Shown here in pieces: positions 1 to 45,421 of a stretch of 45,421 bases of DNA. The DNA is taken from the NCBI GenBank assembly GCA_028823035.1, contig JAPKCI010000025.1:1-45421 (forward strand), given 5' to 3'. The stretch is from Rubripirellula sp. (lineage in GTDB: Bacteria > Planctomycetota > Planctomycetia > Pirellulales > Pirellulaceae). Position 1 is the stretch's first letter. Each line of letters begins with the position of its first letter. The translations under genes were made by a program, and so were the position numbers. Under the pieces are notes generated by a model. The model worked only from the letters and a program-made list of their open reading frames with translations. It did not search any database and was not told where the DNA came from.

Positions 1-70
1 TGCGGTCACAGCGATGCGGTCACAGCGGTGCGGTCACAGCGGTGCGGTCACAGCGGTGCGGTCACAGCGA
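1..70. repeat. 14-bp tandem repeat, five copies
   Basis: Five back-to-back copies of TGCGGTCACAGCGR fill the first 70 bases. The first and last copies end in A and the three middle ones in G, so the array is almost perfect. It may continue beyond the left edge of the window. It lies downstream of the minus-strand gene ending at 121. No coding role is visible. Confidence 0.95.
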
Positions 71-120
71 GGACGACAAGCAAAATCGAAGTCACCTCGA
101 AACCGAACCACAACGAGCGA

Positions 121-798
121 TCAGCTTGCCAACTGAAGCAGCTCAGAAATCACCACTTTTCCATCTTCGATTTTAACGGTCAGGTGAAACCATTCTGAAT
201 CACTGTTTTTGCGAGTGAATGAAACCTGACAGGTCTCCCCCCGTTTCGAAAACCAATTGGGTTTGCGGAAATTGATGTGCTGAAAATCTTCCGAGCGAAC
301 TCCGGGCGCGCCTACATATTGCTTGTTCAACAGCAGCTTTAAGATCGCTTCACATTCGGCTGGCTTCATGCCATCGCAACGGCCAACCCGAAATTCATCT
401 TTTCCAATCTTCAGAATTTTTTGCTTCTCTGTTCGCGGTTTCCCTGCCCAGAAGTCACCAATCTGCAGGTCATCCTTGCCAGGAACCACGCCAGTATGTG
501 ACCACTTTCCATAAGTCACCATGAGCACTTCGCAAGAAACATCCTGATCCTTGATTTGCTCGATTCCACGAACCCCAATGCCACGAGCTGCCGTGGGATA
601 AATATTATAGGTATAGATTTTTCCGACCTTCTTGATGCCTCGCTTTTTGGCCAGCTCTAACACCGTTTTCTCCTGTTCGTCCGTCAGCACAGCTCGTTCG
701 ACATAGTCTCGTTCGAACCCGTAGCATTGACGGCCTGGCGTAACTAAGCAGTACGTGACCAAAATCACCATGGCTATCAGGGAATTCATCTTCAACAT
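121..798 (-). CDS. Exported protein of unknown function
   Basis: This encodes about 225 residues that I do not recognise as a known family. The ATG at 798 is preferred over the upstream TTG at 819 because a purine-rich AAGAGAA lies about 6 bases before it. The N-terminus (residues 1-30) has a hydrophobic stretch ending near a Gly-Phe, which looks like a signal peptide and suggests export. The mature part is charged and mixed alpha/beta, with three further cysteines (in SCEV, GRCDG and ETCQV contexts) that could form disulfides outside the cytoplasm. It is the last gene of a minus-strand group with the EF-hand gene upstream; a terminator-like hairpin in the gap suggests separate transcription. 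Confidence 0.7.
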   Translation of the reverse strand: MLKMNSLIAMVILVTYCLVTPGRQCYGFERDYVERAVLTDEQEKTVLELAKKRGIKKVGKIYTYNIYPTAARGIGVRGIEQIKDQDVSCEVLMVTYGKWSHTGVVPGKDDLQIGDFWAGKPRTEKQKILKIGKDEFRVGRCDGMKPAECEAILKLLLNKQYVGAPGVRSEDFQHINFRKPNWFSKRGETCQVSFTRKNSDSEWFHLTVKIEDGKVVISELLQLAS

Positions 799-913
799 TT
801 TTATTCTCTTGGGAATCAAGTATCGTTTGATAAGTAGACTGGCTGACCAGCAAACTGGCTAGCTGTGTTGATTCACTTACAACGAACCAACCCCGCACTT
901 ATTAGATTCTGGC

Positions 914-952
914 AAAAAAAAGTGCGTTGCGATCACCCGCCCCATTTGGGGC
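914..952 (-). terminator. Possible rho-independent terminator after the EF-hand gene
   Basis: A perfect five-pair stem with a four-base loop (GCCCC, ATTT, GGGGC at 939-952) stands about 40 bases after the stop at 992. On the minus strand a run of eight T follows (A run at 914-921). The 17-base gap between stem and T run is longer than in a classical terminator, so the call is tentative. Confidence 0.35.
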
Positions 953-991
953 TGATTGAAGCAGTGTCATTGTCCGGAACTTGAACAAGCC

Positions 992-1627
992 TCATTCACT
1001 TTCGCGAGGACCCCGGTCGCGAGTGTCACTTTCGCGAGGACCCCGATCGCGAGTGTCACTTTCGCGAGGACCCCGATCGCGAGCAGAATCTTCGCGGGGC
1101 GCTGCACCCCGCGTTCTTGCCACCATCGCCCGGTAAAATTCCTCCAGCGTAATCAGCCGATCATCCCCTGCCTGTTGAGAAAAGACACCCAGCTCACGAG
1201 ACCTGCGTTCCGATGTCATCTCACCTTCTCGCATTGCAAGCCATTCTTCGAACGAAACACGTTGATCGCGATTCTTGTCATAAGCAGCAAAGATCCGCGT
1301 TGCCTGCTTCATGAGTGGGTTACTCGTGGATCGATTCTCGGATCCTCGATCGCCTTCACGCCGATCAAAATTCCGGGATCCACTCTCACCGGATAACACC
1401 GAACGGTCTCGATCACGATTCGCCACTTGACGACGCAGGTCTGCAACCTCACTACGCAACTGTTGAATCATGTTCATGAGTGCGCGCTCACGGTCATTTT
1501 GCGGTTGGAATCCCGTATCGCGATTCACATTCGGCCTTTCGCGAGGCTGGTCACGATCCTGCCCCTGTACAGAATCAAGTCCAGCGCAAAGAACAACTAC
1601 CACAGTCATCAGCGATAAATTACGCAT
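992..1627 (-). CDS. Exported EF-hand protein with a C-terminal decapeptide repeat
   Basis: This encodes about 211 residues. The start at 1627 is chosen because GGAGAA lies just upstream and the protein then begins with a clean signal peptide (residues 1-22). Residues 47-74 look like a coiled coil. Residues 117-128 (DKNRDQRVSFEE) are a canonical EF-hand loop with acidic residues at positions 1, 5 and 12 and Asn at 3. A second hand near 150-163 is degenerate. The protein is rich in Arg, Asp and Ser. The C-terminus is an RDRGPRESDT-type repeat in three copies, matching a nearly identical 30-bp DNA repeat. Such calcium-binding exported proteins are common in planctomycetes; the ligand and role here are unknown. 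Confidence 0.75.
   Translation of the reverse strand: MRNLSLMTVVVVLCAGLDSVQGQDRDQPRERPNVNRDTGFQPQNDRERALMNMIQQLRSEVADLRRQVANRDRDRSVLSGESGSRNFDRREGDRGSENRSTSNPLMKQATRIFAAYDKNRDQRVSFEEWLAMREGEMTSERRSRELGVFSQQAGDDRLITLEEFYRAMVARTRGAAPREDSARDRGPRESDTRDRGPRESDTRDRGPRESE
997..1083. repeat. 30-bp in-frame tandem repeat inside the EF-hand gene
   Basis: Two full 30-bp units (997-1026 and 1027-1056) and a 27-bp partial unit (1057-1083) differ by a single base. Because the unit is a multiple of three, each copy adds ten residues to the C-terminus. A degraded copy may follow to about 1100. The near identity suggests recent expansion by slippage. Confidence 0.95.
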
Positions 1628-1824
1628 CCGAATTTTCTCCACGTTTTTGCAATCGGTACAGTGGCTCGAGGGAGCGAAGTATAGCCCATGCACACGGCGG
1701 CAAACGGGCATCACTACGGTAAAGCATCGGATCAAGTATTTCCCGGCCTTCGCTGGGTAAACAAATCAACACCCTGCTGAATTGTAAACCTCGATCTCCC
1801 AGAGAGCCAACAGCGGCAGATGGG

Positions 1825-3078
1825 TCAGGGTGCACCAACGCAGTACAGGAACTTGCCCGTCCGCAGAAACAACTCATCGCCACTGATAGCCGGGGTTCCG
1901 CTGGCATCGGAGTCATCTCCGGCAAACTTGTTTTGAGCGAGGATCTCGTATTCTGGCTTGGCAGGCAACACAAACGTCCCGTCATACCGACTGACCACAT
2001 AGATCCGGTCCCCGGCCAGCACTGGTGAGGCGTAAACCGGTCGACCGCCTCTGGAAAGCCCGTCGATCCGTTCTCGATAGACAACCTCTCCATCAGACGC
2101 TCTTGTACAGAACGCCATGCCTTTATCATCAAACCAGTACAAATGCCCCTCGTGCAACAAGGGTGTGGCAACGTAGGAACTACTGCGTCCGAACCATTTT
2201 TCGGTGTCGGTCACATCTTTACTGCCGCCAACCGGAAAAGCGTGACTACCGGAGGATCGATAGCCGCCAAACGTATAGACAGTCTCCCCATCAAGAATCG
2301 TCGAGGGTGAAACATTGCCTGTCAGATTCGTTTGCGCAAACCACTTCAATTTCCCGTTGTTAAGATTCACGCCCCAAAGTTCACCGGGAACAGCTATGAC
2401 CAGTTCCTCGTGATCTGCGACCACGGTTGGCGTGTTGTAGGACAGTTCATAACCATCGGCCTCGGACTTCCATTTTATGTCTCCTGTAGCTTTGTCGAAC
2501 GCCACAAGCGATCGCCCTTCATCCGCTGCGTTGACAATCAGCAAGTCCTTGTAGAGCACAGGACTGGAACCAGAACCCCAACGGCGATTGCTTGACATTT
2601 TCCCAATGGAAGCTTCCCATTTTTTCTTGCCTTCAAAGTCAACCGCGTAAACTCCCATCTTTCCAAAGAAGACATAAATCAATTCACCATCCGTGACGGG
2701 TGTGTTGCTCGCGTAGCCATGTTCAGTGATATAGCCCTGCATCCCATCTTCGGCACCACTGTTGCCAATCGTAAAATCCCAGACTGATTTACCTGTGGCA
2801 CGATCAAGGCAATGCAGAGTCCTCGAAACGTCCTGCCCTTTCCCTGAATAACTCGTGACAAACACTCGGTCGCCCCACACGATGGGACTGGACGAACCAG
2901 CGCCAATCTTTGCTTTCCACTTCAGATTCTCCGACTCACTCCATTGAAGTGGCAGATCGGCATCCAGACTTGTCGCCCGACCATTCGGCCCTAGGAACCG
3001 TGGCCAGTTCTCTTCCGCAACTGCCCATTGGCCAACGCAGGCAAAAACAACAACACCCACTAGAAGAATGATTCGCAT
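1825..3078 (-). CDS. Exported PQQ-binding-like beta-propeller protein
   Basis: This encodes about 417 residues. The ATG at 3078 follows GGTGG and gives a typical signal peptide (residues 1-21), unlike the longer upstream reading. The mature protein starts with [10 protein letters not shown], a motif seen at the head of many planctomycete PQQ-like (BamB-type) propeller proteins. Repeated blade signatures are visible, such as [29 protein letters not shown] and [14 protein letters not shown], spread from residue 80 to the end. Proteins of this fold may be quinoprotein-like or scaffold proteins; the residues for PQQ and metal cannot be confirmed by eye. It stands alone on the minus strand, with long gaps on both sides. 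Confidence 0.85.
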
Positions 3079-3591
3079 TACATCCACCAATCGAAATACC
3101 AGTAAGGGAAACACAGAAACCAATAGACCAGAAACTATAAAACTGGAGCAACCAATAGCACAACGCAAGAAGCAGCACGTAATCCACTACGAGATCCATG
3201 AATGCAATGACGAGAACTTGGCAGGTGAAACCCCGTAGCGATGGAATCGTGTGATGATCCACCTGAGTGCTTTCCATGCCACTTTTTATTGCATCTGCTC
3301 AGCGTCACGTAGTTTGTCTAAGAACACTTCCCTATTTCCCCAATGCTGCAAGTAACCGTCGTACCAGTACCGCCCCTCATTCGTGTTGTCATTACTTTTC
3401 TCAGTTTTTGCCCGTTTTGGGGCCTCGTTGATTGCAGTGGCAGTAACGAATGGTGATAATCACCGCGAATTCATCCGACGCAAATCACGCGTCACATCGA
3501 TGGGGAATCCCCCTCAGCGATATCCTTTGCCGTCCATCTTTGCCGTCCATCTTTGCCGTCCATCATGGAACCTTGGTTGAAATAAGTCCTC
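3079..3591. other. Divergent intergenic region
   Basis: About 510 bases separate the PQQ-like gene (minus) from the POT transporter (plus). Both promoters must lie here but I could not pick convincing boxes. Apart from the 13-bp tandem repeat near the transporter, I see nothing conserved. Confidence 0.6.
3526..3564. repeat. 13-bp tandem repeat, three copies
   Basis: TTTGCCGTCCATC occurs three times in a row without mismatch and ends 27 bases before the transporter start codon. It therefore sits in the likely 5' leader or promoter of that gene, where changes in copy number could alter expression (inference). Confidence 0.95.
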
Positions 3592-5598
3592 ATGAGCAAC
3601 AATCCATACGCACAAACTCCATCAGATGACGATTTCCCCGGCGATGGAGGTGACGACGGTGGTCCTCCCGGCCCCACCGAAGAGCAGGTGGCAGAGCAGA
3701 AAACCCTGTTTGGTCACCCGACCGGCCTCTACATGCTGTTCTTTGCCGAGATGTGGGAGCGTTTCTCCTATTACGGCATGCGGGCCCTGCTGGTGCTGTA
3801 CATCGTCAAGGGCTTTCTTGGCATGGAGGACAACGAGGCCTATGCGATTTACGGCGCGTACACAGCCCTCGTCTACGCAACTCCGTTCATCGGAGGCATG
3901 ATTGCGGATAAACTCTTGGGTGCCCGGCGAGCCGTTGTCTTGGGCGGATTGCTGATGGCAGCGGGACATCTGGTGATGATGGTGCAGAGTGAATTGCCAT
4001 TCTTCATGGCACTCTCGCTGCTGATTGTAGGAAATGGTTTTTTCAAGCCGAACATTTCTACCATCGTCGGTTCCCTCTACCCCGAGGGTAGTCCACGCCG
4101 GGACGCCGGCTTCACCATCTTCTATATCGGTATCAATCTCGGTGCCGCGATGGCCCCCCTTCTTTGCGGTTATGTCGGCGAAAAGTATGGGTGGCACTAT
4201 GGATTTGGTTTGGCAACGATCGGAATGCTCGTTGGCCTCGCGGTCTTCGTTGCACCCGCAGGCTTGACGCGACTACTCATTTTGCTGGGTGCGTTGTTCA
4301 GTGGTGGTTCCATGATTTACCTCAACTGGGATGAAGTGATTTATGCCTTTGGACCCAATGCACTGGTTGCGATTTGTTTGATGTGTGCCGGGCTGATCGC
4401 GTTCATTGCAATTGGGAGGTCGGGCATGCCCTCCTGGGCTGGCAAACCACCGTGCATGCGCCGGCTGAAACAGCCCATTATCGGTCCCCTCACGGCTGAG
4501 TGGGCCGTTTATCTCGGATCGTTTCTTGCCGTCCCCCTGATCGCACTGATGGTCTTCTTCGATGGGATCGCAGGATGGGCCTTGCTGATCGGCGGTGGTG
4601 GTGCCCTCGCCTATCTGATTTACGCGACTGCGATGTCGCCAAAAATCGAGCGTGAACGGCTCCAAGTTGTTTTGATTTTGATGTTCTTCTCCATGCTTTT
4701 CTGGGCATTTTTTGAGCAGGCTGGCAGCAGTATCAATCTTTTCACCGATCGCAATGTGAATCGTGTCTTCCCAACGGAGACAGTCTCAGAGGATATGGTC
4801 GGAAAAACAGTCCCCGTGGAAGTCACCCAAGGTCTGACAGGCTACGAGATGGGCGACAAATTGATCACGATGGATAATATCGACCAATGGAGAGAGGAAG
4901 AAGTCAAGGAAGTTGACTGGCCAGTCAGTAAAGAGGATGTCGGAATGGCCATCAAGGGTTCCGAAGTTTCCACCAGTCAATATCAGGCGGCCAACCCAAT
5001 CTTTATCATGCTGTTCGGCCTCGCCTTCTCGTCGCTCTGGGTTTACATGGGAAAACGCAACATCGAACCCAGTACACCAGTAAAGTTCGCACTTGGAATT
5101 TTCCAACTAGGTCTTGCATTTGGCGTCCTCTGGTGGGCAGCCGACAACCATGATTCACGGGGCATGGTAGGAATGGAATGGCTGCTGTTTGCCTATCTGC
5201 TGATCACCACTGGCGAACTTTGCTTGAGCCCTGTCGGTCTGTCCATGGTCACTAAACTGGCTCCCAAGAGCATCGTCAGTATGGTGATGGGTGCCTGGTT
5301 TCTTGCCACAGCCTTCTCCAACTATCTCGCGGCCCTGATCGCAATGTTCACGGGTGTTGAACATGGAGAAGAAACGGGGGCCTTGCCTCCGCCAATCGAC
5401 ACGGTCACCACCTATGCAAATGTGTTCGGCCCGATAGCGATTGCTGCCATCGTCTCGGCGCTGATTGTATTCGCAATGTCACCCTTGCTGACACGGTGGA
5501 TGCATGAAGACCACGAGACCCTTTCTGAAGAAAAAGGTGAACCTGCGGAAGGTAACACGGGCACTTACGAGGCTGACAATCCGAGCGTCGATCCGTGA
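3592..5598 (+). CDS. Proton-dependent oligopeptide (POT/PTR2) transporter
   Basis: This encodes 668 residues of a major-facilitator inner-membrane transporter that brings in di- and tripeptides with protons. The family signature ExxERFxYYG is at residues 53-62, and the second PTR2 block (FTIFYIGINLGA) lies near residues 176-187. About 12-14 hydrophobic helices are visible. The acidic N-terminal tail (residues 10-35, rich in Asp, Gly and Pro) and a long hydrophilic loop at about residues 385-465 make it larger than the usual 450-550 residue bacterial member; long loops also occur in animal PepT and in some other bacterial members. No strong Shine-Dalgarno precedes the ATG. The gene is alone on the plus strand. 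Substrate is inferred from the family only. Confidence 0.93.
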   Translation: MSNNPYAQTPSDDDFPGDGGDDGGPPGPTEEQVAEQKTLFGHPTGLYMLFFAEMWERFSYYGMRALLVLYIVKGFLGMEDNEAYAIYGAYTALVYATPFIGGMIADKLLGARRAVVLGGLLMAAGHLVMMVQSELPFFMALSLLIVGNGFFKPNISTIVGSLYPEGSPRRDAGFTIFYIGINLGAAMAPLLCGYVGEKYGWHYGFGLATIGMLVGLAVFVAPAGLTRLLILLGALFSGGSMIYLNWDEVIYAFGPNALVAICLMCAGLIAFIAIGRSGMPSWAGKPPCMRRLKQPIIGPLTAEWAVYLGSFLAVPLIALMVFFDGIAGWALLIGGGGALAYLIYATAMSPKIERERLQVVLILMFFSMLFWAFFEQAGSSINLFTDRNVNRVFPTETVSEDMVGKTVPVEVTQGLTGYEMGDKLITMDNIDQWREEEVKEVDWPVSKEDVGMAIKGSEVSTSQYQAANPIFIMLFGLAFSSLWVYMGKRNIEPSTPVKFALGIFQLGLAFGVLWWAADNHDSRGMVGMEWLLFAYLLITTGELCLSPVGLSMVTKLAPKSIVSMVMGAWFLATAFSNYLAALIAMFTGVEHGEETGALPPPIDTVTTYANVFGPIAIAAIVSALIVFAMSPLLTRWMHEDHETLSEEKGEPAEGNTGTYEADNPSVDP

Positions 5599-5689
5599 AG
5601 CACAGCAGACCGATGACTTGTCAATCATGTTCCTGCATCAACTGAAAGCACGAATCGATAGCTTCTAAAAATCGTTCAGTGGTTCGGCA

Positions 5690-5711
5690 CTGGTTTGTTT
5701 AAGCAAACCGG
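5690..5711. terminator. Hairpin between convergent genes
   Basis: An eight-pair stem (CTGGTTTG paired with CAAACCGG, one G-T pair) with a six-base loop lies between the transporter stop and the end of the convergent minus-strand operon. No T run follows on either strand, so it may be only a transcript-end or stability element. Confidence 0.3.
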
Positions 5712-5839
5712 GTGCCTTCACTCTGCATGATGCTTTGACGCTACAAGGCACGTGTCTTTCGCTGTGCATGAACCTGCAGGAATGTGTAATCCCGCTTCTA
5801 TGGTTCCTGCGGTGAGGTGGAGACGCCAACCCAAAATCA

Positions 5840-6541
5840 CTACACCGAGTCCATTTGTTGCAGTTCGTCTTGCCACCAGTCATAGGCTTCAGGATTGGCC
5901 CGCCGCCAAACTACTCGTGATACGCCCAGGCTGATCCCCGTCACAATCAGACTAAACACTAGGCACCAAGTAAAGTTCTTGAGCCCGCTGTCAAAATCTT
6001 CGCGCCAAAACCAATAAGCACCGAGTGCGAGGGAAGGCAGCAAGACCATCACCACGGAAACGAATCGGTTCGAGATCCGTTTTGCCTTGACATGGTTTTC
6101 TTTCAGAAAGCCAATCACATCGTTCTCACTTCGTACACGCTTATTGTGGACATGGGTAATCAACGCTGGCATTCCAAGGAACACACCGGCAAGCAACGAC
6201 ATCGCAGCATGATTGCTAAAACCCTCTCGCAACCACTCGGATGAGCCCAGCAAGAGAAATGCCACCGACAACATCCCGAGTAAATAAACACCCGATTGCG
6301 ATGTCTCGATCTTACCCCGGTAAGTCGCAACAAAACTCTTTGCCAGATTCTGAGGGACTGTAGGAATCAAATCAACTCTCGCTATTCCGGCAAGAACCAA
6401 CCGCATTTCGCTACTCTGGCTGAGGTACTGCTGACCTGCTTCGGTCTCAATGAATGAATCCCAAACCGGTTTCTCTTCCTCAGACAAAACACCTCCATAC
6501 ACCACCTTCAAGCACAGTTGTTTCGCAAATTCTTCATTCAT
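5840..6541 (-). CDS. Four-helix membrane protein coupled to an ECF sigma factor (candidate anti-sigma)
   Basis: This encodes 233 residues. Its ATG overlaps the stop codon of the sigma factor gene as ATGA (6538-6541), so the two are very likely translationally coupled. Residues 1-80 are soluble and rich in Glu and Gln. Four hydrophobic segments follow at roughly 83-101, 113-131, 160-178 and 188-207. ECF sigma factors are often encoded next to a membrane anti-sigma factor with a cytoplasmic N-terminal sigma-binding domain, and this layout fits. I do not see the zinc-binding HxxxCxxC motif of the ZAS class, so any anti-sigma role is inferred from context, not from a recognised domain. Confidence 0.75.
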   Translation of the reverse strand: MNEEFAKQLCLKVVYGGVLSEEEKPVWDSFIETEAGQQYLSQSSEMRLVLAGIARVDLIPTVPQNLAKSFVATYRGKIETSQSGVYLLGMLSVAFLLLGSSEWLREGFSNHAAMSLLAGVFLGMPALITHVHNKRVRSENDVIGFLKENHVKAKRISNRFVSVVMVLLPSLALGAYWFWREDFDSGLKNFTWCLVFSLIVTGISLGVSRVVWRRANPEAYDWWQDELQQMDSV

Positions 6542-7047
6542 TTGGATTCACCTTTCTGAAGTATTTCGATTTTTCGTTCCAGGCGTTTCTTGGCGTGATG
6601 TAAACGCGACCAAACGGTCCCCTCTGGCACGCCCAGAATGCCGGCAATCTCGGCATGACGCAGTTGCTCAATGCAGAACAGGGTCAAGATCAAACGATCC
6701 CGGGGCTCAAGGCTTTCAAACGCCATTCGTACCAGCCCATGGAGATCATCTGCACTACGATCAAGATCACCGCTGGCCGCCAATTTTTCAGGATCAAGTT
6801 CATAACCCTCGAATCGATTTCGTTCCTTGAGTTGCTTGTGACAGACATTGATAGCGATTCGAAACAGCCAGGTTTGAATCTCAGATCGACCCTCGAACTG
6901 ATCCCAATGCTGATAGGCCAGAAAAAAGGTTTGCTGGGCAGCCTCCTCCGCTTCGATGGGATTACCAAACATCCTCAAACCTAAATGGAAAATGGCTTTC
7001 CAATGGTGCTCAAGTGCGTCGGCAAACGTCCCGGTTCCTGCGTTCAT
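6538..7047 (-). CDS. RNA polymerase ECF-type sigma factor
   Basis: This encodes 169 residues, the usual length for an extracytoplasmic-function sigma factor. Sigma region 2 spans about residues 10-80 and contains the DNA-melting and -10 recognition helices (AEEAAQQTFFLAYQHWDQF, then IQTWLFRIAINVC). Region 4 spans about residues 105-160 with the -35 recognition helix-turn-helix (AEIAGILGVPEGTVWSRLHHA). No C-terminal extension is present. It is the first gene of a two-gene operon with the overlapping membrane protein. The divergent neighbour is the UGA-interrupted HEAT-like gene, so both could share a control region (inference). No clear Shine-Dalgarno precedes the ATG. Confidence 0.93.
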   Translation of the reverse strand: MNAGTGTFADALEHHWKAIFHLGLRMFGNPIEAEEAAQQTFFLAYQHWDQFEGRSEIQTWLFRIAINVCHKQLKERNRFEGYELDPEKLAASGDLDRSADDLHGLVRMAFESLEPRDRLILTLFCIEQLRHAEIAGILGVPEGTVWSRLHHAKKRLERKIEILQKGESK

Positions 7048-7395
7048 GTCAGTTAGATATCCGAAATTCTGGATCCTTCAAAGAAATCGTCAGGATTTGA
7101 AAAAAACTTCGCGGGAGGACGGCATTTGTCGCCCAGTTTACAATTGTGAGCGCAATCAGGCTTCGCTTTTCCATCTCATGGACCCCAAAGACAAGGAACC
7201 ACAGCCTGTACCCGTAACTCCAGTGAATCAGGCCCTGTCTGCATGCGAAGCTCCCAGCAGAGAGACACAAACTCCTGAAGCACTGCATCATGGCGGAGAA
7301 CTCGCGCTGTTTCGTTTTTGATATTCCTGTAGGTTTTGCCATGAACGCACAACCCAACCGCTTTTCTTTCATTACGCGACAGGAGACATTCCGTC
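7048..7395. other. Divergent control region
   Basis: About 350 bases separate the sigma factor (minus) from the UGA-containing gene (plus). It must hold both promoters. The only firm signal is the Shine-Dalgarno AGGAG at 7381-7385, ten bases before the plus-strand ATG. I see no clear ECF promoter pair. Confidence 0.6.
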
Positions 7396-8766
7396 ATGTT
7401 TTTCGCAGCCAAGCCTAACGTGACCGACGGTGAAAAATCGAGAGTCGAGTTTTACTTTCAGCAACTCGCTGAGTGTATCGGGTTTGATCGCTTTCATTTG
7501 CCCGTGCTGAGTCGTGAAAAACTGATCGGCCTTGTTGAATCTGAGAGACTGAGCAACGAACAGATCATTGGTTTCCTCGGGGAACACCTCAAGCACGATG
7601 TTGGCGGCCTTCAGGTTCAAGTGGAACCGCAGCAGACGGCCAATTGCAGCGGCGGCGGATGAGGCGGCGGCTCATGCGATGGACTCGGCGGTCTGCCGGG
7701 CAACTACGATGCGAAACAACGACTCATTAACCTCAACACGGAGTCAGAGGACGATCCTCAGTTAACTCTGGCAACACTGATTCACGGTGTTGTCAGCGAC
7801 CTGCTGTACCAAAGCACTTTCAGCCAGCCCCACTTTCCTGAACTGGTTGAAATGGCTGTGATCGGAACGGGCCTGGGTGTGCTGCGCAGCAATCTTGTGT
7901 TTGTAAAGAAAGTGGCTAATTTTTGGGACTCAACTCATTGGAAAATCGCACCACGCCCGTTTTTGAACGTTCAATCGCTGGCTTACGCCAATGCCATCGC
8001 GGCGTGGTCGCGCAATGAGGTTTCACCCTCCTGGATAAACGACCTGAATGCTGAAGTGAAGCGCCCCATGCGCCGCTCACTCAAATATCTTTTCAAGACG
8101 GAAGATTCCTTTTTTAACCCCCACCGCGACGAGGCTCTTTTGAACCAATCGCAAAGTAAATGGTGGGACCTGTTAAAGCATTCATCCACTTCAACCCAAG
8201 TCATCGCCCTTCGTCACGTCAAATCAGAATCGGATCTAACGCCACAACAGGAATCTCTGCTGCTTGAAAAATTGGGTTCGACGAAGCGGGCGATGATTCT
8301 GAATGCGATCACCGCAACGGAGAGACTGTCAGCCGGACCGCAGACCAATGTGAGTGATGCACTGGTTGCACAGATACGCAGCTTAGTCGATCACCGGGAC
8401 GATGAAGTCCGCGCGAAAGCAATGTGCGCCCTGACGACAATCAGTCGCCTGGACAGCTCAGCAATGGATGCAGCGGCAAACATGATCGAAGACGACATTC
8501 GTCACGTGGTTTTTGCAGGTGTGCATGCACTGTCCACGGTCGATGAGGTTCCTGAGTACGTGTTACCCTCATTCGATCGCAGTTTCATCAAGGCTTTGAA
8601 GTCCTGCGACTACGAATTTGTCGGGCTGTTCGCCACCGGCTACAACCGCTGGCTGGACGATCCGCAGGCTCATCTGCAGCAATTGCTGCATCACAGCCCC
8701 GAATTCCTTCCGATCGCAATGGAAGCACTCGACCAAATCCCCAAGGAGGTCGTTTCCATTGGCTGA
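7396..8766 (+). CDS. HEAT-repeat-like protein with an in-frame UGA (candidate selenoprotein or nonsense-interrupted gene)
   Basis: An open frame starts at 7396 behind a good AGGAG, meets TGA at 7660-7662 as codon 89, and stays open in the same frame to a stop at 8766, giving 456 residues if the UGA is read. The UGA sits in the centre of CSGGG-X-GGGSC (residues 84-94), symmetric around it, where a cysteine would be natural. Residues after the motif run without stop into an alpha-helical region; from about residue 270 onward it resembles HEAT repeats, such as LVDHRDDEVRAKAMCALTTI. A SECIS-like hairpin follows the UGA. Alternatives are a simple Cys-to-stop mutation or a sequencing error. A tail in another frame to 8824 may be the original C-terminus. 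Function is unknown; no signal peptide is visible. Confidence 0.7.
7660..7700 (+). promoter_or_regulatory. UGA codon plus SECIS-like hairpin
   Basis: Downstream of TGA at 7660-7662 a six-pair stem (CTCGGC 7684-7689 with GCCGGG 7695-7700, one G-U pair) closes a five-base loop GGUCU (7690-7694). The distance from UGA to the loop is 27 nucleotides and the loop begins with G, which fits the usual description of bacterial SECIS elements. GGUCU also forms part of the apical loop of the E. coli fdhF SECIS. The region is GC-rich, so a chance hairpin is possible. Confidence 0.5.
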
Positions 8767-9154
8767 CAGGCATCTGCACAGCATGGCCGCAAAGATTGCC
8801 AAAGAAGCATTTGCCTTACGATGACATCCCACACGACATGCAATGAACGAAAGATTGAGCGCGAACCGTGACCACTCGCGTCCCCTGTGATTCGTCAATC
8901 GAAAGCGTCTGGATCAAAACGTGCGTTGAACGGATGGTTGGCAAACCGACGACATACCAACCACCTAACGCGGTAGCCACCCTTATAATATCTCCGGCAC
9001 GGGAAATGCGACTTTCATCGCGGTCGAGTCTTCCGCAAGTACATGAGAGCTGCTGATCCAGATCTGCCTGTCATGCCAGCCAACCGGAACCGACGGCTCC
9101 CGGCCGCCTGTCTTGAACCCGGCTCATTTCTCTATACCCAGGCGACAACGCATC
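8767..9154. other. Intergenic stretch
   Basis: The first 58 bases, up to 8824, may encode a frameshifted tail of the previous gene. In the remaining 330 bases I see no convincing gene, repeat or hairpin; short open frames here lack start signals and have biased composition. Confidence 0.5.
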
Positions 9155-10579
9155 ATGAAGCCTATTTTCTTTCTGCTGGTCCAGCTGGTAGTAGCCCCTT
9201 TCACGATCGTTGACAGTCATGGCGGAGAACCGATCAACATTGGTAATCAGCGAGAATTGTGGGTGGACGACCATCTGATTGCCGAAACCGACGGGATCAC
9301 CTTGCAACTTCATCAGCCGCAGGCAAAGGAAGTGATCCTCGTCACTGACCAGCCGTGGGAGGGCAATACGTGCGCGTACTACACCATCTTTCAAGATGGC
9401 CCTAAGTATCGGATGTACTACCGCGGTTCGCATTGGGATGAAAAAGCCAAACGAGCCACGCATCCCGAGGTCGTCTGCTATGCCGAAAGTAAAGATGGAA
9501 TTCACTGGCAGAAACCTGAACTCGGAATCTGCAAATTCAACGGCTCCAAAGCCAACAATATCGTCTGGGATGGCGTCGGCACTCACAACTTCACTCCGTT
9601 CAAAGACACAAATCCTGATTGCAAACCAGACGCCAGATACAAAGCACTCGCTCGCGGACGCTCACTCCGACCCGAGGACAAGTCTTCCACCCACGGACTG
9701 TTTGCATTCCAGTCTGCCGATGGCCTGCACTGGAAGTTGATGAAAGAAAGTCCCGTCATTACCGAGGGTGCTTTTGACTCACAGAATCTGGCTTTTTATG
9801 ACAATATCGAAAACTGTTATCGCGACTACCATCGGTGGTTCAATCAGGGTAAACGCGACATCATGATGTGCACTTCAACTGACTTTCTGAACTGGACCCA
9901 ACCTGTTGGCTTGCAATACACCGAGAAAAAGAAAGAACACCTCTACACCAATGCCATTCAACGGTATCCACGGGCGCCTCATTTGTTCATCGGATTTCCA
10001 ACCCGCTACCTACCCGACGAAGGCCAACGTGTAGAACCTGTATTCATGGCAAGCCGTGACGGTCTTCATTTCAAACGCTGGTCGGAGCCAGTCATTTCCG
10101 AAGACGCTCCCGAAGATCGCAAGGGTAATCGCAGCAATTACATGACTTGGGGCCTGCTGCAATTACCTGGTAAAAACCACGAGTACTCTGTGTATGCAAC
10201 CGAGGCCTATTACACGGGCCTGGATAGTCGAGTTCGACGGTTCACCTACCGAGTTGACGGATTTGTCTCAGCACACGCTGGCGAACAGCTGGGACACTTG
10301 CTCACACAACCAGTCATTTTCAAAGGTCAGCAATTGCACCTGAACCTTTTGACAACTGAATCCGGATCGGTCGCAGTAGAAATACAGGACATCGACGGCA
10401 AACCCATCCCCGGCTTTTCACTGAAAGAGTGCCAAAGGTTGTCGGGCGATTCCACCTCGTCCCGAGTTCAATGGAAGAGCGGCCAATCCTTGCAAACATT
10501 AGCGGGACGACCTGTGCGTCTGCATTTTTCGATCCAGAACGGTGATCTCTATTCATTTCAATTCACCGACCGCAAATGA
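9155..10579 (+). CDS. Exported glycosidase-like five-bladed propeller protein (GH32/GH43-like)
   Basis: This encodes about 474 residues. The ATG at 9155 is chosen because it gives a signal peptide (residues 1-24). The mature protein begins with ELWVDDHLIAE, typical of a planctomycete group annotated as GH32/GH43-like. Propeller signs include repeated YRMYYRG, CYAESKDGIHWQKPELG and FQSADGLHWKLM blocks, which resemble the strand pairs of five-bladed glycosidase propellers. The last 100 residues look like a beta-sandwich. The enzyme family is inferred from fold features; I cannot confirm three catalytic acids, so it could be a non-catalytic relative. It is convergent with the DUF1501 gene. Confidence 0.75.
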   Translation: MKPIFFLLVQLVVAPFTIVDSHGGEPINIGNQRELWVDDHLIAETDGITLQLHQPQAKEVILVTDQPWEGNTCAYYTIFQDGPKYRMYYRGSHWDEKAKRATHPEVVCYAESKDGIHWQKPELGICKFNGSKANNIVWDGVGTHNFTPFKDTNPDCKPDARYKALARGRSLRPEDKSSTHGLFAFQSADGLHWKLMKESPVITEGAFDSQNLAFYDNIENCYRDYHRWFNQGKRDIMMCTSTDFLNWTQPVGLQYTEKKKEHLYTNAIQRYPRAPHLFIGFPTRYLPDEGQRVEPVFMASRDGLHFKRWSEPVISEDAPEDRKGNRSNYMTWGLLQLPGKNHEYSVYATEAYYTGLDSRVRRFTYRVDGFVSAHAGEQLGHLLTQPVIFKGQQLHLNLLTTESGSVAVEIQDIDGKPIPGFSLKECQRLSGDSTSSRVQWKSGQSLQTLAGRPVRLHFSIQNGDLYSFQFTDRK

Positions 10580-10635
10580 CCTGCGACCGGTACCGAGATG
10601 CATCCCACCGATCAGCTGACCGCTGAATCACTTCA

Positions 10636-12072
10636 TCAACAGAGAATCTCTTTCACCACTGTCGCCTTGCGACCAGCAGTGATGATCTCTTCGCGACCCG
10701 CATGGTTGAACAATAGTTCGTCCCACTTCAACCCAAAAAGGTGCATCAGCGTGGCCTGATAGTCATTGGGCGTCACCACGTTCTCAATGGCTCGATGTCC
10801 AAAATCATCCGTTGCACCGTGGACCATCCCGGGTTTGATACCACCACCAGCGAGCCAGATACTAAACCCCTGACCATTGTGATCTCGTCCGTGTTTCTCT
10901 GGTGCGCCCTGATTCTGTGTCACCGGTAAGCGGCCAATTTCTCCACCCCAATGAACAATGACCTCGTCCAACATGCCTCGCTGCTTCAAGTCTTTTACCA
11001 AGGCAGCTGCTGGTTTGTCTGTCCGTCGGCACACGCTAGGCAAGCTGGTGCCAATGTTACTGTGATTGTCCCACGGTTGGCCTGCCAAAAACAATTGTAC
11101 AAACCGGACACCTCGTTCGACAAGTCGTCGAGCAATCAAACAACGTGTTCCATATTCTCGGGTCGTTTCATCATTCAAGCCATACAACTCGTGAGTCGCC
11201 TTGGTTTCTCTTGAAATATCCAGCGCTTCACGGGCCGATGTCTGCATTCGCGCCGCCAGTTCGTAACTGGCGATACGAGCTTCCAAATCATCCGCTCCAG
11301 GAAATCGGTCAGCATGACGCCGATTCAACGTCTGCAAGAATTCAAGACTTTGCTGCTGGGGACGGCCACGCAGATGTGCTGGTGCCTGCAGATTCAAGAT
11401 TCTTGGCTCTTTGGGGCGTAACACGGTGCCCTGAAACAGTGCTGGCATGAACCCACTGGACCAGTTGTTAATGCCATCGACCGGATGCCCGCCGGGATCG
11501 GTCAACACCATGTAGGCTGGCAAGTCCTGGGTCTCAGAGCCAAGTCCATACAGGAGCCACGAGGCAAGGTGTGCCCTGCCCAGAACGCCAGGGATGCCGC
11601 CATGGAAATAGCGAATGGAAACCTCGTGGCCATTTGCGCCAGTGTGCATGCTGCGGACCAAACAGATGTCATCCGCGATACTAGCGATTTCCGGCAACAG
11701 TTCCGAGAATTCCGTGCCACATTCTCCATGTTTTGAGAACTTCCACCTTGTCCCCATCAATTTCTTACTCGCTTCCTTGACGGAACTGTAGCCAACCTCT
11801 TCCTGATAGTCAGTACCATCGAAGCGAGTCAGTTCCGGTTTGGGATCCGTCAGGTCCATGTGCGATGGACCGCCATGTTGGAACAGGGAAATCATTGCCT
11901 TCGCCGTGGGCGGATGATGGGGTGTTTTTGGGCGAAGGTCGAAAACCGCGGCTTCTTTGGAAATATTTTTTAGCTTCGCCGCGGCCTGTTCCTGTTGCAA
12001 TAACCAAGCCAGCGCAAGAGATCCGATCCCCATTCCCTGTTGTTGCAAAAAACTACGTCGTGATAAATTCAT
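10636..12072 (-). CDS. DUF1501 protein with Tat signal
   Basis: This encodes about 478 residues. The start at 12072 follows GGTGGTGGACCT and opens with NLSRRSFLQQQ, a twin-arginine export signal (residues 1-32). Family features include GPSHMDLTDPKPEL near residue 70, GHEVSIRYFHGG, WDNHSNIG and WGGEIGRLP. The Tat signal suggests folding before export. DUF1501 resembles the alkaline phosphatase/sulfatase fold, but its substrate is not established. It lies 66 bases downstream of the PSCyt1-DUF1549-DUF1553 gene, its constant partner in planctomycetes, and is the last gene of the minus-strand run that starts at 18544. Confidence 0.92.
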   Translation of the reverse strand: MNLSRRSFLQQQGMGIGSLALAWLLQQEQAAAKLKNISKEAAVFDLRPKTPHHPPTAKAMISLFQHGGPSHMDLTDPKPELTRFDGTDYQEEVGYSSVKEASKKLMGTRWKFSKHGECGTEFSELLPEIASIADDICLVRSMHTGANGHEVSIRYFHGGIPGVLGRAHLASWLLYGLGSETQDLPAYMVLTDPGGHPVDGINNWSSGFMPALFQGTVLRPKEPRILNLQAPAHLRGRPQQQSLEFLQTLNRRHADRFPGADDLEARIASYELAARMQTSAREALDISRETKATHELYGLNDETTREYGTRCLIARRLVERGVRFVQLFLAGQPWDNHSNIGTSLPSVCRRTDKPAAALVKDLKQRGMLDEVIVHWGGEIGRLPVTQNQGAPEKHGRDHNGQGFSIWLAGGGIKPGMVHGATDDFGHRAIENVVTPNDYQATLMHLFGLKWDELLFNHAGREEIITAGRKATVVKEILC

Positions 12073-12138
12073 AGGTCCACCACCTGCCCGGTTGGGCAAT
12101 GCTGAGGACAGTCTTCGCTTTTGCACGTCACCATAAGG

Positions 12139-15100
12139 CTATTCCACATATAGAAATTCATTCGATGCAAACAGGGAATGACACAAACTGCTCATGGCCT
12201 GTTGAGCCGGCGTCCGACCGTTGGGCACGTGATCAGCAGACGATTCGAGAATTGTCAACTGGTTTCTGATGAACTTTGATGCCATGACAAGTTCTTCATT
12301 ACTGGGTTGACGTCCATAAGCCAACTCCCACGCGCGAATGATTTGGCCTGCGATCGCATCATATGAATCAACGCTACCGTTAAAACACTTTTCCGAAATA
12401 ATGGACTGCTCTGAACCGTCGATCTGTCGCAACACGATTGTCGTTTTCCAATTAAATGAATCCGTATTAGTACCCTCCCGGCAGTCGGTAATGAAATCGA
12501 CTGTCTGACCAGCAAACACCTGAACACCGTCGACGACGGTTTCAATGGAGGTGTTGTGAGCGATCCATTCTCCAAGGGTGTCTCCGTTTCGATTGGTCAC
12601 GATGCGTCCGCGCACGCCATCACCATGTTCCGACGGATGGCTCAAGGCCCCAGTTATCCTGATCACCCCATCAGCCGGTACCGTCCACCTGCGAATCACC
12701 GCATTCTTGCCACTGCCTGGGTGGCCACCGCCCGCACTTACCAGCGTGTACCCGAGATCTGGATCAGGCAACTGGCTGCTACCCTGCCATTGCGTACCGC
12801 TCCAATGCGGCAAGGGGTGAAACCTAGTAGCGGAATTATCTTCTTCATCATGCCAACCATAGCCATACTGCCACATTGGCTTTCGTGTCAGAAAGTCAGC
12901 AATCAAATCACGTTGCTCGGAACGAACCTCCGCGACCTCCCTCGCTGCCCGATCTGCCAACCTGCTGGCCTGGTCGAGAATGAATTTTCCATTCAGCAGC
13001 ATCAGAGATTGTGTCGCCACCGTGGATGAGGGGCGGATTTCACAATTTGTTTCCATGACCGGCGCATCAAAGGTCTGCAGCATTCCGACCGGCCGGCTGC
13101 GACGACTCTGGATATAGATACTCCTTCGAGACTGACCGCCCTCGACCATTACCTGACCCGTGTCATCTTCTTTGATTTTGAGCGGTGGACCGTAAAGTGT
13201 TTCGTCAAGACTGCCACTTGCGGCAAGCATCCGGTCACGAATGGTTTCGGCCTCAAGACGTCGCAGCGAACGGCGATAAAAAGCGGGTTCCCCCGATCCT
13301 ACTACCTGGCGATACACCGACGAACTCATGATCAACCTGTGCAACTGTTTCATGCTCCAGCCACGCTCAATGAATTCGTTGGCAAGCCAGTCCAACAATC
13401 GAAGATCCGCGGGTTGAGTCCCCAGTTTCCCAAAGTCGGCGGGTGTGGCAACCAACCCCTGTCCGAAATGGTGCATCCAAATCCGATTCGCAATGACTCT
13501 TGCCAACAGGGGATTTTCCGGACCAGTCAGCCAACGTGAGAATGCCAACCTCCGACCCGTCGAAGGCAGGGATGTGTCATCACTGGCAAATTCCGCGCGT
13601 TTACCACCCGCAGCCAGCACGCTAAGCGTCCCTGGGGATACTACTTGTTTGGGCTGCGCTGGATCACCGCGATGAAAAAGCTTCGTTTCCGTGACATGAT
13701 TGGCCGGCTCCACAAGCGCCCGAATGAATTGCTCAACAGGCTTGGCCGATCGTATTGTCTGGATCTGTTTATCAAATTCAGCCAGCTTTGGCTTCGAATC
13801 GGGAATGTACTGCGATATTTCTATGGGCCGGATGTTCACACTGGGGTTGGCAGACAGCAACTGCTTCTGCTCGGCGGAACGCTCCTTTGCCGGGGTCTCA
13901 TAAGCAGTTCTTAACTGAGTTCGCTGCGGTTCGTCGTATTTTTCCAGTAACTTATCGAGTGCCTGCTGCAAGTACTCAGCCAGTTTTACCGATTTCTGAT
14001 CAGCAACCTTCTTCGCCTCGATTTCAATCGCTGCAGCGTTGGCACGATCAGCAGCTGTATAAAGTGAAATCCGTCGTGCATTCGGGGTCTTCCAGGCCTT
14101 CCAGTCGAGTGCCGGCTCAAAGATCGCCCGCAAGGAATAGTAGTCAGCTTGAGGAACCGGGTCATAGCGGTGATCGTGGCACTGCGCACACTGGATACTT
14201 AAACCGAACAGTGACGTTCCAACGATTTTGAGTGTGTCAGTCACCACCTGGTTTCGCGCTGCATCGTCATTAGCACCACTTCCAGTACCATCAGCAGCCA
14301 TGCGCAAATACCCAGTTGCCGTCAAGAGATCGATCTGGGTTTCTGTCAGATCACCTTCAAGCACTCCGGCAAGTTCATCACCGGCAAGCTGTTCCGTAAT
14401 GAACTGGTCGAACGGCTTGTCCTGATTCAACGCGCGAATCACCCAATCACGGTACTTCCATGCCCAGGGACGTTCGGCATCTGTGACCGTGTACCCCTCC
14501 GAATCAGCGTAGCCTGCGATATCAAGCCAATGCCTGCCCCACCGTTCACCATAAGCAGGCATGCCGAGCAGATGTGTCAACAAATGGTCGTACCAGTCCT
14601 GCCGGGAATCCGTGAGCCATCTGGACATCTGCTCGGGCGGGGGCGGCAGGCCAAGCAAATCAAAATACGCCCGTTTGATCAACGTCGCACGATCTGCCTG
14701 AGGCAGAATTTCTGCCTGCTGATCCTCACTTGTTGGCCATTGCACCAACAAATCAATCGTATTCCGCAACGAGTCCTTACGGATTCGATCAGTGGGAAAA
14801 ACCAAGTCTTGCTGAATGGGCTGATAAGCCCAATGTGCACGTTCCTCTAACGTCACGCCCAAGCCCACCCCGATCGAATCTGCTTCGAGTCTTGCCGTTG
14901 ATGCTCCTTGAGCTATCCAGCGATAAATGATCTCGATTTCCTGACTTGAAACCTTCACTTCGCCGGGCGGCATTTCACCATCGCGAATCCGAGTCAACAA
15001 AAAGCTCTCGTCGGGATCCTTCAGGTCAATGGCTGGGCCGCTGGTTCCACCCTTTTTCATCAACCGAACCAGTCGAAGATCCAAGTCTCCTTCCAATTCA

Positions 15101-15246
15101 TCGGTGGCACCATGACAGTCAAAACAGTGCGCGCGAAAAATCGGGCGGATGTGTTGTTCGTAAGTCAATGCGTCCGTTGCATGCGTCCACTGACAGCAGC
15201 AGAACACCACGAGAGTCATGAGCGATAGACGCAAGATCATCGTCAT
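12139..15246 (-). CDS. PSCyt1-DUF1549-DUF1553 protein with an inserted beta domain
   Basis: This encodes about 1035 residues (start at 15246 or 15240; neither has a strong Shine-Dalgarno). A hydrophobic export signal (residues 1-23) is followed by a cytochrome-c-like PSCyt1 domain with CFDCHG at residues 41-46, a covalent haem-binding motif. DUF1549 follows (about 160-400) and ends with CAQCHDH, a second CxxCH. DUF1553 occupies about 590-990 but is split: near residue 830 it is interrupted by about 150 residues beginning GYGWHDE, which look like a beta-sandwich, before the final ELAYGRQPSNEE helix. The role of this family is unknown; haem suggests electron transfer. The DUF1501 partner lies downstream and two sulfatases upstream. 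Confidence 0.9.
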   Translation of the reverse strand: MTMILRLSLMTLVVFCCCQWTHATDALTYEQHIRPIFRAHCFDCHGATDELEGDLDLRLVRLMKKGGTSGPAIDLKDPDESFLLTRIRDGEMPPGEVKVSSQEIEIIYRWIAQGASTARLEADSIGVGLGVTLEERAHWAYQPIQQDLVFPTDRIRKDSLRNTIDLLVQWPTSEDQQAEILPQADRATLIKRAYFDLLGLPPPPEQMSRWLTDSRQDWYDHLLTHLLGMPAYGERWGRHWLDIAGYADSEGYTVTDAERPWAWKYRDWVIRALNQDKPFDQFITEQLAGDELAGVLEGDLTETQIDLLTATGYLRMAADGTGSGANDDAARNQVVTDTLKIVGTSLFGLSIQCAQCHDHRYDPVPQADYYSLRAIFEPALDWKAWKTPNARRISLYTAADRANAAAIEIEAKKVADQKSVKLAEYLQQALDKLLEKYDEPQRTQLRTAYETPAKERSAEQKQLLSANPSVNIRPIEISQYIPDSKPKLAEFDKQIQTIRSAKPVEQFIRALVEPANHVTETKLFHRGDPAQPKQVVSPGTLSVLAAGGKRAEFASDDTSLPSTGRRLAFSRWLTGPENPLLARVIANRIWMHHFGQGLVATPADFGKLGTQPADLRLLDWLANEFIERGWSMKQLHRLIMSSSVYRQVVGSGEPAFYRRSLRRLEAETIRDRMLAASGSLDETLYGPPLKIKEDDTGQVMVEGGQSRRSIYIQSRRSRPVGMLQTFDAPVMETNCEIRPSSTVATQSLMLLNGKFILDQASRLADRAAREVAEVRSEQRDLIADFLTRKPMWQYGYGWHDEEDNSATRFHPLPHWSGTQWQGSSQLPDPDLGYTLVSAGGGHPGSGKNAVIRRWTVPADGVIRITGALSHPSEHGDGVRGRIVTNRNGDTLGEWIAHNTSIETVVDGVQVFAGQTVDFITDCREGTNTDSFNWKTTIVLRQIDGSEQSIISEKCFNGSVDSYDAIAGQIIRAWELAYGRQPSNEELVMASKFIRNQLTILESSADHVPNGRTPAQQAMSSLCHSLFASNEFLYVE

Positions 15247-15434
15247 CGAGACATTCAAGGGTAGGCGGGAGCGAGGGCGGCAGGCGGGGAAGCAACCCGG
15301 TTGGGTGCAAGTCACGATGATACCCCAAGTGTGAGTCGATTGTACCCGCCAAAAAAACAAGTTTCGCCATCCTCTGCTGAAATCCTCGGCATGAACACCG
15401 AAAAACGCTGAAATTGCAGACGGGAATCCGGAAA

Positions 15435-16862
15435 TCAGAACGCCGACTCGAGCAGGGATCGTAAACGGTCCACCACGCCAGCATGGGCGGGATCATTGAC
15501 CAAGTTATGCATTTCACCTTCATCATGTTGATGGTCGTATAACTCTTCACCCTTCGCCCCCCCATCCCACTGAACATACCGCCAACGATTCGTCCGCACT
15601 GCCATTCCCGGGACTGCTTCTTCGTTCTTGCCAAACTGCACTTGCGTAAACGCAGGTCGGTCCCACTTTCGTTCGGGCTCCAGCATCAAAGGAACAAGAC
15701 TTTTCCCTGCCAAGCCAGATGGCATCTTCAAGCCGGCCAACTCAACAACCGTCGGATAAATGTCGACAAACTCCACGATCCGCTCACAGTCATGTTCATG
15801 AGGGTGCATACCAGACTTGTAAACGATCAAGGGTGCTCTGGCCGATTCCTCGTAAAGACTGTTCTTGCGCCACAAACCATGCTCGCCGAGGTGATAGCCA
15901 TGGTCACCCCATAAGACAACGATGGTTGTTTCGGCAAGTCCCAACTGATCCAAAGCCTCCAACAAACGCCCGACTTGTGCATCAACAAACGAAACACATG
16001 CATCGTAGGCAAGGATACATTCACGGGCCTGTTGGGGCGTTGTTCCAAAATTGGGCCATGTCACCGTCGATGCCAAAGCTGCGGTGGGGACACGGCTACG
16101 ATACCCATCCGGGATAGCTGGCAGTACCGTCTTGTTGATGTCGTACAGGGCAAAGTACTTTTGCGGCGCGATGTAGGGGATATGCGGTCGATAGAATCCA
16201 GCCGCTATAAAGAATGGATCGCCCTTGTGTTGTTTCAACAATTGAATCGTTTTGGATGCAACCATTCCGTCTGTCTGCTGATCATCAGTGCCATCCGCCG
16301 CGAGGTAGGACATCCGGTCCTGCAACAACAACTCTGGCGTATAAACCGTCAGCAGACTCTCTTGCTCACGATCCCGACCCAGGGGATTGAACGCCTCGTC
16401 CCAGGAATGAGGATCATCAAGTCCATCCGTACCGATATCGATGGGCACACCTTGATGAAAAATTTTTCCGACGCGAGCGGCATAATAACCGCTTTCACGA
16501 AAGAACTGAGGCAACGTAACCACATCCGGCAACTGGGCACGAAAGCTCGTCTGATTATTCAATACCCCTGTCTTACCTGGTCGCAATCCAGTCAGTAATG
16601 AAGCTCGACTGGGGCCACAGGACGGGTACTGGCAATAGGCGCGATCGAATCGCGTTCCTTGCTCAGCCAAACGGTCAATGTTCGGCGAATGAATCTGATC
16701 ATGGCCGTAACAGTGAAGCCTTGTATTCTGATCATCAATTGCAATGAACAGAACATTGAACTGCGGTTTCTCAGCGCCATAAGCCTGTTGCGAGACCAAA
16801 GCAATCAGCAGCCAGATTCCGGACCACTGCGAAATTCGAAACATACCTGCCGTATTCTTCAT
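15435..16862 (-). CDS. Exported sulfatase, iduronate-2-sulfatase-like
   Basis: This encodes 475 residues. The ATG at 16862 is preferred to the TTG at 16871 because TTGGAAAAC provides a binding site upstream. A signal peptide (residues 1-29) indicates export. The sulfatase signature CGPSRASLLTG begins at Cys82, which a formylglycine-generating enzyme would convert to the catalytic aldehyde. Metal ligands are seen in IAIDDQN (residues 40-46) and in LWGDHGYHLGEHG in the second half. The overall pattern is closest to the iduronate-2-sulfatase group, but substrate is inferred. It lies 122 bases downstream of another sulfatase and 188 bases upstream of the PSCyt1 gene. Confidence 0.92.
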   Translation of the reverse strand: MKNTAGMFRISQWSGIWLLIALVSQQAYGAEKPQFNVLFIAIDDQNTRLHCYGHDQIHSPNIDRLAEQGTRFDRAYCQYPSCGPSRASLLTGLRPGKTGVLNNQTSFRAQLPDVVTLPQFFRESGYYAARVGKIFHQGVPIDIGTDGLDDPHSWDEAFNPLGRDREQESLLTVYTPELLLQDRMSYLAADGTDDQQTDGMVASKTIQLLKQHKGDPFFIAAGFYRPHIPYIAPQKYFALYDINKTVLPAIPDGYRSRVPTAALASTVTWPNFGTTPQQARECILAYDACVSFVDAQVGRLLEALDQLGLAETTIVVLWGDHGYHLGEHGLWRKNSLYEESARAPLIVYKSGMHPHEHDCERIVEFVDIYPTVVELAGLKMPSGLAGKSLVPLMLEPERKWDRPAFTQVQFGKNEEAVPGMAVRTNRWRYVQWDGGAKGEELYDHQHDEGEMHNLVNDPAHAGVVDRLRSLLESAF

Positions 16863-16984
16863 GTTTTCCAATCCAACGACTGCCGACTGATGCTGACATC
16901 CGAGATGTATCTTGAAAGTCCCACTTGCACCGATCTTCCGGCAACCAGCTTACTCGATTTGTTATCGAACATATTGCAATCGGC

Positions 16985-18544
16985 TCAACGCTTGGCGGGA
17001 TGCCTGCGGACGGGAACGTCATTTGGTTGCCGAGGGCCGGGTGTACTGCGTCCATTACTGATCACTTTTCCCAACAGTTCCACCATCCTTTTCAGTTGCC
17101 CGGGCCGTTCGGCTGCCAAATTCACGCGTTCTTCCAGATCGTTTGCCAAGTCGTAAAGTTGCAGTGATTGAGTCTGATCTCCACCTTTTCCCCAACCGCC
17201 GGAACCGGGGGCTGCGATGTACTTCCACTGGCCATCCCGCAAGCTCGGAATCCCACGGACCGAACAACTGACAGACGTTGTGCGAATCGGAGTATTTTGA
17301 CCTTGGAGCAACGGTACCAGACTGAAGCTGTCTTCCCCCTGGTTCACCGCCAACGGCGTCTCGAAGATGGCAGCCAACGTTGCCAGAACATCCGCCTGAT
17401 GCACCAACTGACCACACTCGCTTGAGGGCTTCACCTTGCCCGGCCAACGGACGATGAAGGGAACACGATGCCCGCCTTCCCAAGCATCTGCCTTGTAACC
17501 GCGGAGTGGTCCGCTCGGGTAGTGACCCTGTTTCTCGAGGTCGGACACACCAATGTAAGGCGCACAACCATTGTCGCTGGTAAACAGTACCAACGTATTG
17601 GCAGCAAGACCCGCTGTATCAATCGCATCCAGTACCTGACCAACAATGGCATCCGTTTCGATCACGAAATCAGCATACAGCCCCAACCCGCTCTTCCCGA
17701 TCCACGCTTTGTTGACCGACAAAGGCGTGTGGGGTGAGGTCAGAGGCATGTACATCAGAAACGGTTTCTCGCTGTCTGACCGCGATTGGATATATTTCTC
17801 TGCCCGATTTCCCAGTGCTGGCAAAATCGGCTCCAACGTCCAGCCTTCCAATGCCGGACCCTGTTGACTCGCCTGATTGTTACCAAGCAGGCGTTGAGGC
17901 AGGTACACCGTTGGGATCCCTACAGTACGTTCGTTTTCAATGAAACAATAGGGAGGCCAGTTGGGCACGTCCGTTCCAAAGTACTGGTCAAAGCCAACAG
18001 CAGTCGGCCCACCTTTGATCGGTCTCGAAAAAACTTCCTTCCAAACAGAACGGGTTTCACGACTGACAATCCCCGTCTTGGGTCGAGCTTTGAAACTTGT
18101 TGCCTGTTCTCTGGGAATATCCCAATTCCACCCAAGATGCCACTTACCAACCGCGACGGTGTCATAGCCATTCTGTTTGGCCAAACTTCCAATCGTAACC
18201 CGGTCAGAAGTAATGAGCGGCGCGCCCCATAGACCAACAATCCCCGACTGCAATCGGGAACGCCAGTGATAGCGACCGGTCAGAATCGTATAGCGGGATG
18301 GCGAACAAACCCCCGACGACGAATGTGCATCGGTGAACTTCATTCCTTGGGAAGCAAGCCTATCAATATTCGGTGTTGCGATTTTCCCTCGGTCAGGGTT
18401 GTAGCACTGGACGTCCCCATATCCGAGATCATCGGCGTAAATCAGAACAACATTGGGCAACTCAGCTGACGTTGCGACGACAGCAGAACACACGACAGTC
18501 GTAATCAGCAACGTTCGAATCAGGATATTTCGCATCGAATTCAT
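16985..18544 (-). CDS. Exported sulfatase, arylsulfatase A-like
   Basis: This encodes about 519 residues from the ATG at 18544 (a second ATG at 18535 is possible). A hydrophobic signal peptide covers residues 1-27. The signature CSPSRYTILTGRY starts at Cys80, the residue converted to formylglycine. Metal ligands are visible as YADDLGYGD (36-44) and TSDNGCAPY, and the KWHLGWN block provides the conserved Lys and His. The pattern matches the arylsulfatase A/GalNAc-6-sulfatase-like group; the substrate is not known. It is the first gene of the minus-strand run leading to DUF1501. A dense CT-rich repeat array lies 90-240 bases upstream of its start. Confidence 0.92.
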   Translation of the reverse strand: MNSMRNILIRTLLITTVVCSAVVATSAELPNVVLIYADDLGYGDVQCYNPDRGKIATPNIDRLASQGMKFTDAHSSSGVCSPSRYTILTGRYHWRSRLQSGIVGLWGAPLITSDRVTIGSLAKQNGYDTVAVGKWHLGWNWDIPREQATSFKARPKTGIVSRETRSVWKEVFSRPIKGGPTAVGFDQYFGTDVPNWPPYCFIENERTVGIPTVYLPQRLLGNNQASQQGPALEGWTLEPILPALGNRAEKYIQSRSDSEKPFLMYMPLTSPHTPLSVNKAWIGKSGLGLYADFVIETDAIVGQVLDAIDTAGLAANTLVLFTSDNGCAPYIGVSDLEKQGHYPSGPLRGYKADAWEGGHRVPFIVRWPGKVKPSSECGQLVHQADVLATLAAIFETPLAVNQGEDSFSLVPLLQGQNTPIRTTSVSCSVRGIPSLRDGQWKYIAAPGSGGWGKGGDQTQSLQLYDLANDLEERVNLAAERPGQLKRMVELLGKVISNGRSTPGPRQPNDVPVRRHPAKR

Positions 18545-18630
18545 GTCCACGTGATACCGGTGAATGACAACAAGATCCTCCCCCCACTACATCAACGGGC
18601 AGGAAGGGTGTGAACCACGCTACCTGGCTC

Positions 18631-18780
18631 TGTCCTACTCTGCTCTGCTCTGCCCTACTCTACTCTGCCCTGACCTACTCTGCCCTGACCTACTCTGACC
18701 TGACCTACTCTGACCTGACCTACTCTGCCCTGACCTACTCTGACCTACTCTACACTCTGTCTGACCTGCTCTGTCTGACC
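18631..18780. repeat. CT-rich tandem repeat array
   Basis: The core is five consecutive 15-bp units TACTCTGMCCTGACC (18661-18735). Degenerate 5- and 10-bp variants built from CTCTG, CCTAC and CTGACC flank it on both sides. The plus strand is about three quarters pyrimidine. The array sits between the stop of the sialidase-like gene's 3' neighbour gap and the sulfatase promoter region, 90-240 bases upstream of the sulfatase ATG. Apparent open frames on both strands here are products of the repeat. Confidence 0.95.
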
Positions 18781-18832
18781 GAAAACTGGACGGTGTGATG
18801 GTCGCTGCTGGATCATGATGCCTCACCACCAT

Positions 18833-19953
18833 TCACTCTATCTTCAACCGTCCAAACCGTATGGCCGTTCGTTTTTTGTCAGGCGAGTTGGAACTGTCCC
18901 ATACCGCAATCCATTCTGCCGGCTTATCCTCGACGAGAGTTGGATAGCTGTTGCGATTATTTTCATGGTAAAAGCACATTGGGATCGACCATGCATCACC
19001 CCTGACTTTCATTTTGTACCATAGCCCTTCGCGGTTGGCATTGTCGTTGTAGACGTAGATGTGGCGTCCCCCGGCATCAACACCGTAGAAACTCTTCGCC
19101 CGATAATTGGGTAAAGCCGGCTCCGGTTTCGCAATGGTCCACGTCTTACCGCCGTCTCCGCTGTGGGATGACCAGGCAACGGGCGGATCCAGCGGACACT
19201 CCCGCGCCATGCCAGCCGTGCGCATGACGATCTTCAAACCATCTCCTTTATCCGAGGGAGCGATTTTTCCTTCATGCAAGAAGATTGGATTGCTATCGAG
19301 GTAATCGACGTAGTCGGCCATTTTCCAATGAACCAGACTATTGCTCTCGAGCACAAACTGGCGTCGGTCGCCGTGCCGATCACGCCTTCGGGTATTGCGG
19401 TGCGCGGGCAGCAGGTAGTGAGGAACACCGTCACGTATCACCGTCTCGATACCTGCCACGATGATCAACGGCCGCTGATACCCCAATGACAGTTCAACGT
19501 GTTGCCACGACAGCCCGCCATCGACCGTGTACGCGGCCACAAGAGCTATATTCTCACTGTCACGATAATGCATCGGAGACCGCATGCAGAACAGCCAGAT
19601 TACATCCTGGCCCGGAGGTCGAAACAGCACCGAATTGTTGTCGGCGTATTGCACCGTCCCATTCCGCACGCGGTGGTCAAAACCATTGTCCTCGGTGACC
19701 ATGTTTTCCCGCCGTCACGTGAAATCGAACAGACAATATCGCCCATGTCGGTCTTGCTCTGCAGTTGCAATCCATAGCAACAAACAAGGTGTTTGTCGGT
19801 CCACTTCGCAAGATGCGGTTCCCAGATAAGTTTGTAGGTGCTATCAGGACGCAAACGATCAATTTCCCTGACGTCCGTCACATCACCGTTATCCGCCGCT
19901 AACACGCCAGTTAATGGCAAGAAAAGCATCAATACTGCCAGCAGTTTATTCAT
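18833..19953 (-). pseudogene. Sialidase-like BNR-repeat protein with a one-base frameshift
   Basis: The gene reads from ATG 19953 with a signal peptide (residues 1-20) to about 19680, then must shift frame to continue to the stop at 18833. Adding one T to the T run at 19679-19682 restores a continuous 373-residue protein and joins SPRTMV to FDHRVRNG. Asp-box motifs of the sialidase propeller are present: SRDGGKTW, TVDGGLSW and SGDGGKTW; RNSYPTLVED is also typical of this group. An enzyme with this fold would cleave sialic acids or related sugars outside the cytoplasm, but substrate is unproved. The lesion is either real inactivation or a homopolymer sequencing error. It is divergent from the FG-GAP gene. 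Confidence 0.85.
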
Positions 19954-20211
19954 GATTCGATCTTCAACGGGGCTCATGAAAACATATCAATGGTCGCCAG
20001 GCAGGCTGGACCCGGGACAATAGCAGTTACCAATACGAGTCATAGTTTCATTCAAAGCCGGTAGGGTTACAACACTCGCCCACCTACAAAGATTAGCCTG
20101 GCTAACGGATATTGTTGGAACCCACCACTGGCGTATGATATTCCAACTGCCATTCAGGTGCGTCTCTTACAATCGATACCAAACGCGATCCAACCCTCCG
20201 AGTGCTTCAGC

Positions 20212-21432
20212 ATGGGAATCAAATTACCTCTCCTCATTGTGATCTGGATCGGCCTGATCTGGATCGACACAGCAACGTTTTGTGCTGGAACTGCCCTGGC
20301 AGAATCATGGAAACGGCACACGATTGACACCAGTGATCGGGCAAGTGGAAAACGCGGTGCTGACGGGGTGCGATTGACCGACGTGAACGGTGATGGCCAT
20401 CCTGACATTACAACGGGCTGGGAAGAAGGTGGTGCGGTGGTTGTCTACTTGAACCCCGGTCCTTCCCGTGCGAAGGATCGCTGGGAGTCGGTTACGGTGG
20501 GATCGGTCAAAGGTGTTGAGGACGCTGTATTTGCTGACCTGGATGCCGATGGAGCCATTGATGTTGTGTCGTGCGCTGAGGGAAAAATCAACAACGTGTT
20601 CATCCACTGGGCACCAAAATCAAAGCCGGACTATCAGCTCACGGAGAAATGGAAAACAGACGCATTCCCGGCAACCACAGGTCGGCGCTGGATGTTCGCA
20701 ATGCCGATGGATATGAATCAGGATGGCAGGATCGATCTTGTGATAGGTTCCAAAAACAAGGACGCGATCGTCGGATGGCTTGAGAACCCGGCAAACCCGC
20801 GTAACACAGCCGATTGGAAACTCCACCAACTGACACCTGCAAGTTGGATCATGTCCATCAAAGCTGTTGATGTCGATAGAGATGGGCAACAGGACATCGT
20901 GTATTCCGATCGATACGGTACCGAGGCTGGGATTTACTGGTTGAAGAACCCGGGTCAAACTTCATCCATCTGGGAACGTCGTCTCATCGGTGGCGAAGGG
21001 AAACAGGTGATGTTTCTTTGCGTTGGTGACCTCGGTGCTGGCAAGAATCACGCCGTGATCTGCGCCACACTCGATGGCAGTCTGATTCAATGTATTCCCA
21101 GTGAATCGGGGGAGTGGACAGAAACAAGTCTGCCTCTTCCATTCGGACTCAAAGCAGGCAAAGGTGTTGCAATTGCTGACGTGAATATGGACGGGCGCCC
21201 CGACCTGGTCACTACCTCTGAAGCTCAGCGCGAAGCGGATGAAATGGTTGCGGTTGCGTGGAAAGAAAATAGCGAGCAGGGCTGGATTGATCACGCCATC
21301 AGTGATGCTCGTGGCCGAAAATTTGATCGGCTCGAAATGCTGGACCTCGATGGCGATGGTGATCTGGATTTACTGACTTGCGAGGAAGTTCACGACCTTG
21401 GTGTGTTCTGGTACGAGAACCCCGAAAACTAA
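20212..21432 (+). CDS. Exported FG-GAP/VCBS-repeat beta-propeller protein
   Basis: This encodes about 406 residues. The ATG at 20212 gives a signal peptide with a hydrophobic core (residues 5-28). Six calcium-binding loops of the DxNxDGxxD type recur at regular spacing: DVNGDGHPD, DLDADGAID, DMNQDGRID, DVDRDGQQD, DVNMDGRPD and DLDGDGDLD. This is the FG-GAP/VCBS propeller pattern found in integrin-like and many secreted planctomycete proteins. The blades also carry WLENPAN, WLKNPGQ and WYENPEN motifs. A binding or scaffold role outside the cytoplasm is likely; partner unknown. It is divergent from the sialidase-like gene and convergent with the small membrane protein. Confidence 0.9.
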   Translation: MGIKLPLLIVIWIGLIWIDTATFCAGTALAESWKRHTIDTSDRASGKRGADGVRLTDVNGDGHPDITTGWEEGGAVVVYLNPGPSRAKDRWESVTVGSVKGVEDAVFADLDADGAIDVVSCAEGKINNVFIHWAPKSKPDYQLTEKWKTDAFPATTGRRWMFAMPMDMNQDGRIDLVIGSKNKDAIVGWLENPANPRNTADWKLHQLTPASWIMSIKAVDVDRDGQQDIVYSDRYGTEAGIYWLKNPGQTSSIWERRLIGGEGKQVMFLCVGDLGAGKNHAVICATLDGSLIQCIPSESGEWTETSLPLPFGLKAGKGVAIADVNMDGRPDLVTTSEAQREADEMVAVAWKENSEQGWIDHAISDARGRKFDRLEMLDLDGDGDLDLLTCEEVHDLGVFWYENPEN

Positions 21433-21439
21433 ACTCTAC

Positions 21440-21471
21440 ACCCCAACCACGAGGATGCTCGGCACTGGGGT
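21440..21471. terminator. Imperfect hairpin between convergent genes
   Basis: ACCCC (21440-21444) can pair with GGGGT (21467-21471) around an inner CGAG/CTCG stem. There is no T run. It starts just after the FG-GAP stop, so it could protect or end the transcript. Confidence 0.25.
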
Positions 21472-21504
21472 CATGGTCTGCCAACATTCCAGCGCATCTG
21501 CCGA

Positions 21505-21690
21505 TCAGTCCCGAGGCTCCATCAGACGAATCAAACTGAAAGCACTACACAACAAGATCATGCCTACTGCCAGCGAGAACAGACCTGCGAATTCCCTTCC
21601 GTAATTAAAAACTCGCAAGCTTCCAGATGCCGCGGCGATGAAGCCAATGAGTCCTGTGATCCGTATTGCCCAGAGAGCCAACTTTCTCAT
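21505..21690 (-). CDS. Small two-helix membrane protein
   Basis: This encodes 61 residues with two hydrophobic segments (about 6-24 and 35-54) separated by a short polar loop containing RVFNYGREF. A purine-rich AGAAAGAAAGAAC directly precedes the ATG. I recognise no family. The composition and the binding site support a real gene, but its size leaves doubt. It stands downstream of the DUF1592-type cassette, about 170 bases after its stop. Confidence 0.6.
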   Translation of the reverse strand: MRKLALWAIRITGLIGFIAAASGSLRVFNYGREFAGLFSLAVGMILLCSAFSLIRLMEPRD

Positions 21691-21862
21691 GTTCTTTCTT
21701 TCTACCGATCATTGGGATGATGTCGTCGGGCTTCCAACTTTCCACGGCAACTGTTTCGGTTGAACCCACTCACGCGGCCTCAAGAAAATAGTTGCGAACG
21801 CTTTGACGCGCGTCCTGCGCCAGTCCTGGCTGGGGTTTACCAGCGAGGCCTTCGCACCGTCG

Positions 21863-24366
21863 TCATCCTGCCTCATTCAAAGAAGAATCAAGTCTTGTGC
21901 GATAGAGAAACGCATCTGAAGTAAGCAGGGAAACGAGCAAGGCCCGCATACTGCCACCACTCTCTTTGTAGGCACGATGCGCCTCCTGAAGCACAGGGGC
22001 GTCGTTAAGAGTTTCGTTGCGCCCCATCCAGAAACGGAAGGCGTGGCGGACGAATACCTGTTCGGCCCGTTCGCTCTCTGCCAACGTTTGAATCATCTCA
22101 ATCGCATTAGTGAATTTACCATCAAGCGTGGAATCGCCGGACTCAATGATCTCGCCGGTGGTGTCCACCGGTTGGTTGAGTTCAGTCGTTCGATACAGAC
22201 CTGCATGATTGTACATTTCGAAGGACAACCCAAGTGGATCCATCTTCTTGTGGCAAGTCCAGCAATAGTCCTGCCTTGTGACCTTCATTCGATCACGGAG
22301 AGTGCGACCTGGTTCATCTGGCAGCATGGCATCGACGGTAATCGGGACATCTGGAATACCGCCCCCGAGTAATCGTTCGCGAATCCATCGACCGCGGCGT
22401 ATCGCGTGATTGTCCATGGCATCAGAATGGGAAACGAGCCAACTAGGGTGGGTGAGGATTCCCAGTCGTTGACCTTTTGGCGCTTCGGCCAGAATACGAT
22501 CAGGTTTCATGGTCCCATTGCCAAAACTCCGCCGACTCACGCGGGCGAAAATCTTTGGTCCCTTGAGGTCCGCTTCGGCAACTTTATGGTTGAAGTTTGT
22601 TCGTTTTTTATTCGGAGCTTTCGGCGGTTTCTTTCCCGGATTGGCCTTCAACCAGGCTTCGCGTTCAGCGGCCACTTTTTTGGCCGCTTCGGCCGCCATC
22701 TTTTTGGCTGCGTTCACCAAGGCTTCTGTCTCTTCCTTGGAACGTTGCTCACCGAAATAAACACTGTCTCCCCGGGTAACAACCACCCTGTCGGTAGTCA
22801 GCAACTGTTTGAACACATCCTTGTCTTCCTCAAGAATCAGTTCAATCAGGCGATCCGTGCTCGCCGTTCCATCGAACATGGCACGATAGTGGGCCTGCCC
22901 CTTGACCGACGCACCGGTGTCATTCAACGCCTTTGTATCCTTGCAGATGTAACCACCCAGGTCATAGTCAAAGTAATCGCGGAAGAAGCGAAGAATCCTT
23001 GGTTTTCGGATACTGTCATCGGCTAACATCCGTTCGACTTCGCGCGTGACATCTGCTTTCGTCCGCATGCGTCCTTCCACAATGGCTTTCCGCAACTCGT
23101 CATCGGGTTGGATGTATCGCAATGCGTGATTGACAGCGAGGCCTAATTCCCAATCCTTCAGCATCACGCGTCCATAGCGATCCGGCTTGCCTTTTTCTGC
23201 CAGTTCCGGTCGAAACAACGCATCGCGATCGAGGAAAATGGATGAAAGGCCAAGCACCACACCATCTTCTTTTCCCAACTTCTCGACAGACTGTTGGACA
23301 ATCGTCAGGTACTCGTCGGATTCTTGTTTGCTCGGAGGCCGGAAACAAATCGCCTCGAAAAGAAAATCCACAGCACTCCGTAGACTCTCATCGGTCATGC
23401 CTTCGGTTTCCAACAATTCGTAGACCGGCGTCAGCGGCCGCATGACCTTCGTGCTATAGACAATGCTGGTCGGCAGCCCGCGAAGATCGCCCTTCATTTT
23501 GTCTTCGATCGACTTCGGGTCATCCGTAATCTGGTAGGCCTTGGCGATACTCAGTGGCCCATGGGCCATGTATCGAATGATGTTCTCGGCGACACCCAGG
23601 ATCTGCGTTGCTTCCGCACTATTGACGGTATAAAAATCGGGGTAGTTTTCCAGCCCATGATTTCTCGCCGACGATAGAACAGCAGGGATGCTCTTGACGG
23701 CTGTGGCATAGGCAACAGTCCCGCCTTGCCACTTGATGATCCGATCGGTTCCAAAATAAAGCTTGAGCTCGCCACCATGGTTGGTGGGAACGACATCGCC
23801 CTGTGAGCGCAACCCTGGCTTTTCCTTGTTGAAATCAGGTTCCTTGTTAATCAACGCATTCAGTCGCGTCATGTGTTCCTGCGGTGTCACACGCCAGATT
23901 CGCGCCGGAGAGGAGGTCGGTATGAGTTTGATGCCATTGGGTAGCGAACCAAAGAGCAGGTCGTGGTTAACAAAGTTTCCCTTATCAGGATCGCTATTAG
24001 CATGGAAACCACCCTTGTCGCGCATGGCGTGTTTCAGCTCGCTGACAATCCAGTCTGAAAACTGTAACCGTTCCACAACCTCAGGCTGTTCCATGTCCTT
24101 GGGCGGCATCTCCTTCAGGGTGACCTGAGCCCATACACTTTTCCAGATACCTGCATTGATCTCGTCTACTGACTCAAGATCAACGAGCGAGAGATTTCCC
24201 TCAGGGTCGGTCTCGCCGTGACAATCCGCACAATGGTTGAGCAGAAACGGCTTGGCAAAGCTCTCAAAGTCTTTGTCTATTTTCTGACCGGGCGTGTATG
24301 TCTCGCAACTTGCCACCGAAGGCAAGCCCCATGACACCAAGAGTGCCAAAGCAAAGATGACCTTGT

Positions 24367-24370
<4 letters not shown>
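21863..24370 (-). CDS. Planctomycete cytochrome C protein of the DUF1592/DUF1588/DUF1585 type
   Basis: This encodes 835 residues. A signal peptide (1-22) is followed by a haem-binding CADCHG at residues 47-52. DUF1592 lies roughly at 440-540 ([13 protein letters not shown]), DUF1588 at about 640-740 with a second CxxCH ([12 protein letters not shown]), and DUF1585 at the C-terminus ([15 protein letters not shown]). Between DUF1592 and DUF1588 an extra segment (about residues 540-610) is rich in Ala, Lys and Glu and looks helical. The biochemical role of this family is unknown. The ATG overlaps the stop of the upstream DUF1552 gene as ATGA, so the two are translated together. Confidence 0.9.
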
Positions 24371-25686
<1,316 letters not shown>

Positions 25687-26153
25687 GATCGATCTTTCAA
25701 CAAGATGGACGGTTTATCGTCTGTCAGAAGCGTGCATAGCCGGAAGTTGTGGGTGCTTCCAGCCATCACTCCACGCTACGAAAAATCCCGCGTTGTGGGG
25801 AATAGCAGCAACAGACAACTGTGATTTGAAATCAAAGCGAATTGGTGGGATACGTCTTTTAGCTAGATGCTTGAAGCCGGTAGTTTATTTTAACTTCTTC
25901 AGATTTTCACACAACTAGTTATTCCGAAACGCTTTATGACAGGATTCAATTGTCGTAAACTCCGGAAAAAAGGGACTCATATCGATCTGCGTAGACCTGC
26001 AGGAATCGTCGCCATTGCTTCGATACATGCCCGTTCATCGCCTCAGACCGTGAAGGTCGAGGTAAATAGACGAACGCTACCGTCTTCTGTGACTGTAAAT
26101 GACCTGCACGAGAGGGTGACACTCGCTTTCGTTTCGCCAACAATCCAAGGCAT
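25687..26153. other. Intergenic stretch between two minus-strand units
   Basis: About 470 bases lie between the peroxidase stop and the DUF1552 start. Short open frames on both strands lack binding sites and have atypical composition. I see no repeat or strong hairpin. The promoter for the DUF1552 operon should be here. Confidence 0.5.
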
Positions 26154-27491
26154 CTACTCAGCCTGTTGATTTGAGTGCACCCGTGAGGCAGGGAAAGAAT
26201 CAACAACGCCAGGAAAGGCTGGATGAAGACGATGGGTCCAGTCAGGAAAGTAGAGTCGCTTTGAAGTTGTCGAGGGAGTGCCTTTGGGTGCCTCTGGGAA
26301 CAACTGGGCCGGATTCCGCTCCACCACGCTGCGATCCGTAAATGCACTCATCAGGGCAACCAGATCCTTAATCTGCTGATCTGTCAGATTCAGTTTCCCG
26401 ATGTCCTCGCGATTCACGGTTTCGGGATAGTCGGTTGGACCCCACCGCTGTGGTTCCAGATCCCGCTTGTTGTAGAACTCCATCACCTCCTGCAACGACG
26501 CAATGGAACCGTTGTGCATATAGGGCGCTGTCAACGCCACGTTCCGCAATGACGGCGCACGAAACTGCCCCAACCCCTCTGCACCGATTCTCGCACCCAA
26601 CCCGGCATCCTTTTCACCTCGCGATGGAACGCCAAGATTGTCATAACCGTAGTCGCTCAGCAGCGCAGGCGTCCAACTGGTTGGTTCCAGAAAATGACAG
26701 TCAGCACACTTCCCTGCTCCACGAAAGATTTCGAGGCCACGGCGTTCTGCCTTCGTCAATGCATCGGTGTCCCCCGCCAGAAAATCATCGATCCGTGCGT
26801 CAAATGGCCGAAACATTGGCTCTTTGAGAAACTCCACCAATGCCCGGTAGGCATGGTACGTCAATTGGCTGTCATCTTTCCATCGTTCACTACCAATCCA
26901 CTGTTTGAACTCCACCGCATATTCAGAACGTCGCAGTCGGTCTGCCAGTGCTGACGTGTCCGGCAAATTCATTTCATTGCGATCAAAGAACGGTTGTTGA
27001 ACCTGATCAAACAGATCTCTGGCACGCCCATCGTGAAAAAGACCTCCTTCATAGGCGTAGATTTCTGTTCCTTCATCCGTGAACAAATCTTCATAGGCAA
27101 ATCCGGGTATCAATGCTGCGTACATCAGTGACGGCGCGTTCCGTACACCTTTCCTGCCCTTCACTGCCCCGGGCGAAAAAGAGCGGGGATCTGCGAATGC
27201 GGCTGATGGAATGTGACAAGAGACACACGCCTGTCCGGCAGGACGAGACAGTCCGGTGTCGAGGAATATTTCGCGGCCTATTTGAGCGGCCGTCCGTTCA
27301 TGCCTGTTTCCCACAGGCAGTTGATCGCTTTGTTCATCTTTCCGATGTTCAACGGAATCACTTTCCTGCCCTCCCCCAACCACGCATTGCATTGCCGCTG
27401 GATACTCTGCCGCACTTGACCTTGAAGAAAGCCAGACCACCAGAACTGCGATGCTCAAACCTGCGTGATGGACCCAATGGCTATTAATCAT
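26154..27491 (-). CDS. Di-haem cytochrome c peroxidase (MauG/CcpA family)
   Basis: This encodes about 445 residues from the ATG at 27491, giving a signal peptide (about 1-28). Two haem c motifs are present: CVSCH (89-93) and CADCH (262-266). The first lies in GQACVSCHIPSAAFAD and the second is followed by the family block APSLRNVALTAPYMHNGS. This domain order matches bacterial di-haem peroxidases, which reduce hydrogen peroxide in the periplasm using electrons from small cytochromes, or MauG-like relatives that oxidise other substrates. The N-terminal 40-70 region is an extra polar stretch. A GTG at 27527 would add an odd Phe/Asn-rich start and is not favoured. A terminator-like hairpin stands 25 bases before the ATG. 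Confidence 0.9.
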   Translation of the reverse strand: MINSHWVHHAGLSIAVLVVWLSSRSSAAEYPAAMQCVVGGGQESDSVEHRKDEQSDQLPVGNRHERTAAQIGREIFLDTGLSRPAGQACVSCHIPSAAFADPRSFSPGAVKGRKGVRNAPSLMYAALIPGFAYEDLFTDEGTEIYAYEGGLFHDGRARDLFDQVQQPFFDRNEMNLPDTSALADRLRRSEYAVEFKQWIGSERWKDDSQLTYHAYRALVEFLKEPMFRPFDARIDDFLAGDTDALTKAERRGLEIFRGAGKCADCHFLEPTSWTPALLSDYGYDNLGVPSRGEKDAGLGARIGAEGLGQFRAPSLRNVALTAPYMHNGSIASLQEVMEFYNKRDLEPQRWGPTDYPETVNREDIGKLNLTDQQIKDLVALMSAFTDRSVVERNPAQLFPEAPKGTPSTTSKRLYFPDWTHRLHPAFPGVVDSFPASRVHSNQQAE

Positions 27492-27515
27492 GCGTGTAAA
27501 AATGGGGCTATTGTT

Positions 27516-27579
27516 AAAAAAAAACACTGTTGCCGAATTGCGACGAGAATCTGTCGTCTATCGTAATCCGGCATTCGGC
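27516..27579 (-). terminator. Terminator-like or attenuator-like hairpin with T9
   Basis: On the minus strand GCCGAAT (27579-27573) pairs perfectly with ATTCGGC (27538-27532), enclosing an inner GACGA/TCGTC hairpin. Seven bases later a run of nine T follows (27524-27516). It lies 100 bases after the DUF1552 stop at 27679 and only 25 bases before the peroxidase ATG. It could end the upstream operon or act as an attenuator in the peroxidase leader. The asymmetric internal loop weakens the stem. Confidence 0.5.
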
Positions 27580-27678
27580 TCCCGTAGCTCGTGCTTGAAA
27601 AAGTGCCACTTAAATCGCACCTTAACTGCATGGGCGAGATACGACCATGACTGCTTGCACGCGGTTTTCGTTGGCCTG

Positions 27679-28980
27679 CTATATTTCCGAAAGGCGTTCG
27701 GTCGCATCACCAAAGTGATCCAAATGTACCCCCATTTTATCCATCATGCTGAGATACAAACGGCACATTTGCCGATCAGAATTTCCTGAGTAATCCAGGT
27801 TCTGCCCACCTTCCAATTGCCCACCCGCTGAACCAAGAATCACAACTGGCAACTTGGTCGCATCATGGTTTCCATTGAGCATGCTGGAACAAAGCATGAT
27901 CATCGAATTATCCAGCGCCGTTCGTTCACCTTCGTTAATTGCATCGAGGCGCCGCGCAACGTAAGCGACTTGTTCCAGAAAGAACTGATTGACTTTTAAC
28001 CAGTCATTCGAATCTGAATGTGACAACAGATGGTGAATCATGTAGTCAACGCCAAGATGGGGAAATCGCAGCGTGCCATGATCGTTGTTCAGTTTTAGTG
28101 TACACACGCGTGTGGTATCGGTTTGAAACGCAAGTACCAGAATGTCACACATCAGCCGCATGTGTTCGACAATGTCCTGCGGATACCCATCTGCAGGACG
28201 ATGAATGTTCGGCTCAGTCAAGGTAGGTCGCCAACCCTGCAATTCACCTTTCTGACCAGCACGCTCAATTCGCTGTTCAACTTCGCGGACGGAATTCAGA
28301 TACTCATCCAGTTTCTGCCGGTCGGATTTGCTGATACGCCGACGAACATCACTCGCATCCTCCAACACCTCATCCAGGACACTTCGATCACCCTGCCCCG
28401 CTTCGTCTTTGAACAGTTGGTCAAAGGCAAGCGACGGATAGACCTCCAGCGGTGTGGGTGACGTCGGACTGCTCCATGAAATGTGCGAACTGTACAACAT
28501 CGAGTAATTTTTGTGCACTGATGGATTGGCTTTTTCGCAACCCAAAACCAGACTCGGCAATTTCGTTCTTCGCCCGAGTTTTTTGGCAATCACCTGATCC
28601 ACACTGGTACCCGAACGAATCGTGCCTCCCGACGACAAGGGAGCGCCGGACAAAAGATTCCCGGTTTGCGAACTGTGAATATTTCCTTTCAGCGCCTCCG
28701 CGTTGTACAAACCACGAATGAACACCATTCGGTCGCGGAACTCATTGACGGGTTGCAGCACTTTACCGAGTTCCATCTCAGCCCCGCTGCCCTTAGCCCA
28801 CCATTCTTTGGAATGGTAACCGCAACCCGAGAACAGGATTGCCATTCGTGTTGGCGCTGAATTCAGGGAACCGGATTTTCCTGCCCCCTCATTTGCTAAT
28901 AGCGATTCCATCCATGGCAGCGCCATTGTCACGCCCAAGCCTCTCAGCATCCGACGACGGGATAGTCTGTTATTCATCAT
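27679..28980 (-). CDS. DUF1552 protein with twin-arginine signal
   Basis: This encodes 433 residues. The N-terminus MMNNRLSRRRMLRG is a twin-arginine-type export signal that ends about residue 29. Family features include MAILFSGCGYHSKEWW, LLSGAPLSSGGT, LKLNNDHGTLRFPHL and MIMLCSSMLNGNHDATKLP. Between residues 200 and 250 a charged helical segment (ISKSDRQKLDEYLNSVREVEQRI) is typical of the family. The Shine-Dalgarno GAGGA overlaps the stop codon of the upstream cytochrome gene, only 10 bases away, so the two are translationally coupled. Activity is unknown. Confidence 0.9.
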   Translation of the reverse strand: MMNNRLSRRRMLRGLGVTMALPWMESLLANEGAGKSGSLNSAPTRMAILFSGCGYHSKEWWAKGSGAEMELGKVLQPVNEFRDRMVFIRGLYNAEALKGNIHSSQTGNLLSGAPLSSGGTIRSGTSVDQVIAKKLGRRTKLPSLVLGCEKANPSVHKNYSMLYSSHISWSSPTSPTPLEVYPSLAFDQLFKDEAGQGDRSVLDEVLEDASDVRRRISKSDRQKLDEYLNSVREVEQRIERAGQKGELQGWRPTLTEPNIHRPADGYPQDIVEHMRLMCDILVLAFQTDTTRVCTLKLNNDHGTLRFPHLGVDYMIHHLLSHSDSNDWLKVNQFFLEQVAYVARRLDAINEGERTALDNSMIMLCSSMLNGNHDATKLPVVILGSAGGQLEGGQNLDYSGNSDRQMCRLYLSMMDKMGVHLDHFGDATERLSEI

Positions 28981-28990
28981 TACGGGTTCC

Positions 28991-31900
28991 TCAGGGTTGA
29001 ACCGTGTTCTGCTGGTTACGTATCTGCCGAAATTGCGGACTGGTCACTATCTGTTCCACAGCGGTATTGAATCGGTAACCGTTCGCTTTGAGTGCCAGCC
29101 GCATTTGATTCAACAACGGTTCGTCAGAAAGCAACACCTGACGACCAAGGGAAAATCCTAAAAGCTTGCGGCAAAACTGGCGAACGACATCATCACGACG
29201 ATCCTCGATCAGGTAACGACGAAGACCGGAGACCCCGTCAATCACCCGACCATTCAGGAGCGTCGCCCGCGTATCGGTCGTCTCGGGTCGCTGCCTGCCA
29301 AGGGCATCATATGATTCGAGAGCAAAGCCCAGTGGGTCAATGTGCGAATGACACTTGGCACAGGCGGCGACCGAACTGTGCTTTTCGATCATTTGTCTTG
29401 CTGTAAGTCCCGAGGGCAGTTCTTCAGGCAACAGCGGCACGTTTGCCGGGGGTCTTGGCAAATGCTCGCCGAGCAACGTTTCGTAGATCCAGTTTCCACG
29501 TAAGATCGGGCTCGTTCTCGAAGCACCTGATTGACTGGCCAGAAAGGTCGCCATACCCAAAACACCGCCGCGTCCACTGGCTCGAATCCCCTCGATCCGC
29601 TGCCACTTTTCTTCCGTAACCAGATCGACATCAACGCGATTGTCCAGCGACAACTTGATTCCATAGTGATCTGCCAACGACTGGTCAACAAAAGTATGGT
29701 CCGCATCAATCAAATCCAGAATCGATCGATTGTTCTGAAACATGTCTTCAAAGAACCGGACCGTTTCTCCATACATGCTGCCTCGTAATGCCGCAAACTC
29801 GGGATACAGGCTCTCATTCTTGTCATCATTCGTATCAAAATCGCGAAGATGCAACCATTGGCAGGCAAATTGAACCGCCATTCGCTTCACCCGGTCATCT
29901 CGCAACATGCGATTCACCTGTTGAATCAAGACGGGATCACTTTGCAGTCGACTGTCCCGGCCCGATTCCAACAATTCCGTGTCCGGTATCGAGGACCAAA
30001 GAAAGAAGCTGAGCCTTGATGCTAATTCCTGACCATCCACCTCAGACTGACCAGCCCCAGTACCGGGGCTCTCCAGCTTGTAAAGGAATTCGGGCGATGT
30101 CAAAACACGAGCAAGCAACAAACGCAATGCCTCCGCATGAAACATCCCCTCATCCCGCAACCGGCGGTAGAAACCAATCAACTGCTGCTGCGAATCCTCG
30201 TCGAGCCGCCGTCGCCAGGACAACTCCGCCAACATCACGACGGATCTGACATGTACCGGTTCCACGCCGGATTTTCGTTGCCGAAAATCCATCGCCCTAC
30301 GATTAATGGGTCCCCGAAGAGGTTCGAACGCAGTTACCAGGTCCGGTCGGTCTTGAGTCGCAAACTCAGAAATCTGCTCGAATGACACAGCCAACTTAAA
30401 CGGCTCATCGCTGACAAACAGCAGTTCGTCCCACAGTTGATCCAATTCCCGAGCCTCTTGTTGATCCAACATCAGCCGACGCAGGTGTTCGTCTTCACGA
30501 TGAAACAACGTCAACGTCACAACTTCATCGACAGGCACGATCCGGGCGTAACAGAGTGCAGGTGGAAACAGTTGTCCAAAGGACGCCATCGATGACTTGA
30601 TCGTACCACTGACTTTTCCCGCTGCATGAACCAGAACAGTTCCACCAAAATCGAATTCTGGCGTATCGACAGTCCCAAAATGAATCTGGACTTGAGCAGT
30701 TCCTTCTATCCCGCTTGCTGAATGCATCCGCGCGGTAGTCACCAGTTCTGCTGCGGCCAGTTCGTCGGGAATCTGGAACTCAATACGATGAGACCCTTGA
30801 CTGCACAGGTCAGCTGTATCAAGCGAACCTCCATCAGGATGAACACCAAAGTCCGGCTGCTGGCTATCCGCATCATCGCTCGCATTACCCTGCTCGGCCC
30901 CGCGTGTGGAATCTGGCGAAACAGCCGATTGCGAAATGGCAAGCCATCGAAGCGGCCCCCGCCAATCAAGCAGTAGCGTGCGCATCGCCCGGTCACCCGC
31001 AGTGAGGCCCTGTGGATTGTCCGTTATCACCGCTTGTTGTACCGTCGCAGCAAGAACTGACAGTTCCTGCAAGTCTGTTCTCTCACTTCCGATCGTAGGG
31101 CTGTCTCTCGACAACACCAATTCACTCCAGCGTGCCAATGCCGAATCGGCCGGAAGTGCGATGGCACTCTCTGGTTCCGAAGCACTCTCGAAAAAAGTCC
31201 AGACGCCAGGATTCCCCAAGGTATCCGCCAGTGGGTTCCCTTCTTGAATGCGGTCAACAATATTTTCGCTCAAATCCCATGATCGCTGCAAGCCTTCAGT
31301 TTCCGTCAACTTCAACTCGACGTGCGTTGTATCACATCCGTGATTCTCATCCCGTGAGTGGATCATCAAAACTACAACATCATCAACAGCCACAGTGATT
31401 GCCTGCTCCCCAATCCAATCTTGGCGACCACCGTTATCGATCATTCCCTTAGCAATCACATTCTGCCCGCGCCGAGTACGGTGCTCGATAATCCAGCCCG
31501 CACCATTCCCACATTTGTTATCTGCATCAGCAACAAGAGCATCCAGCTTGATCGTGGCATTTAACGGACTCTTCCACCCAACACACGCTGCACTGGTAGG
31601 CGACGGATGAACAACCACCGACCTTTGAGGGATAGTCAACGTGAGAAAGCTGATTGCTTCTCGCGAACGATTGGTCAATAAACTTGGTGTCCCGGAAACA
31701 CCCCAACCGTTGATTGCATCGTAGCCCTGAGCCTTGGTCAGGCGATTCACAAAGAGGCCTTTAATCTCACGCGTGTGCGATTGCCCCAACCCGGTCACAG
31801 CTGACCAGCATGCCAACAGGTCACGATTGAGGGCTTGGGCATCGGCAACCTCGTCAAGTGTCAGCTTCCCGAGATGCAACTGCAGCAAAGCATCGAGATA

Positions 31901-33241
31901 TTGCGACGTTTTTGTGGCCTGCTGCTTCTGCAAGAGTTCAACATCTCCAACCACATTACGCAGATCCCGCAAAAGAATGGGTGGCTGAACGCCGGAAGAA
32001 TCGGGTTTAAAAACAAGACGGGGTTTCTGCCACACGACGAAGTCGTGCTGATCTCCATCACCGAGATCGTGAGCCGCCAAGATCACCCGAATGTCGGAAC
32101 CGTCCTCTGACGCCACCAGTGGAAGTCGCAATTCCTGTTGGTCCAGCACTGGAGTCACCGATTCCATCCACTGCTTGGGTCCTCCTTGACGACCGATGTG
32201 TCCAATCGAATTGAATTTCCATAACCCGTCCTGGGCCTGCTTTACTTTGGAAACAAGCAAGTCAACATCCGTCGTTGCTGCTCTGCGCCATTCAGCCTGC
32301 AAGCTCTTGATGAGAAACGAGTCAGTGTCCTCGTTCGTAAGACTGTGCCAAAGAATCCCGAGGTATCTCGGATTCAGGCCATATTGGCTGGCAACCTGTT
32401 CAATCGACTGTGTTCCGCTTCGCAGGGCATGCTGCCTGTCCAAGGTAGCCTGCAAGTACGACTTGATCGGCAACAAGCCTCCCTGATTAGTCTCAAACTT
32501 GATGCCTTGCAGGTTAACAGCAGCTCCGCCGCCGTCGGCAGTATAGCTTCGATAGAAATTCTGAATCTCGGCCAGTAAGTCATTGGTGCGGTCACGTTGG
32601 GTGATTGATTCAGTGAACTCGATGCCGTTGGGAAGCAACATCAAGTGGTCCGCAATGCGTTTCGCAGAATCCAGGTACTTCCGCAACAGTGCAGGCGACA
32701 TCGCCTGTCCGCTGCCGACGTTCGTAAAACCCTCGCCAGCAGCTCCATCCACTGGCAGTTCTCTGGCTGGCGCAAGCGTCTTCAGTTGCGTGATATCACT
32801 GATTGCATAACTGTATTCAGCATTGCTCAAACGTCGCAGCACGACCGGGCCCGGATCACCCGATTTAGCGATGGCCTCAGCTGCCAAAAAATCTCGCGTC
32901 CAAGTCTGCAACTGCTTCAATTCGGCATCACTCGGTTGCGGAGCATCCCGCGGTGGCATTTGCCGACTGCCCAGTACCTGCCGAACTTTCAACCAGAGAT
33001 CGATGTTGTCGCGAGCATGTTCGATCGTATCAAGGGTATCAAAATCAATGTCTCCCTCTTTCGTTTCACCACCATGGCAGTCTCTGCAGTACGTCTTGAT
33101 CACCGAAAGCGTCGCCGAATCCAACGCGTTCGGATCCACTACCCGATTCTCAGCGATGCAGAAATGACTACAACAGCAAACCACGAATACTGACCGTGTC
33201 AGTCGCTGTGCAAATCGCAACGCCATCAGCAATCGAATCAT
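28991..33241 (-). CDS. Very large planctomycete cytochrome C protein (DUF1587/1595/1592/1588/1585)
   Basis: This encodes about 1416 residues from the ATG at 33241; an in-frame ATG at 33295 would add 18 residues. A signal peptide (1-30) is followed by haem motif CRDCHG at 52-57. DUF1587 starts about residue 133 (VVLRRLSNAEYSYA). The middle (about 200-1000) is unusually long and includes a beta-rich block near residues 560-700. The C-terminal third carries DUF1595/DUF1592 (SPEFLYKLESP, FFLWSSIPDTELL), DUF1588 with a second CxxCH (CAKCHSHIDPLG) and DUF1585 at the end. Role unknown; haem suggests redox work outside the cytoplasm. It is coupled to the following DUF1552 gene. Upstream lies a 17-bp repeat. 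Confidence 0.88.
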   Translation of the reverse strand: MIRLLMALRFAQRLTRSVFVVCCCSHFCIAENRVVDPNALDSATLSVIKTYCRDCHGGETKEGDIDFDTLDTIEHARDNIDLWLKVRQVLGSRQMPPRDAPQPSDAELKQLQTWTRDFLAAEAIAKSGDPGPVVLRRLSNAEYSYAISDITQLKTLAPARELPVDGAAGEGFTNVGSGQAMSPALLRKYLDSAKRIADHLMLLPNGIEFTESITQRDRTNDLLAEIQNFYRSYTADGGGAAVNLQGIKFETNQGGLLPIKSYLQATLDRQHALRSGTQSIEQVASQYGLNPRYLGILWHSLTNEDTDSFLIKSLQAEWRRAATTDVDLLVSKVKQAQDGLWKFNSIGHIGRQGGPKQWMESVTPVLDQQELRLPLVASEDGSDIRVILAAHDLGDGDQHDFVVWQKPRLVFKPDSSGVQPPILLRDLRNVVGDVELLQKQQATKTSQYLDALLQLHLGKLTLDEVADAQALNRDLLACWSAVTGLGQSHTREIKGLFVNRLTKAQGYDAINGWGVSGTPSLLTNRSREAISFLTLTIPQRSVVVHPSPTSAACVGWKSPLNATIKLDALVADADNKCGNGAGWIIEHRTRRGQNVIAKGMIDNGGRQDWIGEQAITVAVDDVVVLMIHSRDENHGCDTTHVELKLTETEGLQRSWDLSENIVDRIQEGNPLADTLGNPGVWTFFESASEPESAIALPADSALARWSELVLSRDSPTIGSERTDLQELSVLAATVQQAVITDNPQGLTAGDRAMRTLLLDWRGPLRWLAISQSAVSPDSTRGAEQGNASDDADSQQPDFGVHPDGGSLDTADLCSQGSHRIEFQIPDELAAAELVTTARMHSASGIEGTAQVQIHFGTVDTPEFDFGGTVLVHAAGKVSGTIKSSMASFGQLFPPALCYARIVPVDEVVTLTLFHREDEHLRRLMLDQQEARELDQLWDELLFVSDEPFKLAVSFEQISEFATQDRPDLVTAFEPLRGPINRRAMDFRQRKSGVEPVHVRSVVMLAELSWRRRLDEDSQQQLIGFYRRLRDEGMFHAEALRLLLARVLTSPEFLYKLESPGTGAGQSEVDGQELASRLSFFLWSSIPDTELLESGRDSRLQSDPVLIQQVNRMLRDDRVKRMAVQFACQWLHLRDFDTNDDKNESLYPEFAALRGSMYGETVRFFEDMFQNNRSILDLIDADHTFVDQSLADHYGIKLSLDNRVDVDLVTEEKWQRIEGIRASGRGGVLGMATFLASQSGASRTSPILRGNWIYETLLGEHLPRPPANVPLLPEELPSGLTARQMIEKHSSVAACAKCHSHIDPLGFALESYDALGRQRPETTDTRATLLNGRVIDGVSGLRRYLIEDRRDDVVRQFCRKLLGFSLGRQVLLSDEPLLNQMRLALKANGYRFNTAVEQIVTSPQFRQIRNQQNTVQP

Positions 33242-33346
33242 CCAACTCGGATTCGAGCCAGCATTCAGGGATGTTGTGATTAATGAAAACAGCATTTGCT
33301 TTTTACTCAGCTGTCACATGAGGTTGTATCGCCCTCAATGCTCACT

Positions 33347-33403
33347 TCGCAGCAATTCAAGCGTCGCAGCAATTCAAGCGTCGCAGCAATTCAAGCGTCG
33401 CAG
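33347..33403. repeat. 17-bp tandem repeat, three copies plus a partial
   Basis: TCGCAGCAATTCAAGCG is repeated three times without mismatch (33347-33397), followed by TCGCAG. It sits about 106 bases upstream of the large cytochrome gene start on the minus strand, in its likely promoter or leader region. Confidence 0.95.
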
Positions 33404-33861
33404 GGACTGAGTGAATGGAGGCAAGACACCTGCGTCCATCTAGCTCAGGCACTGGTTGCCAACGTTCCACGCGGGGCAGGATCATTAAGGCCCCACAGTT
33501 TAACACCTTCTATCGTCAAGTATTTGCCCATCAGCAAAAATTCTGCACTGACGCCAAGATCGAATTTGGATACTTTGGGGATAAGAATATCGCTGCAATC
33601 ACTGGTAATGAAGCAAGCTCTCTTCATGAGACCAATCAGCTAACCGACACGCCTCAGCTGACTACCTCACGAATGTCGCAGCTGGATGATGGCAGCAGTA
33701 TGCCGGGAAAAGTACTTGAATGACGAACCAACGAACCGGTCTGCTACCCGACATCTCTATCGAGACATAAAACCGGGATGCCCAATGCTGGTGTCACCGA
33801 AGAGGACGGGACTGATAGCAGACTGACCGTCAAAATTACGATCAGACGCCCGTTGCCGAAT
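33404..33861. other. Intergenic stretch with no convincing gene
   Basis: About 460 bases lie between the repeat and the end of the Gly/Tyr-rich protein gene. A minus-strand open frame of 60 codons (33445-33627) reads more like protein than the others but has no clear binding site or family; it may be a gene remnant. I see nothing else. Confidence 0.45.
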
Positions 33862-34755
33862 TCAAGGCTGGTTTGGTTCCAATGACGGCTTGGGTACCGG
33901 CAATGTCTCCGGTTTCAGAACTGGCTCCGCAGTGCCAGCAGGTGCGACCGCTGAGGGCACGACACCAATTTCCTCAACACCAACATCGCCAACTGGCTTC
34001 CTCAGATACCGGCGTAATAAATAACTCGTCTCCGCGAAACCATCAGTGGCTGTAATGTATTGCAACTCAGGATTCGCAACGACACCATCGTAATGTGTCA
34101 TCAACTCCTGCAGTTCTGCTGTCTTGCCCCGAGCAATCAGTGCTGGAAGCTGACGGGGACCAAGGTATTCAAGCCACGCCTCACCATACTCACTGACTGC
34201 TAGACCACGGGCAAGTTGTTCGGTTGCCTTACGCAATTGCATCGACATCGCTCCGGAGTCAGCCAGCACCGATGAACCAGCGCGAATGTCTGCGTCAGTC
34301 GTTTTAAAACGATACAGATCTTCGCTGGCACCTGCACTCAAGGTTCGAGGTATCGCTGGAGCCCGATATCGCCCAGGAAACTTGCTGTCGTAACGGTAGC
34401 GTTCCCGAAAGTAGGGATCCTTCAACAGATCGGGAGCCTCAAAGCTGCCATAGCGATAGGGATCGTAACCGTAACCATCAAAGCGATAGGGATCGAGGTA
34501 TCCATAACCACCGAACCCGGAATCGTAGCCATAGCCTGGATAGCTGCCGATTCCGATACTGATATTCAAACCCGACGAGGGCCGGTAGGATCGATAAGTA
34601 CGTTCTGTGTTTTCGGTTTGTCGATGGGTGTCGTAACGCTGTATTTTCGCTCCTTTGGCCGATTGATGACGTCGTCCAAACAGGAATTGGGCATCTGCCT
34701 GAGTACAATGCAAGATACTGGCACAGACAAGAGTGATCGTCAGCAAACGAAACAT
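33862..34755 (-). CDS. Exported Gly/Tyr-rich protein of unknown function
   Basis: This encodes 297 residues. GGAGATT lies 8 bases before the ATG and the first 22 residues form a signal peptide. Residues about 65-108 are a low-complexity segment built from GYGYD, GFGGYGYLDPYR and GYGYDPYRYG units, which suggests a flexible surface-exposed linker. The next part (about 110-255) is helical, with LSAGASEDLYRF and a long amphipathic stretch around AMSMQLRKATEQLARGL. The tail is rich in Pro, Val and Glu. I do not recognise a family. It may be a cell-envelope protein. It is divergent from the esterase fusion gene, with about 310 bases between their starts in which I see no distinct motif. Confidence 0.75.
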   Translation of the reverse strand: MFRLLTITLVCASILHCTQADAQFLFGRRHQSAKGAKIQRYDTHRQTENTERTYRSYRPSSGLNISIGIGSYPGYGYDSGFGGYGYLDPYRFDGYGYDPYRYGSFEAPDLLKDPYFRERYRYDSKFPGRYRAPAIPRTLSAGASEDLYRFKTTDADIRAGSSVLADSGAMSMQLRKATEQLARGLAVSEYGEAWLEYLGPRQLPALIARGKTAELQELMTHYDGVVANPELQYITATDGFAETSYLLRRYLRKPVGDVGVEEIGVVPSAVAPAGTAEPVLKPETLPVPKPSLEPNQP

Positions 34756-35065
34756 ACGCGAATCTCCGGCAACTCAAAGACAATGAACCGCTGAACTCTA
34801 GGACGCAGACAGCGAGTGCAGAGCGAGTTTGAGAGGGTTTTCCGCGGCTACTTATGTCGCAATCCCTACAATGTGCATAGGATGACCAAGTGGGGTACCT
34901 TCGCAGTTGATGAGACGACCACACTGCGGCAAGTGGTGGTACTGGCCAGTCCGTAAGATCACGACTGTCTCTACCCTGCCATTGCCCGACCGACTGTTCG
35001 CATCTCGGTCGACATCACCAACATGCCAGCTAATAGCGAATCCCAACAACGTTCAGCAGATCACC

Positions 35066-37912
35066 ATGAGAACACTCAACACACTTGTCTTGTTTCTTTT
35101 TTCAAGCCTCTCTGTCGTCGCTGACGTCCGTGTTCCCCGTCTGTTTAGCGATCAGATGATCCTGCAACAGCAGACCCACAACGCCGTCTGGGGATTCGCC
35201 GATCCTGGTGAAAAGGTAACGGTAGAAGCAAGCTGGGGAGATCAATCATCCACAACCGCCAATGCAGACGGCGATTGGCGATTGTTCCTCAAAACTCCCT
35301 CGCACGGGACAGGCTATACGCTTGTCATTCGAGGAAACAACACGATCACTCTAAACAAGGTTGCGATCGGCGAAGTCTGGCTGTGCGCCGGTCAATCGAA
35401 TATGGGCTGGGCGCTGGGCAACTGCTTTGACGCTGAAACAGAAGTTCTTAGTGCCGATGCTCCCAATTTTCGCATTTTCAAATCGTCTCGCGAACATTGG
35501 CATCAACCGCTCAAAGAATCGCGCGACCGATTGTCTAAATGGGCACCATGCACACCAGAAACAGCTGCGGCAACTTCCGCAGTCTCTTATTACTTCGGAA
35601 AAACAATTCACGAAGCAATCGATATTCCAGTCGGAATCATTGTTCAGGCCTATGCCGGCACCCCCATCGAGGGATGGATGCCAACCGACATACAAACCGG
35701 TGACCGCCGCACTGCTGCTCACATCGCTCAACTGGACAAAAACTCTCGCCGCTTTGATCGGGACGAGGCCCTGAAGATTTACGAACAGGAACTCATCACC
35801 TACAAACAGAAAATCGATGCAGGTGAAACAATGAAGAATCAGTGGAAGCAACTGCAACCACCTTTCATCACCAAACCTTCCACCCTTGGGCACCAATACC
35901 CGGCTCACATATTCAATGCCATGATCCACCCGATTCGGCCATACGGGATCCGGGGTGCAATCTGGTATCAGGGTGAACGCAACTCAAAGAATGTGCCTCA
36001 GGCAATGCACTATCGCGATCAGCTCAAAAAGTTGGTCACTTACTACCGCTCTTCCTGGCACGACCTGTCTGCTGGTAATGTTGCTGACGACTTTCCGTTC
36101 ATCATCACCCAACTGCCCAGTTGGAATCCACCACAAACCAAAGCCGTCGAAGGGTTAGAAGCGCCTTGGGCTGTCAATCGCGAAATGATGCGTTTAGCAA
36201 GTCACGATTTGCCAAACATGGGACTGGTCGTTTCCATCGACACTGGCGATCCCGTCCAACTGCACCCCAAAAACAAACGACCGATCGGTATCCGGCATGC
36301 GCTGTTTGCTCTGGAAAATGTCTATGCAATGGACGTGGTCGGCTCGGGACCACAATTCAAAGCACTGCAAGTCGATGGCAATCGGATTGTCCTTGATTTT
36401 GATTGCCTAGGAAGTGGCTTGGCAAAAGCCAGTAGCCTGACCAAATCGGGTGATTCACCACTGAATGCATTCGCGATTTCCGGCAAAGACAGACAGTGGA
36501 AATGGGCAGATGCAGTGATTCAGGACGGTCAGGTGATCGTCTCTTCAAACGCCGTCGAATCACCAGTCGCTGTACGCTACGCCTGGGGGATGAATCCATC
36601 CCAACGCAACCTTCTGTACAACTGTGAGGGTCTGCCTGCCTCACCATTTCGAACCGATGATTGGCCACTATTCGACGGCGAAGATGAAGTCATTGAGGTC
36701 ACCAAGCCGCAAACCCCTGAAGATTACCAGCCGACGAATTGGGAACGTCCTGCCATGCTGCAGGCTCCGAATTCAGAACTGTCCAAAGTGGACGGTGAAA
36801 ACGGCACGGCTCCTGAAATCACTGATCTTAACGCTGAGGATGTTTCCTACTCTCTGGAAAAAGACATCCCTGATCTCAAGCAGCCGTATATCAGTACATC
36901 TCCCAATGATCGAAGTGATGGAATTCCGGTTGGCAGCTTGGTCACCGACAACGAACTCGCTGCCACCGTCCTTGCGTTCGCAGATGAGATCGCGGCTGGC
37001 GATCATGGCGACATCGACAGCCTGCTGCTGTACCAACACGACAAATTGCTGTTCGAGTCTTACTACCGACGCGGTCGCGTTAACTACCCTCATTACCAAA
37101 TGTCGATCACCAAATCGTATACGGCAATGGCGATCGGCAGAGCCATTCAGTTGAATCATCTCAGCATGGCGGACTTGAATCGACCTGTTATTGATTTCCT
37201 GAAGAACATTGATCAATCCAAGATTGTTGCCGGAGCCGAGCTGATCACACTTGCCCAAGCCATGAACATGAAATCGGGTATCCGTATCGATCAGGCAAAA
37301 GCGAATGAACTCAGGAAGGAAAAATTTCTACTCTCGGGGCAGGGACAAATTCAAGCCTACCTGCAGTACAGCCAACCCATCACTTCAACCGGCAAGAGTT
37401 TCAAGTATCAAGGCTCTGATCCTTCCATTGCGATGCAGGTATTGGAAGCGGTTGTCCCAGATTCTGCCAGACAATTCATCGAAACCGAACTGCTTGCGAA
37501 ACTGGGAATCACTAACTTTGCGTGGCAAGACGATGTCAGTGGGCTTCCCAAGTCAGCTGCTGGAAGCAGCATGCTCTCCCGCGACATGCTCAAGTGGGGC
37601 ATGTTGGTGGGTAACGCGGGAAAATGGAATGGCGAACAACTGATCCCTGCTGAATTTGTAAGGCGGGCAACAGATCGCATCAACACCAACCCCCAAGGCA
37701 CATCATACGGCTATTTCTGGTGGCGACATGACATGCAGGTTGGAGACCACATGTACGATTGCCAATCGGGTCGTGGTGCCGGCGGCCAATTCATTCTGAT
37801 GTTGCCAGAACTGGATTTGATCATCATCGTGACCGCACACCAGCGGGGCATGGGTAAAATGTTGACATCGATACCACGACAATTACTGCCCGCATTCGTT
37901 CGCAGCAAGTGA
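35066..37912 (+). CDS. Fusion of a sialate O-acetylesterase-type SGNH hydrolase and a beta-lactamase-type serine hydrolase
   Basis: This encodes 948 residues from the ATG at 35066, giving a signal peptide (1-19). The N-terminal half matches sialate O-acetylesterase: nucleophile motif GQSNM at 109-113, AIWYQGERN near residue 300, and a block V motif around Asp395 and His400 (LHPKNK). These enzymes remove acetyl groups from sugars such as sialic acid or xylan. A linker rich in Pro, Glu and Asp (about 545-620) leads to a class C beta-lactamase/DD-peptidase-like domain with SITK (SxxK) at 680-683, a YQGSDP element in the place of YxN, and GRGAGGQF near the end. Esterase activity for the second domain is plausible. 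No strong Shine-Dalgarno. It is convergent with the DUF1501 gene. Confidence 0.88.
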   Translation: MRTLNTLVLFLFSSLSVVADVRVPRLFSDQMILQQQTHNAVWGFADPGEKVTVEASWGDQSSTTANADGDWRLFLKTPSHGTGYTLVIRGNNTITLNKVAIGEVWLCAGQSNMGWALGNCFDAETEVLSADAPNFRIFKSSREHWHQPLKESRDRLSKWAPCTPETAAATSAVSYYFGKTIHEAIDIPVGIIVQAYAGTPIEGWMPTDIQTGDRRTAAHIAQLDKNSRRFDRDEALKIYEQELITYKQKIDAGETMKNQWKQLQPPFITKPSTLGHQYPAHIFNAMIHPIRPYGIRGAIWYQGERNSKNVPQAMHYRDQLKKLVTYYRSSWHDLSAGNVADDFPFIITQLPSWNPPQTKAVEGLEAPWAVNREMMRLASHDLPNMGLVVSIDTGDPVQLHPKNKRPIGIRHALFALENVYAMDVVGSGPQFKALQVDGNRIVLDFDCLGSGLAKASSLTKSGDSPLNAFAISGKDRQWKWADAVIQDGQVIVSSNAVESPVAVRYAWGMNPSQRNLLYNCEGLPASPFRTDDWPLFDGEDEVIEVTKPQTPEDYQPTNWERPAMLQAPNSELSKVDGENGTAPEITDLNAEDVSYSLEKDIPDLKQPYISTSPNDRSDGIPVGSLVTDNELAATVLAFADEIAAGDHGDIDSLLLYQHDKLLFESYYRRGRVNYPHYQMSITKSYTAMAIGRAIQLNHLSMADLNRPVIDFLKNIDQSKIVAGAELITLAQAMNMKSGIRIDQAKANELRKEKFLLSGQGQIQAYLQYSQPITSTGKSFKYQGSDPSIAMQVLEAVVPDSARQFIETELLAKLGITNFAWQDDVSGLPKSAAGSSMLSRDMLKWGMLVGNAGKWNGEQLIPAEFVRRATDRINTNPQGTSYGYFWWRHDMQVGDHMYDCQSGRGAGGQFILMLPELDLIIIVTAHQRGMGKMLTSIPRQLLPAFVRSK

Positions 37913-37920
37913 TCAGCGAT

Positions 37921-37937
37921 TCAACCTTGCTGGTTGG
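37921..37937. terminator. Short hairpin between convergent genes
   Basis: CAACC and GGTTG pair around a five-base loop, nine bases after the stop of the hydrolase fusion. No T run follows, so it is only a weak candidate. Confidence 0.25.
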
Positions 37938-37993
37938 AACATCGCGACGACGCTCAGCCTGGGCCAAAGGTACAAGAACTAACGAGGTAAAGT

Positions 37994-39343
37994 TCAGGCA
38001 AAGAGTTCCGTGACCACTTTGGCTTCTTCAGGCCCGGTCAGTTGATGCTGACGACCTTCGTGCTGGAAATTCAACGCTCGATGGTCCAGTCCCATCAGGT
38101 TAAGAATGGTCGCATGCAAATCACGGAAGTGTACTTTTCCTTCCACTGCACGCGCTCCCGTCTCACTGGTTTTGCCGTGAACGTAACCCGATTTGACTCC
38201 ACCGCCAGCCAACCAGAAGGTGAATCCCTTGGCGTTGTGTCCGGTCTCATCTTTTCCGTCATCGGGCGTTAAACCCGGTCGCCCGAATTCTCCACCCCAC
38301 ACCACGAGCGTGTCGTCCATCAGTCCACGGGCGGTCAAATCTTCCAACAACGCTGCAATTGGCGCGTCGGTAGTTTCACAATTGGCCTTCAAATCGCGCC
38401 GATGATTTTTGTGCTGATCCCAGCCACCGTGATTGAGTTCAATGAAGCGTACACCTGCTTCGGCAAATCGTCGTGCAAGCAGGCACTGTCTTCCGAAATC
38501 GGTGGGCCGACAGGTACCGATCGACAATTTTTTTCCGACTCGGTATCGCTTCAACGTCGCTTCCGTTTCATTACTCAAATCGAGCAATTCGGGAGCACTC
38601 GATTGCATCCGGAACGCCAGTTCCATCGATTCGATCACACCCTCCAAGTGCTTATCACCTGAGCGTTGCGTCGCGTGTTGTCGATTCATTTGCTGAACAA
38701 AATCCAGTTGCTGCCGTTTGACTGAACTGGGAAGGTGATCACCGGAAATATCACGGATGGTCGCCGCAGACATGTTTTCGCCATTGGTACCAATCGGGGT
38801 CCCGGCATATTCGGTCGGCAAGAAAGCGCTGGAATACACTGATGGCTTGGCAGCGTTCAAACTGATGAAACTCGGAAGATTCTCATTCTCACTACCAAGA
38901 CCGTAAGAGATCCACGATCCCATGCTCGGCCGTTTCCTCAGTCGCTCCCCCGTATGCAATTGCAGAAATGACTGTGCATGATTGCCAGTATCAGCATGCA
39001 TTCCATTGATCACACACAGTCGATCTGCATGCTTAGCGGTTTCAGGTAACAGATCCGAGATCCACAGACCACTGTCGCCCTTTTGTTGAAACGCCACAGC
39101 AGAGCCTGGATGTTTCTTGTTGCCCGTCTGTGGTTTGTAATCAAATGTGTCCATTTGCGCAGGACCACCGCTCATGCACAAAAAGATCACCCGTTTGGCT
39201 CGGGCTGGATTCGTGGCAGCAGGGGAAGCGGCTTGGGTTCCTGCGTGAAGAGTACCTTGGCAGAGCGAGGACTGCAGAGCCAAATATCCAAATCCGCAGG
39301 ACGCCGATTGCAGCATATGTCGTCTTGAAATCATGGCAGTCAT
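37994..39343 (-). CDS. DUF1501 protein
   Basis: This encodes about 449 residues. The ATG at 39343 shares its A with the upstream stop codon (TGATG), which argues for this start and for translational coupling. The N-terminus [12 protein letters not shown] is a twin-arginine-like export signal. Family features include [49 protein letters not shown] and [11 protein letters not shown]. It is the second DUF1501 protein in the window and again follows a PSCyt1-DUF1549-DUF1553 gene. Activity is not established. Confidence 0.93.
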
Positions 39344-42300
39344 CAGTCCACGTATCGAAATTCGTTTGTCATCAACATTGCCTGACAAAAACTCTTCCAA
39401 ACCCGGTGCGCCCGCTTCACCGAATCAGCTTCATTTTTCTCAAAGTGATCACCTATAGCAACAAGATAATCTATCGCCTGCCGCAACTCGACATCGCTAG
39501 GCAACCTTTGAAAACAGGCTAGGAACACGCTTTTCACCCTGAATTCGTCAGTAAGTGAGGGATCTTCTAGCAATTTCTGAGCGTAAATACCGGCTTGAGA
39601 GACAACAAATTCACTGTTCAAAAGGAACAGGGTCTGGGTCGGCAAGGTCGTCACCTCTCGCTTGCCGGCAATCCCCACAGCATCAGGCAAATCAAACGCC
39701 ACGAGTTCCGGAGGTGGTGCGTGCCGCAGCATACACAGGTAAATGCTTCGATGATTCGATTCACGATGCAGGTTGGTTGACTCACCTGGAGGCCAGTTGA
39801 TCAACGCATCGATTTCCTCGACCGCCGATCCCTGCTGCGGTGAGTGATCAAGCCCCCCAGTCACATGTAAAATGCTATCACGCAAAGATTCAGCATCCAG
39901 TCGACGTCGGGGATGACGAGCTATCCAACGATTATCCGGATCCAAACGCAGTGAATCAGCATCATGCCTGCTGGCCAACTGATAAGTCCGCGACAACACG
40001 ATCTGGCGGATCATCTGCTTCACCGACCAACCTTGGCGGACAAACGCTTCGGCCAGATAGTCCAACAATTTGGGATGGCTAGGTCTCGCACCGTAAACAC
40101 CAAAATCGTCTGGGGTCGTGACAATCCCCCGCCCCATCAAATGCATCCAAATTCGATTCACCATGACCCGTGATGTATGTGGGTGATCATCACGTGTTAA
40201 CCATTCCGCGAGTTCTTTTCGCCCGCTTGATTCGGCACCGACTTCAAATACACCCGTGTCGAATCGATGAGTGGATTTGGTGGGAAGTGTTTCGTACGCG
40301 GTCAAAACACCCCTCGTCACAGACGCCCCTTTTTTTGCCCCGTCACCATTGATGTGGATTTTGATATCAGCTGGTTTCGCTTTCTCGCGAACCCCCATCG
40401 CAAAACCATCGATGGTTGTTGGAATGATTCCTTTTGGTTGACCCGATGCCGCATGCAATTTCAGAATGGCGTCACGATCTAACGCTCGTTCATAAGCTGC
40501 AAACTCACCAACATTCCCCTCGAGAGGCGCAAACTTGTCACTCCGTCGCCCAAGACTGAATTCACGTGACTTACCAAACGTCGCCTCAAGCTTATCTTCT
40601 AATTCAAGCTGCCCATTCAAATGGACTTCAATCCGTCCACCACGCCTCGCCAGAACAACATGGTTCCATGAATTGGGTGGAATGACCGTTGAGCCTCTGA
40701 CTGATTTCTTCTTTTCATTTCCGTTGAATACAAACAACTTGCCCGTGACCGCCTTCTCGTGTTTCCCCCCAATACCGAGATGGTCTCCGGGTAAGGCTTT
40801 GTCGCCCAGCTTTGCTCTTGAGAACAGATAGGTGGTGATGGGACGAGCATCATTTTTAATTACGTTACGAAACCAGAATGAGACAGTGTATGATTCGGCG
40901 TCACCTGAAAATTCACCATGCAGAGCCGTCTCTTTGACTTTTGCAAAATCGGTTTCATTGAACGACAATTTTGCTTCTGGTTTAAGAGCAGTGGGATGCT
41001 CCGTTAGTGATTCTCTGATGAGAGGCTGGTATTCCTGAATTGCAGCGAGATAGCCATCTGCAAAAACCGGAGTTTTACTGCGATCAGGTCGAACCTGATC
41101 GCCCACCAAACTTGATCGCAATGCGTGCAGTTCGGTTGGTGGTGCTGTCAGATTCTCATTGCCAGCAGCTCCATAAAGTGTCTGTGTACTGGAAAAGATT
41201 CCGGCGAGCGCATAGTAGTCGCGAGTGGGTATCGGATCATGTTTATGATCATGGCAACGGGCGCAAGCCACACTTAATCCGAGAACCCCAGTACTCACCA
41301 CATTGATCTGGTCATCAACGACATCCATGGCAAAGTTACTGTTCATGGCCGACGCTGGCTTGGAGCCCAAAGCAAGAAAGCCGGTCGCAACCAGATAGCG
41401 ATTTTTTTCTGCAGCGTCAGTCGCCCTGAGTGTGTCTCCAATAATCTGTTCCCTCAGAAAATGGTCATAACCAGGGTCTCGATTCATCGCGTCGATCACG
41501 TAATCACGATATCGCCACGCATGTGGAAATGTGGCGTTTCTTCCCAACCCATCATCACCGTTGGACTCACCATAGCGGGCAACATCCAACCAGTGCCGGC
41601 CCCAGCGAACACCAAACTGAGGTCCAGCAAGAAGTCGATCGACCACTTGCTTGACGGCTCCGTCTCCATGCTGTTGGTGATCCTGAACAAAGTTCGTGAC
41701 CTGCTCAGCCGTTGGTGGTAAACCTGTAAGATCAAAATACAGTCGTCGGACAAGCGTTGTTGCATCAGCATCATGAGTCGGTTTCAACCCGACAGCTTCC
41801 ATTCGAGCTAACACAAATTGATCCAGTGGACCACGCGACCATGTCGCATCGATAACCCTAGGGGTAGGTGATACTACCCTCGTTTGGAAAGACCACAACG
41901 CATCTAGGTCTTCAGCAGGCGGCACAGACCGGTTCGATGCTTTTGTCCTTGGATCGAACGCGCCTTGGGTGATCCACTTTTCAAAATCATTCAGTACCGA
42001 TTCGGGGAGTTTACCGGTCGGTGGCATTTCCATCCCGTCATAACGCATCGACTGCATCAACAGACTTTCGTCCGGCTTCCCTGAAACAATCACGGCTCCT
42101 GATTCACCGCCAGTCGCCATGCCTGCCTGAGTATCGAGCAGGAACTTGCCACCCACCTCTTTGGAGTCCGTGGCGTGACATTCATAACAGTGTTCAACAA
42201 GAATGGGTCGGATCTTCTTTTCGAAAAAATCCGTTTGTTCACGAGCAGGCTCAGAGAAACCACTCGACGCTTGGAAAGCAACCAATACCCCGATCGCCAG

Positions 42301-42363
42301 CGCGATTGGTTTCCGAGAAACAAATGTGGTCAGAATTCGCGAACGAGACACGACAAACACCAA
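39343..42363 (-). CDS. PSCyt1-DUF1549-LamG-DUF1553 protein
   Basis: This encodes about 1006 residues. No ATG lies near the start; TTG 42363, GTG 42360 or a later GTG are possible and no Shine-Dalgarno decides between them. A signal peptide ends about residue 37. The PSCyt1 domain has CYECHA near residue 59. DUF1549 (about 165-390) ends with [12 protein letters not shown] LamG/concanavalin-like domain of about 160 residues ([10 protein letters not shown] to [16 protein letters not shown]) lies between DUF1549 and DUF1553; LamG domains often bind carbohydrate. DUF1553 (about 690-960) ends the protein. The gene is coupled to DUF1501 downstream and is divergent from a sulfatase. Role unknown. Confidence 0.9.
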
Positions 42364-42716
42364 ACGGAAGGGGAGCTAGGACGGGCAGGCAGTTCCACGG
42401 CGGACCGTCCAGTTTACTATCGCAATTCATCCATTGAAATGACTTTCCGGTTCGATATGCACTGCGGCAATCAAATTTCGGCACTGAGTGATCCGCCAGA
42501 ACACCGCAATTGCCCGTCTCACAGAGGATTCTGACCGAGCGAGCGATCCACCACCCACCCGAGGAAAGCCCCTGCACAGGAGTCGATTTGTAGGATCAGC
42601 CGTTTTCCATCGCTGCGGCTCGGTCGCGTATGCAAGGTGGCATGGGTGGTTAAACTAAGAGAAATAATTCGCTTAATCGGACGCGGGCTACACCCACTAT
42701 TCAAACAAATTGTGTG
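42364..42716. other. Divergent intergenic region
   Basis: About 350 bases separate the PSCyt1 gene (minus) from the third sulfatase (plus). Both promoters should lie here. Short open frames are without support and I see no repeat. Confidence 0.55.
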
Positions 42717-44294
42717 ATGAAATATCTGCTACTCTTGCTGAATCTGAGTTTCCTGATTTCCATTGGCGTCGCGGCCGAACGCCCCAACATTCTGTTCATC
42801 ATGTCTGATGATCACGCATGCAATGCAATCAGTGCCTATGGCGGCAGACTCTCCTCAGTCGCACCAACCCCCAACATTGATCGCCTTGCCAAAGAGGGCA
42901 TGCGACTGAACAAGTGTTTCGTCACGAATTCAATCTGTACACCCAGTCGTGCAGTGATCCTTTCGGGTCAGCATTCACACGTCAACGGTGTGAAGACGCT
43001 GGTTGATGCCTTCCCAGGTCCCGACAAAGGCATTCCCAATGTTGCCGAACTACTTCGGCAGTCTGGCTACCAAACAGCACTCGTTGGCAAATGGCATCTT
43101 CGTTCCGCACCGTGGGGATTTGACTACTGGAAGGTTGGACCGGGTCAGGGTCTTTACCACAACCCGGTCTTCATCACCTCGACCGACGGTGTCGCCTATT
43201 CATCACGCGTCAAGAAAACGGCAAAACGCACAAAAGGCTATTACACAGACCTTGTCACTGACTTTGCATTGGAATGGCTCGACCAACGGGATGACCAAAA
43301 ACCATTCTTCATGATGCTGCACCACAAGGCTCCGCATGGCAAATGGGAACCAGCAGATCGGCACAAAAAATATCTTGCAGATGTAGAAATCCCTGAGCCG
43401 GAAACTCTTTGGGAAGATTTCTCGCACCGTTCTTCTGCCACCAGGGATATGGGAACCTCCATCACAAGCAGACTGCACCCCCGCCGAACGATGGTCGCCG
43501 ATGTACAAAAACCTGAGTGGCCCGCTGGATCAATTGACCTTTCCGGAATGACTGAGAAGGAAAAAGGCAAAGCGGCGTACCAGAAATATCTGCATGATTA
43601 CCTCGGCTGCGTCAAAGCGGTCGACGAAAACGTCGGACGTGTCCTGGACTACCTCGATAGAACCGGGCTCGCTGAAAACACACTGGTGATCTACACAGCC
43701 GATCAGGGCATGTTTCTCGGTGAACATGATTACTTTGACAAGCGTTGGATTTACGAAGAATGTTTGCAGATGCCATTTCTCGCCCGACTGCCGGGTGTGA
43801 TTCCTGCTGGCGCGGTCAATGACGCACAACTCTGTTCCAATCTCGATTTCGCGCAGACATTCCTCGACTTCGCCCAGGCCAGTGATGCACCCGAAATCAA
43901 CAAGATGCAAGGAACCAGCCTACGCACCATCCTCGCCGGCCAAACACCGCAGCAATGGCGTGATGCCATCTACTATCGTTACTGGATGCATCTGGCTCAT
44001 CACAACATTCCCGGGCACTACGGAGTCCGCAACGATCGGTACAAATTGGTGTTCTTTTATGGATTACCACTGGATGCCAGCTTGGGAAGAGGTGATTTCC
44101 CACCCTCCACCGCTGGCTGGGAACTCTACGACCTCAAGCTTGATCCGCAGGAAACCAACAATGTTTACGACAAACCGGAATACGCATCGGTTGTCCGCCT
44201 GCTGAAAAATCGACTTCAGGAACTCAAACAACAGTACGGCGACCAGGATGAAGCCTATCCTGACCTGATGCGGCTACGCAAAGAACTCTGGTAG
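42717..44294 (+). CDS. Exported sulfatase with CTPSR signature
   Basis: This encodes 525 residues from the ATG at 42717, three bases after a GTG that could also start it. A signal peptide covers residues 1-20. The signature CTPSRAVILSG begins at Cys74, which would be converted to formylglycine. Metal ligands are seen in IMSDDHAC (28-35) and in YTADQGMFLGEHDYFDKRW in the second half. The KWHLR block gives the conserved Lys and His. The pattern resembles the N-acetylglucosamine-6-sulfatase or heparan-type groups; substrate cannot be fixed by eye. It is divergent from the LamG-containing cytochrome gene and convergent with the DUF3179-like gene. Confidence 0.92.
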   Translation: MKYLLLLLNLSFLISIGVAAERPNILFIMSDDHACNAISAYGGRLSSVAPTPNIDRLAKEGMRLNKCFVTNSICTPSRAVILSGQHSHVNGVKTLVDAFPGPDKGIPNVAELLRQSGYQTALVGKWHLRSAPWGFDYWKVGPGQGLYHNPVFITSTDGVAYSSRVKKTAKRTKGYYTDLVTDFALEWLDQRDDQKPFFMMLHHKAPHGKWEPADRHKKYLADVEIPEPETLWEDFSHRSSATRDMGTSITSRLHPRRTMVADVQKPEWPAGSIDLSGMTEKEKGKAAYQKYLHDYLGCVKAVDENVGRVLDYLDRTGLAENTLVIYTADQGMFLGEHDYFDKRWIYEECLQMPFLARLPGVIPAGAVNDAQLCSNLDFAQTFLDFAQASDAPEINKMQGTSLRTILAGQTPQQWRDAIYYRYWMHLAHHNIPGHYGVRNDRYKLVFFYGLPLDASLGRGDFPPSTAGWELYDLKLDPQETNNVYDKPEYASVVRLLKNRLQELKQQYGDQDEAYPDLMRLRKELW

Positions 44295-44413
44295 CGAATT
44301 CTGGTAGCCCGTAACCATCAGCAACAGCTCGACCCATCAATTTCCAAGCATGGGGGCAGAAAAATGATTTCACATCAAAGTGCAAACTGGTGCGGACAGG
44401 CTGAACTGAGTTT

Positions 44414-45082
44414 CTAATTTGTGGTGTCAGCATCAGCAGCCGTATAAACTCTCGTTTCCGGGTACTGAGAAAGCCACTCTCCCCATTGCATCCGTTCAAA
44501 GGGATAGTCAGCTAATGGGATTTCCAAGCATGACTGGCCGTAACGTTTTCCTTCCCACAACAACACCATCTGATTGTTGACATCAAGTCCACCCACGCTC
44601 AGGGCAAGTGCCTGGTCACCATCTTGGGCCAATACTCGAACACAGTCCACCAAATTGCAGTAAGTAACTGAGATCGCTGTTCCGTGGACATGCAGGTTGG
44701 CAATATGCTTTTTCGGATTTGCCATGCCATCGAGAACAAACGCCAAGGCTTCACCCGCAATCTCAATACCAACGACAGAAGTTTCTGAAGCGATTTGAAC
44801 CTCTGCATTTGCAACCATGCTCGGGTGATCGACCCCCGGAAACTCAGAGAACAGTTGAAGTGGTTCATAAAATTCACCGCCACGCTTGATCCTCTGGATT
44901 TCTGCTACCTCTCGATCCCACCGTGCATGATCCGCAGCCGTGGGTCGATTCACATAGGCAAATCTCGCCTCTCCCTTGGTGGCCAACAACGCACCAGCCC
45001 AAAGTCGCAGCAAACCAAAAGCAAGCACACCGACAATCAAGACGAAACCGACAATCAAGCGGATCCGAATATCCCAATTCAT
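44414..45082 (-). CDS. Membrane-anchored DUF3179-like protein
   Basis: This encodes 222 residues. The start ATG at 45082 follows TTTGAGTG. One hydrophobic segment (about 8-30) anchors the protein, with the rest outside the cytoplasm. The block ISVTYCNLVDCVRV followed by LSVGGLDVNNQMVLLW resembles the DUF3179 core (VTYCPLC followed by a SGLLYNSDLVM-like strand), but the first CPLC is changed to CNLVDC. I therefore call it a divergent member, with moderate certainty. DUF3179 function is unknown; the conserved Cys pair may bind metal or be redox-active. Confidence 0.65.
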   Translation of the reverse strand: MNWDIRIRLIVGFVLIVGVLAFGLLRLWAGALLATKGEARFAYVNRPTAADHARWDREVAEIQRIKRGGEFYEPLQLFSEFPGVDHPSMVANAEVQIASETSVVGIEIAGEALAFVLDGMANPKKHIANLHVHGTAISVTYCNLVDCVRVLAQDGDQALALSVGGLDVNNQMVLLWEGKRYGQSCLEIPLADYPFERMQWGEWLSQYPETRVYTAADADTTN

Positions 45083-45378
45083 AATTCACTCAAAGTAACA
45101 ACCATCAAATCAAATCGATGACCGAAATCTAAAAGCTCATTGCGTACAAGTCAGTGCAGAACGGGTAACAGACGGTGTGTATCTTGTTACACAAATAATG
45201 GTACAAACACTGAGGATTTGATACGCGAGTTGACGTGCATGCGAGTTGACTGCGACGTGCCAGCTCAGACAGCCAGCGGTGCGACGCGGCACGCTGGCAA
45301 CCCATGGCCAGCAAACAGTGACTACCAAGCCGATAAAGACAAAACAAACTGCGACGACTGGCCTGAGCCATCGCCATT
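45083..45378. other. Intergenic stretch upstream of the DUF3179-like gene
   Basis: About 300 bases contain no supported gene. GCGAGTTGAC occurs twice, 17 bases apart (45224-45233 and 45241-45250), and TGCCAGC (45258) is inverted at GCTGGCA (45293). These could belong to a promoter or operator, but nothing more can be said. Confidence 0.4.
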
Positions 45379-45421
45379 GTGCTGGGCATTCCAGTGCTGG
45401 GCATTCCAGTGCTGGGCATTC
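45379..45421. repeat. 15-bp tandem repeat at the right edge
   Basis: GTGCTGGGCATTCCA is repeated twice in full and then for 13 bases up to the window edge, where it is cut off. The true copy number is unknown. Confidence 0.95.

Follow-up and report, generated by a model that had tools for sequence, protein, structure and literature searches.

Selenoprotein genes of the fdhF type combine a UGA codon with a hairpin that follows it, and depend on SelB and tRNA-Sec. In the part of PMC4607533 used here, the epsilonproteobacterial SECIS is described as a common hairpin of 5/6 bp with an invariant G in its loop. A 2026 review (PMC13188914) gathers 119 prokaryotic selenoprotein families in its Table 1, many of them with NCBIfam models, and selenoproteins have been described in a Rhodopirellula isolate in the sections of PMC4807772 considered here.

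Here, we describe a gene that resembles the fdhF type in all of these elements and, like the families of the review as tabulated there, is bacterial and has a conserved Sec/Cys column. It had been put forward as a candidate new selenoprotein in an earlier reading of the DNA letters (the original prediction). The UGA/Cys column, the purifying selection, a covarying hairpin, the presence of the selenocysteine (Sec) machinery and the co-occurrence of that machinery with the UGA form together support this view, and from this comparative evidence we estimate the probability that the gene encodes a selenoprotein at roughly 0.97.

The stretch of DNA analyzed, which we call the window, is 45,421 nucleotides long and constitutes one contig of a 7.4 Mb genome that is 99.58% complete and assembled in 523 contigs. 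The gene lies at 7396–8766 on the plus strand, as do all of its features given below, and consists of a single frame of 456 codons followed by a terminator TGA (8764–8766), with one internal TGA at codon 89 (7660–7662). Inspection of the sequence places a likely ribosome-binding site, AGGAG, at 7381–7385, 10 nt 5′ of the ATG at 7396. The next in-frame ATG is at 7852, 189 nt past the UGA, and no in-frame GTG or TTG occurs between the two. The uninterrupted frame on either side of codon 89, the good ribosome site and the 189 open bases had all been pointed out in the original prediction, and our reading of the sequence agrees with it on each. Codon 89, which we read as selenocysteine (Sec89), forms the center of the motif Cys84-SGGG-Sec89-GGGS-Cys94 (7645–7677), defined from the sequence and from an alignment of 51 loci.

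These loci were collected in two steps. We first screened 60 relatives and obtained 12 strong full-length matches, counting the window gene itself; nine of them have one internal TGA and three have none. A profile built from the 12 (A1) was then used to search 241 genomes from the bacterial family to which the window belongs (E <= 1e-20), and it detected 51 full-length loci, the window's included, in 50 genomes. Exactly one internal TGA is present at 38 loci from 37 genomes, and 13 loci are without a stop. We inspected the motif at all 51 loci, reading by hand those of G230, G190 and G171, which had been missed by the motif pattern. The TGA always occupies the same codon and the other 13 loci have Cys there, as had been expected from the window sequence, so that all 51 loci have U or C at position 89. 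The UGA loci come from four genus-level groups (g1, g49, g72 and g76). His64, Gly90, Gly91 and Cys404 are invariant across the alignment, Cys94 is present in 49/51 loci, and residues 90, 91, 92, 94, 100, 102 and 104 are each identical in at least 49. In a phylum-wide sample of 392 genomes (E <= 1e-10), the full-length family was found only in the window's own genome; five other genomes gave partial matches in which the motif is absent, four of them with HExxH.

The mirror symmetry of CSGGGUGGGSC, emphasized in the original prediction, is true of the window protein and is not conserved among its homologues. A Cys lies within six residues upstream of the UGA at 26 of the 38 UGA loci, and within six residues downstream at 36; the conserved core is GG-U-GGG, with a Cys at +5 in those 36/38. 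The two exceptions, G190 (L092) and G171 (L096), keep the UGA and have GTS and GGV where the downstream Cys is absent; G171 is also a long branch in the tree described below. Two of the Cys loci (G194 and G215) have the motif SCGGGCGGGSC and a third (G230) has CSSGGCGGGNC. The remaining 10/13 have GGGCCGG without the upstream Cys. Either Cys of this pair may align with Sec; the first was used for reading the motif and the second for dN/dS. One genome, G005, carries two diverged UGA copies (L011 and L030, on G005:C417 and G005:C328), which are either paralogues or the product of a mixed bin.

Downstream of the UGA, at 7684–7700, the window gene has a hairpin with the stem CUCGGC (7684–7689) / GCCGGG (7695–7700) and the loop GGUCU (7690–7694). 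It begins 21 nt past the UGA, with 27 nt separating the UGA from the loop, and it shows the hallmarks of a SECIS, namely a hairpin directly past the UGA and a G in the apical loop. We take the loop to be the same as that of E. coli fdhF, and it presumably lies farther from the UGA than it does there. Across the family, the loop is GGUCU or AGUUU, and once AGUCU, a variation that sets it apart from the fdhF type. The six-pair stem, its loop and its spacing had been described from the window alone; with 51 loci in hand, the stem proves to be both conserved and covarying. A perfect 6-bp stem with a 5-nt loop at the exact spacing occurs at 33 of 36 UGA loci, compared with 64 of 16,407 when the same arrangement is sought after other codons of the same genes (this test, like the dN/dS analysis, excluded G230, G190 and G171, so that it covers 36 of the 38 UGA loci).

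We aligned the hairpin region of the 38 UGA loci and of L056, which is identical to L073 over 60 nt (alignment A2; 39 rows, 36 of them distinct, with identical rows counted once). In the 36 distinct UGA rows, 98.1% of the stem cells are paired, and stems slid by one to three columns pair at most 49.5%. There are 12 cells with a double change, compared with a mean of 1.7 after shuffling, and none of 500 shuffles reached 12; three of the six pairs have changed on both sides, a value reached by 16/500 shuffles. RNAalifold, supplied with no structure, predicted the same stem plus one extra pair closing the loop. Two of the covarying pairs, at columns 27/39 (C-G, U-A, G-C, G-U and U-G) and 30/36 (C-G, U-A and U-G), join third codon positions. 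Changes there are mostly synonymous, and their covariation is a sign of selection at the RNA level. Against this, pair 27/39 is broken in two distinct rows and pair 25/41 in two; G171 has its outermost pair broken, and G190 retains all six pairs. The GU of the loop (columns 32–33) is invariant in the 39 rows.

The corresponding alignment of the 13 Cys loci plus L055, which equals L061 there (A3; 14 rows, 13 distinct), has a stem that is 67.9% paired, not above some of its slid versions, and no covariation was detected in the stem across the 13 distinct rows. Among the 12 Cys loci listed, G194 alone keeps all six pairs, and its stem looks like a fossil SECIS. Folding the 60 nt from the UGA of the window gene, as had been suggested, returned the hairpin within the minimum-free-energy structure, yet the stability of that fold is nothing unusual (z +0.8, with 165/200 shuffles at least as stable); the 17-nt hairpin on its own gives z −2.5. 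The case for the hairpin rests on its position and its covariation.

The window's genome encodes the whole set of components that the original prediction had named for checking: tRNA-Sec (70.3 bits, called tRNA-SeC by ARAGORN), selB (316 bits), selA (507 bits) and selD (243 bits). At L045:3204–8832 (G000:C325), selB, selA and a fusion of a pyridine-nucleotide oxidoreductase with SelD follow each other consecutively, their ORFs overlapping by 4 nt. The same genome offers a second selenoprotein candidate for comparison. Beside the tRNA-Sec gene, at L044:3309–4019 (minus strand; G000:C398), there is an AhpC-TSA/redoxin gene (Pfam AhpC-TSA, E 6.8e-16) with an in-frame UGA in the string HWUPFC and a hairpin, CAGCU-GGUCG-AGCUG, that begins 15 nt past the UGA. 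It thus shares with the window gene an in-frame UGA and a downstream hairpin with GGUC in the loop, but it is a Prx-like redoxin with a UxxC motif, neither of which the window protein has, and it belongs to a known, listed selenoprotein type.

A tree of the 51 loci and one outgroup was built with a 'quick' method. The 13 Cys rows form one clade (SH-aLRT 100), which adjoins two UGA rows (support 87) and is nested within the UGA diversity; on this tree, the Sec/Cys split is one change. With presence thresholds of E <= 1e-80 for selA and E <= 1e-60 for selB, selA was found in 31/37 UGA genomes, selB in 32/37 and either of them in 34/37, and neither gene was found at these thresholds in any of the 13 Cys genomes, all of which have a completeness of 97% or more; because the Sec/Cys change is single, this co-occurrence counts as one event and not as 50. 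The search for tRNA-Sec covered the 13 Cys genomes and 12 UGA genomes besides the window's own. Nine of these 12 have a match of 67–70 bits that ARAGORN also calls tRNA-SeC. There was none in G186 and G176 (E <= 1e-6), and the 42.9 bits of G192 are below the cut-off. Four UGA genomes therefore show gaps: G186 (80% complete) and G192 (71%) have no selA, selB or tRNA-Sec above the cut-off, G189 has tRNA-Sec as its sole component, and G176 (83%) has selB with no match to selA or tRNA-Sec. These are probably incomplete bins. In the Cys genomes, the tRNA-Sec search returned 43.6–49.8 bits in 12/13 and nothing in one; three of the matches pass the cut-off, and ARAGORN calls all three tRNA-Ser. Weak selA-like matches of 60–70 bits, far below the cut-off, occur in the Cys genomes G021, G032 and G034. 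The window's genome also has a second selA-like match, of 68.5 bits, and we have taken matches of this strength for other enzymes.

Comparison shows the UGA codon, the hairpin and the machinery to belong together, as judged from sequence. SelB would bind the hairpin 21 nt downstream and bring Sec-tRNA-Sec to the UGA at codon 89, after which translation would continue to codon 456. The Cys form arose once on the tree, with Sec as its probable ancestor, in a lineage lacking the Sec machinery, where Cys stands at the Sec position and the protein is retained. This direction depends on a root set by one outgroup with a long branch (4.8) and the root is accordingly unsure, but the direction has support from the apparent fossil stem in G194.

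The protein has three parts. Our AlphaFold2 model (mean pLDDT 81, pTM 0.78) runs from a helical N-terminus through a strand, the loop 80–98, two short strands and a helix (121–139) to a solenoid. The N-terminal domain covers approximately residues 1–244 (7396–8127), the Gly-rich Sec loop residues 80–98 (7633–7689) and a C-terminal HEAT-like alpha-solenoid residues ~253–446 (8152–8733). The Sec loop lies between the predicted strands 73–76 and 102–105 and, with a pLDDT below 50, is probably disordered in the model. The solenoid is seen in the predicted helices and in Foldseek, where the best matches of the whole model are alphaRep, HEAT and Armadillo proteins (query TM ~0.3), and those listed are solenoids only. 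Pfam gave only sub-threshold HEAT and adaptin matches, the HEAT_2 match (E 0.0033) falling below the cut-off, so the description 'HEAT-like' in the original prediction is supported by the predicted fold and fails the Pfam cut-off by sequence. A sequence search of the PDB returned nothing at E <= 1. The protein does not have the thioredoxin fold with UxxC or CxxU: its motif is U-x4-C, and the model is mostly helical with few short strands.

The N-terminal domain was examined by comparing profiles. Weaker relatives in other planctomycetes have no Sec motif, and several have HExxH. Eight of these relatives, of which 6/8 carry HExxH, were combined into a profile (A5) that hhalign matched to A1 over residues 2–242 with a probability of 99.4 and an E value of 9.7e-22. 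Some of these proteins (L097, L098 and their kin) have sub-threshold Pfam matches to SprT-like, M78 and M48 families, the SprT-like match in one relative reaching E 1.1e-4, and in L097 a long open frame also extends past the domain. By these profiles, the N-terminal half of the window protein is homologous to HExxH zincin-like proteins, a relationship that the original prediction had not seen. The two groups also differ: HExxH is found in 6/8 relatives versus 0/51 family members, and the Gly-Sec loop is absent from those eight. Helix 121–139 aligns with the HExxH helix of the relatives, with H130, G131 and S134 in the places of H, E and H. Within the family, Glu occurs at 131 in 0/51 and His at 134 in 1/51, and D135 and E149 are invariant. 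E149 is one column off a later conserved Glu of the relatives in the A1/A5 alignment, and it may or may not be a remnant of that residue. Of the features of a zincin metallopeptidase, the protein shows the domain homology and does not have the HExxH catalytic motif. The model of the N-terminal domain alone (pLDDT 70) had no Foldseek match at E <= 0.001 among ten, the best being selecase, a metallopeptidase, at E 1.9; this fold match being weak, the zincin reading rests on the sequence profiles. Four proteins of the window's own genus (L025, L026, L024 and L031) combine a zincin-like domain with a C-terminal extension and, on visual inspection, lack both the Sec loop and HExxH.

The gene neighborhood offered no clue to substrate or function, with flanks of at most ~4 kb and often of 1.5 kb or less. 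The largest cluster of shared neighbors comprises seven genomes. Upstream of the selenoprotein gene and divergent from it, 6538–7047 on the minus strand encodes a sigma factor of the sigma-70 family (ECF-like). This ORF recurs near the gene at four loci of three genomes, and the ORF past it at five loci of four genomes, the window's own included in both counts. Elsewhere in the window, the minus strand encodes three large planctomycete cytochrome-domain (PSCyt/PSD) proteins (10636–15360, 21863–24370 and 28991–33295), and there is also a DUF1501 protein.

Our functional proposal starts from the position of Sec89 in the flexible, Gly-rich loop, within a zincin-like domain that has no HExxH and is followed by the HEAT-like solenoid. 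Sec89 would serve as a tethered redox nucleophile, forming a selenenylsulfide mainly with Cys94 (U-x4-C), and domain and solenoid would hold the partner protein or small substrate on which it acts. The solenoid, as modeled, suggests a protein partner. We lean toward a thiol/selenol redox role because Sec and Cys exchange at position 89, Cys94 is kept at 49/51 loci and the protein is retained in genomes without selA and selB. That U-x4-C is the working pair is a prediction to which we would give even odds. From the alignment, Cys94 appears as the most constant partner of Sec89, but no single pair can be obligatory, since Cys94 is absent from G190 and G171 and the upstream Cys from 12/38 UGA loci, and this weakens any specific disulfide scheme. 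The same counts, with the downstream Cys absent at 2/38, led us to reject C-x4-U-x4-C as an obligatory triad.

A tentative extension, which we think somewhat less likely than not, is that of an active-site swap. The Sec loop lies between strands on the N-terminal side of the helix that aligns with the HExxH helix, and a metalloprotease-like zincin scaffold may have lost HExxH and gained a Gly-tethered Sec, becoming a selenol-based enzyme in which Sec would be ancestral and Cys derived only where the machinery was lost. The absence of HExxH from the family, set against its presence in 6/8 relatives, could also be read in another way, with the Cys-x4-Sec-x4-Cys loop providing ligands for a soft metal (Cu, Hg or Zn) in replacement of the lost zinc site, and no redox pair. 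Three chalcogens do lie within the flexible, Gly-rich loop of the window protein. Stricter conservation would be expected of a ligand set than we see, with the upstream Cys missing at 12/38 and the downstream Cys at 2/38 UGA loci, and with CC at a different spacing in 10/13 Cys loci, and we consider a metal-binding role unlikely. Much less probable still is a carrier or chaperone that handles selenium for the synthesis of Sec or selenophosphate. The UGA form does accompany selA or selB in 34/37 genomes, as such a role would have it, but 89 of 120 selA-bearing genomes are without the UGA form, and the gene is retained in its Cys form in 13 genomes that have neither selA nor selB; the persistence of that form indicates a function other than Sec synthesis. 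The redox role remains our preferred reading.

Other explanations deny that the UGA is read as Sec at all, and for these the coding properties on either side of it are informative. We calculated Nei-Gojobori dN/dS for 14 hand-chosen pairs on both sides of the UGA. The values are 0.04–0.38 upstream (13/14 pairs defined) and 0.05–0.12 downstream (10/14 defined, the rest having saturated dS), and over the first 62 codons past the UGA all 14 pairs have a dN lower than their dS. Both flanks of the UGA are under purifying selection in the measured pairs. The locus could in principle make two proteins, a short peptide stopping at the UGA and a second protein whose translation starts internally, farther downstream: the ORF from the ATG at 7852 would encode 304 aa, and some ATG, GTG or TTG lies 11–64 codons past the UGA in 36/36 UGA loci. 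The 62 codons after the UGA are, however, conserved as protein, the near-invariant residues between 90 and 104 fall within them, and the 13 Cys homologues form a single continuous frame. Moreover, the next ATG is scattered between 22 and 252 codons after the UGA in the 36 UGA loci, which leaves no conserved internal start that could account for the pattern. We reject the internal restart as very improbable, in line with the argument against a fresh start made in the original prediction.

Equally improbable is the insertion of another amino acid by near-cognate Trp or Cys reading, with the hairpin as a read-through or pausing signal: across the 51 loci the UGA exchanges only with Cys and never with Trp, the Sec machinery accompanies the UGA form, and the hairpin decays in the Cys forms. 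TGA as a plain sense codon was also rejected, since TGA is the terminator of 15/36 UGA genes and is therefore not simply a sense codon there. The rival that the original prediction had ranked first, a Cys codon that recently mutated to a stop or was misread in sequencing, draws on TGC and TGT being one base off TGA and on an assembly in 523 contigs, and it is refuted by an identical UGA at 38 loci of 37 genomes in four genus-level groups and by the purifying selection downstream, leaving a pseudogene barely conceivable.

As to novelty, no entry in Table 1 of PMC13188914, several of which give no motif, names a zincin or HEAT scaffold. Three of its motifs, GUxG (hypothetical protein DG), GxGU (UXX-star family 2) and GxUxG, fit the Gly-rich string trivially. 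Our family differs from those tabulated there in its scaffold, as far as they are named, and in the outcome of a scan of one NCBIfam release. In that scan, three family members had no match above the cut-off, with ~19 bits to M3_fam_3 and DVU0298_fam. The new families from deep-Sep, as named in the part of PMC12013277 used here, include no match by name. Our literature search found no selenoprotein that joins a HEAT repeat or metalloprotease to a Gly-rich GGGUGGG motif. With the reservation that the candidates in table S9 of PMC4807772 lie outside this comparison, we regard the gene as very probably the founder of a new selenoprotein family.

Such a family would add to the known selenoproteins one that lies outside the thioredoxin fold and is spread through one planctomycete family, and its members are likely to be annotated as truncated ORFs wherever the UGA is taken as a stop. 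If the scaffold reading holds, the question of how a metalloprotease-like domain becomes a selenium-based protein turns into a testable one. The family also presents a probable case of Sec coming first and Cys second, in which the hairpin decays where Sec is abandoned, except in G194.
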